Shown here: positions 1-64,000 of the stretch, one piece after another
How the letters are laid out: the number at the start of each line of letters is the position of its first letter
Position numbering within the stretch: position 1 is the first letter of the stretch
Source of the DNA: Klebsiella pneumoniae
GTDB taxonomy: Bacteria; Pseudomonadota; Gammaproteobacteria; Steroidobacterales; Steroidobacteraceae
Length of the DNA: 64,000 nt
Direction: 5' to 3'
Assembly: GCA_945873095.1 (NCBI GenBank)
Contig: CAMCBU010000001.1
Coordinates: 62,001-126,000 of the forward strand
The notes under the pieces: model-generated
What the model was told of the DNA's origin: nothing
The model's input: only the letters and a program-made list of their open reading frames with translations
Databases searched by the model: none
Made by a program: the position numbers and the translations under genes

Positions 1-522
1 CGGAAACGCGACTCCCTTGAACCAAATCCAGTAGAAAATACCGACGGCGGTCGCACAAAGAAATCCGACGAACGCGCCGCTCTCGCGGTAGCCAGCGATA
101 CGAGTGCGCTCGGCATAGTCACCCGACAGCTCGCCACCCCAGCTCTGATGCGGCACGTAGATCATCGTCCAACCGGCGTAGAACACCATCAGCCAGAACA
201 ACAAGTAGAGAGGCGAAGCGCCGAGCGGCGGTTGCAACAGGAACCCCGCGGCGATGATCGACACCGGCATACCGAGCAGCATCCAGAGGCGACGCCGTCC
301 GAGACGGGACCGCGTTCGATCGGAAAGCGCGCCGATCACCGGATCGATGATCGCCTCCCAAAATCGCCCGACGGCAAAAATGGTCGCCACCGTGAGGGCC
401 ACCATGCCCACCTCCGGCGAGTAGTAGACCGGCGGCAAAAAGTTGTAGAGCGGAACGAGCATGGCTTGCAGCGCCACGGTCGGCGCCGCGTAGGCCAGCA
501 ACTGGCTACGGCTGAGTGACAC
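1..522 (-). CDS. GPH-family (MelB-like) sugar:cation symporter, 3' part cut by window edge
   Basis: Translation of the minus strand from a GTG at 522 gives 174 residues that run off the window. The N-terminus has alternating hydrophobic helices. After helix 2 comes an acidic and arginine-rich loop reading AIIDPVIGALSDRTRSRLGRRR, which matches the glycoside-pentoside-hexuronide symporter signature DP(V/L)xGxxSDRTRSRxGRRRP, and later a helix containing YVPHQSWGGELS. These proteins are 12-helix inner-membrane carriers that import sugars or related compounds with H+ or Na+. A GGGGG purine run sits just upstream of the GTG. The gene diverges from the IclR regulator at 735, so it may be its target; that is inference. 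The C-terminal two thirds are outside the window. Confidence 0.8.
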   Translation of the reverse strand, partial: MSLSRSQLLAYAAPTVALQAMLVPLYNFLPPVYYSPEVGMVALTVATIFAVGRFWEAIIDPVIGALSDRTRSRLGRRRLWMLLGMPVSIIAAGFLLQPPLGASPLYLLFWLMVFYAGWTMIYVPHQSWGGELSGDYAERTRIAGYRESGAFVGFLCATAVGIFYWIWFKGVAFP

Positions 523-661
523 GAATCCCCCTGTTCAATCCCGCTCCGAAACTAAACGCCCGCTCGCACCGAGGCCGACAACGGCGCACTCGCACCACCA
601 CCAGATGATCACGCTACGGACAGAAACCCTCATTCGGCGCTAAATCCACCCCTCGGGCAGC

Positions 662-676
662 GTCCACCCGTTGGAC
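662..676. promoter_or_regulatory. Palindrome GTCCA-N5-TGGAC in the symporter/IclR divergent region
   Basis: The 212-base region between the GTG at 522 and the ATG at 735 holds one clear inverted repeat, GTCCACCCGTTGGAC, 59 to 73 bases upstream of the IclR start. IclR-type regulators commonly bind short palindromes of about this size and autoregulate. A TTGGAC box (671-676) and TAGACT (696-701) could be a weak promoter with a 19-base spacer, which the palindrome would cover. Nothing else was seen in this region. Confidence 0.35.
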
Positions 677-734
677 ATCATCGGCGGCTCCGGCCTAGAC
701 TCGGGCAGAGCTGGGGTTTTCAACGGGGGTTGAC

Positions 735-1553
735 ATGGAATCCACTCGACCGATCCGCGCACTCATTCGCGGACTTGATGCTTTGACGGTTCTCAATCTT
801 CGCAACGGGGCGACCGTCTCCGAAGTGGCGCAGGAAATTCGCTTACCGCGAACCACCACCTACCGCATTCTCGAAACTTTGAGTCATGCCGGGTTCGTCT
901 ATCGCGATGCCACGGACGATCGATATCGCCTGACGATCATGGTGCGTGGTCTCTCCGATGGTTACGACGATGAAGCTTGGGTCACGCAGATCGCCCGCCC
1001 GTTCATCCACGATCTTGGCAAGGACATCGTATGGCCGGTGGCGATCGCCTCGCTCTCGGGAACAACCATGATGGTGCGCGAGTCGACCGATCATCGCAGC
1101 CCGCTGGCGGTGGAGCGCTATTCCGCCGGATTTCGCGTGCCGCTGTTGTCGTCATCGTCGGGGCGCGTCTATCTCGCCTTCTCGCCACCGACGCAGCGGG
1201 AGTCGCTGCTCGATATTCTCGGCCGCTCCAACAAGGAAGAGGATGCGCTCGCCCGGAATCGACCAGAACTCATGAAACTCCTGAATGATGTTCGGATGCA
1301 GGGCTACGCCTCGGCCGTTAGGCAGCGTCGGGTGTCCGACGAGATCAGCATGGCCGTGCCGATTTTGATCGATGATCGAGTGTTGGCGGCAGTTAGCATT
1401 CGCTTCAGTGGCACCGCTGTTCCGTTGAAGCTCGGCATTGAGCGTTTCCTGCCGAAGCTGCGCGAGACGGCCAACAAAATCCGTCAGAACTTCGTCGAAC
1501 AGCAACGTGAGACACCGCCGCCACTGCGCGCCGTCGGCAACTCGCGGGGTTGA
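735..1553 (+). CDS. IclR-family transcriptional regulator
   Basis: 272 residues, the usual size for the family. Residues about 8-65 form the winged helix-turn-helix (RGLDALTVLNLRNG, then VAQEIRLPRTTTYRILETL, then a wing ending in DRYRLT). Residues about 85-250 form the IclR effector-binding domain, with the conserved stretch around LLSSSSGRVYLAF and a late VRMQGYASAVRQRRVSDEISMAVPI segment. Start ATG follows a GGGGG run in CAACGGGGGTTGAC. It diverges from the symporter and lies 2 bases ahead of the flavoprotein gene, so it probably controls one or both. The effector cannot be read from the sequence; relatives sense aromatic acids or short organic acids. Confidence 0.93.
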   Translation: MESTRPIRALIRGLDALTVLNLRNGATVSEVAQEIRLPRTTTYRILETLSHAGFVYRDATDDRYRLTIMVRGLSDGYDDEAWVTQIARPFIHDLGKDIVWPVAIASLSGTTMMVRESTDHRSPLAVERYSAGFRVPLLSSSSGRVYLAFSPPTQRESLLDILGRSNKEEDALARNRPELMKLLNDVRMQGYASAVRQRRVSDEISMAVPILIDDRVLAAVSIRFSGTAVPLKLGIERFLPKLRETANKIRQNFVEQQRETPPPLRAVGNSRG

Positions 1554-1555
1554 TC

Positions 1556-3145
1556 ATGAACGCCAACGCTGCGATGGAATCGGCCCAAACGGTCTTACTG
1601 CGCCAGTTGCAGTCGTTGCTCGGCTACGAGCACGTCGTGACGGACGCGGCCGAGTGCGAGTTTTATTCGACCGACATCTACCACAGTGGCGAGTCGGCCA
1701 TGGCGGTCGTTCGACCGGGTAGCAGCGCCGATGTTGCGCAGATCGTGCAACTCGCGGTCGCTGCCGGTGTCGCGGTCGTCCCGCGCGGTGGCGGCGCCTC
1801 GTACACGGATGGCTATGCACCCGCCGAGTGCGAGTCGGTCTTGATCGACACCTCGCGCATGGATCGAATCCTCGAGCTCAACGAGCGCGATGGATACGTG
1901 ATCGTTGAGGTGGGTGTGACGTGGGCGAAGCTCAACGAAACTCTCGCCGCAAAAGGACTGCGCACGCCATTCTTTGGTCCCTTCTCCGGGCTCGCCGCCA
2001 CGGTCGGTGGTTCGCTGTCGCAGAACAGTGTGACCTGGGGAACCGGTGTGTTTGGTGTCTCGGGTGAGACGACACTCTGCGTCGAGGTCGTGCTCGGCGA
2101 TGGCCGAATCGTGCGCACAGGCTCCTGGGGCGCCGCCAACGGTGTCCCGTTCATGCGCTCATATGGTCCAGATTTGACCGGTCTTTTCATGGGTGATTGC
2201 GGCGCTCTCGGCGTGAAAACCGCAGTTGCGTTACGCCTCATGCGACGTAACGCCGTGGTGATGGGGCTCTCGTTCGGATTTCCGGATTTCGCAAGTCTCG
2301 CCGCGGGGATGGAAGCGGCCGCGAAAGAGGGACTCAACCTGACCAATTTCGGGCTCGACCCCGCACTCCAACAGGGGCAGCTCGGCAAGGCCGATCGTGC
2401 CACGGCCATCCAGTCGGCGCTGGCCGTGTGGAAAACCTCTCGCGGCCTCGCCGATGGCATCAAGCAGCTCGTGAAGATGGCGCTCGCCGGTCGTCGTTTC
2501 CTCGATGGTGCCGTGTTCTCGGCCCACTGGATCGTCGATGGTCTCGATGATGTGAGCTGCCGCGCCGCCGTCGCCCGCTTGCGCTCCGCTCTGCAGCCCT
2601 TTGGCGCGGAAGTGCCGGCTACCGTGCCCACGGTGGCCAACGCGATGCCGTTCATGCCGCTCTACAACGTGCGCAGTCCGCTCGGTGAGCGCTGGGTACC
2701 CATCCACGGTTTGTTGCCGTTCTCGAGGGTGGAGGCGTTCCGTGCCGACCTCGGCCGCTATTACGCGGAACACGCAGCCGAGATGAAGCGCCTGAAAATC
2801 CGCTCCGGCGCCATGTTCATGACGGTGGCCACCAACGCGTTTTTGTACGAGCCGGTGTTTTATTGGGAAGACGGCTACAACGTCACTCAGTCTCGACTGA
2901 TGCCCGAAGGCTACGCAGCGACCTTGCCGCAATTCCCGGACAATCCGGAAGGGCGCGCACTGGTCGACAAGATGAAGCACGGCATCGCGGATATTTTCCA
3001 GCGACACGGCGCCGCTCATTTGCAGATCGGCAAGTTCTATCCATACCTGCGTGGGCGCGAGCCCAACAACGCGGCCTTGATCCGTAACCTGAAGCAGCTG
3101 GTCGATCCCCAACGCCGGCTTAACCCGGGCGCTCTGGGCCTGTAG
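1556..3145 (+). CDS. FAD-binding oxidoreductase of the VAO/GlcD type
   Basis: 529 residues from the ATG at 1556 (a TTG at 1550 is a possible but less likely start). The N-terminal PCMH-type FAD domain is clear: VVPRGGGASYTDGY near residue 80, then GPFSGLAATVGGSLSQNS and FGVSGETTLCVEVVLGDGRIV. The C-terminal substrate domain ends in the family-typical VDPQRRLNPGALGL. Such enzymes oxidise alcohols, hydroxy acids or phenols with a bound flavin. The downstream etfBA genes suggest that electrons go to an electron-transfer flavoprotein rather than to oxygen; this follows from gene order only. No signal peptide is seen, so it acts in the cytoplasm. The substrate is unknown. Confidence 0.85.
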   Translation: MNANAAMESAQTVLLRQLQSLLGYEHVVTDAAECEFYSTDIYHSGESAMAVVRPGSSADVAQIVQLAVAAGVAVVPRGGGASYTDGYAPAECESVLIDTSRMDRILELNERDGYVIVEVGVTWAKLNETLAAKGLRTPFFGPFSGLAATVGGSLSQNSVTWGTGVFGVSGETTLCVEVVLGDGRIVRTGSWGAANGVPFMRSYGPDLTGLFMGDCGALGVKTAVALRLMRRNAVVMGLSFGFPDFASLAAGMEAAAKEGLNLTNFGLDPALQQGQLGKADRATAIQSALAVWKTSRGLADGIKQLVKMALAGRRFLDGAVFSAHWIVDGLDDVSCRAAVARLRSALQPFGAEVPATVPTVANAMPFMPLYNVRSPLGERWVPIHGLLPFSRVEAFRADLGRYYAEHAAEMKRLKIRSGAMFMTVATNAFLYEPVFYWEDGYNVTQSRLMPEGYAATLPQFPDNPEGRALVDKMKHGIADIFQRHGAAHLQIGKFYPYLRGREPNNAALIRNLKQLVDPQRRLNPGALGL

Positions 3146-3148
3146 AAT
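3143..3148 (+). promoter_or_regulatory. TAGAAT, candidate -10 box ahead of etfB
   Basis: TAGAAT overlaps the stop codon of the flavoprotein gene and lies 39 bases before the etfB ATG. The same hexamer sits close upstream of several other starts in this window (17666, 32349, and on the minus strand 40003 and 47389). No good TTGACA match lies at the right distance, so this is tentative. Confidence 0.25.
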
Positions 3149-3187
3149 AGCGGGCTGTTCGAGGTTCGCAGCGGAGTCTTTCTCGCG

Positions 3188-3937
3188 ATGAAACGCATTC
3201 TGGTCTCCATCAAACGCGTCGTGGATTACAACGTCCGTATTCGGGTCAAACCCGACGGCTCGGGGGTCATCACCGATGGCGTCAAGATGAGCATCAACCC
3301 GTTCGACGAGATCGCGCTTGAAGAAGCGCTACGGATCAAAGAAAAGGGTCTTGCCGAGGAAGTCGTAGCGGTGTCGATCGGCCCCGCCGATTGCCAACAA
3401 CAATTGCGCACGGCGCTGGCGATGGGTGCCGATCGCGCCATCCACGTTCAGACCGATGCCAGCATCGAACCGTTGACCGCCGCACAGGTGCTCAAGGCGC
3501 TCGCCGATCGCGAGCAGCCCCTACTCGCGATCCTCGGTAAGCAAGCGATCGATGACGACTGCAGCCAAACGGGTCAAATGTTGGCGGCGTTGTGGCAACG
3601 CCCGCAAGCCACGTTCGCCTCGAAGGTCGAGGTCGATGGCGACAAGGCGCGCGTCACGCGCGAGGTCGATGCGGGCCTCGAAACGCTCGAGGTGGATCTG
3701 CCGGCTGTGATCACCACGGATCTGCGCTTGAACGAACCGCGCTACGTCAAACTGCCCGACATCATGAAGGCAAAGAAAAAACCGCTCGATATCATCGAGC
3801 CCGCCGCGCTTGGGGTGACGCCCGTTGAGGTGGTGAAAGCCGTGCACTTCGAACCGCCCGCGTCGCGCAGCAAAGGCAGCATGGTCAAGGATGCACAGGA
3901 ACTCGTCGCGGCATTGCGCAGCAAAGGATTAGTCTGA
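3188..3937 (+). CDS. etfB: Electron transfer flavoprotein, beta subunit
   Basis: 249 residues, the standard EtfB length. It begins [20 protein letters not shown] and contains [19 protein letters not shown], the typical EtfB segment, and later [18 protein letters not shown], which belongs to the AMP-binding region of the family. EtfB pairs with EtfA in the cytoplasm to accept electrons from flavin dehydrogenases and pass them to ETF:ubiquinone oxidoreductase. The stop codon overlaps the etfA start (TGATG). No ETF:quinone oxidoreductase gene is present in the window. The gene follows the VAO-type flavoprotein by 42 bases. Confidence 0.97.
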
Positions 3938-4890
3938 TGGCCAAGGTACTCATCGTCGCCGAACACGACGGCAGCAAGCTCAACCCGGCAACCGCCAAGT
4001 GTGTTGCCTGCGCCTCGCAAATCGCCGGAGCGGAGATCAGTATCGCCGTATTCGCCGCAGATCCGACCACGGTCGCTGCCCAAGCTGCCGCATTACAGGG
4101 CGTCGTACAGGTCCACACGGTCGCGCACCCGCTGCACGCGCAGCCGATGGCGGCAACGGTCGCACCGCAACTGGCGGAGTTGGCCGCCGGTCACTCGCAC
4201 GTCTTCGGACCGTCGACGACGTTCGGCAAGGATCTGATGCCGCGTGTGGCAGCGCTGCTCGGCGCGCCGCAGATTTCAGATGTCATGGCCGCAGAGAGCG
4301 CGACGCGCTTCAAGCGACCGATCTACGCAGGCAACGCCATTATCACGGTCGAGATTCCGGCGGATCGTCAAATCGTCGCAACCGTGCGTGTCGCCTCCTA
4401 TCAGCCAGTCGCCGCGCAGGCTGCGTCAGCCCCGATCGTGGCGGCCACTCCTGCGGCGTCGGTGCCCACGCACACGCGTTTCGTCTCGGTCACGTCGGCT
4501 CGTTCGGATCGCCCGGATCTGCAAACGGCTTCGAAAGTCGTCTCGGGCGGGCGAGCCCTCGGCAGCGCCGAGAATTTCCAAATCCTCTACTCGCTCGCGG
4601 ATCGGCTCGGCGCCGCTGTCGGTGCCTCACGAGCTGCCGTCGATGCGGGATACGCGGCCAACGACATGCAGGTTGGACAAACTGGCAAGATCATCGCGCC
4701 GGAGTTGTATCTGGCTTTCGGTATCTCCGGCGCTATCCAGCATCTCACCGGCATCAAGGATGCGCGGACCATCGTCGCGATCAACAAGGATGCCGAAGCG
4801 CCCATTTTTGAAGTAGCAGACATCGGTCTCGTCGGCGATTTGTTCCAGATCGTGCCGGAGATCGAAAAGCTGATCGCGCAGAGCAACTAA
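3937..4890 (+). CDS. etfA: Electron transfer flavoprotein, alpha subunit
   Basis: 317 residues, close to the usual 310-320. The N-terminal alpha/beta domain begins [16 protein letters not shown]. The C-terminal FAD domain carries [23 protein letters not shown] and the EtfA signature [19 protein letters not shown], followed by [20 protein letters not shown]. These residues bind the FAD that shuttles electrons. It is translationally coupled to etfB through a TGATG overlap. Alanine-rich residues around 155-190 form the flexible linker between domains. A housekeeping role in acyl-CoA oxidation remains possible, though the linked flavoprotein suggests a dedicated partner. Confidence 0.97.
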
Positions 4891-4949
4891 TCATCGAGAC
4901 GTCCGCCGGTGACCGATCGGCCGCGCCGCGTTGGGGCTTCATCATCCTC

Positions 4950-6104
4950 ATGGGGGTGGCCAGTAGCCTCTCCGCCTTCGGAATGGCGAGCGTGGTGCCG
5001 GCGTTGCCGACCCTCTCGCGCGCGTTCGATACCGACTACGCGTCGTTGCAGTTCGTCATCTCCGCCTACCTGCTAGGCCTCGGCCTCTTCCAACCCGTCC
5101 AAGGTCTGCTCTGCGATCGATTCGGCCGACGTCCGGTGTTCCTAGCCGGGTTTGCCCTGTTTGGTATCGCGAGTCTCTTCGCGAGCGTCGCCTCGAGTGT
5201 GTCGATGTTGGTGCTGGCGAGATTTCTCCAAGCGATGGGGGTCAGCGTCGCAACCGTGGTCTCGCGCGCGATCGTTCGCGACTCCTTCGAGCCCGGCCCC
5301 GCCGCAATCGCTTTATCGTTCATCACCGCCGTCATGGGCGTCGCGCCCGTGCTGGCGCCGTTGGTGGGCGGCGTCATTGCCGACTATCTCGGCTGGCGCG
5401 GCATCTTCTGGATCCACGCGGGCGTGAGCCTGTTGCTAGTCGGCGTTTTGTTCACTCAGTTGAAGGAGACTCGACCCGCCGGCACCGAAGCGATGACCTT
5501 GTCCGACCTGCTGCGCGGAGCTCGTTTTCTGGTGACGCAACCCGGCTTCATGGGCCCGTCGTTGACCTATAGTTTCTTCAGCGCCTCGGGCTTCATTTTC
5601 ATCACGGTCGGCGCTGCACTCTACGAGACCCTGTTCGGAATGAGTGGCGCCGAATTCGGTCTGTTGTGGTCGGGGCTCGCGTTCAGCTTCATTGCCGGAG
5701 CGACCGCCGCTGGTCACCTCGCCCGCCGCTTCGGTTCCGCACGTAGTCAACGCATCGGCATGGGCTGCAATGGCGTTGCGACGGCAGCCTTTTGTATTGC
5801 GGCCTTCCTCGCGGCGGCGCCGATGTGGTTATTCAGCCTCTCGCTTGCCCTACTGATGTTCGCCAACGGCGTGGTGCAGCCACTGGCGTTGACGGCGGCC
5901 GTCGACGATCACCCGCAGCTCGCCGGCGTCGCGGCCGGTTTGTCGAGCTCCATCGCGATGTTGATTTCCATGGTGAGCGCGATTTTGACCGGTGCGATCT
6001 ACGATGGTTCGGCACGCGGTTGCGCAATCTTGATGAGTGTGACCTGCCTACTCGCCGTGTTGGCGCTGCGCCTCGGCGAGCAGGCTCACCCCGTCAAAAA
6101 TTGA
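4950..6104 (+). CDS. MFS drug/proton antiporter, Bcr/CflA type
   Basis: 384 residues from the first ATG, with about twelve hydrophobic helices. The loop between helices 2 and 3 reads GLLCDRFGRRPVFLAG, the MFS GxLxDRxGRRP motif. The segment LQAMGVSVATVVSRAIVRD is characteristic of Bcr/CflA exporters. The start is uncertain: the reading frame is open back into etfA, yet no ATG, GTG or TTG occurs in frame between the etfA stop (4888-4890) and 4950, and homologous proteins would be expected to begin about ten residues earlier. It probably exports a small toxic compound. It converges with the reductase at 6108, leaving 3 bases. Confidence 0.85.
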   Translation: MGVASSLSAFGMASVVPALPTLSRAFDTDYASLQFVISAYLLGLGLFQPVQGLLCDRFGRRPVFLAGFALFGIASLFASVASSVSMLVLARFLQAMGVSVATVVSRAIVRDSFEPGPAAIALSFITAVMGVAPVLAPLVGGVIADYLGWRGIFWIHAGVSLLLVGVLFTQLKETRPAGTEAMTLSDLLRGARFLVTQPGFMGPSLTYSFFSASGFIFITVGAALYETLFGMSGAEFGLLWSGLAFSFIAGATAAGHLARRFGSARSQRIGMGCNGVATAAFCIAAFLAAAPMWLFSLSLALLMFANGVVQPLALTAAVDDHPQLAGVAAGLSSSIAMLISMVSAILTGAIYDGSARGCAILMSVTCLLAVLALRLGEQAHPVKN

Positions 6105-6107
6105 GGG

Positions 6108-7121
6108 TCAGGCGACCTTGACGAGCGATTTTCCGAAGTTGCGCCCTTGCATCAGCGCGCAAAACGCCTCGGGCGCGTTGTCGAGACCGACTGCAACGTC
6201 TTCGCGATAGCGAAAACTGCCATCCTGTATCCAACCGGATACAACCCGGGTCATCTCGTCCATCCGATTCATGTGGTCGTAGACGACGAGACCTTTCATG
6301 CTCGCACGAGCGCCAACCACCGGACCGAGCCATGGGCCCGGTGGCGGCGTCTCCATGCTGTAGGCTTCGATCATGCCGCACAACACGATACGCGCGCCGA
6401 TCGCGAGATTACGCAGCACTGCAACGAGGGTGTCGCCGGCCACGTTGTCGAAATACACATCGATGCCGCGCGGGCATGCCGCCTTCAACGCGGCCGCCAG
6501 ATCGCCGTCTTTGTAATTGACGCAGGCGTCGAAACCCATTTCTTTGACGGCGTATTCGCACTTAAGTGCAGACCCCGCGATACCGACGACGCGCGCACCC
6601 ATGTGCTTGGCGAGCTGCCCCGCCGTGGAACCGACTGGCCCCGTGCACGCCGAGACCACGAATGTCTGCCCCGGCAATGGTTGTCCGAGATACACCGTAC
6701 CCGCATATCCCGTGAGACCGGGCATCCCGAGCACACCGAGCGCGGTCGACACCGGTGCGATGGAGGGGTCGATCTTGCGCACGCCGACGCCGTTCGAAAC
6801 GGCGTACTGCTGCCAGCCGTTACGCACCGCCACGATTTCGCCCGCTGCGAATTGCGGATGACGCGACTCGACTATCTCAGCCACCGTCTCGCCAACCATC
6901 ACATCGCCTGCGGCGAGCCGATCTGCATAGATCTGGCTGTTCTTCATGACGTTGCGATAGTAAGGGTCGAGCGACAACCACAGCGTGCGCGAGAGAAATT
7001 GTCCCTCGGCGACCGTCGGAACCGGCGTCACGTCACGACCGAAATCCTCGGGGACCGGCAAGCCCCGCGGACTACGCGCGAAGGTGATTCGCTGATTGGT
7101 CGTTGTGGAGAAGTTCGACAT
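6108..7121 (-). CDS. NADP-dependent medium-chain oxidoreductase (zinc-free, PTGR/CurA-like)
   Basis: 337 residues from the ATG at 7121. The Rossmann segment is GPVGSTAGQLAKHMGARVVG followed by IAGSALKCEYAVKEMGFDACVNYK, the pattern of prostaglandin reductase/curcumin reductase-like MDR enzymes. No zinc-binding cysteine cluster is present. Such enzymes reduce the C=C bond of conjugated enones with NADPH. The N-terminus reads TTNQRITFARSPRGLPVPEDF, also typical of this subgroup. The start overlaps the stop of the peroxiredoxin gene (TGATG), so the two form an operon that looks like detoxification of reactive carbonyls and peroxides. Confidence 0.9.
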   Translation of the reverse strand: MSNFSTTTNQRITFARSPRGLPVPEDFGRDVTPVPTVAEGQFLSRTLWLSLDPYYRNVMKNSQIYADRLAAGDVMVGETVAEIVESRHPQFAAGEIVAVRNGWQQYAVSNGVGVRKIDPSIAPVSTALGVLGMPGLTGYAGTVYLGQPLPGQTFVVSACTGPVGSTAGQLAKHMGARVVGIAGSALKCEYAVKEMGFDACVNYKDGDLAAALKAACPRGIDVYFDNVAGDTLVAVLRNLAIGARIVLCGMIEAYSMETPPPGPWLGPVVGARASMKGLVVYDHMNRMDEMTRVVSGWIQDGSFRYREDVAVGLDNAPEAFCALMQGRNFGKSLVKVA

Positions 7122-7603
7122 CAAAGCTGGCCGAGCACGTGCTCCGCCGCTGAGACCTTGAACTCGCCACCGGCTTCGATGTTCACGTGCGTGGCGAGCC
7201 CGTCTTTCACGACGATCGCGAAGCGCTGGCCGCGCAGACCCATGCCGAAGCCGCGAGCATCGAGCTCGAGACCCAGCGCGCGCGTGTAATCACCGTTGCC
7301 GTCAGCCAGCATCAGTACCTTCTCGCCCACATTGCTCGACTTGCCCCAAGCGTTCATCACGAACATGTCGTTGACCGCCATACAAGCGACCGTATCGACG
7401 CCCTTGGCCGCCAGCGCATCGAAGTGCTGCAGGTATCCGGGCAGATGCCGCGCGTCGCAGGTCGGCGTGAAAGCGCCAGGCACCGAAAACAACACGACCG
7501 TCTTACCGGCGAACAACGTGTCGGTAGCCACTTCCTTGGGCCCTTCGGCGGTCATGGTCTTGAACGCGCCCGCAGGCATCTTCTCGCCAGCCTTGATGGT
7601 CAT
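7121..7603 (-). CDS. Peroxiredoxin (Prx5 type)
   Basis: 160 residues. The peroxidatic cysteine is Cys49 in PGAFTPTCDARHLPGY, matching the Prx5 motif PGAFTPxCS. Cys74 in VACMAVND is the only other cysteine noted, so resolution may use glutathione or an external thiol. Later motifs LLADGNGDYTRALGLELD and RFAIVVKDG agree with the family. It reduces hydrogen peroxide and alkyl peroxides in the cytoplasm. The minus-strand start ATG follows a purine-rich AGGAGTGGGGCA stretch, a good ribosome site. It is coupled to the downstream reductase by a stop/start overlap. Confidence 0.94.
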   Translation of the reverse strand: MTIKAGEKMPAGAFKTMTAEGPKEVATDTLFAGKTVVLFSVPGAFTPTCDARHLPGYLQHFDALAAKGVDTVACMAVNDMFVMNAWGKSSNVGEKVLMLADGNGDYTRALGLELDARGFGMGLRGQRFAIVVKDGLATHVNIEAGGEFKVSAAEHVLGQL

Positions 7604-7662
7604 TGCCCCACTCCTGTGTGCGTTGGTTGAGAGCGCCGGATTCTAACCCTAGAAGTCGGGTC

Positions 7663-9207
7663 TCAGGCGTAGGGTCGATGCAGATATTGGCCGATCGGCT
7701 TACCGACCGGCTTGCCGTCGTCGTAGATCAGATGCCCGCGCAGGTAGGTGCTCACGACCGACGCCGACATTTCCATACCCTCGAAGACCGAATAGCCCTG
7801 ATCGGACTCGGACACCTTGTTTCCCGCGACGAAGCTCTTGTTCGGATCGACGAGGACGATGTCGGCGTCGAATCCCGGGGCGATGTCGCCCTTGCCTTGC
7901 AGGCCGAAACGTCGGGCTGCGGTCCACGAGGTGAGTTCGGCTACGCGATTGAGCGAGAGTCCGCGGCGCTTGCCCTCGGTGATCAGCGCCGGCAGCATGA
8001 ATTCGGTACCGCCGAAGCCCGACTTCGCCAAGAAGATGTTCTTCTTATCCTGCTTGCCGAGTTTCATCTCGGCACGGCAACAGGCGTGATCAGAACAGAC
8101 CCAATCGAGCTTGCCATCGAGCAGAGACTCCCAGAGGAACTCGACGTCGGCGCGCGAACGAATCGGCGGATTCACCTTGGCTTTGTTGCCGATCTTCGAG
8201 TCGTAATCGAGCAGCAAGTGCGCGATCGTCACTTCGCGACGGAAGTTGACGTGCGGGAAGGCCTTGGCCATCTTGAGGGCGGCCTCGACCGCTTTGCGCG
8301 ACGTCAAATGCAACAAGTTGATGTTGAGACAGTTGGTTTCGTTGGCCAAGTAGCTTGCGATCGTGATCGCAAGACCTTCCGAATGCGGCGGACGTGCTGC
8401 ACTGTAGGCACGCAGTCCCGTCAGGGGCTTGCAGTCAATGCATTCGGGATCGTGGGTTTCGCCGGTGAGATAGGTGTCGAGGTCGGTGACCTTCGCTCCA
8501 CCTTCGACCATCTTGGTGTAGGCGCTCAGGATGTCGGCCAACTCGCAATGCAGACCGAGCGAGATGGAATCTTTGATCTTCGGGTTACGCAACATGGCGC
8601 GATGCACGCCGCGCATCACGAACTCGAAGTGCGCAATGTCGTACTTCTCATCTTCGCCGATCATCAAGAACTCGCGCTGCGAATTCGACGCGCCGTGCAA
8701 GCCGTAGCCACCGTAGAACATGAAAATCTTGAACGAGGTGACGCCGAACTTGTCGATCAGCATGTCGATCTCGCCGATGTGCGTGCGATCGAGCGGCGCT
8801 AGGTGATAGGCGTAGTCGACCCAAAAGTTGTCTTTCGATGCCGCGAGTACCTCCGGATAGACCTCGGCGTAGGGACCGCCGCGCTCCATGTAGTAGCCAC
8901 CCGTGCGCATGTAATTGAGGCTCGAAGTCACGCCACCCTGCGCTGCGGCCAAACTTTCGCTGCGCGCATCTTGTGACAAGGGGCCGTAAATACCCGTGTG
9001 CATGTGCGGGTCGACAAGGCCCGGAAAAGCCAGGCGATTCTTACCGTCGACGACTTGCTTGGCCTCAGCCGCCGGAATTCCTTTGGCGACTTTCTTGATC
9101 TTGCCGTCGACGACGCCGATATCGAACTTCTCCACACTGGTCTTGCGCGGTCGAACGACACGCACGTTCTTGATCAGCAAATCGTATTTCTTCGGTTTCT
9201 CAGCCAT
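7663..9207 (-). CDS. Hydantoinase/dihydropyrimidinase-type cyclic amidohydrolase
   Basis: 514 residues. A full dinuclear metal set can be placed: His68 and His70 in VDPHMHTG, Lys160 in TSFKIFMFYGG (the lysine that is carbamylated in this family), His220 in GLHCELAD, His300 in NLLHLTSRKA and Asp373 in CSDHACCR. The ends (LLIKNVRVVRPRKTSVEKFDIGVVDGKI at the start, AARRFGLQGKGDIAPGFDADIVLVDP near the end) are classic. It should open a cyclic amide or imide ring. The exact substrate (hydantoin, dihydropyrimidine, allantoin, other lactam) is not decided by sequence. The gene lies 90 bases downstream of a GntR gene on the same strand and may be its target. Confidence 0.88.
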   Translation of the reverse strand: MAEKPKKYDLLIKNVRVVRPRKTSVEKFDIGVVDGKIKKVAKGIPAAEAKQVVDGKNRLAFPGLVDPHMHTGIYGPLSQDARSESLAAAQGGVTSSLNYMRTGGYYMERGGPYAEVYPEVLAASKDNFWVDYAYHLAPLDRTHIGEIDMLIDKFGVTSFKIFMFYGGYGLHGASNSQREFLMIGEDEKYDIAHFEFVMRGVHRAMLRNPKIKDSISLGLHCELADILSAYTKMVEGGAKVTDLDTYLTGETHDPECIDCKPLTGLRAYSAARPPHSEGLAITIASYLANETNCLNINLLHLTSRKAVEAALKMAKAFPHVNFRREVTIAHLLLDYDSKIGNKAKVNPPIRSRADVEFLWESLLDGKLDWVCSDHACCRAEMKLGKQDKKNIFLAKSGFGGTEFMLPALITEGKRRGLSLNRVAELTSWTAARRFGLQGKGDIAPGFDADIVLVDPNKSFVAGNKVSESDQGYSVFEGMEMSASVVSTYLRGHLIYDDGKPVGKPIGQYLHRPYA

Positions 9208-9235
9208 GGACCACCTGTGGATACAAACTCAATGA

Positions 9236-9263
9236 AAAATGCGAAAGAATAAATGCAAAAGAA
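9236..9263 (-). repeat. Two adjacent 14-base direct repeats upstream of the amidohydrolase
   Basis: On the minus strand, TTCTTTTGCATTTA (9250-9263) is followed immediately by TTCTTTCGCATTTT (9236-9249), 11 of 14 or more bases shared. The element sits 29-56 bases before the amidohydrolase ATG in an unusually AT-rich patch of this GC-rich window. It could be an operator for the adjacent GntR regulator or an AT-rich promoter element; both are inference. Confidence 0.4.
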
Positions 9264-9297
9264 CAAAGGCAACCTGCACAGCGAAGCAATCCAACCT

Positions 9298-10068
9298 CTA
9301 GGAGGTGTGACGCAGGTGCATGTGGTATTGGTAAGAATCGGCCCGATACAGCGCGACGACGCGCTCGACGGGTCGCTCACGCTCGTCGAACACGGTGCGC
9401 GTGATGCGCAGCAAGGGCGCGCCGAGTTCGATCTCCAAGGCGCGCGCCGCCTCCACACTCGCGAGCGTGGCGCCGATGTATTGATCGGCGTGCGCAACGC
9501 GCACACCCACTTTACCGAGTAACTCGAACATCGGTTGCTTGGCCATCTCCTCCGGCGTCACCTTACGTGCGATATCGAGCGGCACGTAAGTCGTGATCAA
9601 ACCGAGCGGCACACCCTGATGGGTTCGAACATGCGTCGCACGTTGCACAAGCCCACCGGGTTCGATGCACAGTGCCGCACGAGTCTCCTCATCGGGTTCG
9701 AGATCGAGCACTTGCAGATCCCGCACGTCGGTGACGGCGGCGAAGCTCGCCACCTGACTGCGCACTTCCTCGATATCGAGCGAGGCTGCGGTGCGCGAGG
9801 CGGACAACTGCACGAAGGTGCCGCGTCCCTGCTGGCGGACGAGCCAACCCTCACGCGCCAAATGATCTATCGCCTTGCGAACGGTGATGCGCGATACATC
9901 GAACAGCTGGCACAACTGTGGCTCGGTCGGAATCTGATCGCCCGGTTTGTATGTGCCATCGCGCACCCAAGTTCGCAGCGTGACGTAAACCTGGTGGTAA
10001 CGCGGAGTCGCCATCGAGCGCACCGCCTCTGCCGTCGAAGACTTCGATTTCACGATATGCAACGCCAT
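9298..10068 (-). CDS. GntR-family regulator, HutC subfamily (UTRA domain)
   Basis: 256 residues. Residues about 20-90 form the GntR winged helix: PRYHQVYVTLRTWVRDGTYKPGDQIPTE, then LFDVSRITVRKAIDHLAREGWL and the wing VRQQGRGTFV. The rest is a UTRA effector domain (PMFELLGKVGVRVAHADQYIGATLASVEAARALEIELGAPLLRITRTVFDERERPVERVVALYRADSYQYHMHL pattern, cited by its parts: LLRITRTVFDERERPVE and YRADSYQYHM). UTRA regulators usually repress catabolic genes until a pathway intermediate binds. It lies one base after the SDR stop and 90 bases before the amidohydrolase, so it belongs to the same minus-strand run. No ligand can be named. Confidence 0.93.
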   Translation of the reverse strand: MALHIVKSKSSTAEAVRSMATPRYHQVYVTLRTWVRDGTYKPGDQIPTEPQLCQLFDVSRITVRKAIDHLAREGWLVRQQGRGTFVQLSASRTAASLDIEEVRSQVASFAAVTDVRDLQVLDLEPDEETRAALCIEPGGLVQRATHVRTHQGVPLGLITTYVPLDIARKVTPEEMAKQPMFELLGKVGVRVAHADQYIGATLASVEAARALEIELGAPLLRITRTVFDERERPVERVVALYRADSYQYHMHLRHTS

Positions 10069-10069
10069 C

Positions 10070-10810
10070 TCAATCGAGGAGCAGTCCGCCAGAGAGATTC
10101 ATGACGGTCCCGGTGACGAAGGATGCCGCAGGACTGGTCAGATAGTCGATGGCATGCGCCACATCTTTCGGATCACCGATCCGCCCGAGCGGCACGCTCG
10201 CTTGCAGGGCCGCGAGTACCTCGCTCGAGAACCGACCGGTGACCATCGGCGTATCGATCGGTCCGGGCGCGAGACAATTGACCCGAATCCCATCGGGCGC
10301 CCACTCCTTGGCGAGATAGCGGGTGAGATTGATCAAACCCGCCTTGGCCACGGCATACGCCGGACCCGAAAGCGCGCTGCCCCCGTTCAGACCATTGGTG
10401 GACGCCGTGAGCACCAACGAGCCCCGGGTGGCCGCGAGCGGCGCGTACGCCGCCTTCGCGAGCAGGAAAGCCGAAGTCAGGTTGGTATCGATGACGTGCT
10501 GCCACTGCTCGCGCGTGACCGACGTCAACGGCCCGGCACCGGCACAGCCTGCCAGATGAATGACATGATCGAGACGCCCCCACTCGCCGAGCACACGCTC
10601 GATGCAGGCGGCGATTGCCGCCTCGTCCGTGACATCCATGCTCATCACACCGACCGGTGCACCGCAGGGAATCTCGGCGAGTGCCCGATCTGCGGCGAAA
10701 ACTCGCATACCGCGCTCACGCAATTTGACGACGGCCGCGCGACCGAGACCGCCGGCTGCCCCCGTCACGAGCGCCACCGGCGAGCCGGGAACGACAGACT
10801 TCGATGTCAT
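10070..10810 (-). CDS. Short-chain dehydrogenase/reductase
   Basis: 246 residues, typical SDR size. The cofactor motif is TGAAGGLGRAAVVKLRERG near residue 17. The catalytic residues are the Ser of TASTNGLNGG and Tyr/Lys of AYAVAKAGL, followed by NLTRYLAKEWAPDGIRVNCLAPGPIDTPM. The end VTGTVMNLSGGLLLD is family-standard. It oxidises an alcohol or reduces a ketone with NAD(P)H in the cytoplasm. The ATG overlaps the stop of a tiny repeat-containing frame (10807-10854), so translation may be coupled to it. The GntR gene follows directly. Confidence 0.93.
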   Translation of the reverse strand: MTSKSVVPGSPVALVTGAAGGLGRAAVVKLRERGMRVFAADRALAEIPCGAPVGVMSMDVTDEAAIAACIERVLGEWGRLDHVIHLAGCAGAGPLTSVTREQWQHVIDTNLTSAFLLAKAAYAPLAATRGSLVLTASTNGLNGGSALSGPAYAVAKAGLINLTRYLAKEWAPDGIRVNCLAPGPIDTPMVTGRFSSEVLAALQASVPLGRIGDPKDVAHAIDYLTSPAASFVTGTVMNLSGGLLLD

Positions 10811-10854
10811 TGAGAGGCAGCCATCTCAGTATGATTCATCTCAGTAGGGTTCAT
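10807..10854 (-). CDS. Possible 15-codon peptide, translationally overlapping the SDR gene
   Basis: On the minus strand an ATG at 10854 opens MNPTEMNHTEMAASQ and stops at a TGA that overlaps the SDR ATG (ATGA). The same frame is the direct continuation of the upstream diiron-protein gene past its TGA, reading LGLDPTEMNPTEMNHTEM. The peptide is built from the 15-base tandem repeat described below. It could be a coupling leader for SDR translation, or the remnant of a longer tail of the upstream protein. Without comparison to relatives it may also be chance. Confidence 0.3.
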   Translation of the reverse strand: MNPTEMNHTEMAASQ

Positions 10855-10866
10855 CTCGGTAGGATC
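10822..10866 (-). repeat. Three tandem 15-base repeats
   Basis: On the minus strand three consecutive copies read GATCCTACCGAGATG, AACCCTACTGAGATG and AATCATACTGAGATG. They fill most of the 65 bases between the diiron-protein stop and the SDR start. Each repeat ends in GAGATG and the unit length is a multiple of three, so the frame is preserved and encodes a (N/D)(P/H)TEM pentapeptide. Confidence 0.85.
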
Positions 10867-10875
10867 AAGGCCGAG

Positions 10876-11592
10876 TCAGGCCGCCCTGCGCGAGAGCACG
10901 CTCGCATGGATACCATCGAGCATGGAGTAGCGCATCTCGGCCGAAGCACGCACTGCGGCGATCGCGCGAGTCTGGATCTCCGCTGTGGTGGCGTAACGCG
11001 CCGTCAACTCGAGACCGATGTGAGCGTGCTCGGTGTCGCCTTCGATGTGGACGTGGAAGAACTCCATGTCATCTTCCGTAAAGCCCATCTTGCGCATCGC
11101 CTCGACGTACTTCGGATACAGCGTCGGCAGTTGACCCTCGAGCGCAACCATGATGCCCGCACAGGATTCGCTCAGGTGACGGATGCTCGAGAGCTCCCAG
11201 ATCCACGCGCGCATGGCGCGAGTCGTCGGCAAAATCTCACCGTTATCCTCGGCGCGCAGAATGCGCTCATCACCGACACCGCAGGCGCGCGCGAACTTGC
11301 GCAGCAAGTCCGGGTGACGCTTCTCTGGACAAGCAGGCATCTCCTCGCCTAGCAAATTCTCAAGCAGGTGTTGACGGGCATCGAGATCGGGCAGTCGGGC
11401 ATACAACTGCGCGAACTGCTGCGGTATGGGATCGATGTAGTAGAAATGCTGGATCGCCCATTCGCCGAGCTGTACGCGCGAAAGCTCGCCGGCCGCCCAC
11501 GCTCGACTGAACGCATGGCCACCGCCGTGCTTCGGCAAGCGTGCCGCTTCCAGACTCGCAAAAAATTCGGTTTGATTCATCAACTTTGACAT
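10876..11592 (-). CDS. Haem-oxygenase-like diiron protein (CADD/TenA/PqqC superfamily)
   Basis: 238 residues from the ATG at 11592 (another ATG lies at 11598; upstream GGAGTGGA serves as ribosome site). The all-helical fold is indicated by length and by segments such as YYIDPIPQQFAQLYARLPD and NLLGEEMPACPEKRHPDLL. Near the end, His182-x3-Asp186-x2-His189 reproduces the HxxxDxxH iron motif of CADD-type diiron oxygenases; Glu152 (ALEGQLPTLYP), His93 and Glu83 or Glu84 are the remaining ligand candidates. Members of this group decarboxylate, cleave or oxygenate small molecules. It is not TenA or PqqC proper, as thiamine and PQQ genes are absent. It sits between ubiD-like and SDR genes on the same strand. 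Confidence 0.8.
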   Translation of the reverse strand: MSKLMNQTEFFASLEAARLPKHGGGHAFSRAWAAGELSRVQLGEWAIQHFYYIDPIPQQFAQLYARLPDLDARQHLLENLLGEEMPACPEKRHPDLLRKFARACGVGDERILRAEDNGEILPTTRAMRAWIWELSSIRHLSESCAGIMVALEGQLPTLYPKYVEAMRKMGFTEDDMEFFHVHIEGDTEHAHIGLELTARYATTAEIQTRAIAAVRASAEMRYSMLDGIHASVLSRRAA

Positions 11593-11638
11593 CGTCATTC
11601 CACTCCAACCAGATACGTGTTCATTGCAAATCATCGGC

Positions 11639-13036
11639 TCAAATCATCGGCCAGCGACTCGCATCGCTGCCCGACAACCAATCAGCCACTTTTCGTCGCA
11701 CCTCGTGCGGCACCGTCGCCACCACCGGATAGTTCGGGGTACGCGTCGCATCGATACCAGCCTTCGCTGTCGTCGCGACACCCTCGGGCAGCACAGGATC
11801 AAGCGATGACCCTGATAGACCCTCGACCGTGATCACATCGCGCGACCACAGCACGCGCGTCGCGAGCGCCCAGAGCATCGCATCGGGCGAGAACAGATCG
11901 ACGTCCTCTTCGACCGCGACGACCGTTTTGACGCGCCGATAAGCCAAGGCCGCCAGCAAGGCGTCGCGCACTTCGCCCGGCCCCGGATTCTTGAATTGAA
12001 GATACGCGTGGAAGCGTCGGCCCTCGGTCGGTACGTGCACGTTGACGAGCGCCGGCGCCACGGCTTTGACGAGCGAGTACAACTTACCCTCCATCGCCAT
12101 GTTGTCCGGCACCAGCATGTCGGTGAGACCCGATGCGTAGTCGTGATAGATCGCATGCTCGCGTCGCGTGATGCACTCGACATCGACCAACGGCGCCGTG
12201 ACTTCGCCGCCAAGGTAACCCGTGTATTCACCAAACGGACCATCGGGCGACACTTTGCCGGGTCGCGCCCAACCCTCGATGACGATCTCGGCATCGGCAG
12301 GCACCATGATGCGCTCGCCGTGCAGCACCGAGGGCACGAGGCGCAAGGGAGCACCGAGCACGCCGCCCGCTGCCTCCCAGTGACTTTCCGGGTATTTGAG
12401 TTTCGCTTGGGTGCCGAGCAAAACCGCCGGGTGATGCCCGATCCAAAATGCCACGGGACAAGCCTCGCCACGCGTATGAAACTTGCGCAGGTTGCGAGCG
12501 TTGTGGCTTGCCGGATACGGAAACCACGTCATCTGCCGCGCGGACTTCACCCAGCAACGCTGGATCGCCGTGTTGTCGATGCCGGAGTCCGGATCGAAGG
12601 TCGTGGCGTGTGCCGCGGTGAGATAGGGACCCGGCTCCGACTCGTGCTGAGTCAACACCGGCAACTCGAACAGACTCGCCTGCTCGCCACGCACCACGCG
12701 TTGTTGAACGGGAGCGTCTTCGCGCGAGACGATTACGGGCGCGATACCCGCTTGCGTGCGTGATGCAAACCACTGCGCGGTATGTCGATGATCCGCGATG
12801 CCGAGCGCACGTGCCGTGAGTTCACGACTCGCGGTCAAATTGGTCACGACCGACACATCACTGCGATCGCCCGCGAGGTTTCGCACCCCCTTGGTGTGCA
12901 GGATGGGATACTGATGTCGCTCATCGAGCAGGTGTTGCAACGCCGTGAGCTCGTGGACAAGCGCGACCTCGCCCGGTAACTCCCAGACGGACTCGCTGTG
13001 CTCGGTGAGGAATTGACGAAGATCGGCCACGTGCAA
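11639..13036 (-). CDS. UbiD-family prenyl-FMN-dependent (de)carboxylase
   Basis: 465 residues. The family landmarks are present: PVITR-like start segment DLRQFLTEHSESVWELPGEV, ALGIADHRHTAQWFASR, DNTAIQRCWVKSARQM, CPVAFWIGHHPAVLLG, VPADAEIVIEGWARPG, DGPFGEYTGYLGGEV and YHDYASGLTDMLVPDN. These belong to enzymes that add or remove CO2 on aromatic, heteroaromatic or unsaturated acids using prenylated FMN. There is no ATG at the start: either TTG at 13036 or GTG at 13030. No ubiX-type prenyltransferase gene is in the window, so cofactor must come from elsewhere. The function in ubiquinone synthesis is unlikely here given the catabolic neighbours. Confidence 0.88.
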   Translation of the reverse strand: MHVADLRQFLTEHSESVWELPGEVALVHELTALQHLLDERHQYPILHTKGVRNLAGDRSDVSVVTNLTASRELTARALGIADHRHTAQWFASRTQAGIAPVIVSREDAPVQQRVVRGEQASLFELPVLTQHESEPGPYLTAAHATTFDPDSGIDNTAIQRCWVKSARQMTWFPYPASHNARNLRKFHTRGEACPVAFWIGHHPAVLLGTQAKLKYPESHWEAAGGVLGAPLRLVPSVLHGERIMVPADAEIVIEGWARPGKVSPDGPFGEYTGYLGGEVTAPLVDVECITRREHAIYHDYASGLTDMLVPDNMAMEGKLYSLVKAVAPALVNVHVPTEGRRFHAYLQFKNPGPGEVRDALLAALAYRRVKTVVAVEEDVDLFSPDAMLWALATRVLWSRDVITVEGLSGSSLDPVLPEGVATTAKAGIDATRTPNYPVVATVPHEVRRKVADWLSGSDASRWPMI

Positions 13037-13047
13037 ACCGGTGGTTT
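13035..13047. promoter_or_regulatory. Palindrome AAACC-GGT-GGTTT at the ubiD-like start
   Basis: The 85-base divergent region between the UbiD-type gene and the methyltransferase gene has a perfect inverted repeat, AAACCGGTGGTTT, touching the TTG start codon of the former. A TATAGT box (13055-13060) lies next to it, reading toward the methyltransferase. The arrangement suits a shared operator for both directions; the binding protein is unknown, the GntR regulator in the run being a candidate. Confidence 0.4.
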
Positions 13048-13121
13048 AAGTCGTTATAGTCACATGATGACAGGTCGTCTGCCGAATCGGTAGCAGCCTA
13101 CAGTAGGTAAGGAGCCACACC

Positions 13122-14246
13122 ATGGTCAGAAGCGTCACACACGACATGCTGCCGCAGGCCACTGCCGACGAGGTCGCGCGCCAACAGTTCATCGTCGCGC
13201 TCAAGCAAGGGCTCAATCGAGGTCTGCGCAGCAGCCAAGGCGATTTGTTCGATTGCGTCGTCGCCCCTGCCTACACCGCCGAGCACGGTCATCCGCCCCG
13301 CCAACGCGAGGAAATCCGTGCTGCGATGCAGGCCGAGCCGGCCTACCAGACGTGGTCCGCCCTCGCCCGCGCCGCACAAGAGCAGATGTGGGTCGCCGTC
13401 GGCGATAGCGTCTTTCGCGATCGATTCCGCATGGCCCGCCGCGCGGCCGAACTCGATGAGTCACCACAGCGCTTAGGCTCGCTGACACTGAATCCCGAGT
13501 TCGAACCGCCCCGCGGTGTCACCGCCGTTGATATCCATCTACAAACCGGCGGCTATGCGCTCGATCTCGGTGGTTACGACTGCTCGGCCGGCGCGTTGTA
13601 CGAGGTGGGTGGCAATCTCTACGCCTTCGGCCAAGGCATCAGCCGGACGGATAGCAAGTCTGCCCACGTACAGCGTTTCATCGCAGAGCGCTTTCCGAGG
13701 CTGCAACCGCAACGCATCTTGGATATGGGTTGCTCGGCAGGCTCAGCGAGCGTGCCTTATGCACTCGCCTTTCCCGAGGCCGAGGTGCACGCGATCGATG
13801 TGGGTGCGGGCATGCTGCGCTATGCGCATGCGCGCGCCGAGGCACTCGGTGCGGCCGTGCACTTCCATCAAATGGATGTCGCAGCAACGAGCTTCCCCGA
13901 TCATTACTTTGATCTGATCGTGTCGCACAACGTGATGCACGAGATTTCGGACGCGACACGACGCGGCATGTTCCGCGAGAGCCATCGCTTGCTGCGCTCG
14001 GGTGGCGTTTGCATCCATCAAGACGTACCACTGCGTTTCGGCAGCTTGTCGGAGTTCAAAAAATTCGAACTCTCCTGGGATACGCGGCACAACAACGAGC
14101 CGTACTGGGAGGTCTACGCGAACTGTGACCCGCAACCCGAACTCGAAGCGGCCGGTTTCGCCCACGATTGCATTCACGTCGGAAGCCTGTCGGCCGCAGC
14201 CGGCTCGCTACCGTGGTTCGTTGCCTGCGGATGGAATCTAGCATGA
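13122..14246 (+). CDS. Class I SAM-dependent methyltransferase with N-terminal accessory domain
   Basis: 374 residues. The C-terminal half is a class I methyltransferase: motif I LDMGCSAGSASVPYALAFP near residue 205, acidic residue in VHAIDVGAGMLRYA, motif IV YFDLIVSHNVMHEI and ESHRLLRSGGVCIHQD. The first ~130 residues form a separate helical region of unknown role that may recognise the substrate. A clear GTAAGGAG ribosome site precedes the ATG. It ends in an ATGA overlap with the aldehyde dehydrogenase gene, so both enzymes are made together. It diverges from the UbiD-type gene. The substrate is unknown; an O- or C-methylation in the same pathway is inferred. Confidence 0.88.
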   Translation: MVRSVTHDMLPQATADEVARQQFIVALKQGLNRGLRSSQGDLFDCVVAPAYTAEHGHPPRQREEIRAAMQAEPAYQTWSALARAAQEQMWVAVGDSVFRDRFRMARRAAELDESPQRLGSLTLNPEFEPPRGVTAVDIHLQTGGYALDLGGYDCSAGALYEVGGNLYAFGQGISRTDSKSAHVQRFIAERFPRLQPQRILDMGCSAGSASVPYALAFPEAEVHAIDVGAGMLRYAHARAEALGAAVHFHQMDVAATSFPDHYFDLIVSHNVMHEISDATRRGMFRESHRLLRSGGVCIHQDVPLRFGSLSEFKKFELSWDTRHNNEPYWEVYANCDPQPELEAAGFAHDCIHVGSLSAAAGSLPWFVACGWNLA

Positions 14247-15748
14247 GTCTCGAGATTACCCGTCGTTTTGCCATCGTTGATACTGTCACGAGCCTGATCG
14301 ATGGCGAACGTCTGCCTGCGCGATCCGGCACCCATCGAATTCCGGTCATCAATCCGACCGATGAGCAAGTGCTCTCGCATCTGCAAGAGGCCGATGCCGC
14401 CGAGGTCGACGCTGCGGTCGTATCGGCGCGCCGCGCATTCGATCAGGGACCGTGGCCCCGGATGGACATCACCGAGCGTAACGACATTCTCTATTCGATT
14501 CGCGATCACCTGCGCAAGCACGCCGAGGAGCTCGCTTACCTCGAGTGTCTGAACACGGGCCTGCCGCTCATCAGTGTGCGTCGCCACGTCGATCGCATGG
14601 CGCGTAACTTCGAGTTTTTCGCGGAGGTCGCCAGCACCACTCACGGCGAGACCTATACGCAGAGCAAAGGCTACGTGACCTACGTCACGCGTGAGCCGCG
14701 TGGCGTCGCCGGCTGCATCGCTCCGTGGAATGCACCCTTGTCGCTTGCCTCGATGCGCGTGGCGACCTGCATCCCCTTTGGCAACACGTGCGTGCTCAAG
14801 CCCTCCGAATACACACCGCTGTCGATGCTGCGTATGGTCGAGATCTTCCACGAGGCGGGTCTGCCGCGAGGCGTCGTCAACTTGGTCAATGGTCGCGGGC
14901 AGATCACCGGCGACGCACTCGTCAACCATCCGGGTATCGATATGATCGGCTTCACCGGTGGCACGGGCACCGGTCGCGCGATCGCCGCCACCGCCGGGCG
15001 CAACCTGAAGCCCGTGGCACTCGAGCTTGGCGGCAAGTCCGCCAATATCATCTGCGATACCGCCGATGTCGAACGCGCGCTCGATGGCGCCCTCTCCGGT
15101 ATCTACGGCAATAACGGTCAAGCCTGTCTCGCCGGTTCACGCATTCTTTTGCAGCGTGGTATCGCCGATGCGTTCATCGAGCGTTTCGTGGCGCGTAGTC
15201 GAAAAATCAAGATCGGCGATCCGATGCTGCCCTCGACCGAGATCGGTCCGTTGGCCTTCGAGCAGCACATGCAGCGCGTCCTGTCGTACGTCGAGGTCGC
15301 CAAGTCCGATGGCGCGACGTTGTTGACGGGCGGGCGTCGCTCGAACGCGCACGAGCGGGGCTGGTTCATCGAACCGACGGCGGTCTTGGCGCCGCATAAC
15401 GAGGCACGCGTCTGTCAGGAAGAAATCTTTGGTCCGTTTGCGAGCTTTCTCATCTTTGATACGGTCGAAGAAGCGGTTGCCATCGCCAACGCCTCGAAGT
15501 TCGGTCTCGTGAGCTATGTCTGGACGGAAGACCTATCGACGGCGATGCGCTGTGCGCGCGATATTCGCGCTGGCACGGTGTGGGTCAACACGGCCATGAT
15601 CCGCGATCTGCGGGCGCCCTTCGGCGGCTACAAAGAATCGGGCATCGGTCGCGATGGACCGCAGGCGAGCCTCGAGTTCTTCACCGAACTGAAGGCCACC
15701 ATCATCCCGATCGATCCGGTCAAAGGGCACCGCTACGGCGCCGCTTGA
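14243..15748 (+). CDS. Aldehyde dehydrogenase (NAD(P)+)
   Basis: 501 residues from the ATG that overlaps the methyltransferase stop; ATG at 14231 is an alternative. Catalytic Glu261 lies in LELGGKSANII and catalytic Cys295 in NNGQACLAGSR. Other standard segments are IAPWNAPLSLA, KPSEYTPLSML, GFTGGTGTGRAIA and EEIFGPFASFLIFDT. The C-terminus INPVKGH-like IIPIDPVKGHRYGAA is normal. It resembles 5-carboxymethyl-2-hydroxymuconate semialdehyde and betaine aldehyde dehydrogenases, though the family is too broad to pick a substrate. It presumably oxidises the aldehyde made in the adjacent pathway. Its last 29 bases overlap the convergent VOC gene. Confidence 0.95.
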   Translation: MSLEITRRFAIVDTVTSLIDGERLPARSGTHRIPVINPTDEQVLSHLQEADAAEVDAAVVSARRAFDQGPWPRMDITERNDILYSIRDHLRKHAEELAYLECLNTGLPLISVRRHVDRMARNFEFFAEVASTTHGETYTQSKGYVTYVTREPRGVAGCIAPWNAPLSLASMRVATCIPFGNTCVLKPSEYTPLSMLRMVEIFHEAGLPRGVVNLVNGRGQITGDALVNHPGIDMIGFTGGTGTGRAIAATAGRNLKPVALELGGKSANIICDTADVERALDGALSGIYGNNGQACLAGSRILLQRGIADAFIERFVARSRKIKIGDPMLPSTEIGPLAFEQHMQRVLSYVEVAKSDGATLLTGGRRSNAHERGWFIEPTAVLAPHNEARVCQEEIFGPFASFLIFDTVEEAVAIANASKFGLVSYVWTEDLSTAMRCARDIRAGTVWVNTAMIRDLRAPFGGYKESGIGRDGPQASLEFFTELKATIIPIDPVKGHRYGAA

Positions 15749-16277
15749 GACCCGGAAAGCGATTGGAAATCCCGACCGAGCCACCTTTGATGTTCTGGAT
15801 GAAATTGACGAGAACGCCGTTGGGATCGCGCAGCGTCATCTCCTTCGAGAGCACACCGTGGGCTGCGATCTCGAGCAGCGTCGGCGGACAGAGCACGGGC
15901 AAGCGCAGTGCGCGCGCGCCACGATAGATGCGATCGACATCAGGACTGTGGAAGACGAGACACGCTTCGCCTTGGTTGGCGCGGCTCGGGTCACGATGCC
16001 GATCGATCGGGGGTGAGGGCCGCTTGAGTTCGAACAAGCCCACCATGCCCCAATCAACGTCCTCCGATTGCAGGATGATCCAACGCGTGGTGCACGGTGG
16101 CGCGCCGAGCAATTGGTACAACTCGGGCAGTTCCTTGCCCGCTTCGCCTGAAATCCAGACTCTGAGTCCGAGCAGATCGCGCCAAAAGCGCAGACTGCGC
16201 TCCATGTTCTTCACGATGATGGCCGTTCGCTTCAGCGGCGTGACGAGCGGAACTCGAGAACGACGAACTTGTTTCAT
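15720..16277 (-). CDS. VOC-superfamily (glyoxalase/dioxygenase fold) protein
   Basis: 185 residues from the ATG at 16277, preceded by GGAGAGGGTC. Two betaalphabetabetabeta halves are visible: LKRTAIIVKNMERSLRFWRDLLGLRVW at the start and SRANQGEACLVFHSPDVDRIYRGARALRLP followed by KEMTLRDPNGVLVNFIQ at the end. The latter is the metal-site glutamate/aspartate region of glyoxalase-fold proteins, although the canonical metal ligands are not certain. The 3' end overlaps the aldehyde dehydrogenase gene by 29 bases on the other strand. It shares a very short divergent region with the GST gene. Role could be detoxification of an aldehyde or aromatic compound. Confidence 0.82.
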   Translation of the reverse strand: MKQVRRSRVPLVTPLKRTAIIVKNMERSLRFWRDLLGLRVWISGEAGKELPELYQLLGAPPCTTRWIILQSEDVDWGMVGLFELKRPSPPIDRHRDPSRANQGEACLVFHSPDVDRIYRGARALRLPVLCPPTLLEIAAHGVLSKEMTLRDPNGVLVNFIQNIKGGSVGISNRFPGLKRRRSGAL

Positions 16278-16301
16278 GACCCTCTCCTGCAGGATGAACC
16301 C

Positions 16302-16934
16302 ATGATAGATCTGCACACGGTAGCCACCGCCAATGGCTACAAAGCCTCGATCATGCTCGAGGAAGTTGGCCTACCTTACACGGTCCGTGAATACGATCTC
16401 GTCAAGGGCGAGAACTTCACAGCCGAGTTTCTGAGCCTGAACCCGGTGGGACGACTGCCGGCCATCGTGGATCACGACGTCCAAGAAGATACGGGCGGCG
16501 AACCGCTCTGCGTCTATGGCTCAGCCGCGATCCTGCTGTATCTCGCCGAAAAAACCGACCGGTTGTTGCCGCGCACGACGCGCGCTCGCGCCAAGACCAT
16601 CGAGTGGGTGGGCATCGTCTCGGGCGATGTCGGCCCGGCCTACAGCGGCCAGTTCGTCTTCAACATCGTGGCACCGGAAAAAATTCCGTACGCCATCGAA
16701 TTTTACAACCGGCTTTGTCTGCGCATGATCGCCACGCTGGAGCAGCAACTTGCGAAGACCCGCTACCTCGTGGGCGATGAGTACACCATCGCCGACATCA
16801 TCGCTTATCCCGTTGCGGCGGTGTCGATGCTACGTTTCCCCGGCAACCTCGATGCGCACCCGAACCTCGCGCGCTGGGCCACCGAAATCGGCGCTCGTCC
16901 GGCGGTGCAACGCGGCTTGAAGGTGCCGCGCTGA
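16302..16934 (+). CDS. Glutathione S-transferase family protein
   Basis: 210 residues from the ATG at 16302 with AGGA eight bases upstream. The N-terminal thioredoxin-like domain reads TVATANGYKASIMLEEVGLPYTV and LSLNPVGRLPAIVDH, including the cis-proline (LPAI). The C-terminal helical domain contains YLVGDEYTIADIIAYPVAAVS, the N-capping box aspartate of the family. It resembles bacterial YfcG/YghU-like or theta/nu class GSTs, which reduce disulfides or conjugate electrophiles. The start lies 24 bases from the start of the divergent VOC gene. Cytoplasmic. Confidence 0.92.
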   Translation: MIDLHTVATANGYKASIMLEEVGLPYTVREYDLVKGENFTAEFLSLNPVGRLPAIVDHDVQEDTGGEPLCVYGSAAILLYLAEKTDRLLPRTTRARAKTIEWVGIVSGDVGPAYSGQFVFNIVAPEKIPYAIEFYNRLCLRMIATLEQQLAKTRYLVGDEYTIADIIAYPVAAVSMLRFPGNLDAHPNLARWATEIGARPAVQRGLKVPR

Positions 16935-16960
16935 GGCGACATCTGCCACTCACCACGACA

Positions 16961-17638
16961 TTATTCGATCGTCGGTTTCGCCAGACCGACGAAAGCCGCG
17001 ACCAACAACAGCAACCAAATCGCGAGAATGAAGGGTCGCGTCCGATCGAAGCCACGCACGAGTTCGGCTTCGAGCTCAGGCGAGGAACCCTCGCTGAGGA
17101 TCTTGCGCAGTGCCGGCCCAATCGGCTTGCCGCGCAAGCGGATCATGATGCCGCAGAACACCAACACGCCAAACAGCGCGACCTTGATCGATATCCAGTC
17201 GGTCACGAGCGGCCCCCGACCCGCGAGGCCTGTGGCACCCGTCAAGAGAAGGATCGCCACGAGCGCGAAGCGCCACACGAGATCGATGCTGCGCAAGCGC
17301 TCGGCGAGCGGCGTACCTTGGTGATGGTGGATGGCCCACACGAACCACAACCAGCCGACACCGATGAGCCAAGTCACCAGCGCCGCTGACGCCGACCAGG
17401 CGATCACACCGGACGCGACGCCGAGTGTCGTGCCAACAGGCAGCATCAGCACCAGCGAGTAGCGTGGTAACTGATCGACCCAGCCCATGATGCGTAGCGC
17501 GGTTCGGCGCGCCTCGAGCGTGAGCGTCGTGTCTTGCACATAGCGTGCAGAGTAGAAAACACCGATATCGGCGCCTAGCCAATACACGAACAACAACAAG
17601 TGCAACAACACCAAGAGCGCGTAGATCTCGCCGGACAT
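16961..17638 (-). CDS. Multi-pass membrane protein, paralogue of the divergent neighbour
   Basis: 225 residues from the ATG at 17638. About five or six hydrophobic helices. The first helix has LLLFVYWLGADIGVFYSARYV, matched in the neighbour by MLLVYWLGGDLGVLLLAKAA; the second has DQLPRYSLVLMLPVGTTL, matched by DLIPRLCFTLMFPVGLQL; the last loop has GKPIGPALRKILSEGSSPELE, matched by FRPIGPAFMRLAAEGSQPDIE. So the two are related by duplication. A CopD-like (copper or haem linked) fold is possible because of paired helices with conserved His and Arg residues, but I do not assign a function. It converges with the GST gene. Confidence 0.75.
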   Translation of the reverse strand: MSGEIYALLVLLHLLLFVYWLGADIGVFYSARYVQDTTLTLEARRTALRIMGWVDQLPRYSLVLMLPVGTTLGVASGVIAWSASAALVTWLIGVGWLWFVWAIHHHQGTPLAERLRSIDLVWRFALVAILLLTGATGLAGRGPLVTDWISIKVALFGVLVFCGIMIRLRGKPIGPALRKILSEGSSPELEAELVRGFDRTRPFILAIWLLLLVAAFVGLAKPTIE

Positions 17639-17678
17639 GATCGAGTAATCCCCCTGCACATTTCGTAGAATCGAGCAC

Positions 17679-18344
17679 ATGGACCATACCATCTGGGTCT
17701 TTCTCCATGTGATGCTGCTCGTCTACTGGTTGGGCGGAGATCTCGGCGTCCTCTTGTTGGCCAAGGCAGCCAAGCGACCCGATCTGTCGTTTGCGGAGCG
17801 CGCCTTCGCGCTGCAGATGGCGGTGCGGATCGATCTGATACCGCGCCTGTGCTTCACCTTGATGTTCCCGGTCGGCTTGCAACTCACCGCCTCCGGTGGA
17901 TTCGCGGTCATTCCCAACTGGGCCTTGATGCTCACTTGGTTGGCGAGCGCTGCATGGATCGTGCTGTTGCTTGCCATCGGTCGAGCCGAGGGCACTCCGC
18001 GGGCCGCCACACTCAATCGACTGCATCTCGCCTGGCAAGCGCTGCTGCTGCTCGGTTTTGGCAGCTTGGGCGTTTTTGCACTGATGGGCCTTGGCCCGTT
18101 GCCCGGCGGTTGGTACGGGCTCAAGATCGCGCTCTTCGCGCTGATCTTCGCGATGGGCATCGGAATCGATATCGCGTTTCGTCCCATCGGCCCGGCGTTC
18201 ATGCGTCTGGCTGCCGAAGGGAGTCAGCCGGATATCGAGCAAGCGATCAGCCGCGCCGTCGATGGAGCGATTCGTTACGTGCTCGGTTTGTACGCGCTGC
18301 TCATCGCCATCACCTTCATCGGTATCACGAAATTAATTTTTTAA
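17679..18344 (+). CDS. Multi-pass membrane protein, paralogue of the divergent neighbour
   Basis: 221 residues, with helices over almost the whole length. It shares with the minus-strand neighbour the VYWLGxDxGV motif in helix 1, the D-x-I/L-PR helix 2 start, and an RPIGPA-x10-GSxPxxE loop before the last helix. Only 40 bases separate the two start codons. TAGAAT (17666-17671) ends 7 bases before the ATG, so the transcript may be almost leaderless. The alpha/beta-hydrolase gene follows 22 bases later and may be in the same transcript. Function unknown; inner-membrane location is certain from composition. Confidence 0.75.
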   Translation: MDHTIWVFLHVMLLVYWLGGDLGVLLLAKAAKRPDLSFAERAFALQMAVRIDLIPRLCFTLMFPVGLQLTASGGFAVIPNWALMLTWLASAAWIVLLLAIGRAEGTPRAATLNRLHLAWQALLLLGFGSLGVFALMGLGPLPGGWYGLKIALFALIFAMGIGIDIAFRPIGPAFMRLAAEGSQPDIEQAISRAVDGAIRYVLGLYALLIAITFIGITKLIF

Positions 18345-18366
18345 CACGAGATCCCAAGGAACTGCC

Positions 18367-19170
18367 ATGCCCATTGCACGCATCAACGACCACGATATGT
18401 ATTACGAAGTCCTCGGCCAAGGCGCGCCGGTGTTGTGCATGGGCGGCTGGGGCACCTTCTGTCGTGACAACCACCACCACTTGGCCCGCGGGTTGACCGA
18501 TCGCTATCAAGTGATCCTGTTCGACTACCGCGGCATCGGCGAATCGAGCGACGATCTCACACGACCCTCGACGATGGGGCTGCATGCCGATGATGCGATC
18601 GGTTTACTCGACCACTTGGGTCTCAAGCAGGTGCATCTGGTCGGTCTGGTCGGCATGGGCGCCTGCGTTGCCCAAGAAATCGCCATCAAGCGCCCCGATC
18701 TCGCGCGCAGCATGCTCAACACCGGCGCGTGGTGCGAGGTCGACGATTTTCTGCGCGATCAGCTCGACATGTTCCGCGAGATCCACCGCGACGCGGGCTT
18801 CTTCGCCTTCCAGAAGGTGGTGACGCTGTTGTCTTTCACGCCCGAGTACTACAACGCGAATCACGCCAAGCTGCTCGGTCCGCAAGGCGGCTGGAAAGAG
18901 TTGAACGGGCGTTTCGCCGCGCACTCACGCCTGGTCGAAGCTTGTGTGAACTTCGAATCGCGCAGTCGGCTCGGTCAGGTCAAATGCCCGACGCTGGTGA
19001 TTCACGCCGCACTCGATGTCGTGACGAGCCCGCGTACGACGGTTCCGATCGAAAAGGCGATCCCGGGCGCCATCGGTGAAACCTGGGATGATCTGGCCCA
19101 TGTGGTCGCAGGCAAAGAGCAGAAAATCCGCTTCTGCAATCGTCTGTTCGACTGGCTCGACACCCACTGA
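18367..19170 (+). CDS. Alpha/beta-hydrolase fold protein lacking the nucleophile serine
   Basis: 267 residues. The fold is clear: DYRGIGESSDD, a nucleophile-elbow region, HAALDVVTSP with the acid Asp and LAHVVAGKEQ with the His near residue 247. Relatives carry G-H-S-M-G-G at the elbow; here the stretch reads VGLVGMGACVAQE, and the serine position is Gly96. So the acid and histidine are kept but no usual nucleophile is present. It may be a cofactor-free hydroxynitrile-lyase or dioxygenase-like member, a binding protein, or inactive. A SD-like AAGGAA precedes the ATG. The rhomboid gene starts two bases after the stop. Confidence 0.85.
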   Translation: MPIARINDHDMYYEVLGQGAPVLCMGGWGTFCRDNHHHLARGLTDRYQVILFDYRGIGESSDDLTRPSTMGLHADDAIGLLDHLGLKQVHLVGLVGMGACVAQEIAIKRPDLARSMLNTGAWCEVDDFLRDQLDMFREIHRDAGFFAFQKVVTLLSFTPEYYNANHAKLLGPQGGWKELNGRFAAHSRLVEACVNFESRSRLGQVKCPTLVIHAALDVVTSPRTTVPIEKAIPGAIGETWDDLAHVVAGKEQKIRFCNRLFDWLDTH

Positions 19171-19172
19171 CC

Positions 19173-19751
19173 ATGTTCGGCGCACTGCAACCGATGACTC
19201 GGCTGCTGTTGATCGCGAATGTCGCGATCTTCGCTGCGCAGTGGTTCGCGCCAGCGTTGATCGACGTCTTCGCGCTGTGGCCGATCGGCAGCGGGTTCCA
19301 GCCGTGGCAGATCGTGAGCTACGCGTTCTTACATGGCGGCCTCGCACACATCGGCTTCAACATGATCGGCCTACTGAGCTTCGGCAACGAGCTCGAGGCG
19401 TGGTGGGGACCGAAGCGCTTTTTGCAGTTCTATCTCGCGAGCGTGATAGCCGCCGCGTTGCTGCAACTGGTCGTGACCATGTCGCTCGGCCAGATCGCGC
19501 CGACCGTCGGCGCCTCGGGTGGCATCTTCGGCTTGCTGCTAGGCTTCGCGATGATGTTTCCGCGTCGCAAGATCGTGCCTTTGATACCACCGATCCCGAT
19601 GCCCGCGTGGGTCTTCGTCACGCTATACGGCGCGCTCGAGCTTTATTTGGGCGTGACCGGCACGGCGAGCGGCATCGCGCACTTTGCACATCTCGGCGGC
19701 ATGATCGGCGGTTGGTTCATGCTACGACGCTGGCGAGCGCAGAGCGCCTAG
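19173..19751 (+). CDS. Rhomboid-family intramembrane serine protease
   Basis: 192 residues, six hydrophobic helices. The catalytic dyad is Ser115 in GASGGIFGLL and His173 in HFAHLGGMIGG. The oxyanion-side motif HGGLAHIGFNMIGLLSFG is in helix 2. Rhomboids cut transmembrane substrates within the inner membrane. This is a short bacterial form without extra domains. It begins 2 bases after the hydrolase gene and converges on the MATE gene with no spacer (TAG next to the MATE stop). Confidence 0.93.
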   Translation: MFGALQPMTRLLLIANVAIFAAQWFAPALIDVFALWPIGSGFQPWQIVSYAFLHGGLAHIGFNMIGLLSFGNELEAWWGPKRFLQFYLASVIAAALLQLVVTMSLGQIAPTVGASGGIFGLLLGFAMMFPRRKIVPLIPPIPMPAWVFVTLYGALELYLGVTGTASGIAHFAHLGGMIGGWFMLRRWRAQSA

Positions 19752-21182
19752 TCAGTTTTCGCTGCGCCACAGATCGATCTGTTGCCACCGATTGCTGCGC
19801 CAGCGTCGATACATCACAACGCCGAGCACCATCGCGTAACCCATCAAGGCGAGCCATCCTCCGAGCGCACCGAGTCCCGCCTGCGGCAGCCCGGGAATCC
19901 ACGCCTGCGCCGCGTCAAAAATCAGCGTGTGCGCGAGCGGCACGAAGAAGCCCCAGGACAATACCAACGCCGTCAGCGCGGGAACGCGGGTGTCGCCAGC
20001 CGCTCGCAGACAAAAGCTGGAGCCGAAATACAGCCCGTCGAAGAGCTGATACGCCGCAGCCGGTATCAACAAAACCAGCGCCGTCGACACCACCAAGGGC
20101 GCGCTGGCATCGCCGCTGGCGACGAACCACGGCAACAACCAAGGGCCGATCAACAGCAGCAGCATCGCCACGCCAAACATGAAGCCCGAACAACTGCGCG
20201 CGATCACCGTGCCGACGTGCGCTGCCCACTCGCGGTTACCCGCGCCGATCGCCTGCCCCGTGACCGTGGTGCCTGCCGTCGCTAACCCGAGCGCGGGCAT
20301 GTAAGCCAGTGAGGTCAGCATCATGACGATCTGCGTCGCCGCGGCACCCACATTACCAACTTGGGTGACCATCAACTGCATCAAGGCCACGCCGAGCACA
20401 TCGGCGCCATACATGACACCGATCGGCAAACCGACCGCGAGTTGCCGGCGCACCATGTGCCACCGAGGTCGCCACGTCAGACGGGTGCGGTAACGGGCCG
20501 CAAGCTTCGGCCCCAGCATGATCGAGAGCCCTGCGATCAAGCCACACAACTGAGCGACGTTGGTGCCCCAAGCGGCGCCCGCCATGCCCCAACCCAACTC
20601 GAACATGAAGAATTCATTGGCGGGTACATTCGCCACCGTCGTGACCAGCGCGACGGCCAAAGTCGCCCGGGTCTGTCCGATGCCGTTGAAGAAACTCATC
20701 AGGCCCCAGCTCATCGCGCCTAAGAATGCGCCGGCGATACGCGGCTCCCAATAATCGATGGCCGAGAGGCGCAGGCTCTCCTCGAGGCGGAACCACGCCA
20801 GCACACCATCGCCGAGGTAAGCCGCGAGGAGAAAGAGCGGAATGGCGACGATCGAGCCCCACAAGCCATTCCAGGCTGACTGCGATGCTCTGATCCGACG
20901 ACCCGCCCCGTCCGCTTGCGATACGAACGACTGGGAGGCGAGTCCAACGCCACCGAGCACGAGGATCACGCAAGTCATCAGCCAGTAGATGGCGCCGATC
21001 GCAGCGACGGCATCCGTCGAGAGACGGCCGATGAACCAGACGTCGGTGAGATTGAGCACCGCTTGAATGGCATTGGTGATCATCAGGGGCGCTGCAATGA
21101 TGAGCAGCGCGCGCCAGTCGACACGGCGCCGCCCGGCAGCATCCAGTCGCGCTGCCGGCAAAGTCTCCTGCGCGGGATTCAT
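19752..21182 (-). CDS. MATE-family efflux transporter
   Basis: 476 residues from the ATG at 21182, which overlaps the stop of the NTP/NDP translocase (TGATG). Twelve hydrophobic helices; the first half reads LLIIAAPLMITNAIQAVLNLTDVWFIGRLSTDAVAAIGA, the typical MATE opening, and a matching segment opens the second half around residue 240 (RRQLAVGLPIGVMYGADVLGVALMQLMVTQVGNVGAAA). Such proteins export drugs or metabolites with Na+ or H+. Being the last gene of the ccm run is unusual. It converges with the rhomboid gene. Confidence 0.92.
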   Translation of the reverse strand: MNPAQETLPAARLDAAGRRRVDWRALLIIAAPLMITNAIQAVLNLTDVWFIGRLSTDAVAAIGAIYWLMTCVILVLGGVGLASQSFVSQADGAGRRIRASQSAWNGLWGSIVAIPLFLLAAYLGDGVLAWFRLEESLRLSAIDYWEPRIAGAFLGAMSWGLMSFFNGIGQTRATLAVALVTTVANVPANEFFMFELGWGMAGAAWGTNVAQLCGLIAGLSIMLGPKLAARYRTRLTWRPRWHMVRRQLAVGLPIGVMYGADVLGVALMQLMVTQVGNVGAAATQIVMMLTSLAYMPALGLATAGTTVTGQAIGAGNREWAAHVGTVIARSCSGFMFGVAMLLLLIGPWLLPWFVASGDASAPLVVSTALVLLIPAAAYQLFDGLYFGSSFCLRAAGDTRVPALTALVLSWGFFVPLAHTLIFDAAQAWIPGLPQAGLGALGGWLALMGYAMVLGVVMYRRWRSNRWQQIDLWRSEN

Positions 21183-22474
21183 CGATCGTGGGTTCCGCTT
21201 TCGCGCTCGTGTCGACCGAACACGCCACCGAGCCAAACGGCGACGACCAACATGATGAGACTCACACCACTCAACACCCAAGAGACTCCGACGAGACCGA
21301 GCCCCGCGACGAGCGGATAGGCCAGTTGACTGATGCTGTCACCCCCACGTTGCAGCAAGGTGTCGATCAGGCTCTTGCTCTTGAATTTGCTCTCGGGGTT
21401 GAGCACCGTGAAGAGCATCTCGCGCGTTGGCTTGAACATGCCGTAATCGATCGCCCGACGAAACACCTGCGTGGCGATGAGCACGGCACCGATCGGCATG
21501 AGCGCCAGCAGCACCAATGATCCAATCAACATCATCGGCACGAGACCGAGCGCGATGCGCAAGCCACCCTTGGCAGCAACCCAACCCACTACGCCACCCT
21601 GAAAGATCAGCGCCAACACACTGACCGCAAGATCGATGCGCGCGAACAAAGCAGCCCGATCGGCGAGCGTCGTGTATTCCGCTTCCACGTACTTCGCCTG
21701 CTCTTGGTACATGAATCCGCCCAAGATTTGACCACCGATGATCAAGCCGGCGATGGCCAGCAGATAGGGCGAGGTCACGAGGCGCTTCAGATCGTCGATG
21801 GCGCGTCCACCCACGGGCATCGCCAGGCGCACATCGGGATCAACTCCGGCGCCGTCGGTTTGCGCTTCGAGTTGCTGCGCGCGGCGTCCAAGCACGATCG
21901 CAAGCGCGATGAAGCAGCACGCGACTAAGATGGTCGTCGTCGGACCGATGCTCTGCACGAATAGCGCGTTGAAGAGCGGTCCGGCTATCGCACCGGCACT
22001 GCCGCCGGCGGCGATGAAGCCGAACAAACGCTTCGCTGCATCCGATCTCCAAGCATCGACCATCACGCTCCAGAAGACCGACACGATGAAGAGGTTGAGC
22101 GAGGTCACCGCGACGAAATACACCGCTGCGAGCGTCTTGTTGCCCGGTTGTCCCGACATACCGAGAGCCAGCGTCGCAAACAGCACCACCACGCTGGCAT
22201 AGATCACCGGGAACAACTGGCGGCGCGGCAAACGAGCGACGAGATACCAATAGAGCGGAAGCACTGCCATCATCACGAAAAAGGTGATGTAGAAGAGCGT
22301 CGCGATATAGTCGCGCCCCACTTCGAGCGCGAAGGCTTCGCGCAGACTGCGCAGCATGTAATAGCCCGCAAGCAGCAAAAAATAGGCCCCCGCCGCCGCG
22401 AACAACGCTCGGCCTTCGCCGGGCGCCACCAACCAGCGCAACCGAGTCGTCGTGCCGGCGGTGGCTGTGGTCAT
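21179..22474 (-). CDS. NTP/NDP exchange transporter (ATP/ADP translocase family)
   Basis: 431 residues. It begins with a short cytosolic tail, then GEGRALFAAAGAYFLLLAGYYMLRSLREAFALEVG, the Npt/Tlc family opening with a conserved YYxLRxLRE segment. About 11 to 12 helices follow; RTMxxxG-like TREMLFTVLNPESKFKSKSLIDTLLQRGGD is a second family landmark (translocase conserved KxKxxIDxxxxRxxD). Plastid and intracellular-parasite members swap ATP for ADP; the function in free-living bacteria is not established. It is coupled to ccmI upstream and to the MATE gene downstream by 4-nt overlaps. Confidence 0.88.
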   Translation of the reverse strand: MTTATAGTTTRLRWLVAPGEGRALFAAAGAYFLLLAGYYMLRSLREAFALEVGRDYIATLFYITFFVMMAVLPLYWYLVARLPRRQLFPVIYASVVVLFATLALGMSGQPGNKTLAAVYFVAVTSLNLFIVSVFWSVMVDAWRSDAAKRLFGFIAAGGSAGAIAGPLFNALFVQSIGPTTTILVACCFIALAIVLGRRAQQLEAQTDGAGVDPDVRLAMPVGGRAIDDLKRLVTSPYLLAIAGLIIGGQILGGFMYQEQAKYVEAEYTTLADRAALFARIDLAVSVLALIFQGGVVGWVAAKGGLRIALGLVPMMLIGSLVLLALMPIGAVLIATQVFRRAIDYGMFKPTREMLFTVLNPESKFKSKSLIDTLLQRGGDSISQLAYPLVAGLGLVGVSWVLSGVSLIMLVVAVWLGGVFGRHERESGTHDR

Positions 22475-23520
22475 CGACTCAGCTCGTCGATCACGAGGCG
22501 CTTGAGACCATCTCGTCCCACTTGGTAGGCGATGTTACCGATCGGGTCACCCGCGCGCGGCGTCGCGACGCCGTCTTTGGACCACTTGGCCGAGACCTCG
22601 ACAGATTGTCCTGCTTGAATGGCGAGGCCGGGGACCATGCTGTCGCGCGCCGTCAACTCGAGTGTGACCGGCAAGTCGACCGAGACGCGCTTGACGGCGA
22701 GCGGTGGACCCGGCTGGCCCGGGGCACGCACGAAGACGAACAACACGCCACCCCGCTCGAGACGCGGTTTCATGGCCGCCGAAACCGACACCTCAACCTG
22801 CACGCGGGCGGCACCGCCCGCTCCCGGATCGGTAGACGGAGCGGCGGCAGCGACGGCGACGGGTGTCGTGCCGGAGTTGCCGGCAGCCGCAGCAGCTGAC
22901 GACACTGGCGCAGCCTTCAAACTCGCCACCTGCTGCTCGAGGATGCCGCGTACGTCGGGCGGCGGTGACATCGCGAGCATGGTTTCGAAGCGTTGGATGG
23001 CCAAAGCCACCTCGCCGCGCTTTTGCGCTGCGACCGCCGCGAAGAACAAGGCCTTTTCCGATTGCGGCGCGAGTACGAGCGCCATCTCGAACAAACGCCC
23101 GGAACGCTCGTCGACTTCACCATCGGCTTGCAACACCATCGCTTCGGCCATGCCAAGCAAGGCTTCGGGATTGCGACCCTCCTCGAGACGATCAGCGCGT
23201 CGGAAGGCCCGTTGTGCGAGCGGGTACTGGCCGATCGCCAACTGCGATCGCCCGAGCATCATCCAACCTTCGACATCATCCGGGTTCTTTTCCAGACGTC
23301 TGGCGAGACGCCCCACCATGGCCGACTGTTCGGCCGCCTCGGCTGCCTGCGTTCGATCCCAGTTCGACCATTCGCGATACAACAACAGGCTCGTCAGCAC
23401 CACGGCGACGGCAACGACCGCAGCAACACCGCGCTGGGTTCGCTCACGCACCAGCGGCCAAACGAGTGCAGCGATCGACGCCGCCAAAAGTACCACCGCG
23501 CCGATCCAGAATAGCGTCAC
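22471..23520 (-). CDS. ccmI: Cytochrome c maturation protein CcmI (TPR)
   Basis: 349 residues, starting with GTG at 23520 that overlaps the ccmH stop. One or two N-terminal membrane segments (IGAVVLLAASIAALVWPLV and AAVVAVAVVLTSLLLYRE). Then TPR-like repeats: VEGWMMLGRSQLAIGQYPLAQRAFRRAD and matching copies to about residue 190. A proline/alanine/serine-rich hinge (about 200-230) leads to a C-terminal beta domain. CcmI delivers apocytochrome c to the CcmF/CcmH haem-ligation complex on the periplasmic side. It ends in an ATGA overlap with the nucleotide transporter gene. Confidence 0.93.
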   Translation of the reverse strand: MTLFWIGAVVLLAASIAALVWPLVRERTQRGVAAVVAVAVVLTSLLLYREWSNWDRTQAAEAAEQSAMVGRLARRLEKNPDDVEGWMMLGRSQLAIGQYPLAQRAFRRADRLEEGRNPEALLGMAEAMVLQADGEVDERSGRLFEMALVLAPQSEKALFFAAVAAQKRGEVALAIQRFETMLAMSPPPDVRGILEQQVASLKAAPVSSAAAAAGNSGTTPVAVAAAAPSTDPGAGGAARVQVEVSVSAAMKPRLERGGVLFVFVRAPGQPGPPLAVKRVSVDLPVTLELTARDSMVPGLAIQAGQSVEVSAKWSKDGVATPRAGDPIGNIAYQVGRDGLKRLVIDELSR

Positions 23521-23969
23521 CGCCCAACCCCCTCGTTCTCGTTATCTTCGGCCTGATCGACCATCGCTGCGCGTTGTCGCACGATGCGCACGGCCACGAA
23601 CAAGCCAAACGCCAGCAGCAAGGCCGGTGTCAACCACAGCCAGGCTGTGCGCCAAGACCAGCGCGGTCGAAACAGGATGAAATCGCCGTAGCGTGCACTC
23701 AAATGATCGCGGATTTCCGCATCGGACTTGCCGGCTTCGAGCAACTCGCGAACCTCGCGACGAAGATCGCCCGCCAGACCCACGGGAGAATCGGCGATCG
23801 ATTGGTTCTGGCACTGCATGCAACGCAACTCGTGAGTCAGACTGCGATAGCGCTCTTGCAAGACGGGATCCGCCAACTCGATCGGATCGATGGCGAAGAC
23901 CAACGTCATCGACAAACCGAGCAACAGGCTCCAGAGCACCGCCGCAAAGCGCGGCCGACCGATACTCAT
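23517..23969 (-). CDS. ccmH: Cytochrome c maturation protein CcmH
   Basis: 150 residues from the ATG at 23969, which overlaps the ccmG stop. A signal/anchor helix (AVLWSLLLGLSMTLVFA) is followed by the periplasmic domain with the LRCMQCQNQ motif (Cys50, Cys53), characteristic of the CcmH thioredoxin-like reductant of apocytochrome c. A second helix (WLWLTPALLLAFGLFVAVRIV) lies near the end. Function: reducing the haem-binding CXXCH cysteines together with CcmG. Overlaps ccmI by four bases. Confidence 0.95.
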   Translation of the reverse strand: MSIGRPRFAAVLWSLLLGLSMTLVFAIDPIELADPVLQERYRSLTHELRCMQCQNQSIADSPVGLAGDLRREVRELLEAGKSDAEIRDHLSARYGDFILFRPRWSWRTAWLWLTPALLLAFGLFVAVRIVRQRAAMVDQAEDNENEGVGR

Positions 23970-24490
23970 TTGACACCTCGGATACGCGGCAAGAACTCGT
24001 TCTGCCACGCCAACGGATGCAGAGCGCCCACATGCTTGTAGCGCACGATGCCCGCGGCATCGATCAAAAACGTCTCGGGCGCGCCATAGACACCCCAGTC
24101 GATCGCAATACGACCCTCGCGATCCGCCGGGATGACGGAATAGGGGTTACCGAGCTGCTCCAACCATTGTTGAGCCGCCGCAGGATCGTCTTTCCAGTTG
24201 AGCCCGACGATCGGGATCTCGCCGGCGCCGGCGATCTCGAGGAGCATGTCGTGCTCGCGGCGACACTCCGCGCACCAAGTTCCCCAAACGTTCAGGAGAT
24301 ACCAACGCCCCCGCAGGGACTCGTTCGCAAACGTCTCGGCCGAGCCGAGCACGGGCAACTCGAACTGCGGGGCGGGCTTGTCGATCAATGGTGAGGCGAT
24401 CACCGATTTATTCGGTGCACGCTGGATGCCGACAAACAACAACGCGACCAGCGCGGCAAAGATGCCGGCGGGCAGCAGAAACCGATTCAT
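23966..24490 (-). CDS. ccmG: Thiol:disulfide interchange protein DsbE/CcmG
   Basis: 174 residues. N-terminal membrane anchor (LLPAGIFAALVALLFVGIQ) and a periplasmic thioredoxin-like domain with active site Trp72-Cys73-Ala-Glu-Cys76 in NVWGTWCAECRREHD. The LxGRWYLLNVWG lead-in and the GVYGAPETFLID segment with cis-proline are typical of CcmG. Passes electrons to CcmH and apocytochrome c. Start overlaps the ccmF stop. Confidence 0.96.
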   Translation of the reverse strand: MNRFLLPAGIFAALVALLFVGIQRAPNKSVIASPLIDKPAPQFELPVLGSAETFANESLRGRWYLLNVWGTWCAECRREHDMLLEIAGAGEIPIVGLNWKDDPAAAQQWLEQLGNPYSVIPADREGRIAIDWGVYGAPETFLIDAAGIVRYKHVGALHPLAWQNEFLPRIRGVK

Positions 24491-26406
24491 GCCGCCTCAC
24501 CACGCTTACGATAACGACGATCGAGCGTGGCGATGATGCCGCCGATCGCCATCAACAGCGCGGCCAGCCAAACGTAGTTGATCAGCGGACGAACCTGCGC
24601 TCGCACGCTCCAACGCCCAGCGCCGAGATCCTCGCCCAGAGCGGCGAACACGTCGCGCGACCACTGCATGTCGATGCCAGCTTCCGTCATCTGCTGACGT
24701 TGCACCCAATAATTGCGTTTCTCCGGATGCAAGACGCTGATCGGTTCGCCGCGCTCACTGACGGCAACTTCACCACGCAACGCGTCGTAGTTCGGACCCT
24801 CGACGAACTCGAGTGAACGCAATTCGTATTTGAATTCACCGACCGTACCTGACTCACCGACGGCCAGCGCGATATCACGCTCGCGCGTGTAACTCTCGAC
24901 GGCCGTCACCGAGATGACGAAAAAGCCCAGCGAGGCATGTGCGATCGTCATACCGATGATGGCCGGCGTCATCGACAGGCGACGACGCCAGCGATCGATC
25001 GGGTCTACCAAGGCGGAGAACAGCAGCCAACCGCCGACCAGAAAGCCGATCGGTGTGAGCACCTTCGCGCCCTCCCAAACGGCAAAAATCAACACGGCGG
25101 TGAGCAAGGCGGCGGCCAGCAGCGCAATCAAAATGCCGGTACGACGCTCGCGCAAGCGCCCCTTCTTCCACAGCGAGTGGCTACCGACGGCCGAGAGTGC
25201 GATCAGAGGCAAGGTCGGTAACAGAAACACGGGGTCAAAATATTGCCGGCCCACCGAGAGCGTGCCAAGGCCGAGCGAGTCGGCGATCAACGGCGCCATC
25301 GTGCCCGCGAACACGGCTGCCGTGGCTACCACGAGCAGGATGTTGTTGAACAGCAAGAACGACTCACGTGAGGTGAACTCGAAACCTGCATTGCTCTTGA
25401 GCACGGGCGCACGCCAAGCGTAGAGCGTCAACGCACCACCGATGATGATGACGAGAAAGGCGAGAATGAACAGCCCGCGCGTCGGATCGGCGGCGAAAGA
25501 ATGCACCGACACCAACACACCCGACCGAACCAGGAAGGTGCCGAGCAACGAGAGAGAAAACGCCAAGATCGCGAGCAACAAAGTCCAGCTCTTGAAGAGC
25601 CCGCGCTTCTCGGTGACTGCCAATGAATGGATCAAGGCCGTGCCGATCAACCAGGGCATGAAAGACGCGTTCTCCACCGGATCCCAGAACCAGTAGCCGC
25701 CCCAGCCGAGCTCGTAATACGCCCACCAACTGCCAAGGCCGATGCCCACGGTCAGAAATGCCCACGCGATCGTCGTCCAAGGCCGCATCCATCTTGCCCA
25801 TTGCTGATCGAGCTTGCCCTCGATCATCGCTGCGCAGGCGAAGGCGAATGCCACGGCGAAGCCGACATAGCCGGCGTACAACATGGGTGGATGCGCAGCG
25901 AGCGCAGGATCCTGCAGCAAAGGGTTGAGATCACGCCCGTCGGGTGGCGCTGGCCACAGTCGCTCGAACGGATTCGACGTCGCGAGCGTGAACAGCAGGA
26001 AGCCCACCGAAATTAGACCCATCACACCGAGCACGCGGGCTGCGAACTCAACCGGCAGGGAGCGCGAGAGCAGCGCGACCGCGAGCGCCCATCCCACCAA
26101 AATCCACGCCCAGAGCAATAGCGAGCCTTCGTGTGCGCCCCATACCGCCGAGACCCGATACAGCAGTGGCAGCGCCGAATTCGAATTCGAAGCGACGTAG
26201 AGCACCGAGAAATCGTTTTGGACGAAAGCGTAGACGAGCGCGGCGAGCGCCAAACTCGTCAGGGCGAACTGCGCGTAAACCGCCGGTCTGACCGCAGCCA
26301 TCCAACTGGCCTGCCCCTTCGCGGGCCCCACCAGACCAAAGAAAGACTGCGAGAGCGCCGCAAGCAAGGCGAGCACCAGCGCAAAGTGTCCAAGTTCAAC
26401 GATCAC
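24487..26406 (-). CDS. ccmF: Haem lyase CcmF/NrfE-type
   Basis: 639 residues with about 15 hydrophobic helices. The haem-handling WWD domain reads ELGWGGYWFWDPVENASFMPWL, with further conserved histidines in the first half. CcmF forms the haem-to-apocytochrome ligation complex with CcmH and CcmI in the inner membrane. The start is GTG at 26406, 8 bases after the ccmE stop. The TWWW-like and GxxxxxSxGxxLGxWWAYYELGWGG arrangement (GIGLGSWWAYYEL) leaves no doubt about the family. Length matches E. coli CcmF closely (647). Confidence 0.97.
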   Translation of the reverse strand: MIVELGHFALVLALLAALSQSFFGLVGPAKGQASWMAAVRPAVYAQFALTSLALAALVYAFVQNDFSVLYVASNSNSALPLLYRVSAVWGAHEGSLLLWAWILVGWALAVALLSRSLPVEFAARVLGVMGLISVGFLLFTLATSNPFERLWPAPPDGRDLNPLLQDPALAAHPPMLYAGYVGFAVAFAFACAAMIEGKLDQQWARWMRPWTTIAWAFLTVGIGLGSWWAYYELGWGGYWFWDPVENASFMPWLIGTALIHSLAVTEKRGLFKSWTLLLAILAFSLSLLGTFLVRSGVLVSVHSFAADPTRGLFILAFLVIIIGGALTLYAWRAPVLKSNAGFEFTSRESFLLFNNILLVVATAAVFAGTMAPLIADSLGLGTLSVGRQYFDPVFLLPTLPLIALSAVGSHSLWKKGRLRERRTGILIALLAAALLTAVLIFAVWEGAKVLTPIGFLVGGWLLFSALVDPIDRWRRRLSMTPAIIGMTIAHASLGFFVISVTAVESYTRERDIALAVGESGTVGEFKYELRSLEFVEGPNYDALRGEVAVSERGEPISVLHPEKRNYWVQRQQMTEAGIDMQWSRDVFAALGEDLGAGRWSVRAQVRPLINYVWLAALLMAIGGIIATLDRRYRKRGEAA

Positions 26407-26414
26407 GTTCGACC

Positions 26415-26888
26415 TCAGGTTTCCGGTTTGGCTTTGCGCGGGTCGGGATCGACCGGCATCACGCCGCCATGCTTGCTCTTGATGGCTTTGGCCACCTCGG
26501 GCGGCATGTAGTTCTCATCGTGTTTGGCGAGGATCTCATCGGCGACGAAAATTCCGTCATTACCGAGGCGGCCATGAGCGACGACGCCTTGATTCTCGCG
26601 AAAGAGATCCGGGAGGACACCCGTGTAAACCACTCGCACGTCGCGCTCGAAATCCGTCACCACGAAACTCATGTCGAGGCTACCCGCTTCGCGCTCGACC
26701 GTACCCGGTCGCACCATGCCGCCCAAGCGAAAGCGCTTATCGATCGGCGCCTCGCCCGCAGCCACCTGCGAAGGATCAAAGAAAAACATCACATTTTCGC
26801 GAAACGCGCTCAGTGCGAGCAAGCCCGCCACCGACACGCCCGCCAGAATGCCGACCACCAGAGCGATCCGACGTTGGCGAGGCGTCAT
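26415..26888 (-). CDS. ccmE: Haem chaperone CcmE
   Basis: 157 residues. One N-terminal anchor helix (IALVVGILAGVSVAGLLALSAF), then a periplasmic beta barrel with the haem-binding His123 and Tyr127 in LAKHDENYMPPEV. Other family segments are FRLGGMVRPGTVER and YTGVLPDLFRENQGVVAHGRL. It carries haem covalently from CcmABCD to CcmF. Start overlaps the ccmD stop by four bases. Confidence 0.97.
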   Translation of the reverse strand: MTPRQRRIALVVGILAGVSVAGLLALSAFRENVMFFFDPSQVAAGEAPIDKRFRLGGMVRPGTVEREAGSLDMSFVVTDFERDVRVVYTGVLPDLFRENQGVVAHGRLGNDGIFVADEILAKHDENYMPPEVAKAIKSKHGGVMPVDPDPRKAKPET

Positions 26889-27058
26889 GTTTGCGTCTCC
26901 GACGAGTCATCACCCTCGAGTCGACGCAACGCCGCAGCCCGTGCGCTCGCATGAGCTTGCCGCGCGATGACCACATTGGCCACGATGGCCACGAGGGTGA
27001 TCAGATAGGACGGCCAAAGAAAAGCCGCATATCCGTCCATGGCGAAAAACTCACTCAT
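26885..27058 (-). CDS. ccmD: Haem exporter subunit CcmD
   Basis: 57 residues, easily missed because a longer frame covers it. The ATG at 27058 overlaps the ccmC stop. The protein reads FFAMDGYAAFLWPSYLITL, then a single helix and an Arg/Ala-rich cytosolic tail, the standard CcmD design (short helix, GYAxFVWxSY motif, basic tail). It helps release holo-CcmE from CcmC. Position between ccmC and ccmE supports the call. Confidence 0.93.
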   Translation of the reverse strand: MSEFFAMDGYAAFLWPSYLITLVAIVANVVIARQAHASARAAALRRLEGDDSSETQT

Positions 27059-27795
27059 CGCAAAGCCTCTCGTAGCCAACTCGCGCTGCGCTCGCGCCGC
27101 AGGATTTCCGCCCGCAGACGCACCAACATCACCGCCGCGAAGTAGAGCGTGAAACCCAGAAACATCAGCAACAACGGCACCAACATCTCCATCGGCATGG
27201 ACGGCTTCTCCATCTTCATCACCGACGGTGCCTGGTGGATCGAGTTCCACCACTCGACCGAATAACGAATGATGGGGATGTTCACCACGCCGACGAGCGC
27301 GAGCACCGCGCTCGCCCGATCGGCACGACCGAGATCATCGATTCCGGCGCGTAACCCGATGAAGCCCAAATACAGAAACAGCAATACCAACTGCGCCGTG
27401 AGTCGGGGATCCCACACCCAGTAGGTGCCCCACATCGGCTTGCCCCACAGCATGCCCGTGACGAGGGAGACGACGGTGAACCAAGCGCCGATGCCAGCAC
27501 AACTCGCTGCGGCCGCGTGCGCGACCTTCATGCGCCAGATCAGCCCGATGCCAGCGGCAGTCGCCATCACGGCGTAAATCATCACCGACAACCAAGCGGA
27601 CGGCGCGTGCACGTAAATGATGCGGAAGCCTTCGCCCTGTTGATAATCGGGCGGCGCGAGCACCAGTCCGCCATACAGCGCGGCGAGGATCGCCAGCGCG
27701 GCGGGCCAAGCGAACCACGGTGTCAGCAAACCCGCGAGACGGTACACGTGCGGCGGCGATCCGAAGCGATGAAACCAAGCCCAGTTCGTCCCCAT
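27055..27795 (-). CDS. ccmC: Haem exporter permease CcmC
   Basis: 246 residues, six helices. The WWD motif lies at MWGTYWVWDPRLTAQLVLLFLYLG. Conserved histidines flank it, one in IYVHAPSAWLSV and one in NSIHQAPSV. CcmC loads haem onto CcmE with help from CcmD. It is 16 bases downstream of ccmB, the only spacer of note inside the first half of the operon. Confidence 0.97.
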   Translation of the reverse strand: MGTNWAWFHRFGSPPHVYRLAGLLTPWFAWPAALAILAALYGGLVLAPPDYQQGEGFRIIYVHAPSAWLSVMIYAVMATAAGIGLIWRMKVAHAAAASCAGIGAWFTVVSLVTGMLWGKPMWGTYWVWDPRLTAQLVLLFLYLGFIGLRAGIDDLGRADRASAVLALVGVVNIPIIRYSVEWWNSIHQAPSVMKMEKPSMPMEMLVPLLLMFLGFTLYFAAVMLVRLRAEILRRERSASWLREALR

Positions 27796-27811
27796 CCCCT
27801 TACTCCAATCC

Positions 27812-28504
27812 CTATTCCAAACCGATACGCACGGCCGCTGCAGCGGCCAACGGCGCCAGGGTCAAACCGAGCACCGCCAGCGAACCGAGAAGATACAGCG
27901 CTCCTGTCGGACTGTCGCCGACGATCGCAAGTTCCGTCGCCCGCGCACCGAACACCAACACCGGGACGGCCAGCGGCAAGGTCAGTAGCGACAAGAGCAC
28001 GCCACCTCGACGCACCCCGAGTGTCAAGCCCGCGCCGATCGAGCCCAACAGGCTGAGCGTCCAAGTGCCGAGCGCCAAAGCGCCCATCACGCCGGTTGCG
28101 GCCGTCAACGGCACGCCGAGCGCCACCCCGAGCCACGGCGCCATCAGGGTGAGCGGCAAACCCGTCAGCAGCCAATGCGCGATCGTTTTGGCCAGCAGCA
28201 GCCACGTGAGCGATTGCCCGGAGAGCACGTATTGTTCGAGCGTGCCGTCGCTCGCATCCTCGCGAAAAAGATGCTCGAGCGCGAGTAACGACGCCAGCAA
28301 CGCACCGACCCACAGCACGCCGGGGGCAATCGCACGCAACTTCGCGAGCTCAGGCGTGTAGCCCAATGGGAACATAGCGGTGACCACGGCAAAGAAAGCC
28401 AGCGGCTGCAACACCTGGGCAGGGCGACGGACGGCAAGCAACCACTCCCGCTGCAACACGATGCGCGCGGCCTGCCAGCTGCCGGCTGCCTTGCTCGACG
28501 TCAT
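27812..28504 (-). CDS. ccmB: Haem exporter permease CcmB
   Basis: 230 residues with six helices. Begins near ARIVLQREWLLAVRRPAQVLQPLAFFAVVTAMFPLG, the conserved CcmB opening, and contains LFREDASDGTLEQYVLSG, where the FxxDxxDGxLEQ segment is the typical ATPase-contacting loop. Forms the membrane part of the CcmAB ABC transporter that frees holo-CcmE. ATGA overlap with ccmA. Confidence 0.96.
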   Translation of the reverse strand: MTSSKAAGSWQAARIVLQREWLLAVRRPAQVLQPLAFFAVVTAMFPLGYTPELAKLRAIAPGVLWVGALLASLLALEHLFREDASDGTLEQYVLSGQSLTWLLLAKTIAHWLLTGLPLTLMAPWLGVALGVPLTAATGVMGALALGTWTLSLLGSIGAGLTLGVRRGGVLLSLLTLPLAVPVLVFGARATELAIVGDSPTGALYLLGSLAVLGLTLAPLAAAAAVRIGLE

Positions 28505-29130
28505 GACTGCGCGCTGCCGAGCGCTAGCGAATCGCAGCGCGAGGGATCCAAGCCCAACGGCTGATGGGTCGCTGCGAGCAGCATGCCGCCGCCGGCCAAG
28601 TGACCGCTCAGCGCCGTTTGTACGAGGGCTTCGCCGGCACGGTCGAGATTCGTGATCGGCTCGTCGAGCACCCAGAGCGTTGCGCCCATCAACCCGAGCG
28701 CGGCAAAGGCGATGCGCCGGCGCTGCCCAGCCGATAGCGTTCGAACCGCACGATCGGCGAACGACCTTGCCTGCATCTCACCGAGCGCGGCCTCGATCTC
28801 GCGTTGATCGACGATACGACGCAGACCGACCAGTCCGTGCAGATTCTCACGCCCGGTTAGGTCCAGCTTGAGCGGCGCCTCGTGACCGAGATAGGCGAGC
28901 TCCGCGTGGTAGTACGGGTCGCGGAACGAGCGTACCTCCGCGCGCCAGCACAACTCGCCGTCTTCTGGTGCGACCAGCCCGCACAGCGTGCGCAGCAACG
29001 TCGTCTTGCCGGCCCCGTTCGGTCCGGTCACGACGAGCGCACGTCCGGCGCCGAGTTCGAACGACACTCGAGAGAGGATGGCTCGCTCGCCGCGGTAGAC
29101 AGTCAGGTTTTTGACGACGAGTGGTGACAT
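28501..29130 (-). CDS. ccmA: Haem exporter ATP-binding protein CcmA
   Basis: 209 residues from the ATG at 29130. Walker A is GPNGAGKTTLLRTLCGL, the signature is TLSAGQRRRIAFAAL, and Walker B is TLWVLDEPITNLD. It starts 9 bases after the mature 3' end of tRNA-Leu; that spacer (CAGCTTGTC) has no Shine-Dalgarno sequence and no room for a promoter, so ccm expression may depend on tRNA transcription or on a promoter in or beyond the tRNA gene. First gene of the eleven-gene minus-strand run. Confidence 0.95.
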   Translation of the reverse strand: MSPLVVKNLTVYRGERAILSRVSFELGAGRALVVTGPNGAGKTTLLRTLCGLVAPEDGELCWRAEVRSFRDPYYHAELAYLGHEAPLKLDLTGRENLHGLVGLRRIVDQREIEAALGEMQARSFADRAVRTLSAGQRRRIAFAALGLMGATLWVLDEPITNLDRAGEALVQTALSGHLAGGGMLLAATHQPLGLDPSRCDSLALGSAQS

Positions 29131-29139
29131 GACAAGCTG

Positions 29140-29226
29140 TGGTGCCCCGGGCCGGAATCGAACCGGCACGGCCTTGCGGCCAACGGATTTTAAGTCCGTT
29201 GCGTCTACCAGTTCCGCCACCGGGGC
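29140..29226 (-). tRNA. tRNA-Leu (anticodon UAA)
   Basis: 87 bases including an encoded CCA (29140-29142). The acceptor stem pairs GCCCCGG with CCGGGGC. The anticodon loop is CTTAAAA with anticodon TAA, stem CGGA/TCCG. The long variable arm GGCCGCAAGGCC and the T arm GCCGGTTCGATTCCGGC are all present. This is the leuZ-type tRNA that in E. coli follows glyW and cysT after pgsA; here it is 6.1 kb away from tRNA-Cys on the same strand. Confidence 0.97.
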
Positions 29227-29291
29227 CGCCAAAAGGAGGCTGTGTAAGACTACCATGTCGGCGCTGACACCGGAGACCCGAGGCCCACACC

Positions 29292-31106
29292 ATGACCACT
29301 GCCCTACGCGCGCTAATCTGGCTATCCGCACTCGCGCTCACAGCCTGCACCACCTCGCCGATCCAATCGACGCCCGCGATCGCCGACGACGCGGCGACAC
29401 GTCAACTGGATAGCGGCGTCATTCGGGGTTTTTCCAATGCAGCCGGTGGCCACACTTGGCTCGGCATCCCCTACGCGGCACCGCCCGTGGGCGAGCGCCG
29501 CTGGCGCGCGCCGCGCGCGCCAGCGAACTGGGCCGGACGACGTGACGCACTGCGCGCAGGCTCACCGTGCATCCAATACGGCTCACCCTTGGGTGGTGTC
29601 GGCGCTGCCGGAACGCGGCAAGGTGCCGAAGATTGCCTGTATCTCAACGTGTACTCGCCGCGCCTAGACCCGAGCGCCGCGCGTGGTGCGCGCTTGCCGG
29701 TGATGGTGTGGATCCACGGCGGCGGCAACACCGTTGGTCACGCCGCGTTTTGGGACGGAAGTGTTCTCGCGCAACGTGAGAATGCGATCGTCGTGATGAT
29801 CAACTATCGCTTGGGCCCGTTCGGCTGGTTCAGACCGCCCGCGCAAGAGGCGGACACGCCAGAAGATCGCTCGGGGAATTACGGCACTCTCGATACCATC
29901 GAAGCGCTGCGGTGGGTCGCGCGTAACGCTCCGGCTTTTGGGGGTGATCCAGAGAACGTCACAGTGTTCGGTGAATCAGCCGGCGGCACCAACGCACTCG
30001 CGCTGCTGATTGCGCCGCAAGCACGCGGTCTTTTCCACCGCATGATCATCCAGAGCTTGGGTTTCGGCTTCGCCCGTCAGGATGAACCGGCGGCCTTGCG
30101 CGCAACCGAGCGCGCCCTGCTCGTGGCCTTGCAGCGCGCCGGACGCGCCGCCGATGCCGACAGCGCCGCACGGGTCGCGGCAGCGCTGTCGAGTGCCGAG
30201 CGAGCGTCGTTGCTCCGCGAGCTCGACCCGTGGGAGCTGTATTCGACTTACGAGCGCGCCGCCAGCGAATGGGACCGTATCCCCACCGTCTTCCAAGACG
30301 GCTACGTACTGCGCAGCGGCCCGATCACCGACCTGCTTGCCGATCCCAGCCAGCATCACGATGTGCCGGTGATCCTCGGGACCAATCGTGACGAGCCGAA
30401 GATCTTCATGGCTTTTGATCCGCGCCACGTTCGCACTGCGCTCGGCCTGCCGATCTCTTTGAGAGATCCCGAGCGTTACGACCGGGAAGCCCGCTATCGA
30501 TCGCTGCTATGGAAAGCCGACAGTGTCGACTCGTTGGCCGAGGTCCTGGCGCGTCACGGCGCACCCGCCTGGGGTTATCGCTGGGACTGGGACGAGCAAG
30601 GGCGCGCCTTCGGCTTCGTCGATATCTCACGCATCGTGGGCGCCGCTCACGGACTCGAGATCTCCTTCGTGCTCGGCCAGTTCGACGTGGGTCCGCAGAG
30701 CGAGCTGCTGTTCCATACCGACAATGCAGCGCCTCGTCTGCACTTGAGCGAGCGAATGATGGGCTATTGGGCCGAGTTCGCGCGACGCGGCGACCCCGCT
30801 TCGGGCGGTCGTCCCGATGGGACCGCGTGGCTGCCGTGGCCCACCGCTGCAGCAACAGAGGGTCAACCGCGTGATCGCCTGTTGATTTTCGACACGCCCA
30901 TCGACGGCGGCATTCGGATGGCGGATGCCCGCATCGATCGTGCTACCGTCGTGCAATTGATGGAAAGCGAGATCGCTGTCGCGGCCGACCGATGCGAGGC
31001 GTTTCGCGCCACGTTCCGCAATCGTGTGGACGAGTGGGCGGATCGGGTGTGGCTCGACTTTAGCCGCCGCTCGAACTGCTCCGGAGCGCGCGTACTCGAT
31101 AGATGA
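29292..31106 (+). CDS. Carboxylesterase type B lipoprotein
   Basis: 604 residues. N-terminal lipoprotein signal LSALALTAC with lipidated Cys19, so it is predicted to be exported and anchored in an outer or inner membrane. The esterase domain has the oxyanion segment VWIHGGGNTVGH, nucleophile Ser229 in FGESAGGTNAL, Glu368 in TNRDEPKIFM and His453 in GAAHGLEISFV, a complete triad. The substrates are esters of unknown type. The last 47 bases overlap the opposite-strand sugar dehydrogenase gene. First gene of the block that separates tRNA-Leu from tRNA-Cys. Confidence 0.92.
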   Translation: MTTALRALIWLSALALTACTTSPIQSTPAIADDAATRQLDSGVIRGFSNAAGGHTWLGIPYAAPPVGERRWRAPRAPANWAGRRDALRAGSPCIQYGSPLGGVGAAGTRQGAEDCLYLNVYSPRLDPSAARGARLPVMVWIHGGGNTVGHAAFWDGSVLAQRENAIVVMINYRLGPFGWFRPPAQEADTPEDRSGNYGTLDTIEALRWVARNAPAFGGDPENVTVFGESAGGTNALALLIAPQARGLFHRMIIQSLGFGFARQDEPAALRATERALLVALQRAGRAADADSAARVAAALSSAERASLLRELDPWELYSTYERAASEWDRIPTVFQDGYVLRSGPITDLLADPSQHHDVPVILGTNRDEPKIFMAFDPRHVRTALGLPISLRDPERYDREARYRSLLWKADSVDSLAEVLARHGAPAWGYRWDWDEQGRAFGFVDISRIVGAAHGLEISFVLGQFDVGPQSELLFHTDNAAPRLHLSERMMGYWAEFARRGDPASGGRPDGTAWLPWPTAAATEGQPRDRLLIFDTPIDGGIRMADARIDRATVVQLMESEIAVAADRCEAFRATFRNRVDEWADRVWLDFSRRSNCSGARVLDR

Positions 31107-32313
31107 CCCCGGCATAGTCGTCCGACACGTAGATCGCGCCGTCGTCGCCTTCGACGACGTCGACGGGTCGCCCGATCAAACCCTCGGCATCGCGAAAACC
31201 GGCGAGAAACGGGCGCTCGGAGATGCGTCCGTTCGCATCGAAATCGAGCGCAACGACCGCATATCCGGCTGGCGTGCTGCGATTCCACGATCCATGCAAA
31301 GCCACCAGCGCCGTGCGAGCGTAAGCAGGCGGTCGTGCCGGATGGCGCAGGAAGCGCATGCCGAGCGGGGCGGTGTGCGCGCCGAATTCGTGGGCCGGTG
31401 CAATCGCGCGCGCGACGCGCGGATCCGGCGTCGCACCGTACTCGGGATCGACAAGGTCGCGCCCGTGCCGAAACGGCCACCCATAAAACCCACCGGGCAC
31501 GATGCGATTGAGTTCATCGGGCGGCAAGTCATCACCGAGTAGATCGCGGCCGTTTTCGGTGGCGTACAAACTTTGATCCCAAGGCGCCCAATCGAAGCTG
31601 TAGGGGTTGCGAGTCCCGCCGGCCAGCACTTCGCCCTCGCCAAATTCGCCGCCCTCGCCGCCCTCGCGCGGCCAACGCATCAAGGTCGCGCGCCGCGAAT
31701 CGGCCTCGATGCAGACGTTGCAGGTCGAGCCTTGCCCGAGATACAGCGCGCCATCTGGACCGATGCGGACGGTCTTGCGCCAATGGATACCATCGGCCGT
31801 CAGCCCGGCAACCACGACTTCCCGCGCACCCGTGACGGTCGCGGACTGCGAGTCGAAGGGAATCCGAAAAATCTGGGTCGCCTCGGCGACGTAGAGATAG
31901 CCCTCGCTTAGGTCGAGGCCGTTGGGTCGATCGAGCCCGCTGAACAACACGCGCCGCCCATCGGAGCGCCCATCACCATCACGATCGGGCTCGAGCGCCG
32001 TCACCAGTCCGCCGCGGGGTTGCGAGAGCAAGATCTGGCCACCCGCTGCGACCACCATGAGCCGCGCACTCGGCAAATCGCTCGCGTAAATCCCGACCTC
32101 GAATCCCGGTGCCGCGCGCAACTGACTTGCCACCACCGCCGCGCTCGGCGCCGCAACGCTCTCCCCGCGCAGCATGCGCCACAGCATGAGGCGATCCGAG
32201 ATCGCGATACCGCCTAAGAAAAACAGCCAAACGAAGCCCGCCACGGCGAACGCAGCGAGTGCTGCGGCGGTGCGCAACAACCAGCGCAGCCAGGGGGGTC
32301 GGGATGTGCTCAT
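31060..32313 (-). CDS. Membrane-anchored PQQ-dependent sugar dehydrogenase-like beta propeller
   Basis: 417 residues from the ATG at 32313. After a single N-terminal helix (TAAALAAFAVAGFVWLFFLG) comes a six-bladed propeller of the soluble glucose/sorbosone dehydrogenase type: VVAAGGQILLSQPRGG, RPNGLDLSEGYLYVAEA, GTRNPYSFDWAPWDQSLYATENGRD, NRIVPGGFYGWPF, HGSWNRS and PVDVVEGDDGAIYVSDD. A Gly/Glu-rich low-complexity stretch (about residues 200-215) interrupts it. Two cysteines in the segment STCNVCIEAD are unusual. It likely oxidises sugars or alcohols in the periplasm, with PQQ or haem; cofactor not proven. Confidence 0.8.
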   Translation of the reverse strand: MSTSRPPWLRWLLRTAAALAAFAVAGFVWLFFLGGIAISDRLMLWRMLRGESVAAPSAAVVASQLRAAPGFEVGIYASDLPSARLMVVAAGGQILLSQPRGGLVTALEPDRDGDGRSDGRRVLFSGLDRPNGLDLSEGYLYVAEATQIFRIPFDSQSATVTGAREVVVAGLTADGIHWRKTVRIGPDGALYLGQGSTCNVCIEADSRRATLMRWPREGGEGGEFGEGEVLAGGTRNPYSFDWAPWDQSLYATENGRDLLGDDLPPDELNRIVPGGFYGWPFRHGRDLVDPEYGATPDPRVARAIAPAHEFGAHTAPLGMRFLRHPARPPAYARTALVALHGSWNRSTPAGYAVVALDFDANGRISERPFLAGFRDAEGLIGRPVDVVEGDDGAIYVSDDYAGVIYRVRALRSSSSGG

Positions 32314-32360
32314 ACGGCCCGAGTATCCCAGAGCGCCGGTCCCGCGGGTAGAATCACCGG

Positions 32361-34835
32361 ATGAAATACGCCAGTGCCGCCCTGTTCGGGCTCTTCCTGA
32401 CCGTTGCATTCACACCTGCCGACGCCAGCAATGGCAAGGGCATTCCAGGGGATGCAGACCTGCGCTTTGCGCAACTCGAGACCTTGTTGCCGACCGCGGG
32501 TACGACTCGCACGGCCTCGGGTGCTCCGGGAGCCCAATACTGGCAGCAACGGGCGGACTATCGCATCAAAGTCACGCTCGATGAGAAGCGCCACCGACTC
32601 GTCGCTTCCCAAAGCATCACCTACATGAATCGCTCGCCCGATACGCTCGCGTATGTCTGGCTGCAGCTCGATCAAAATATTTTCAAGGATGACTCGATCG
32701 CGCGTCGCTCGGAGGTCGCTGCCAACTCGGGCACGCGCCGCGATAGCGTTGGCAAGGGCGATAGCCTGAGCTTTGCGGCGATGCGCCGTCATCAGGCTTT
32801 CCAAGATCGCAAGTACGGCTACGAGATCGGTGCGGTGCGCGACGCCGCCGGTCGCACCCTGAGCACGACGGTCAACGACACCATGATGCGCATCGATCTG
32901 CCGCAGCCGCTGCGCCCCGGTACCAGCATCGAGATTCGCTTCGACTGGGAGTCGAACATCGTCAATGAGGCGGCGATCGGTGCTCGCGGCGGCTACGAGT
33001 ATTTTGAAGACAGCGACACCTATCAATATTTCCTCGCGCAATGGTTCCCGCGCCTCGTCGCCTACACCGACTACACGGGTTGGCAGCACAAACAATTCTT
33101 GGGCCGCGGCGAGTTCACTCTCGAGTTCGGTGACTACGACATCGAACTGACGGTCCCCGCCGATCACATCGTCGCCTCAACAGGCGAGTTGCAGAATGCC
33201 GATGCCATTCTCACCACCACGCAGCGCGAGCGCTTGAAGCGCGCCGCGACCGCCAAATCACCCGTCTTCATCGTCACGCCCGAAGAAGCCAAGGCGAACG
33301 AGAAGGAAGGCACCGATCGCACGCGAACCTGGCGCTTCAAGGCCCAGAACGTGCGTGACTTCGCTTGGGCGAGCTCGCGCAAATACATCTGGGACGCCAT
33401 GGGCTATCGACAAAACGATGCGGCTCGCCCCTTCGTGATGGCGATGTCGTTCTACCCCAACGAAGGTGAGCCGATTTGGTCGAAGTATTCGACCCACTCC
33501 GTCATCCATACGATGGAGGTTTACTCGCGCTTCTCTTTCCCCTACCCCTACCCGGTCGCCATCTCGGTGAATTCTTGGGAACGCGGTGGTATGGAATACC
33601 CCATGATCACCTTCAACGGCTATCGTCCGACGGCCGATGAAAAAACCGGCAAGCTCACCTACTCGCGCAATACGAAGTACGGCTTGATCGGCGTGATCAT
33701 CCACGAAGTGGGTCACATCTATTTCCCGATGATCGTGAACTCGGACGAGCGTCAGTGGACTTGGATGGACGAAGGCCTCAACACGTTTCTCGAGTACATG
33801 GCCGAGCTCGAGTGGGAAGAGAAGTTCCCGGCTTTCGGTGACAAGACCAACGTGCTCGATGCCATCACGACCTACATGCAATCGAGCGATCAAGTACCGA
33901 TCATGACCAACTCCGAGAGCGTCGTGCAGTTCGGTCCGAACGCATACTCGAAGCCCGCCGCCGCGCTGTCGGTGTTGCGTGAAGTGGTGATGGGTCGCGA
34001 GCTGTTCGATCACGCCTTTCGTGAATACGCCAATCGCTGGAAGTTCAAGCGCCCGACTCCGGCGGACTTCTTCCGCACGATGGAAGATGCCTCTGGAGTC
34101 GATCTCGACTGGTTCTGGCGGGGGTGGTTCTACGGCACGGACCACGTCGATGTGGCCGTCGGCGATATCCGTGAATATCAGGTCTCGAGTCAGGATCCCG
34201 ATGTCGAGTTTCCGTTGAAGCGCGCCGAGTTCGCCCGCGATTGGCCAGAGTCCCACTCGCAGACGCTCAATAAAGCCGAGGGTCGCACCCCACGTCTCGA
34301 GCGCTACCCCGAGCTGAAAGACTTCTACAACGACAACGACGCCTTCGTCGCCACCAACAAGGATCGCAACGAGTACCGCGAGTTCCTCGAGAAGCTCAAG
34401 CCTTGGGAAAAAGCGACCTTCGATCGCGCTGTGAAAGCGGGCGAGCACGTCTACTTCGTCGACTTCCAAAACGTCGGCGGACTCGTCACCCCGTTGCCGC
34501 TGACCCTGAACTACGTCGATGGCAACCGCGAGGATTATCTCGTCCCGGCTGAGGTCTGGCGTTACAACGCGGTCGAGGTGACTAAGCTCTTCATCCGCGA
34601 CAAACGCATCGCCAGCATCGAACTCGATCGAAACCATCTGATCGCCGATGCCGACAAAAGCAACAACGTCGCCCCGCGACGCATCGCGCAGAGCCGGATC
34701 GAGTTGTTCCGCGCTCGCGATTCCGGTCGCAACCAGATGCTCGATGCACTCGCCGAGCTGAAGACCCAAGGCAAGAGCGGCGATGCAGCCAAGACCGAGG
34801 AGAAAGCGCTGCCGCTCGCGCCGGCCCAGCCGTAA
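32361..34835 (+). CDS. Secreted M1-family metallopeptidase
   Basis: 824 residues with a signal peptide (ALFGLFLTVAFTPADAS). The zinc site is His448-Glu449-x2-His452 in HEVGHIYFPM, with Glu471 in TWMDEGLNTFLEYM 18 residues later, exactly the HExxH-x18-E spacing. The exopeptidase motif is GGMEYPM in place of the classical GAMEN. The N-terminal beta domain and the C-terminal helical part are full length. It likely trims peptides in the periplasm. TAGAAT (32349-32354) ends 6 bases before the ATG, which suggests a near-leaderless transcript. Related to proteins of the M1 family found in Bacteroidetes and Gammaproteobacteria. Confidence 0.92.
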   Translation: MKYASAALFGLFLTVAFTPADASNGKGIPGDADLRFAQLETLLPTAGTTRTASGAPGAQYWQQRADYRIKVTLDEKRHRLVASQSITYMNRSPDTLAYVWLQLDQNIFKDDSIARRSEVAANSGTRRDSVGKGDSLSFAAMRRHQAFQDRKYGYEIGAVRDAAGRTLSTTVNDTMMRIDLPQPLRPGTSIEIRFDWESNIVNEAAIGARGGYEYFEDSDTYQYFLAQWFPRLVAYTDYTGWQHKQFLGRGEFTLEFGDYDIELTVPADHIVASTGELQNADAILTTTQRERLKRAATAKSPVFIVTPEEAKANEKEGTDRTRTWRFKAQNVRDFAWASSRKYIWDAMGYRQNDAARPFVMAMSFYPNEGEPIWSKYSTHSVIHTMEVYSRFSFPYPYPVAISVNSWERGGMEYPMITFNGYRPTADEKTGKLTYSRNTKYGLIGVIIHEVGHIYFPMIVNSDERQWTWMDEGLNTFLEYMAELEWEEKFPAFGDKTNVLDAITTYMQSSDQVPIMTNSESVVQFGPNAYSKPAAALSVLREVVMGRELFDHAFREYANRWKFKRPTPADFFRTMEDASGVDLDWFWRGWFYGTDHVDVAVGDIREYQVSSQDPDVEFPLKRAEFARDWPESHSQTLNKAEGRTPRLERYPELKDFYNDNDAFVATNKDRNEYREFLEKLKPWEKATFDRAVKAGEHVYFVDFQNVGGLVTPLPLTLNYVDGNREDYLVPAEVWRYNAVEVTKLFIRDKRIASIELDRNHLIADADKSNNVAPRRIAQSRIELFRARDSGRNQMLDALAELKTQGKSGDAAKTEEKALPLAPAQP

Positions 34836-34855
34836 CGCGACACGGAATAATTCGG

Positions 34856-35389
34856 ATGTCGGCTGTGACTCGACGCCGTTGGTTGCTGAGCGCCTTCGCG
34901 CTCGGCACCATCGGCGGCTTGGCGCCGAACGGGTTGCTTGCGCATCGTGCGCACGTCACGCTGACGAGACTGTCCGCGAATCCGCGCACCGGGCGTTGGG
35001 AATGGAGCCATTCGATCCACTTTCACGATGCCGCCGTTGCGCTGCGACGACTCGCTCCTGGCAAGGGGTTGCAACCGGTCGATGCCGCTGGGCAAGCCCG
35101 ACTGATGCTCGAAATCGAACAGCGCTGCCGTTGGACCACACCGAGCGGTAAACCACTGCAACCGCAGGCGGTCGGCGCCGAGTTGCAAGGCGACGGGCTC
35201 GTTCTCTACCAGGATTGCTTGGCTCCCGATGAAGTCGGCAGCTACACCGTGGAGTGCCACCTGCTACACGACATCTTTGCGGGTCAAAGTAATACCGTCA
35301 GCATCGAGCTCGTCGAGCCGCCGTTGCGGCGCCAATTGACGGCCGCAATGCCGACGACTCGATTCGAGTGGCGGGCGCGTGGAGGCTAG
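34856..35389 (+). CDS. Small exported protein, DUF6702-like
   Basis: 177 residues. N-terminal twin-arginine-like export signal (VTRRRWLLSAFALGTIGGLAP). The body contains HRAHVTLTRLSANPRTGRWEWSHSIHFHDAAVAL and LHDIFAGQSNTVSIEL, a His-rich pattern seen in small proteins that are often next to M1 peptidases (DUF6702). I am not sure of the family name. The stop codon TAG lies inside the 3' end of the tRNA-Cys gene (10-base overlap with the encoded tRNA on the other strand). Follows the M1 peptidase by 20 bases, probably in one transcript. Function unknown. Confidence 0.7.
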   Translation: MSAVTRRRWLLSAFALGTIGGLAPNGLLAHRAHVTLTRLSANPRTGRWEWSHSIHFHDAAVALRRLAPGKGLQPVDAAGQARLMLEIEQRCRWTTPSGKPLQPQAVGAELQGDGLVLYQDCLAPDEVGSYTVECHLLHDIFAGQSNTVSIELVEPPLRRQLTAAMPTTRFEWRARGG

Positions 35390-35453
35390 GGTCGGAATCG
35401 AACCGGCGTAGACGGCTTTGCAGGCCGCTGCATGACCACTCTGCCACCTAGCC
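35380..35453 (-). tRNA. tRNA-Cys (anticodon GCA)
   Basis: 74 bases with an encoded CCA (35380-35382). Acceptor stem GGCTAGG/CCTAGCC, discriminator T, anticodon loop CTGCAAA with GCA, T arm CGCCGGTTCGATTCCGACC-like arm. Follows tRNA-Gly with a 17-base spacer. The stop codon of the DUF6702-like gene overlaps its 3' end from the other strand. Confidence 0.96.
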
Positions 35454-35470
35454 GCGCTGCGATAAGAGAA

Positions 35471-35546
<76 letters not shown>

Positions 35547-35589
35547 TCTGGAACAGAGGGGCAAGATTGTAGGGCCAACCGGGCGTAAG

Positions 35590-36162
35590 TCAAGGTGCCG
35601 ACGAGGCTCGTCCCTTCAAGTCCGGCCACGCCGCGCGCAAATAATCGATCGCAGATAACACCGTCAGCACCGCCGCAATCGCGGTCAGTAACACCCCGAG
35701 ATTGTAGGTTGGGAGGAACCACACGTCCCAGCGGATCAGCATCATCGACAAGCCGACGATCTGCAGTATCGTCTTGAGCTTGCCGAGCTTGGAGACGGCG
35801 ACCTTGCGTCGCTGACCGATCTCGGCCATCCACTCGCGCAGCGCGGAGATGGCGATCTCACGACCGATGATGACGATGGCCGGTAACACCACGATCAAAC
35901 GCGGATCTTTGCTCACCAGCAGCACGAGCGCGACGGCGACGATGAGCTTGTCGGCGACCGGGTCGAGAAACGCGCCCAACCGAGAGGTTTGACCGAGCTT
36001 GCGCGCGTAGTACCCATCGAGCGTATCGGTGATGCCTGCGATCGCAAATAAGGCCCCTGCCGCTGGATCGGACCACGGAAACGGCATGTAGAACAGCAGC
36101 ACGACCAGCGGAATCGCGAAAATACGCATCCAGGTCAGTACATTCGGAACGGTCCAGAGCAT
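35590..36162 (-). CDS. pgsA: CDP-diacylglycerol-glycerol-3-phosphate 3-phosphatidyltransferase
   Basis: 190 residues, close to the 182 of E. coli PgsA. The CDP-alcohol phosphotransferase signature is present as DTLDGYYARKLGQTSRLGAFLDPVADK, with all the acidic residues of DGx2ARx8Gx3Dx3D. Four or five helices. Starts MLWTVPNVLTWMRIFAIPLVVL. It makes phosphatidylglycerophosphate in the inner membrane. Six bases separate it from uvrC upstream, and tRNA-Gly follows, the conserved enterobacterial and pseudomonad order. Confidence 0.97.
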   Translation of the reverse strand: MLWTVPNVLTWMRIFAIPLVVLLFYMPFPWSDPAAGALFAIAGITDTLDGYYARKLGQTSRLGAFLDPVADKLIVAVALVLLVSKDPRLIVVLPAIVIIGREIAISALREWMAEIGQRRKVAVSKLGKLKTILQIVGLSMMLIRWDVWFLPTYNLGVLLTAIAAVLTVLSAIDYLRAAWPDLKGRASSAP

Positions 36163-36168
36163 GGTTCT

Positions 36169-37983
36169 CTACTCGCCGGGGTGCAACGAATCATAAAGGT
36201 TTTGCGCCAAGGCAGGACCGATTCCCGGCGCGCGCTCGAGATCCGAACGCGCGGCTTTGAGCACACCTTGCAGCCCGCCGAAATGCTGCAACAGGGCCTT
36301 GCGTTTGGCGGGACCCAAACCCGGTACCGTCTCGAGTATCGACTCGTTGAATCGTTGCGCACGACGGCGCCGGTGTCCCGTGATCGCAAAACGATGTGCC
36401 TCATCGCGAATACGTTGGATCAGCTTCAAGGCCGCCGACTGCGCACCCGGCACCAAAGGCACCTCACCGCGCCAATGCAGTCGCTCCTGCCCTGCCCGCC
36501 GATCCGGTCCCTTTGAAACACCGAGGGTCGGCACCTCCGCAAACTCGAGTTGCTGCAAGACCTCGCGCACCCCGGCGACCTGCGCCGGGCCACCGTCGAT
36601 CACCAGCAGATCCGGCCGCGGGATTTCGCCTGCCGCGATGCGCGTATAGCGCCGCTCGATCGCCTGCCTCAGCGCACCGTAGTCATCGCCCGCAGCGACG
36701 CCCGTGATGTTGAAGCGACGGTAGTCCTTCTTCAGAGGACCCTCCGGCCCAAAGACGACACAGGAAGCGACGGTCCCCTCGCCCTGCGTGTGGCTGATAT
36801 CGAAGCACTCCATGCGAGCCGGCGGTACAGCCACTTCGAGCAAGGCGGCCAACGCGATGTAATCCTCGCGATAGCCCTCGCGACGCGCAAGACGCATGCG
36901 CAGCGCATTGGCGGCATTGTCGCGAGCCATCTCCACCCACCGCGCCGCGAGACCACGTTGTGCGTGTCGTAACCGCACACTGCGTCCCACCAGGACGCCG
37001 AGCGCATCGGCCAGCGGCTCGGCATCGTCGAGCGTCAAACTGGTGTAGATCTCGGGTGGGGGCGTTTGCTCGTGGTAATACTGAACGATGAACGAGGACA
37101 AGGCCTCGGCGGGTTCGGCCAGCAAAGCCTGCGGAAAGTAACTCGATGTACCGAGGCTCCGCCCGCCACGAACCGGCATCACGCTGATGCCGTACCCGCC
37201 GGGATCGCCCGTGATGGCGAAGATGTCGGCATCACGCTCATCGTCAGCCGCCACGACCTGCTGCGACTGTAATTCTTTGATCGCCGCGATCTGATCCCGT
37301 AGCGATGCTGCACGCTCGAACTCGAGGCGCTGCGACGCGTCCTCCATTCGCTCTGCGAGCTCGCGCAACACTTCGTCGTTACGCCCCTCGAGCACTCGCA
37401 CCGCAGCGGAGACATCGCGCGCATAGTCCGGCTGCGAGATGAGCCCGACGCAGGGCGCGGAGCAACGCCCGATTTGAAACTGTAAACAAGGCCGGCTGCG
37501 ATGCGCGAAATAGCTGTCGCGACACGGACGCAAGCGAAACACCTTTTGCAAGTAATGCAACGACTCGGCGACGGCACCGGCGTTCGGATAGGGACCAAAG
37601 AAACGCCCCGGCAGGTTGCGACTGCCACGATACACCGAGAGGCGCGGAAACTCGTGATCGTCGCTCAGCCAAAGATAGGGGAAGCTTTTATCGTCCCGGA
37701 GTACCACGTTGTACTTCGGGTGTAGCGCCTTGATGAGATTATGCTCGAGCAGCAGGGCTTCGGTTTCCGAACGGGTGACGGTCACCTCCATCGACGCAAT
37801 TTGCGCCACGAGCGCCTGCACCTTGGGGTGCATGTTCGAGGGCACAAAATAGCTACCCACGCGATCGCGCAAACTCTTGGCCTTGCCCACGTAGAGCAGC
37901 AAGCCATCGGCGGCGAACATCCGATAGACGCCCGGTCGCCGCGGCAAGCTCGCCACGAAACCGCGGGCGTCAAACGCACTCAC
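36169..37983 (-). CDS. uvrC: UvrABC nuclease subunit C
   Basis: 604 residues from the GTG at 37983, which overlaps the stop of the uracil-DNA glycosylase gene. N-terminal GIY-YIG nuclease domain (PRRPGVYRMFAADGLLLYVGKAKSLRDRVGSYF), cysteine-rich region, UVR segment (RMEDASQRLEFERAASLRDQIAAIKEL), RNase H-like domain with MECFDISHTQG, and C-terminal helix-hairpin-helix (VPGLGPAKRKALLQHFGGLQGVLKA). Makes the dual incision in nucleotide excision repair. A longer frame extends upstream, but the start adopted here gives normal length (E. coli 610). Confidence 0.97.
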   Translation of the reverse strand: MSAFDARGFVASLPRRPGVYRMFAADGLLLYVGKAKSLRDRVGSYFVPSNMHPKVQALVAQIASMEVTVTRSETEALLLEHNLIKALHPKYNVVLRDDKSFPYLWLSDDHEFPRLSVYRGSRNLPGRFFGPYPNAGAVAESLHYLQKVFRLRPCRDSYFAHRSRPCLQFQIGRCSAPCVGLISQPDYARDVSAAVRVLEGRNDEVLRELAERMEDASQRLEFERAASLRDQIAAIKELQSQQVVAADDERDADIFAITGDPGGYGISVMPVRGGRSLGTSSYFPQALLAEPAEALSSFIVQYYHEQTPPPEIYTSLTLDDAEPLADALGVLVGRSVRLRHAQRGLAARWVEMARDNAANALRMRLARREGYREDYIALAALLEVAVPPARMECFDISHTQGEGTVASCVVFGPEGPLKKDYRRFNITGVAAGDDYGALRQAIERRYTRIAAGEIPRPDLLVIDGGPAQVAGVREVLQQLEFAEVPTLGVSKGPDRRAGQERLHWRGEVPLVPGAQSAALKLIQRIRDEAHRFAITGHRRRRAQRFNESILETVPGLGPAKRKALLQHFGGLQGVLKAARSDLERAPGIGPALAQNLYDSLHPGE

Positions 37984-38621
37984 CGTGACAAGGCCTCCGC
38001 CCGCTGCAACACCGCGAGAAACATCTCGCGGGTGAGACGGCGCGTTTGCGTGTTGTAGCGACTGCAGTGATACGAGTCGAGCAGCCAACGGCCATCGGCA
38101 AGCCGATGTTCGGCCGCGTGCGCAAATCGATACGCGCCGCGAGCTGCACCCAAGGCATCGAGAATCGCATCGTGCGCAATGCGACCCAACGCGAGGATGA
38201 CGCGCAAGTTTTGCTGTTCCGCGAACTCCGCCTTCAGCCAGCCGTTGCACTCGCGCGCCTCGGCGGGAGTGGGCTTGTTGGCGGGCGGCACACATTTGAC
38301 GGCGTTGGTGATCCGCACGCCGCGCAGGCGCAAGCCATCGTCACGGGACTCGGATACCGACCGGGTCGATACACCGACGGCATGCAGCGTCTCGTAAAGC
38401 AGAATCCCGGCGTGATCGCCCGTGAACGGCCGACCGGTGCGATTTGCGCCATGCATCCCGGGCGCCAAACCCACCACCAGCCAACGCGGATTCACATCAC
38501 CGAAGGGCGCTACGGGCGCGGCGTGATAACCCGGAAACTTTCGACCCGAATCCTCGCGAAACTCCGCGAGCCGCGGACACCGTCGACAAACGGGATCGAA
38601 GCTACGAGAGGCCGAACTCAT
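37980..38621 (-). CDS. Uracil-DNA glycosylase, family 5 (UdgB-like, FeS)
   Basis: 213 residues from the ATG at 38621 (a GTG at 38645 is possible). Motif 1 reads GLAPGMHGANRTGRPFTGD and motif 3 SYHCSRYNTQTRRLT; both fit family 5, where motif 1 lacks the catalytic acid found in family 4. Cys12, Cys15, Cys110 and Cys125 are placed to bind a 4Fe4S cluster. It removes uracil, hypoxanthine or related bases from DNA. Motif 3 has C-S-R where relatives have P-S-P or similar, a small oddity. It lies between icd and uvrC, overlapping uvrC by four bases. Confidence 0.9.
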   Translation of the reverse strand: MSSASRSFDPVCRRCPRLAEFREDSGRKFPGYHAAPVAPFGDVNPRWLVVGLAPGMHGANRTGRPFTGDHAGILLYETLHAVGVSTRSVSESRDDGLRLRGVRITNAVKCVPPANKPTPAEARECNGWLKAEFAEQQNLRVILALGRIAHDAILDALGAARGAYRFAHAAEHRLADGRWLLDSYHCSRYNTQTRRLTREMFLAVLQRAEALSR

Positions 38622-38637
38622 GGGTTGATCATGCGCG

Positions 38638-39966
38638 TCAATCACTCATGTGACGGACGATCGCGTCACCGAAACCAGAGCAACTCATCAACTTGGCACC
38701 GGGTATCAATTGCTGCATCGCCTCTTCGACGTTACGACGCGCAGCCAGTTCGCGCTTGCTGGCACGAATGGCCTCACGGAGTCTCGCCAGATCGTAAGTT
38801 AGTTCTTTCGCCGCGATCGTGTTGGCAACGCCCTTGATGATGAGATCCGCCGCCTCGCCCCACTTGAGGTAACGCAACATCATCTCGGCGGAGAGAATGA
38901 TCGAGCCCGGGTTGACCCGATCTTTGCCGGCGAACCCCGGCGCTGTGCCATGGGTGGCTTCGAACACGGCAAGACCGTGACCGATATTGCCGCCCGGGGC
39001 GATGCCGATACCACCGACCTGCGCCGCGAGCGCATCGGAGATGTAGTCACCGTTCAGGTTCAAGGTGGCGATCACGTCGTACTCTTCCGGACGCAGCAAC
39101 ACTTGCTGCAGAAAGTTGTCGGCGATGACATCCTTGATGACGATGTCCTTGCCAGTGATCGGGTTGCGGAAGCTCATCCAAGGGCCACCACCAAATTCAC
39201 TCGCACCGAACTCGTCCTTCGCCAACTGGTAGCCCCAGTTGCGGAACGCCCCTTCGGTGTATTTCATGATGTTGCCCTTGTGCACGAGCGTCACGGAGAC
39301 GCGATCGTTCTCGATGGCGTACTGGATCGCCATACGGATCAATCGCTGGCTGCCCTCCTTCGAAACGGGCTTGATGCCGATGCCGGAGCTTGCCGGAAAG
39401 CGGATGCCCTTCGCGTGCAGCTCCGATTGCAGAAAGTGGATCAAGCGCTGCACTTCGTTCGAGCCCGCCGGATATTCGATGCCCGCGTAAATGTCTTCGG
39501 TGTTCTCACGAAACACCACCATATCGGTCAAGGAGGCATCCTGCATGGGCGTGGCGACACCGGGGAAATATCGGATCGGTCGCACGCAAGCATAGAGGTC
39601 TAAGGTCTGACGCATGACGACGTTCAGCGAGCGAATACCCCCACCGATCGGAGTGCCGAGCGGCCCTTTGATCGAGACGACGAACTCGCGTAGCGCATGC
39701 AGCGACTCATCCGGGAACCACGTTCCACAGACCTGATTACCCTTCTCGCCAGCAAAGATTTCCATCCACTCGATGCGACGGCGATCACCGTAGGCTTTCG
39801 CCACCGCGGCATCCACCACCTTGCGCATGACGGGTGTGATGTCGACACCGATACCGTCGCCCTCGATGAACGGGATGATGGGGCGATCCGGCACGTTGAG
39901 GCTGCCGTCAGCGTTGATCGTGATGCGACCACCGGCGGTCGGTACCTGGATGAACTCGTACTTCAT
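38638..39966 (-). CDS. icd: NADP-dependent isocitrate dehydrogenase
   Basis: 442 residues, aligning with E. coli Icd (416) throughout. Ser113 in [13 protein letters not shown] is the residue that AceK phosphorylates in E. coli, and the match is in number and context. Further segments: [51 protein letters not shown] and FEATHGTAP. Converts isocitrate to 2-oxoglutarate. It faces the isocitrate branch with aceA directly upstream on the same strand, from which it is separated by a terminator hairpin whose T-run ends at the bases before the ATG. No Shine-Dalgarno sequence is visible. Confidence 0.97.
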
Positions 39967-39967
39967 G

Positions 39968-40005
39968 AAAAATCCGCGCCCTTGCTCGTTCGAAGGGCGC
40001 GGATT
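39968..40005 (-). terminator. Strong intrinsic terminator between aceA and icd
   Basis: On the minus strand a perfect 13-base stem, AATCCGCGCCCTT paired with AAGGGCGCGGATT, encloses a 9-base loop and runs into five T residues. The T-run ends one base before the icd ATG. It should end aceBA transcripts, yet it occupies the space where the icd ribosome site would be. Confidence 0.85.
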
Positions 40006-40008
40006 CTA
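40003..40008 (-). promoter_or_regulatory. TAGAAT, candidate -10 box of icd
   Basis: TAGAAT on the minus strand overlaps the upstream edge of the terminator stem. Transcription starting about seven bases downstream would begin inside the first arm and so could not form the full hairpin. GCTTGA at the aceA stop (40025-40030) is a poor -35 match at a 16-base spacing. Tentative. Confidence 0.3.
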
Positions 40009-40024
40009 CCCGAGGCCGAGAGAC

Positions 40025-41311
40025 TCAAGCGACGGCGAATTGCTCCTCTTCCGTCGAGCCCTTCATGGCCGTGACCGAGGATTGCCCCGCCGAGACCGTC
40101 TGGGTGACGTCGTCGAAATATCCCGCACCGACTTCACGCTGGTGCTTGGTCGCCGTGTATCCGTCCTTCTCGGCTGCGAACTCCGCTTGCTGCAGATTCA
40201 CGTACGCCGACATCTGCGACTCGCGATATCCCTTGGCGAGTTGGAACATCGAGAAATTCAGGGCGTGGAAGCCCGCCAGAGTGATGAACTGGAACTTGTA
40301 GCCCATCGCCCCGAGCTCACGCTGGAACTTGGCGATCGTCACGTCGTCGAGTTTCTTCTTCCAGTTGAACGAAGGCGAACAGTTGTAGGCGAGCAGCTTG
40401 CCCGGGAACTGCGCGTGGATGGTCTCGGCGAAATGCTTCGCTTCGGTCAAGTCGGGCGTTCCCGTCTCGCACCACAACAGATCGGCATAGGGGGCGTAGG
40501 CGAGACCACGCGCGATCGCCTGATCGAGACCCGCTCGCACATGGAAGAACCCCTCGGAGGTCCGTCCGCGCTCGGCATCGATGAACGGACGATCACGCTC
40601 ATCGACGTCGGCCGTCAGCAGGTTCGCACTCTCTGCATCGGTTCTGGCGACCAGAATGGTGGGCACGTCGCACACGTCGGCAGCCAAACGCGCCGCCACC
40701 AGTTTGTTGACAGCCTCTTGAGTCGGCACGAGCACCTTGCCACCCATATGCCCGCACTTCTTGGCCGAGGAGAGCTGATCCTCGAAATGCACGCCGGCGG
40801 CGCCCGCTTCGATCATGCCCTTCATCAACTCGAAGGCGTTCAACACACCACCGAAGCCAGCCTCGGCATCGGCCACGATCGGCTGCAGCCAATCGATCGA
40901 ATCATCGCCCTCGGCGTGATGCAACTGATCCGCGCGCAGCAACGTGTTGTTGATCCGACGTACGACCTGCGGTACGGAGTTGGCGGGATACAGCGATTGA
41001 TCCGGGTACATTTCCCCGGCGAGATTCGCATCCCCGGCCACCTGCCAGCCCGACAGATAGATCGCCTTGAGGCCGGCGCGCACCTGCTGCATCGCTTGGT
41101 TACCAGTCAATGCACCGAGCGCGTTGACGTACGGCAGGGTCGCCATATTGCGCCACAGTTTTTCAGCGCCGAGCCGCGCGAGCGAATGCTCGATCGCGAC
41201 GGTGCCGCGCAGACGCACCACATCCTGCGCGCCGTAACCACGCTGCACACCGCTCCAGCGCGGGCTCGTGGACCATTCTCGTTGCAACTCGTCGGCACTC
41301 TTCAGGGGCAT
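40025..41311 (-). CDS. aceA: Isocitrate lyase
   Basis: 428 residues (E. coli 434). The signature KKCGHMGGK contains the catalytic Cys186. Other segments: [45 protein letters not shown] and [16 protein letters not shown]. Cleaves isocitrate to succinate and glyoxylate for growth on acetate or fatty acids. It lies 58 bases downstream of aceB and is followed by an intrinsic terminator and icd, so lyase and dehydrogenase genes for the same substrate are neighbours. Confidence 0.98.
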
Positions 41312-41369
41312 GTTCGTCCTCGTTCGGTCGGGGGATGTTTCGGGGGTTGATGCAGCGGGCGGTGGAAGC

Positions 41370-42962
<1,593 letters not shown>

Positions 42963-43033
42963 GGAAGCTCGCACGCTGTGGAGGGACCGTTGAACTCTAG
43001 CGACATTGGTGAGAGTATTTACACAATAGAAAT

Positions 43034-43046
43034 TTCACAGTGTGAA
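43034..43046. promoter_or_regulatory. Palindrome TTCAC-AGT-GTGAA in the aceB/regulator region
   Basis: TTCACAGTGTGAA is a perfect inverted repeat that ends 8 bases before the regulator ATG at 43055. ATTTCAC occurs twice in direct orientation around it (43032-43038 and 43046-43052) and TTTACAC precedes it at 43018-43024. Position over the regulator's own start region suggests autoregulation and, in the other direction, control of aceB. Confidence 0.5.
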
Positions 43047-43054
43047 TTTCACGC

Positions 43055-44599
43055 ATGGTCGGATTGCTACGCCAAGGACATTTTCTCGGCTCCAAGTTGC
43101 GCAGTCTGCGCAAACGCAACGGCCTGACCCTCGATGAAGTCTCGGCGCGTTGCATCCAACTCAACTCCGAACATGCTCCGTCGGTGTCTTACCTCAGCAT
43201 GGTCGAGACCGGCAAACGCGTCCCGTCCGCCCAGATGCTCGAGGTGCTCGCGCAAGTTTTCGGTAAAGACGTCGGCTGGTTCCTCGATCGAACCGAAGCG
43301 CAACCGGCGAGCCCGCCGCGCAAAGGCCGAGGTGGCGTCGCCACGGTGATGCCGCTGGAACCCGCGTTTCTGTTCTCCAAAGAATTGCTGCAATCGGCGC
43401 TCCCGGAACTGCTAGCCCAGACCGGCACGAGTGGTCGGCAGTTCGCTCGCCTGCTCGTGCGCGTCTGGCAGGAGGCCCGTCAAAACGATTTCCCCGATAT
43501 CGAACGAGCCGCCGAATCGGTCGGCCGGCGTCGCATGCCGCTCACGCTCGAAGATGTACTCAAGATCGCCACCGACCTCGGCCTGCTGATTCGATGGGTC
43601 GACGAGGATCGCCGCAACCCACAGTCGAAGTTGCTGCGTGCGCGCTTCGAAACGCCGGGCACGATCGTCATCAATCGGCGTTTACGCGGCCAAGAAGCAC
43701 GCCTCAAATACACGCTGGCCTTTTTCATCGGCCACAAGATCCTGCATGGCGCCGACGGTGTCGTGCCGCCGCACAGCGTGACCGGGGCCACCGCAGAAGA
43801 ACCGACGACCGTCGATGCCGCCTCGATGGCGCCGCGCGATGTGCTACTCGCTTGGCGCGACTTCGAGTGCAGCGCCTTCGCCGGCGCGCTGCTCTGCCCC
43901 AAACAACCGCTGCGTCAATTTCTGGTACGCGAGCATCATGAGATTGCCGCCTGCGACAAACTCGGGGTCACTCCGGCGGTCATGATGCGCCGGATGACGG
44001 CCGTCTCGCCGTATCGCCACTGGCATTTCTTTGACGGTTACTCACCCGGGTTCTTGCGGGCCGTCTATCGCGGCAATGGTATTCCGCTACCGTGGGGCAA
44101 CATGAGTCTGGTGCCCGATCCGTGCCCGAACTGGGCGGTTTTTCGGCTACTGCGAGATACGCCCGAGTCGCGCGCGGCCGAGCACAAACCGGTTTCGCAG
44201 ATCTCGATCATGCGCGATGGCGGTGAACCGAAGCTCTATTGCTGCCATTCGCTGCGCACCCGGGATGCGGCCGACGTTTCGCACGTCTTGTCCGTCGGGG
44301 TGGATCTCGCGCCAGCTCTCGAGGCACAAGGACTCGATGCGCACGCGCTGATTGCGATGATCGACGAGAGTTGTCGCCGGGGTAAAGGAGTCGGCAAGGT
44401 TCCGCCCGAGGCTGCAGCCGCGATTCGTACTGCGAGCCATGTGCTGAATATAGCGTGGGTCGCGCGGGCGCTCGAATCACCGGCGAGCGTCATCTGTCCG
44501 CGCAGCAGCGGCTGCCCGCGCGAGGTCAGCTGCGGCGACGCTCCGCTCGTCCGCGATCTGCGATCAACATCGCGAGCTCCAGCGACTGCTCGTAGTTGA
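43055..44599 (+). CDS. XRE-type regulator, RamB/ScfR-like (acetate or short-chain acyl response)
   Basis: 514 residues. Residues about 8-70 form an XRE helix-turn-helix (LGSKLRSLRKRNGLTLDEV, VSYLSMVETGKRVPSAQMLEVLAQVFG). The middle has an IrrE/ImmA-like region (RARFETPGTIVINRRLRGQEARLKYTLAFFIGHKILHG). The C-terminal domain with a cysteine cluster (VICPRSSGCPREVSCGD) resembles the region seen in RamB-type regulators and DUF3612/DUF2083 proteins. It diverges from aceB, as such regulators of glyoxylate-shunt genes do. No ribosome site precedes the ATG. Its last 74 bases overlap the convergent DAHP synthase gene. Confidence 0.82.
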   Translation: MVGLLRQGHFLGSKLRSLRKRNGLTLDEVSARCIQLNSEHAPSVSYLSMVETGKRVPSAQMLEVLAQVFGKDVGWFLDRTEAQPASPPRKGRGGVATVMPLEPAFLFSKELLQSALPELLAQTGTSGRQFARLLVRVWQEARQNDFPDIERAAESVGRRRMPLTLEDVLKIATDLGLLIRWVDEDRRNPQSKLLRARFETPGTIVINRRLRGQEARLKYTLAFFIGHKILHGADGVVPPHSVTGATAEEPTTVDAASMAPRDVLLAWRDFECSAFAGALLCPKQPLRQFLVREHHEIAACDKLGVTPAVMMRRMTAVSPYRHWHFFDGYSPGFLRAVYRGNGIPLPWGNMSLVPDPCPNWAVFRLLRDTPESRAAEHKPVSQISIMRDGGEPKLYCCHSLRTRDAADVSHVLSVGVDLAPALEAQGLDAHALIAMIDESCRRGKGVGKVPPEAAAAIRTASHVLNIAWVARALESPASVICPRSSGCPREVSCGDAPLVRDLRSTSRAPATARS

Positions 44600-45890
44600 G
44601 GCGCGGGTCCACCGTGGATTTGTAGGCGCGCTGCAGATCGGTATCCGACAGACCGCGTGCGCCACCGGTGCACTCGGTGACGTCCTCGCCGGTCAACTCG
44701 ATGTGTACACCGCCCAAGTGCGAGCCGAGATCCCGATGGATTTGAAAACTCAGCTCGAGTTCTTTGAGGATGTTCTCGAAACGCCGCGTCTTCAGACCAC
44801 TTTGACTGTTCTCGGTATTACCGTGCATGGGATCGCAGACCCACAGCACCGAGTGACCCGTCGCGCGAACCGCTTGGATGGCCTTGGGCAAAGCCGTCTC
44901 GATGTCCTTGGCGCCAAAGCGATGAATCAAGGTGAGCTTACCCGGCACGTTCTGCGGGTTGAGCGTGGTGACCAATCGCTGCAACCAACCGGCGTCCATC
45001 GCCGTGCCGATCTTGATACCGATCGGATTGGCAATGCCGCGACAATATTCGACATGCGCGCCATCGAGCTGCGCCGTGCGCATTCCGATCCAAGGCATGT
45101 GCGTCGAGAGGTTGTACCAACGCTGCGAGCGTGGAATGAACCGCGTTTGCGCCTGTTCGTAGTGCAGAATCAACGCCTCGTGACTCGAGTAGAACTCGGC
45201 CCGCAAGGCCTGATGCACTTCCTTCGCACTGATGGTTTCGAAAAACTCGAGGCCATCGGCCACCGAGGCCACGATCCGCTCGTACTCGGCTTTCAGGGGC
45301 GAGTGACCGACGAACCCCAAGTCCCAATATTCGGGATGATGCAGGTCGGCAAAACCGCCATCGATCAGCGCGCGAACGAAGTTCAAGGTCAGCGCCGCAC
45401 GCTCGTAACCCCGCAGCAACAGATCGGGGTCCGGTTGTCGTGATTCAGGGGTGAATTCCGAGCCGTTGACGATATCGCCGCGGTAGGAGGGCAGTGTCAC
45501 TCCATCGCGCGTTTCGGTGTCGGCCGAGCGAGGCTTGGCGTACTGCCCGGCCATCCGACCGACGCGGATGATCGGCTTCTTCATGCCGTGCGTGAGCACG
45601 AGACTCATCTGCAGCAAAATCTTCAGCCGGGTTGCGATCTTGTCGGACTGGCAATCGTCGAAACTCTCAGCGCAGTCGCCGCCCTGCAACAGGAAGCTCT
45701 CACCGCGTTGGGCAGCCGCGAGATCCTCGCGCAAACGCTCGACTTCCCACGAGACCACGATCGGCGGCAGCCGCGACAGCTTCGCTACCGCCTCGAGCAG
45801 CGCAACGGGGTCGGGATACGACGGCTGCTGCTGCGCAGGTCGGGTTTGCCAACTGGTCGGATTCCAAGCCTGATGTTCGGGGGTTTTCAT
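44526..45890 (-). CDS. Class II 3-deoxy-7-phosphoheptulonate synthase
   Basis: 454 residues, the class II (plant, Mycobacterium, Pseudomonas PhzC) size. Typical segments: FLLQGGDCAESFDDC, GRMAGQYAKPRS, GFVGHSPLKAEY, HMPWIGMRTAQLDGAHVEYCRGIANPIGIK, HRFGAKDIETALPK and VCDPMHGNTENSQSGLKTRRF. First step of the shikimate pathway, from erythrose 4-phosphate and phosphoenolpyruvate. It is not near other aromatic-pathway genes. The 3' end overlaps the regulator gene for 74 bases on the opposite strand. Confidence 0.96.
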   Translation of the reverse strand: MKTPEHQAWNPTSWQTRPAQQQPSYPDPVALLEAVAKLSRLPPIVVSWEVERLREDLAAAQRGESFLLQGGDCAESFDDCQSDKIATRLKILLQMSLVLTHGMKKPIIRVGRMAGQYAKPRSADTETRDGVTLPSYRGDIVNGSEFTPESRQPDPDLLLRGYERAALTLNFVRALIDGGFADLHHPEYWDLGFVGHSPLKAEYERIVASVADGLEFFETISAKEVHQALRAEFYSSHEALILHYEQAQTRFIPRSQRWYNLSTHMPWIGMRTAQLDGAHVEYCRGIANPIGIKIGTAMDAGWLQRLVTTLNPQNVPGKLTLIHRFGAKDIETALPKAIQAVRATGHSVLWVCDPMHGNTENSQSGLKTRRFENILKELELSFQIHRDLGSHLGGVHIELTGEDVTECTGGARGLSDTDLQRAYKSTVDPRLNYEQSLELAMLIADRGRAERRRS

Positions 45891-45902
45891 GAGGTGGCGA
45901 TT

Positions 45903-46709
45903 CTATGCGGTTTCGGCAGCCGTTTTAACGGCCTTCTCGGCGATTTTCGCCTCCCGCCACAACGCTTCCCACGCATCGAGGCCCAATTGCTCGAGCTGCA
46001 AGCCGCGATCGCGCGCCAACGACTCCATGCACCGAAAGCGGCTCTCGAACTTGGTGTTCGCCTGACGCAGTGCGGCTTCCGGATCGAGTTGCAGATGCCG
46101 CGCCCAGTTAGCGACGACGAACAGCAGGTCGCCGAGCTCCTCGCTCTGACGCTCGACCGACTGTCGCTCGCGCAAAGTTTCCTCGAACTCGCCGAGTTCC
46201 TCGTCGAGTTTGGCGCGCATGTGCGAGGCGTCCGGCCAATCGAAGTGCACGCGGGCCGCTCGCTTGCCGAGTTTCACCGCTCGAGTGAGCGCCGGTAGCG
46301 CACGAGCGACCCCATCCAGCGTGCCCTGCTCGCCAGCCTCAGCGCGCTCGTTTTGTTTGTAACGCTCCCACGCGCGACTCTGCTGCTCGGCGGTCAAATC
46401 GGGAGTTTCGCCGAACACATGCGGGTGACGTCGCACCAGCTTATCGGCGATAGCTCGAGCGACATCGTCGAAATCGAACTGACCGGCCTCCTCGGCGATC
46501 CGCGCGAGAAAGACCACCTGATACAACAGGTCGCCGAGTTCATCACGAACCGCCGCCACGTCGTCGCGCTCGATGGCATCGGCGACTTCAAAAGCTTCCT
46601 CGAGCGTGTGCGGCACGATGCTGCGCATCGTTTGCTCGAGATCCCAAGCGCAACCGCCTTGCGGGTCCCGCAGACGTCGCATCACCGCCAAGAGCTGATC
46701 CATCGACAT
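45903..46709 (-). CDS. mazG: Nucleoside triphosphate pyrophosphohydrolase
   Basis: 268 residues, from the ATG at 46709, two bases past the NUDIX stop. Two MazG repeats: the first has CAWDLEQTMRSIVPHTLEEAFEVADAIERDD and ELGDLLYQVVFLARIAEE, the second has LDEELGEFEETLRE and EELGDLLFVVANWAR, both with the EExxE-x12-28-ExxD metal sites. Cleans up damaged or excess nucleotides and can affect ppGpp. DAHP synthase follows 13 bases later. Confidence 0.96.
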   Translation of the reverse strand: MSMDQLLAVMRRLRDPQGGCAWDLEQTMRSIVPHTLEEAFEVADAIERDDVAAVRDELGDLLYQVVFLARIAEEAGQFDFDDVARAIADKLVRRHPHVFGETPDLTAEQQSRAWERYKQNERAEAGEQGTLDGVARALPALTRAVKLGKRAARVHFDWPDASHMRAKLDEELGEFEETLRERQSVERQSEELGDLLFVVANWARHLQLDPEAALRQANTKFESRFRCMESLARDRGLQLEQLGLDAWEALWREAKIAEKAVKTAAETA

Positions 46710-46711
46710 GC

Positions 46712-47374
46712 TCAACGATCCTCACCACGCAACACGCGATACAGCGTCAACAACATGCCGGCAGTGGCACCCCAGATATGGTGGGGGCCGAACGGCACAT
46801 CCGTCAGCTCGACCTCCGCGCCCTGAAAATGCCGGCTCCGACGGACATGATTGCGCTCATCGAGCAGATGCCGCAGCGGCATCTCGAACACCTCGGCAAC
46901 CTCGGCCGGATCGAGTTGCAGATCGAACCCGGGCTGGATGAAACCCACCACCGGCGTCACGCGATAGCCGCTGATGATCAGGTGATCCGGAAGAAAGCCG
47001 GCCAACGCGATCCGCGTGCGGGACAAACCGATTTCCTCCTCGGTCTCACGCAGTGCGGCGCTGGTGATGTCGCGATCCAGTGGATCGACTCGACCGCCGG
47101 GAAAGCTGATCTGACCGGCATGCTGCGACAAGTGATCGGCGCGCCGAGTCAACAAAATGGTGAGACCCGTTTCGTGCTCGACGATCGGCACCAACACCGC
47201 AGCAGGCGTCGGTCGCTCCGGAAAGAAAACACGCAGCTCCGCGCGACGCTCGGGAGTCAAAGCGCCGTAACGCCAATCCTCGCGCGGCGTGGCGCAAGGC
47301 TCGCGCAACACGGAGGCACAAATGCGCGCTTTGAGAGACGCATCGTCGAGTGAAACCAGATCAAGGGAATTCAT
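46712..47374 (-). CDS. NUDIX hydrolase, CoA pyrophosphatase (NudL) type
   Basis: 220 residues. The NUDIX box reads GGRVDPLDRDITSAALRETEEEIGL, including REXXEEXG; the family's first acidic residue is Asp instead of Glu. A second family marker, LLTRRADHLSQHAGQISFPGG, precedes it, the layout of the CoA pyrophosphatase subgroup. Hydrolyses CoA to phosphopantetheine and ADP. Start 45 bases from the divergent purB; TAGAAT at 47389-47394 on the minus strand may be its -10. Confidence 0.92.
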   Translation of the reverse strand: MNSLDLVSLDDASLKARICASVLREPCATPREDWRYGALTPERRAELRVFFPERPTPAAVLVPIVEHETGLTILLTRRADHLSQHAGQISFPGGRVDPLDRDITSAALRETEEEIGLSRTRIALAGFLPDHLIISGYRVTPVVGFIQPGFDLQLDPAEVAEVFEMPLRHLLDERNHVRRSRHFQGAEVELTDVPFGPHHIWGATAGMLLTLYRVLRGEDR

Positions 47375-47419
47375 GGGGTATCATGCGGATTCTACTCCAT
47401 CCCTGCCGGTCTGATCCGA

Positions 47420-48790
47420 ATGTCACTCGACGCACTCGATGCTCTCTCGCCCCTCGATGGCCGCTACGCCAAAAGCACGGCGCCCTTGCGTGCACAACTA
47501 TCGGAGGGCGCTCTGATCCGCGAACGAATTCGCATCGAGGCGGATTGGTTGGTGTTCCTTGCGGATACGCGACCGGCGGGTCTGCCGGCAGCGACGCAGA
47601 TCACCCGTGCGGTGCGCGATGTCGTCGTCGAGCTCGCCAAAGCGCCACCCGCTACCGCCGCGGCGGCCGTCAAGGCGATCGAGCAGCGCACCAACCACGA
47701 CGTGAAAGCCGTCGAGTATTACGTCCGCGACCAGCTCGCTTCGGCGGGCGCCTCACCCGAGCTACTCGAACTCGTGCATGTCGGTTGCACCTCCGAGGAC
47801 ATCAACAACCTCGCTTATGCCCGTCTGCTTCGCGATGCGCGTAGCCTGATGCTCGCCGAGTTTCGTGCCATCTTGCTGCAACTGCAGCAGTTCTCGATGC
47901 AACATGCCGAACTGCCGATGCTCTCGCGCACGCATGGTCAAACGGCCAGCCCGACGACGCTCGGCAAAGAATGGTCGAACGTGGCGGCCCGACTCACGCG
48001 CGGGATCGATCGCTGGAGCAAGGTCGCCGTGCTCGGCAAATGGAACGGCGCCGTTGGCAATTTCAACGCGCAAGTGGCGGCGGCGCCGCAGGACGATTGG
48101 GCCGCGCTCTCGCGCCGCTTCGTCGAGTCGATGGGACTTGACCACAACGCACTCACCACGCAAATCGAACCGCATGATTGGATCGGCGAGTATGCCGATG
48201 CGCTCGCGGCACTCGATATCGTGCTCATCGATTTCTCGCGCGATGTGTGGGGCTACATCAGTTTGGGTTACCTGAAACAACGCGCTGTCGCGGGCGAAGT
48301 GGGCTCGTCCACCATGCCGCACAAGGTCAACCCCATCGACTTCGAAAACGCCGAGGGCAATCTCGGTATCGCAAACGCCCTGCTGCGGCACTTTGCCGAC
48401 AAACTGCCAATCTCGCGCTGGCAGCGCGACTTGACCGACTCCACGGTGTTGCGCAACCTGGGGGTCGCTCTCGGCCACGTGCTCGTCGCTCAGCGCGCCC
48501 TGCAGCGTGGCCTCGGTAAGATCGAACCGGATCCCGCACGCATGGCGAGCGACCTCGCCGATGCGTGGGAAGTCCTTGGCGAAGCCGTGCAGACCGTGTT
48601 GCGTGCGCGTGGCGTGCCGAACGGCTACGAACTGCTCAAAGACTTCACCCGCGGACGACGGATCGACGGCGCCGCCTATCGCGCTTTCGTTGCCACGCTA
48701 CCGATCGACGAAGCGTCAAAGTCACGACTCGCCGCGATGACACCGGCGAGCTACCTCGGGCTTGCCGTGTCTCTCACGCGCGGCGCTTGA
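47420..48790 (+). CDS. purB: Adenylosuccinate lyase
   Basis: 456 residues (E. coli PurB 456). The fumarase-family signature GSSTMPHKVNPIDFENAEGN is present, with MLSRTHGQTASPTTLGKEW and THDVKA-like NHDVKAVEYYVRD. Cleaves adenylosuccinate and SAICAR in purine synthesis. mnmA begins 10 bases later, so both are likely cotranscribed, as in many Gammaproteobacteria where these genes are neighbours. Confidence 0.98.
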   Translation: MSLDALDALSPLDGRYAKSTAPLRAQLSEGALIRERIRIEADWLVFLADTRPAGLPAATQITRAVRDVVVELAKAPPATAAAAVKAIEQRTNHDVKAVEYYVRDQLASAGASPELLELVHVGCTSEDINNLAYARLLRDARSLMLAEFRAILLQLQQFSMQHAELPMLSRTHGQTASPTTLGKEWSNVAARLTRGIDRWSKVAVLGKWNGAVGNFNAQVAAAPQDDWAALSRRFVESMGLDHNALTTQIEPHDWIGEYADALAALDIVLIDFSRDVWGYISLGYLKQRAVAGEVGSSTMPHKVNPIDFENAEGNLGIANALLRHFADKLPISRWQRDLTDSTVLRNLGVALGHVLVAQRALQRGLGKIEPDPARMASDLADAWEVLGEAVQTVLRARGVPNGYELLKDFTRGRRIDGAAYRAFVATLPIDEASKSRLAAMTPASYLGLAVSLTRGA

Positions 48791-48800
48791 TTCGCGGTCG

Positions 48801-49865
48801 ATGAAGGTTGTCGTCGGTCTCTCAGGCGGCGTCGACTCGGCGGTCGCCGCGTTGCGACTGCGCCGCGAGGGTCACGATCTGCAAGGCCTGTTCATGGCGA
48901 ACTGGGCCGAGGACGACAGCTACTGCACGATCGCCGACGACTACCAAGACGCGAGAGCGGTCTGTCGCGAACTCGACATACCGTTGCATCGGATCGACTT
49001 TGCCGAACAATATCGACAGCGCGTTTTCGATTACTTCCTCACCGAGTATCGCGCCGGCAGAACCCCCAACCCCGATGTGCTCTGCAATCGCGAGATCAAG
49101 TTCGGCGTTTGTCTCGAGCATGTGCGCCGCCTAGGTGGCGAGCGCTTCGCCACGGGTCACTACGCGCGCCGTATCGAGAGTGCGCACGGCGTGGCGCTAC
49201 ACAAAGCGCTCGATCTCGATAAAGACCAGTCGTACTTCCTGCACGCCTTGGAGCTGCCACAACTGCAAGCCGCGTTGTTCCCGATTGGAGAGTCGCGTAA
49301 AGCGGAGATCCGAGCCGAGGCGCGCGCTGCTGGCTTGCCGGTATACGACAAGCCGGACAGCACCGGTATCTGTTTCATCGGCGAGCGACCGTTTCGCGAG
49401 TTTCTCGCGCAGTACGTCACGGAAAATCCCGGCCCGATCGAGACGGCCGAGGGCGAGCGAATCGGCACGCATCGCGGCCTTGCCTTTTACACGCTCGGGC
49501 AACGCGGCGGCCTCGAAATCGGGGGACGGCGCGGTCACGACGAGGCGCCGTGGTACGTGGCTCGCAAGGATCTCGCTCGAAACACCTTGGTCGCGGTGCA
49601 GGGCCACGATCACCCGTTGATGCAAACCCACCGGGTCGCGACCGGGGCTATGCACTGGTTGATCGATCCCCCACGCGACCCGTTCGAGGCGACCGTCAAG
49701 CTGCGTTACCGTCAAGCCGATCAGGCCTGCCGTGTCGAGCTGCAATCGAACGGCAGCATGACGTTGCAGTTCGAGTTGCCGCAGCGGGCGGTGACTCCGG
49801 GCCAGTTCGCCGTTCTGTATCAAGGCACGCGCTGTCTGGGCGGCGCGGTCATCGAATCGCTATAA
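48801..49865 (+). CDS. mnmA: tRNA 2-thiouridylase MnmA
   Basis: 354 residues from the ATG at 48801. PP-loop SGGVDSAVAA at the start (residues 8-13), the catalytic Cys95 in NPDVLCNREIKFG and Cys191 in STGICFIGERPF. Thiolates U34 in tRNAs for Glu, Gln and Lys. A frame-linked upstream extension is unlikely because purB occupies it. Its stop overlaps a perfect TATAAT. Confidence 0.97.
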   Translation: MKVVVGLSGGVDSAVAALRLRREGHDLQGLFMANWAEDDSYCTIADDYQDARAVCRELDIPLHRIDFAEQYRQRVFDYFLTEYRAGRTPNPDVLCNREIKFGVCLEHVRRLGGERFATGHYARRIESAHGVALHKALDLDKDQSYFLHALELPQLQAALFPIGESRKAEIRAEARAAGLPVYDKPDSTGICFIGERPFREFLAQYVTENPGPIETAEGERIGTHRGLAFYTLGQRGGLEIGGRRGHDEAPWYVARKDLARNTLVAVQGHDHPLMQTHRVATGAMHWLIDPPRDPFEATVKLRYRQADQACRVELQSNGSMTLQFELPQRAVTPGQFAVLYQGTRCLGGAVIESL

Positions 49866-49866
49866 T
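49861..49866 (+). promoter_or_regulatory. TATAAT, candidate -10 box of acnA
   Basis: The exact consensus -10 hexamer lies over the mnmA stop codon, 44 bases before the acnA ATG. No good -35 hexamer is found at 16-18 bases, which leaves it tentative. Confidence 0.35.
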
Positions 49867-49910
49867 TTAGACTCGTTTTTGCCCAGTTCACCTGTATCCG
49901 GGGGTTTCCG

Positions 49911-52715
<2,805 letters not shown>

Positions 52716-52731
52716 GGACGAGCAGGCTCGC

Positions 52732-53412
52732 GTGGATGTTCTCGATCAACCGCGCGAGCCTGCCCCACTGCTCGTTTTCTTTGATCTCGACGGTACCATC
52801 ACACGTCGCGATACCCTCTCCGGGTATTTACTCGGTTTCGCGCTGCGGCATCCGGTGCGACTGTTGCGATTCCTGACCGCTCTGCCCGCTCTCGTACGCT
52901 TCGTGATCGATCGGGATCGTGGCCGACTGAAGGGCGCGTTGATCTCGAGCCTCATGGGTGGGCTCGCCCGCCAGACCATCGACGAGTGGAGTCGAGGTTA
53001 TGTGGCAAGCCTGCTCCGGCGCGGGGTGTTCAGTGAAGCGCGCGCGGCGATCGATCGCCATCGCAGCGCCGGCGATCACTTGGTGTTGATGTCCGCTACC
53101 GTCGATCTCTACGTCCCGGCGATCGCCGACGCCCTCGGCTTCAGCGAACACATCTGCACACCTGTGCGCTGGCACGAAGACGGCACGCTCGATGGCGCTC
53201 TGGCCGCCGCCAATGTGCGTGATCATGAGAAAGCCCGCCAACTCAAGCGGGTGGCGTTGCGCCATTCAGGCAAACGCTTGGTAGGCTACGCCAACTCGAT
53301 GCCCGATCTTGAGCACTTGAGACTCGTTGACCGCGCAGTGCTGATCAACCCTGACGAGCGTCTGCGTCGGGCTGCCGGAAAACTTCCAGTCGAATTCAAG
53401 TATTGGTCGTAA
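52732..53412 (+). CDS. HAD-IB family phosphatase
   Basis: 226 residues from a GTG at 52732. Motif I is FFDLDGTITRRDT, motif II is VLMSATVDLYV, and the last motif is VGYANSMPDLEHLRL, where the more common G-D-S is replaced by A-N-S while the later Asp is kept. This is close to the SerB/PgpC-like HAD-IB group with a helical cap (FALRHPVRLLRFLTALPAL). It hydrolyses a small phosphate ester, possibly of a lipid or sugar. Follows acnA by 16 bases and may share its transcript. Confidence 0.86.
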   Translation: MDVLDQPREPAPLLVFFDLDGTITRRDTLSGYLLGFALRHPVRLLRFLTALPALVRFVIDRDRGRLKGALISSLMGGLARQTIDEWSRGYVASLLRRGVFSEARAAIDRHRSAGDHLVLMSATVDLYVPAIADALGFSEHICTPVRWHEDGTLDGALAAANVRDHEKARQLKRVALRHSGKRLVGYANSMPDLEHLRLVDRAVLINPDERLRRAAGKLPVEFKYWS

Positions 53413-53436
53413 TTCCCTGTTTTAAAAGGATTTAAA

Positions 53437-54432
53437 ATGGCGAAGTATATCTACCCGAAGATCCCGTCCTCGGCGATCGAAGCCGCTCCGCCTGAGCTGG
53501 CTCCGCCATCCCGCTCGCGCCGATCGGCGCTGGCCGCGCTCGCGGCAGGTGCCGGCGCCGCCTGCCTCGCCCCACGCTCGATCGCGCAGCCAAGCCCGCT
53601 CCAATCCACTAGCGCAATGCCTGCGTCGACACCACCGCGTTTTCGTCGAAATACCGCGATGTCGGTGAACGAGGCACCGAACAGCTGGGACGAGATCACC
53701 ACCTACAACAACTTTTACGAGTTCGGTCTCGACAAGGCCGATCCGTCCGAACGCGCCGGATCGTTCAAACCCAAGCCATGGTCGGTCGAGATCGCGGGTG
53801 AAGCCGCCAAACCGGGTCGCTATACGCTCGAAGATATCCTCAAGCCCCATGCGCTCGAAGAGCGCATTTATCGCTTCCGCTGCGTCGAGGCGTGGTCGCG
53901 CGTCGTACCGTGGCTCGGCATTCCGTTGAGGGACGTACTCGCGCGCTTCGAACCCAACTCGCGCGCCAAGTTCGTCGAGTTCACGACCTTGCTCGATCCC
54001 AAACAGTTCCCCGGGCAACGCTCTCGCGTCATCGATTGGCCTTACGTCGAGGGTCTGCGCATCGACGAAGCCATGCATCCGCTGACGCTGTTGACCGTGG
54101 GTCTGCACGGACGCTGGCTACCGAACCAGAGCGGTGCGCCACTGCGGCTGATCGTGCCTTGGAAGTATGGATTCAAGAGCATCAAATCGATCGTGAAGAT
54201 TCGCTTCACGGAGCGACAACCGGCCACGAGCTGGAACAAAGCCGCACCCGATGAGTACGGCTTTTTTGCCAACGTCAATCCGGCGGTCGATCACCCGCGC
54301 TGGAGCCAAGCCAAAGAGCGGCGCCTCGGCGGCGGATTGTTCGGCTCGCGCATCGATACTCTGCCATTCAACGGCTACGCCAACGAGGTTGCATCACTGT
54401 ATCGCGGTCTCGACCTGCGTCGCTTTTATTGA
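53437..54432 (+). CDS. msrP: Periplasmic methionine sulfoxide reductase, molybdenum subunit
   Basis: 331 residues with a Tat-type signal ([19 protein letters not shown]). Molybdopterin-binding core: [20 protein letters not shown] with Mo-ligand Cys149, [25 protein letters not shown], and the early segment [15 protein letters not shown], all MsrP (YedY) landmarks. Reduces oxidised methionine in periplasmic proteins. AAAAGGA ribosome site. Ends in a TGATG overlap with msrQ. Confidence 0.96.
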
Positions 54433-55028
54433 TGACGATCGCGGTGGATCCGCGTCGCGCGCGGCGCCGCTCAGAACGACTAGCGCTGCTCGTCGCGCTG
54501 CTGCCACTCGTTTGGATGACGAGTGCTCTGTTGGAAATGTTCGGCCAATCCTTAGGTCCTAACCCCAGTCGAGAACTGTTGCACAGCAGCGGCAAGACGG
54601 CGATCAACGCTCTGTGGCTCACGCTATCGCTGCGACCTTTGCAGCAATTGACCGGTCGTATCGAATTTCTCTGGCTGCGGCGCATGGCCGGACTGACGAG
54701 CTTCGGCTACGCGACACTGCATCTGCTCGTGTACGCCATTTTGGAACTCGGTCTCGACTGGAGCGACCTCGGTAACGAAATTGCAAAACGTCCGTTCATC
54801 ATCGTGGGGTTGATCGCCCTGATCGGCATGATCCCCATGGCGGCGACCTCCACCGACCGGGCGATGCGACGCTTGGGGCGCCGCTGGCAGCAATGGCACT
54901 ACGCCATCTATCCCGTCGCGATTCTCGCGCTATGGCACTACTACTGGCAGGTGAAACTCGATATCACCGAACCACTGATTTATGCGGGCATCCTCGCCCT
55001 TCTGTTCGGATACCGCCGCTACCGCTAA
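54432..55028 (+). CDS. msrQ: MsrP haem-binding membrane subunit
   Basis: 198 residues from the ATG overlapping the msrP stop. Six helices with the ferric-reductase-type histidines in ATLHLLVYAILEL and WQQWHYAIYPVAILALWHYYWQ. Feeds quinol electrons to MsrP. Converges with the YgjP-like gene; the two stop codons overlap. Confidence 0.95.
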   Translation: MTIAVDPRRARRRSERLALLVALLPLVWMTSALLEMFGQSLGPNPSRELLHSSGKTAINALWLTLSLRPLQQLTGRIEFLWLRRMAGLTSFGYATLHLLVYAILELGLDWSDLGNEIAKRPFIIVGLIALIGMIPMAATSTDRAMRRLGRRWQQWHYAIYPVAILALWHYYWQVKLDITEPLIYAGILALLFGYRRYR

Positions 55029-55726
55029 CGAAACACCCACTGCGGTACCTGCTGCCAGCCGCGCGTGAGTGCCTGATCGAGTTCGCGCCAACTCGGACAC
55101 ACCGCCTCGACCGCTCGCCAGTAGCGCTCCGAGTGATTCATATGTCGGGTATGTACCAATTCATGCAGCATCAAATAATCGAGCACCTCGGGCGGCTGGA
55201 ACGCGCCACATAGATTCAAACTGATGACGCCGCGCCGCGAACACGACCCCCAGCGAGTGCGCTGCCGACGCAATTGCATCGAGTCGTAATGAAACCCGTA
55301 CCGATCCGCCAATCGCTCGAGTCGGCTTTCGAAGTGCGGACGTAGATAACCACGTAACCAGTCGATCAACAGCGCTCTCGACTCAGCGCGACTCGCGCGC
55401 TCGCCGACATGCAAGCGGAGTTGTCGCTCGGGCAGTTCCAAGCAATACGATCGCGTGGCGGCAGTGGCGGCTTCAGTCACCCGCCACTCTTCACCCAGCG
55501 CCGCGAGGCTCAGTCGTGGTGGTGGAAACGGCTCGGCCACCCATTGCTGCAAGCGCTCGGCGCGGCGGGCATCCATCCATCGTCGATGGCGGGCGATGAA
55601 GTCATCGACGATCGCACCTGGGGCGTACAACGGGACGACGATCTCGATGTGCCCATCTAAGTGCACTCGGGCCGACAGCCGCCGCGCCCGGCGGCTGCGA
55701 CGAATCTCGATCGGCAACTCGGTCAT
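55025..55726 (-). CDS. YgjP-like metallopeptidase (M48/DUF45)
   Basis: 233 residues from the ATG at 55726. The zinc motif is His188-Glu189-x2-His192 in LMLHELVHTRHMNHSERYW, the usual HExxH-x5-H-S-x-x-F/Y-W pattern. The middle has RWGSCSRRGVISLNLCG and the start IEIRRSRRARRLSARVHLDG. Cytoplasmic or unknown location. Related proteins of unknown physiological substrate are widespread. Converges with msrQ and diverges from threonine aldolase with 42 bases between starts. Confidence 0.9.
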   Translation of the reverse strand: MTELPIEIRRSRRARRLSARVHLDGHIEIVVPLYAPGAIVDDFIARHRRWMDARRAERLQQWVAEPFPPPRLSLAALGEEWRVTEAATAATRSYCLELPERQLRLHVGERASRAESRALLIDWLRGYLRPHFESRLERLADRYGFHYDSMQLRRQRTRWGSCSRRGVISLNLCGAFQPPEVLDYLMLHELVHTRHMNHSERYWRAVEAVCPSWRELDQALTRGWQQVPQWVFR

Positions 55727-55768
55727 GATGCGGCACATGATAGCCGCATGAGTTAGCATGCGCGCCCC

Positions 55769-56788
55769 ATGGCGATCTATTTCAAAAGCGACAACACGGC
55801 ACCGGTAGCACCCTCCATCATGGCCGCACTGCACGCGGCCAACCACGGTTATGCGCGCGGCTACGGTGACGATCCATGGACGATGCAACTGCAAGCGCGT
55901 TTCGAGCAGTTGTTCGAGCACGAATTGCGCGTGTTTCCGGTCTCAACCGGAACCGCCGCAAATGCACTCTCACTGGCGACACTCGTCCCACCGTGGGGCG
56001 CCGTGTTGACGCACGAGGAAGCGCACATCGTTCGCGACGAATGCGGCGCGCCCGAGTTCATGTCGGCAGGCGCTCGACTGATTTGCATGAGCGGCGATGG
56101 CGCCAAAGTGACCCCGACGATGCTCGCGCGCACGCTCGATGCGAACCCCACCTCAGTGCACACGGTTCAGCCGCGTGCGCTGTCGATCACGCAGGCAACC
56201 GAGCTCGGCACCGTGTACACACCTGCCGAGATAGCAGCACTGTCCGCGCTCGTGCACGAACGTGGTCTCAAACTGCATATGGATGGCGCCCGCTTCGCCA
56301 ACGCCGTTGCCTCGCTCGGCTGCACGCCTGCTGACATCACGTGGCGCGCCGGGGTGGATGTACTGTCTTTCGGTGCCACCAAGAACGGCGCGTTGACGGC
56401 AGAGGCGGTCGTGTTCTTCGACCCACAACTCGTGGCCGATTTCGAATTTCGACGCAAACGAGCGGCGCATCTGTTGTCGAAATCGCGCTATGTCTCGGCG
56501 CAGTTGCTCGCCTATCTCGATGACGATCTTTGGCTGACACTCGCGCGTCATGCAAATCGTTTGGCCGAGCGCATCGGCGCTGCTGCGGGCGCCGCGCTGC
56601 TGCATCCGGTGCAAGCGAACGAGGTCTTCCTGCGACTCGGCGATGCGCGCATCGCAAGGCTGCGCGAGCTCGGCTTCGAGTTCTACGACTGGGGCGCCAG
56701 CGGCTCGGGCGAAGCGCGCTTCGTCGTCTCTTGGTGCCAAGCCGACAGCGACGTTGACGCCCTATGCCACGCGCTATGCTCGAACTGA
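55769..56788 (+). CDS. Low-specificity threonine aldolase-like PLP enzyme
   Basis: 339 residues. The PLP lysine is Lys205 in LSFGATKNGALTAEAVVFF. Other segments: YFKSDNTAPVAPSIM at the start, VSTGTAANALSLATL and LKLHMDGARFANAVASLG. Cleaves threonine or allo-threonine into glycine and acetaldehyde, or a related beta-hydroxy amino acid. It begins near the divergent metalloprotease and overlaps tatD at its end. Confidence 0.93.
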   Translation: MAIYFKSDNTAPVAPSIMAALHAANHGYARGYGDDPWTMQLQARFEQLFEHELRVFPVSTGTAANALSLATLVPPWGAVLTHEEAHIVRDECGAPEFMSAGARLICMSGDGAKVTPTMLARTLDANPTSVHTVQPRALSITQATELGTVYTPAEIAALSALVHERGLKLHMDGARFANAVASLGCTPADITWRAGVDVLSFGATKNGALTAEAVVFFDPQLVADFEFRRKRAAHLLSKSRYVSAQLLAYLDDDLWLTLARHANRLAERIGAAAGAALLHPVQANEVFLRLGDARIARLRELGFEFYDWGASGSGEARFVVSWCQADSDVDALCHALCSN

Positions 56789-57573
56789 TCGACATCGGCA
56801 TCAACCTGACCCATGACAGCTACGATCACGATCGAGCCGCCGTATTGTCGCGTGCCATCGATCACGGGGTTCGGCAGTTCATCGTCACCGGAGCGTCCGC
56901 CGAGAGCTCAAAAGCCGCGCTCGATCTCGTCGGGCTGTCGCCGCGACTGCTACGATCGACCGCCGGTTGTCATCCCCATCACGCCGTCAACTACGATACG
57001 ACGGCACACTCGATCGTGGCAGAACTGTTGCAGCATCCCTTGGTCGTCGCTGTCGGCGAGACCGGGCTCGACTACCACCGCAATTTTTCATCGCCTGCAG
57101 AGCAACGGATGGCATTCGAAAAACAACTGGATCTGGCGGTAGCAACACGCAAACCCCTGTTCATGCACCAGCGCGACGCACATGCCGATTTCATCGCCAT
57201 GTTGACTGAGCGGGCCGCGGTGCTACCACGAGCGGTATTGCACTGCTTCACCGGCAATGCGATGGAGCTCGAGGAGTCCTTGCAAGCCGGCCTTTGCATC
57301 GGGATCACCGGCTGGATCTGCGACGAGCGACGCGGCCATCATCTTCGGGAACTGGTGGCTCGCATTCCCGTTGGTCGTCTGATGATCGAGACCGATGGAC
57401 CTTATTTGTTACCGCGAGATCTGCAGCCCAAGCCGGAGTCGCGCCGCAACGAACCGATGTTTCTGCCGCATATCGCCAACGTCGTTGCTGCAGCGCGCGG
57501 TGAATCGTTGCAAGAACTCGCGGCCCACACCACGCAGACCGCCAGAACCTTTTTCGATTGTCCAGCGGAGTGA
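56776..57573 (+). CDS. tatD: TatD-family 3'-5' exonuclease
   Basis: 265 residues from the ATG at 56776, with a further ATG at 56764. It begins LIDIGINLTHDSYDHDR, the TatD-proper variant that lacks HxH in the first strand, then VAVGETGLDYHRNFSSP, QLDLAVATRKPLFMHQRDAH, VLHCFTGNAMELEESLQAG, and IETDGPYLLPRDLQP. Metal-dependent nuclease active on single-stranded DNA in oxidative damage repair. The overlap with the aldolase gene suggests cotranslation. Confidence 0.95.
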   Translation: MLELIDIGINLTHDSYDHDRAAVLSRAIDHGVRQFIVTGASAESSKAALDLVGLSPRLLRSTAGCHPHHAVNYDTTAHSIVAELLQHPLVVAVGETGLDYHRNFSSPAEQRMAFEKQLDLAVATRKPLFMHQRDAHADFIAMLTERAAVLPRAVLHCFTGNAMELEESLQAGLCIGITGWICDERRGHHLRELVARIPVGRLMIETDGPYLLPRDLQPKPESRRNEPMFLPHIANVVAAARGESLQELAAHTTQTARTFFDCPAE

Positions 57574-57588
57574 CCGCCGAGGCTCACG

Positions 57589-58191
57589 CTAGTGACGCTG
57601 AAAGCGGCTCGGACGGGCGCTCTTTTTCAACTGCTGCCAATCGGCCATCCACGGCTCGACGACGCGCTCGGCGTGGCTGCGCTCGCCGAGCAAAAAATCG
57701 GCTTCGAGTGATTCCTCGCGCAACGTCAGGCGCGGCAAGCCCTTGGGAAACGTGGCGGCACGCGAGAACACCACCCGACCCTCGACCGGAATCGATCCTG
57801 CCCAACCACGAACTGCCGCAATCCGATCGTAAAGCGCGGCCTGCGGATTGGCGAAGGTGAAACGCCGGCCTGCCGCCATCACCGTCCACTCGGTCATGCT
57901 GTCGGAGCCGAAGACGTTGCCGGCGATATCGCGCACGTCGAGCACCAGCAAGCCCCGGGGCGTCAAGAGCAGATAATCGATGTGTACTTCGCTCCCCGAC
58001 GCGTCAGCGAGTGCGACATCGCGTAGAGCATCGACCGAGACCCCGACGATCCGCGCTTCACGCGCAAGTCGTTCGCGTCGCGCGCGATAATACTTGTAGC
58101 CGAACACGGCACAGCTTCCGATGAGCAAACCGGCGATTGCCGCCAGCAACACCAAGCCTGCCGGATCGTTCAAAGAAAAGCGCAAGGTCAT
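57589..58191 (-). CDS. Membrane-anchored NERD-domain protein with altered active residue
   Basis: 200 residues from the ATG at 58191, which overlaps the thrC stop (TGATG). One N-terminal helix (LVLLAAIAGLLIGSCAVFGYKYY). The NERD (nuclease-related) domain is visible as VHIDYLLLTPRGLLVLDVRDIAGNVFG, then WTVMAAGRRFTFANPQAAL. In the usual E-x-K core, lysine is replaced by Arg (LDVRD) and the Glu by Asp, so nuclease activity is doubtful. It is the last gene of the thr operon. Function unknown. Confidence 0.75.
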   Translation of the reverse strand: MTLRFSLNDPAGLVLLAAIAGLLIGSCAVFGYKYYRARRERLAREARIVGVSVDALRDVALADASGSEVHIDYLLLTPRGLLVLDVRDIAGNVFGSDSMTEWTVMAAGRRFTFANPQAALYDRIAAVRGWAGSIPVEGRVVFSRAATFPKGLPRLTLREESLEADFLLGERSHAERVVEPWMADWQQLKKSARPSRFQRH

Positions 58192-59504
58192 CGTCGTGCC
58201 GACAACAACGCTGTACGCAATGCCGCCAAATTTGGCTCCAGCGATTCGACTTGGGTGGGTCGTTGCAGCAATTCCGCCAAAGCCGGCGGCACCGCTATCG
58301 ATGAGTCGATCAACGGCTCGACGATTTCCGGAAACTTGGCGGGCGATGCCGTCGCCACGATGCACCAGGGCAGTTCGCGTCGAGAGCGCACATCCATCGT
58401 TGCCCACACCTCAGCCGCGACGGCCGTATGGGGACACCAAATCTGACCAAAGCGCTGCCGGTCGCTGCGTATCCGCGCAGCAATGCGCGCGTCGTCGACG
58501 GATTCGGCCGTCACCGCACCCCGCAGACCCTCGACATCCGGGTACAAGGCGCGCAATCGCTCCATGTTCGAGGGATGCCCCACGTCCATCGCAGAAGCAA
58601 CCGTCGCCACACTGCGCCGAGGCGACCACTCACCCGTCTGCAGATAATCGACCACGGTTCGATTGGCATTGTGCGCAAGGACGACTCGCCCGATGGGCAA
58701 GCCGATACGACGCGCCCAAATACAGGCGACGGCATTACCGAGGTTGCCGCTCGGAATGATGAAATTCAGCTTGCGCGCGTGTTGGTGCCAATACTGCAGC
58801 GACGTCGCCGCGTAATAAGCCGCCTGCGGCAACAGCCGGCCGAGGTTGATACTGTTGGCCGACGACAAACTCATCGCCGCGCTCAACTGCACATCGACGA
58901 AAGCCTCTTTGACCATGCGCTGACAGTCGTCGAAGGTGCCGGAGACCGAAAAACTGCGGACGTTATCTCCCCAACATGTGAGCTGCCTCTCTTGCGTCGG
59001 TGACACCAGCCCTTTCGGAAATAGCACTGTCACCGCCATGCCGGGACGACGATGAAAGGCGGCTGCTACGGCGCCGCCGGTATCGCCCGAGGTGGCGACG
59101 AGAATATTGACCGTCGGATCACTCGGCGAGCGCAAGCGCTGAAAGCTCGCCGCAAGAAAGCGCGCACCGAAATCTTTGAAAGCCGCGGTTGGACCATGGA
59201 ACAGCTCGAGTACGTGCATCTCGCCGTCACCCTCGGCAGCCGATACCGGTACGAGCGGCGCCGCGAAGTTGAATGCATCCGCGGTGATGTCGGCGACCAG
59301 CGCGCCGAGTCGATCGCCCGCCGCAAACGGGGCGATCAGACGCGCGCCGACCTCAGCGAGCGTTGTGCATCCGTCGAAGTCCTCGATCGCCAGACTCGGC
59401 CAGACAGCCGGGACATACAAGCCGCCGTCCGGGGCAAGACCGCGCAAGACGGCTTCACTCAAACTCAAGCCGAGGGGCTCACCGCGGGTGCTAAAAAAAC
59501 GCAT
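58188..59504 (-). CDS. thrC: Threonine synthase
   Basis: 438 residues. PLP-binding Lys110 in FHGPTAAFKDFGARF. Other segments: NILVATSGDTGGAVAAAF, NSINLGRLLPQAAYYAATS and PSGNLGNAVACIWARR. Converts phosphohomoserine to threonine. It is a short bacterial form that starts MRFFSTRGEPLGLSLSEAV. 16 bases follow thrB; the stop overlaps the NERD gene start. Confidence 0.98.
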   Translation of the reverse strand: MRFFSTRGEPLGLSLSEAVLRGLAPDGGLYVPAVWPSLAIEDFDGCTTLAEVGARLIAPFAAGDRLGALVADITADAFNFAAPLVPVSAAEGDGEMHVLELFHGPTAAFKDFGARFLAASFQRLRSPSDPTVNILVATSGDTGGAVAAAFHRRPGMAVTVLFPKGLVSPTQERQLTCWGDNVRSFSVSGTFDDCQRMVKEAFVDVQLSAAMSLSSANSINLGRLLPQAAYYAATSLQYWHQHARKLNFIIPSGNLGNAVACIWARRIGLPIGRVVLAHNANRTVVDYLQTGEWSPRRSVATVASAMDVGHPSNMERLRALYPDVEGLRGAVTAESVDDARIAARIRSDRQRFGQIWCPHTAVAAEVWATMDVRSRRELPWCIVATASPAKFPEIVEPLIDSSIAVPPALAELLQRPTQVESLEPNLAALRTALLSARR

Positions 59505-59520
59505 CGTACCGAGAACTCAG

Positions 59521-60456
59521 TCAGGCCGAGACGACACGTGCGCCATCCGACTCGACGCCGACGACCCAATGGTCGGTCTCGACGCCGTGACGTGCAAATT
59601 CCTGCGCCATCGCCAACCGCACTGCATCGGCTACGTCCGACTGCGCCCAGGCGAACAGCGTCGGCCCCGCACCCGAAATAGAACACCCCAGCGAGCCGGC
59701 GGCGAGCGAGGCGTTGCGCACTGCCGTGAAACCCGGGATCAACTGCCGACGTTGCGGCTCGATCACGACATCGTTCAAACCCTCGCGGATCAACTCGAGA
59801 TCATCGGTGTAGCAACCGGAGATGAAGCCGGCGAGATTCGCGGTCTGCCAAACGAAGTCGGCCATCGCCACATCGCGCTTGAGTATCGCACGCGCCTGCT
59901 TGGTCGCTAAAAACATATGCGGGTGGACGATCACCGCGCTGATGCCCTTGGGCACGGGAATGCGTTTGACTCGCGGATGATCGATACCGACCGTCAACAC
60001 CAAACCGCCGAACAACGAAGGCGCGATGTTGTCGACATGCATGGATCCACTCGCGACCGCCTCGCCCTGCATCGCAAACTTCAGCAAATCGATTTTCTCG
60101 AAGGGTTGATCGAGCAGCGCATTGGCTGCCACCACGGCCGCCACCGCCGAGGCGGCCGAACCACCGAGCCCAGACCCGAGCGGAATCCCTTTCTCGATAT
60201 GCAATTCGATACCGAACTGGGGCTTGGCCGCCACCGCGAGTGCAATGACCGAGCGGCCCGCGGTGTTCTTCTCGGCCTCGAGCGGAATCTCGAGCACCAC
60301 GCCGCTGCAACCGGTGATTCGCACCCCGGGCGTCGGACTGCGTGTCGCTCGCACCCGATCACCGAGCGCATCGACCGCAAAGCCGAGAATGTCGAAGCCG
60401 ATACCGACATTACCAACCGAGGCTGGCGCAAACGCCGTAACGCTGTCACGACTCAC
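59521..60456 (-). CDS. thrB: Homoserine kinase (GHMP type)
   Basis: 311 residues starting with GTG at 60456, which overlaps the thrA stop. The ATP-binding GHMP loop is GIPLGSGLGGSAASAVAAVVAAN. The opening VTAFAPASVGNVGIGFDILGFAVDALGD and the ending with FTAVRNASLAAGSLGCSISGAGPTLFAW agree with E. coli ThrB (310 residues). Phosphorylates homoserine. Order thrA-thrB-thrC is the enterobacterial one. Confidence 0.98.
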   Translation of the reverse strand: MSRDSVTAFAPASVGNVGIGFDILGFAVDALGDRVRATRSPTPGVRITGCSGVVLEIPLEAEKNTAGRSVIALAVAAKPQFGIELHIEKGIPLGSGLGGSAASAVAAVVAANALLDQPFEKIDLLKFAMQGEAVASGSMHVDNIAPSLFGGLVLTVGIDHPRVKRIPVPKGISAVIVHPHMFLATKQARAILKRDVAMADFVWQTANLAGFISGCYTDDLELIREGLNDVVIEPQRRQLIPGFTAVRNASLAAGSLGCSISGAGPTLFAWAQSDVADAVRLAMAQEFARHGVETDHWVVGVESDGARVVSA

Positions 60457-62942
60457 AGGCGAGCTCCAAGATAAGCCGACAGCCGCAGCAAATCGGCAAA
60501 GATGCCACCTGCCGTGACTTCGGGCCCCGCGCCCGGGCCTTGCACGATCAGCGGATTGTTGTTGTAGCGACTGGTCGCAAAGCGAACCACATTGTCCGTC
60601 AAGGCGATGTTCGCGAAGGGGTGCTTACGATCAAGTTCCACCACACCGACCGTCGCCTTGCCATCGGCCGTCAGGCGACCCACGTAACGCAAAACTTTCC
60701 CCGCTGCGGTTGCGCACTCGAAACGATCTCTCATGGCGGCATCGTGCAGCGGTAAGCGTTGCAAAAACTCGTCGATCGAACCGAGCTCGAGACCCGCCGG
60801 AACCAAACTCTCCACCTGTACGTCGGCCATCTCGAGATCGAGACCCATTTCGCGGCCGAGGATGATCAACTTGCGAGCCACGTCGGTGCCGGACAAATCA
60901 TCGCGCGGATCCGGCTCGGTGTAGCCGCGCTGCTTCGCCTCACCGACGATGTCGCTGAATTCACGCGAACCATCGTAGACGTTGAAGAGATAAGCGAGCG
61001 TGCCCGAGAAAATACCCTCGATGCTCGTGATCTCATCGCCCGTCTCGCGCAGATCACGCAGCGTCTGCACGACCGGCAAGCCCGCCCCGACCGTCGCCTC
61101 GTAAAGATAATGGGTGCCGCCGATGCGACGCGCCTGCTGCAACGCACGGTAGCTCTCGAGCGGCGCACTGTTGGCTTTCTTGTTCGGCGTGACGATGTGA
61201 ATGCCCGCAGCGAGCCACTCTGCGTAGTGTTTGGCGACCTCACCGCTCGCCGTGCAATCGATGATCACACGATGCGGTAAATAGTCGACCCCGACGTGCT
61301 CGACGAAAGCCGCAACATCGGCAGGCCGATCCGTCGCCGCGAATTCGTTCTGCCATTGCGCTAAGTCGACACCCTTGTCCGACAGAAGCATCCGCTTGGA
61401 CGAGAGCAAGCCACGCACGCGCAGGTCCAGCTTGAAATCGCGCCGCAGGCGCGCCGATTGCGAGGCCATCTGCTCGAGCAATACCCGACCGACCGTCCCC
61501 GGACCAATGATGCCAACCGACACCGTATGCGAAGAGAGATAGAAACTCGCATGCACAGCCCGCAACGCACGCGTGGCTGCTTTGGCAGGGACGACCACCG
61601 AGATGTTGCGCTCGGAAGCGCCCTGCGCGATCGCGCGAACATTGACGCCCGCCAGACCGAGCGCGTTGAACACCTTCGCCGAAATGCCCGGCATGCCGGC
61701 CATGCCATCGCCCACCACCGCGAGAATCGCCAAGTCGCGATCGACCTCGACCGATTGAATCTGACCATCGGCAAGCTCGCGCGAGAACGCCGCTCGCACC
61801 ACATCGACCGCGCGATCGGCCTGTTCCTTCGGGACGGCGCAGCAGATCGAATGCTCCGAACTACCCTGCGAAATCAGCACGACCGAGATCGACTCCTCGC
61901 GCAGTGCGCCAAAGAGTCGGTGCGCGGTACCCGGCACACCGATCATGCCGGCGCCCTCGAGGTTCACGAGCGCGATGTTCTCGATGGTCGTGATGCCCTT
62001 CACGGCCAAGGCCGAGGTCGGCCGGGCGCAAATCAAGGTGGCAGGATGATCCGGTGCGAACGTGTTGCGGATCCAGATCGGAATCTCACGCCCCACCGCC
62101 GGTGCCATGGTCTGCGGATGGATCACCTTGGCACCAAAGTACGCCAACTCCATCGCCTCGTTGTACGACAACGAATCGATGACCTGCGCATCCGGCACGC
62201 GACGCGGATCGGCCGACAGCACGCCATCGACATCCGTCCAAATATGAATCTCACGCGCATCGAGCAGCGATCCGAAGATCGATGCCGAAAAATCGCTGCC
62301 GTTGCGCCCGAGCGTTGTCTGCACGCCGCGCGCATCGGCGGCGATGAAACCCGTGATGATCACGGTCCCCGCGAACGTCGCGGGAATCGCCGCGTGGATA
62401 CGCTGTCGCGACTCTTCCCACTGCACCATCGGTCCGAGCGGACCCCACTCGACCACGACCACCTCGCGCGCGTCGAGCCAACGCACCTCGCCAGATCGCT
62501 GGCCGCTGCCGGCATAAAATTCGCGAAACAGCCGTGTCGACCAGATCTCGCCGTAACCGGAGATCAAATCGGTGACATTGCGCGAAGCGGATCGGGTCAG
62601 CGAGACCGCCTGCAAGATGCCCTCGAGATCTTGCAAGTCGCGATCGAAGCCCGCGAGATACGTATCGACGGCGGCCTTGGCTAACAACGAGGTCGCGATG
62701 CGCTCGTGTCGCTGGCGCAAGGCGATAAGCCCCTCGCGCCAAGCCGCATCGCGTCGCTCGGCTTGCGCCACCCCTGCGAGCAGGCTGTCGGTAACGCCTT
62801 TGCAGGCCGACAGCACGACCCCCATGCGGGCTGGAGCCCACGAGTCGAGAATGCGGGCAACTCGACGGAAACAATCGGCGTCGGCGACGCTCGAGCCGCC
62901 GAACTTGTGGACGACCCAGTCGGCGGGTGAAGAAACGACCAT
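60453..62942 (-). CDS. thrA: Bifunctional aspartate kinase / homoserine dehydrogenase I
   Basis: 829 residues from the ATG at 62942 (E. coli ThrA 820). Aspartokinase domain begins VVHKFGGSSVADADCFRRVA and includes IITGFIAADARGVQTTLGRNGSDFSA. Two ACT-type segments follow in the middle (SVVLISQGSSEHSICCAVP, and NVRAIAQGASERNISVVVP). Homoserine dehydrogenase starts VSVGIIGPGTVGRVLLEQM, with SGTLAYLFNVYD and YTEPDPRDDLSGTDVARKLIILGRE. Commits aspartate to threonine, methionine and isoleucine. A terminator-like hairpin lies 21 bases upstream of the start, though no Thr/Ile-rich leader was found. Confidence 0.98.
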   Translation of the reverse strand: MVVSSPADWVVHKFGGSSVADADCFRRVARILDSWAPARMGVVLSACKGVTDSLLAGVAQAERRDAAWREGLIALRQRHERIATSLLAKAAVDTYLAGFDRDLQDLEGILQAVSLTRSASRNVTDLISGYGEIWSTRLFREFYAGSGQRSGEVRWLDAREVVVVEWGPLGPMVQWEESRQRIHAAIPATFAGTVIITGFIAADARGVQTTLGRNGSDFSASIFGSLLDAREIHIWTDVDGVLSADPRRVPDAQVIDSLSYNEAMELAYFGAKVIHPQTMAPAVGREIPIWIRNTFAPDHPATLICARPTSALAVKGITTIENIALVNLEGAGMIGVPGTAHRLFGALREESISVVLISQGSSEHSICCAVPKEQADRAVDVVRAAFSRELADGQIQSVEVDRDLAILAVVGDGMAGMPGISAKVFNALGLAGVNVRAIAQGASERNISVVVPAKAATRALRAVHASFYLSSHTVSVGIIGPGTVGRVLLEQMASQSARLRRDFKLDLRVRGLLSSKRMLLSDKGVDLAQWQNEFAATDRPADVAAFVEHVGVDYLPHRVIIDCTASGEVAKHYAEWLAAGIHIVTPNKKANSAPLESYRALQQARRIGGTHYLYEATVGAGLPVVQTLRDLRETGDEITSIEGIFSGTLAYLFNVYDGSREFSDIVGEAKQRGYTEPDPRDDLSGTDVARKLIILGREMGLDLEMADVQVESLVPAGLELGSIDEFLQRLPLHDAAMRDRFECATAAGKVLRYVGRLTADGKATVGVVELDRKHPFANIALTDNVVRFATSRYNNNPLIVQGPGAGPEVTAGGIFADLLRLSAYLGARL

Positions 62943-62963
62943 GATGATGAGAAAAATCCGCTG

Positions 62964-62987
62964 AAAAAACCCCGACAACTGTATCGG
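62964..62987 (-). terminator. Terminator-like hairpin upstream of thrA (possible attenuator)
   Basis: On the minus strand CCGATA-CAGT-TGTCGG (6 pairs, one G-T) is followed by GG and six T residues, 21 to 44 bases before the thrA ATG. A shifted pairing, CTCCGGC with GTCGGGG, is also possible. No transcript from the other side would end here because the next gene upstream diverges. It could be the terminator of a thr attenuator, or chance. Confidence 0.4.
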
Positions 62988-63070
62988 CCGGAGCCCTGCA
63001 CACGCAAGTTTCGGCACGCAAATCACGCCGTCCGACCGAAAGACGCGCCATGTCCTAGACTTCGCGTGTC

Positions 63071-63889
63071 ATGGAATGGATCACCTTCTGGCCTCTGGCC
63101 CTCTTGTTGCTGGCAACCGGGCTGCTGGCCGGCCTCATCGCAGGCTTGCTCGGTGTCGGCGGCGGCATCGTGCTCGTCCCCGTGCTCGATCTGGTGTTGC
63201 GTTATCTCGGGGTGCCGGCGGAGGGCTCGATGCATGTGGCCATCGCGACATCGCTCGCCACCGTCATTCCGACCGCCATCGCCTCGAGCCGTGCACACGC
63301 CGCGCGTGATGGTATCGACTGGTCACTCGTCAAAGCGTGGTTACCGGGTCTACTGCTCGGTGGCCTACTTGGCAGCGCGCTGGCCGCTCGCGCGACGGCG
63401 CAGATTTTGGCAGGCGTATTTGCTGTCGTGGCGATGCTCGTCGCCTTGAAGATGGTGCTGCCGCTCGACCATTGGCGGCTGCGTGACACCGTGCCGCGCG
63501 GACTCGGCGGCAATCTCATCGCCACGCTCATCAGCACGGTCTCAACGATGATGGGCATCGGCGGCGGAACGCTCTCGGTTCCCGTCATGACGCTGACCGG
63601 CAGCGCGATCCATCGGGCCGTCGGCACCGCCGCATTTTTCGGTTTGGCGCTCGCCGTGCCGGGCACCATCGGCTATCTACTGGCAGAACCGCCGGTCGAG
63701 ATGCCCGGCACCACCGTGGGCCTCATCAGCTTATCGGCGCTGATCGCGATCGTGCCCACCTCGACCTGGATGGCGCCGATCGGCGCGCGTCTCGCGCATC
63801 GCCTCGATCGTCGACGCCTCTCGCAGGTCTTCGGCGTGTTCCTCTGTCTGGTTGCTGTTCGTATGCTGTTCAGGAGTTTCTCACCGTGA
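63071..63889 (+). CDS. TauE/SafE-type (TSUP) membrane transporter
   Basis: 272 residues with about eight helices. Characteristic duplicated segments: LLAGLIAGLLGVGGGIVLVPVL near the start and TLISTVSTMMGIGGGTLSVPVMTLTG in the middle, the G-(I/V)-GGG-x-L/I-x-VP motif of the family. These are inner-membrane exporters of sulfite, sulfonates or related anions. It diverges from thrA and ends in a GTGA overlap with the next gene. The substrate is not inferable. Confidence 0.93.
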   Translation: MEWITFWPLALLLLATGLLAGLIAGLLGVGGGIVLVPVLDLVLRYLGVPAEGSMHVAIATSLATVIPTAIASSRAHAARDGIDWSLVKAWLPGLLLGGLLGSALAARATAQILAGVFAVVAMLVALKMVLPLDHWRLRDTVPRGLGGNLIATLISTVSTMMGIGGGTLSVPVMTLTGSAIHRAVGTAAFFGLALAVPGTIGYLLAEPPVEMPGTTVGLISLSALIAIVPTSTWMAPIGARLAHRLDRRRLSQVFGVFLCLVAVRMLFRSFSP

Positions 63890-64000
63890 CCACCCACGCC
63901 ATTTCCGGACCCTGCTTCGAAGATTTTCAGCGTGGCCTCGAGTTCGATGCGCCGGCGGTAACGATCGGCGCAGGCCACGCCGCATGGCATCAAGCGCTAT
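63886..64000 (+). CDS. MaoC-like acyl dehydratase (start only)
   Basis: 38 complete codons from the GTG at 63886 to the window end. The peptide CFEDFQRGLEFDAPAVTIGA followed by a His-containing helix matches the N-terminus of hot-dog fold MaoC dehydratases, which hydrate enoyl-CoA. GTGA overlap with the transporter gene upstream suggests cotranslation. The rest is outside the window. Confidence 0.75.
   Translation, partial: MTTHAISGPCFEDFQRGLEFDAPAVTIGAGHAAWHQAL

Follow-up and report, generated by a model that had tools for sequence, protein, structure and literature searches.

A hairpin lies between aceA, the gene for isocitrate lyase, and a second isocitrate dehydrogenase gene, icd. Its 5' arm begins within a promoter-like box and its 3' foot adjoins the start codon of the downstream gene, and this arrangement is kept in the genus even where icd has been lost. 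We propose that the arrangement insulates against readthrough, that its 5' arm embeds the promoter of the downstream unit, and that it stands between aceBA and icd-udg-uvrC-pgsA, and we assign this reading a probability of roughly 55%. The features of the junction in the window (the whole stretch of 64,000 nucleotides that was analysed) are listed here from upstream to downstream.

41370–42974, minus strand: aceB, malate synthase
40025–41311, minus strand: aceA, isocitrate lyase, 428 aa
40003–40008, minus strand: TAGAAT, probable -10 box, followed by CCGCGCC, a putative GC-rich discriminator
39993–40005, minus strand: 5' arm of the hairpin, AATCCGCGCCCTT, read in the sequence
39995–39997, minus strand: predicted transcription start, within the 5' arm, 6-8 nt past the box
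39984–39992, minus strand: hairpin loop, 9 nt
39971–39983, minus strand: 3' arm of the hairpin, AAGGGCGCGGATT, read in the sequence
39968–39972, minus strand: run of five T, two of them within the 13-bp stem; among the 16 hairpin loci, elsewhere only in L012
38638–39966, minus strand: icd, the genome's second isocitrate dehydrogenase, 442 aa
37980–38645, minus strand: udg, uracil-DNA glycosylase superfamily, overlapping the end of icd by 8 nt
36169–37983, minus strand: uvrC, overlapping udg by 4 nt
35590–36162, minus strand: CDP-alcohol phosphatidyltransferase (pgsA-like), 6 nt past uvrC

Anatomy of the junction

On the minus strand the aceA stop codon (40027-40025) and the icd ATG (39966-39964) are separated by a gap of 58 nt. 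The hairpin within it (39971-40005) has a 13-bp stem with arms that are 100% complementary and a loop of 9 nt, and after the T-run (39972-39968) a single C precedes the ATG. This agrees with the initial annotation, which had described a perfect 13-bp stem and five T ending one base before the icd ATG; two of these T fall inside the stem. The annotation was also correct that a TAGAAT box overlaps the stem edge, since the box (40008-40003) and the 5' foot of the stem share three bases. The usual sigma-70 spacing is the basis for placing the predicted start at 39995-39997. The further claim that the layout leaves no ribosome site held only in part: the SD is indeed weak, but the 3' arm carries G-rich, SD-like bases, AAGGG 12 nt ahead of the icd ATG in the window and GGAGG 8 nt ahead of the start codon in one relative (L217).

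Because of the overlaps of 8 and 4 nt and the 6-nt spacing, icd, udg, uvrC and the pgsA-like gene may be a single transcription unit. In this genome of 2.49 Mb, assembled as 69 contigs, another icd copy lies at C7:24470-25699, 60% identical to the one at the junction. Junction-type icd, full or partial, is present in 74 of 217 family genomes at an E cut-off of 1e-170; the named relatives are gammaproteobacterial MAGs, with an icd 71% identical in a Woeseiaceae MAG. Divergent from aceB, at 43055-44599 on the plus strand, is a gene whose regulator product combines an HTH domain with DUF3612 and resembles RamB-type regulators of acetate genes.

The hairpin is rare and stable

Perfect inverted repeats whose arms measure 10 bp or more and whose loops span 3-12 nt occur twice in the window, and only the aceA-icd hairpin reaches an arm length of 13 bp or more. 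When the window was randomised 12 times by a first-order Markov model, each version had 0-3 repeats with arms of 10 bp or more, and no version had one of 13 bp or longer. Folded on the minus strand, the box-to-ATG stretch gives -26.3 kcal/mol, compared with a mean of -10.2 for 500 dinucleotide shuffles (z -6.2). On the opposite (plus) strand a folded stretch of 121 nt reached only z -1.1, and 29 of 200 shuffles were equally good.

The stem is GC-rich and stable, and it lies where a transcription unit ends. A consensus terminator scan with a loop limit of 8 nt did not list it, its loop being 9 nt. A broader survey covered 304 kb (the window and 12 stretches of 20 kb, with rough gene calls and gaps of 25-400 nt; 81 gaps, 48 of them tandem), and among the hairpins listed there the one between aceA and icd was alone in ending no more than 8 nt from a downstream start. 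Rfam returned no family matches for positions 39700-40300 at E up to 1, and the candidate of a known RNA family was dropped on this result. A literature search, with subscription journals outside its scope, found no report of an aceA-icd junction with such a hairpin.

Conservation within the genus

We identified aceA in 19 of 24 genomes of the genus and read the junction in 17 of them; in the other two (G019 and G005) the contig breaks off before reaching the 3' end of aceA. Conservation in relatives, by which the initial annotation had proposed to judge the hairpin, was found at 16 of the 17 loci, in each case flanked by a TANA(A/C)T box and the next start, with G011 (L020) as the one locus lacking it. 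The box itself, as TAGAAT, TAAAAT, TACAAT or TAAACT, is present in all 17. It lies shortly past aceA, at the 5' foot of the hairpin in every one of the 16 hairpin loci; in L020 it is close to the next start instead. The start codon is within the stem at three loci (L216, L218 and L221) and 2-6 nt outside it at the 13 others with a hairpin.

Box-to-ATG folds were compared with 500 shuffles at the 11 icd loci, giving p values of 0.002-0.014 in ten and 0.70 in L020; the remaining loci (L214-L218 and L221) were judged by fold energy alone, with values of -21.0 to -28.4. When the whole aceA-icd gap was folded, the hairpin did not exceed shuffles in L014 (p 0.08), L015 (0.60) and L019 (0.08), and in L020 the hairpin of this test sits far upstream. 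The stem model R1 missed L014 and L015 and gave weak scores for L021 and L020, so these four rest on evidence other than R1.

A T-run follows only two of the 16 genus hairpins, that of the window (L011) and that of L012, whose icd proteins are 99% identical. Plain termination is therefore not the function that these loci share. The intrinsic terminator of the initial annotation is not supported as a conserved function, and the candidate of a terminator alone was downgraded on the same count.

Order of box and hairpin outside the genus

For comparison we collected 77 loci of junction-type icd outside the genus, having dropped L158 and L197, which have a different N-terminus; the loci of the named relatives are not included. 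Among the 21 distinct aceA-icd gaps outside the genus, 13 hold a hairpin at p <=0.05, and 12 of these 13 hairpins are ahead of the candidate box; the remaining eight gaps have no such hairpin or could not be tested. A T-run of four or more follows five of the gap hairpins (L147, L153, L156, L198 and L199); in L147, as in L143, the upstream gene is only a 29-30% match to aceA. Long perfect hairpins occur directly past aceA in other families of the order (L140, L153 and L156), with a T-run in the latter two. Since 12 of the 13 hairpins precede the box, the ordinary order appears to be aceA, a terminator-like hairpin, a promoter and then icd. In the window's genus the hairpin is behind the box instead of ahead of it.

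These data bear on a simpler explanation, namely that the hairpin is an ordinary intrinsic terminator of aceBA which overlaps the next promoter for want of room in a gap of 58 nt and has no translational role. The GC-rich stem and TTTTT of the window are what a terminator should look like, the hairpins and occasional T-runs of the non-genus gaps fit it, and in this genome seven of 14 hairpins past gene ends have at least four T in a 10-nt tail window. We nevertheless regard this explanation as unlikely, because it does not account for the scarcity of T-runs within the genus, nor for a hairpin that lies past the box in all 16 loci despite room of 207 nt (L020) and 101 nt (L018).

The non-genus loci also address whether icd mRNA is leaderless, a possibility raised in the initial annotation. 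A TANA(A/C/T)T box stands 5-8 nt ahead of the icd start in 27 of the 77 loci (L022, L024-L028, L031, L165-L188 and others), at exactly 6 nt in 24, and for these 27 a leaderless icd mRNA is predicted. They belong mostly to one genus (g18), in which no aceA precedes icd. Another 38 loci have no such box within 70 nt, and 12 have one at least 15 nt upstream of the start; in none of the 12 does the box-to-start fold attain p <0.05 (lowest 0.055). A leaderless icd is improbable in the window's genus and was rejected there, as the box is 28-40 nt ahead of the icd ATG (11 loci) and none occurs at the required distance.

The arms change together

The sixth pair from the outside of the stem is C-G, G-C, U-A, A-U or G-U, depending on the genome, and at least six changes are needed to place these states on one maximum-likelihood tree of aceA DNA, of which 7 of 19 inner branches are well supported. 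Over the eight outer pairs of 14 distinct stems, 99.1% of cells are paired, compared with a shuffled mean of 93.2%. In 500 shuffles, which ignore kinship, none matched the paired cells, the double-sided changes or the covariation score. The stem-only alignment used here (A4) omits L218, whose stem equals that of L216, as well as L014 and L020, which are out of register; it is imperfect in the rows of L015 and L021 and in a single cell of L016. In an earlier count, made on seven rows of lower alignment quality (A2, with L019 one column off), 124 of 500 shuffles were as high on paired cells. When the same eight pairs were counted ungapped from both ends in 15 loci, the seven distinct arm pairs had 54 of 56 cells paired, and 73 of 20,000 shuffles were equally high. 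Of the 720 ways to permute the arms among six representatives, the native pairing ranks first; once L020, which has no hairpin, is added, 3 of 5040 arrangements are as good, the native one counted (third or tied).

The covariation comes mainly from one pair, because five of the eight outer pairs are nearly invariant. We interpret the near-invariant 5' arm beside the box as what would be expected of a promoter, with the 3' arm following its changes.

Pairing might instead be maintained by mutation and not by selection, as in a self-mending palindrome in which one arm is copied onto the other. Template switching makes perfect inverted repeats and can account for double changes. Several stems (L018, L021 and L216), however, carry G-U pairs and mismatches and are thus imperfect copies. 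Moreover, pairing is retained in 16 of 17 loci, and the foot of the stem remains at the start codon once icd is lost. We consider this explanation very doubtful.

The box resembles sequences upstream of tRNA genes

The sequence TAGAATCCGCGCC occurs exactly twice in the genome, at the aceA-icd junction and upstream of tRNA-Ala(cgc); its TATAAT version, TATAATCCGCGCC, is found upstream of tRNA-Arg(acg), at two contig ends, and TANAATCCGCGCC lies ahead of tRNA genes in the same genome. With up to one mismatch TAGAATCCGCGCC is found in ten places, compared with three for the reversed pattern. Because the same sequence precedes tRNA genes, the box and CCGCGCC are probably a -10 element with a GC-rich discriminator, and the TAGAAT box probably belongs to a real promoter. 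No good -35 was found by eye. A repeat element was rejected as the source of the motif, the genome having exactly two copies of TAGAATCCGCGCC.

RNAs started from the box are predicted, across the 17 loci, to have leaders of 20-34 nt; their SD-like pairing ranges between -2.6 kcal/mol (L014) and -9.5 kcal/mol (L217, with GGAGG). Weak R1 matches (L219, L220 and L222; 20-23 bits) were also obtained ahead of the other icd in G003, G012 and G002, where TAGAATCCGCGCC is followed by a weaker hairpin with a T-run and by an SD further along.

Predicted effect on readthrough and on the downstream transcript

From these sequences and from fold energies we infer promoter activity, a start site, a block to translation and a degree of termination, which together would work as follows. 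Any readthrough RNA from aceBA would have both arms, so that the hairpin would close, and with its 3' foot 0-6 nt from the start codon the closed hairpin should make the next gene's translation start inaccessible. In the window's species and its nearest relative (L012) the T-run would give an added chance of termination. RNA from the TAGAAT box would begin inside the 5' arm; if begun about 7 nt past the box it keeps only 3-5 nt of the 13-nt arm, so that the long stem could not form and translation would be possible. The initial annotation had likewise proposed that the downstream gene's own transcript escapes the hairpin and that readthrough forms it. In form the loci fit this proposal (hairpin in 16 of 17, box in 17 of 17, 3-5 nt of arm left), and the behaviour of the RNA is predicted.

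To express the effect in energies, we calculated the cost of unpairing the nucleotides between 18 nt upstream and 12 nt downstream of the start codon, the readthrough RNA being given 120 nt upstream. In the 16 hairpin loci this predicted cost is 15.3-28.0 kcal/mol for readthrough RNA and 6.8-19.1 kcal/mol for box-started RNA; in the hairpinless L020 the values are 9.2 and 6.7. The readthrough RNA is costlier to open in 17 of 17 loci, L020 included, a count to be read with the fact that a longer RNA always costs more. The difference is small in L215 (19.8 vs 16.5) and L217 (24.3 vs 19.1), whose own transcripts remain structured.

The hairpin could alternatively serve as a 5'-UTR element acting in the icd transcript, or as a protein-binding palindromic operator. 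In some of the predicted own transcripts a few pairs survive as an inner stem (for example L018, -11 to -13 kcal/mol), which favours a UTR element, but in most loci little structure is left, and the Rfam search described above offers neither idea support. For an operator, it is also awkward that the arm sequence drifts while pairing persists and that G-U pairs break the symmetry of the DNA. Both ideas seem to us improbable.

The element persists where icd is gone

In four genomes (G021, G013, G018 and G022), found by means of R1, the box and hairpin stand behind aceA and the next gene is that for uracil-DNA glycosylase. In a fifth (G004, L214:1541-1816) all that is left of icd is a 92-codon remnant that carries internal deletions, and the hairpin and box are intact. 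On the aceA tree three changes of next gene are needed, two losses of icd and one remnant. In G007 (L217) icd is cut by the contig edge.

Since it is kept after the loss of icd, the element belongs to the end of aceA and to the promoter of whatever follows. That promoter would serve the next unit regardless of its leading gene: icd-udg-uvrC-pgsA in the window, udg where icd is lost. The initial annotation had placed the hairpin at the isocitrate branch point, separating the two competing enzymes. Control of this branch was rejected as the reason for the hairpin, because hairpin and box outlive icd; the proposal is weakened further by the junction icd being a second copy, the other lying beside aceK elsewhere in the genome. 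The aceK gene is about 1 kb behind that other icd (G000:C7:24470-27462; L200 and L206), which links the kinase to the copy not adjoining aceA.

Discussion

Head-to-tail operons need a means of keeping the RNA of one unit from expressing the next. The readthrough insulator proposed here may be put in a more specific and more tentative form, to which we lean somewhat less than halfway: a one-way gate on the chromosome, in which the -10 and discriminator also make up one arm, the 5' one, of a hairpin silencing the translation of readthrough RNA, and which has been kept in the genus by compensatory change and across a swap of the next gene by deletion. Should the pairing act in the proposed way, promoter, discriminator and half of a silencer would coincide in a single short sequence, and ordinary terminator scans would miss such elements because the T-run is mostly absent. 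Models like R1 could be used to seek more of them.

Several known systems invite comparison. The window's GC-rich 13-bp stem followed by T resembles an intrinsic terminator. Unlike one, the element lacks a T-run in 14 of the 16 relatives with a hairpin, adjoins a start codon and lies behind a promoter box. In IS10 and IS50 the transposase is protected from outside transcripts by a readthrough RNA that folds over the start region. Our proposal has a similar fold in readthrough RNA, but those are mobile elements and not junctions of metabolic operons.

The closest parallel is gene e of phage T4. According to PMC3014915, long early RNAs of gene e close a stem over the start region, whereas RNAs from the late promoter are without the 5' strand of the stem and are translated well; phages related to T4 retain the late promoter within the sequence of that 5' strand, and soc, 49 and I-TevI are of the same type, with the start region hidden in long transcripts. 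The aceA-icd junction has the same layout in its sequence, with a putative promoter that overlaps the 5' side of a stem which upstream RNA would close at the start. It differs from gene e, as described there, in lying on a bacterial chromosome with a probable housekeeping-type promoter in place of a phage late promoter, in a weak SD and a start codon that is usually just outside the stem, and in the T-run added in two genomes (L011 and L012). A layout known from phage T4 seems to have been kept by evolution in a bacterial chromosome, and if the one-way gate is real, the layout of gene e would be a general way of insulating neighbouring operons in compact bacterial genomes.
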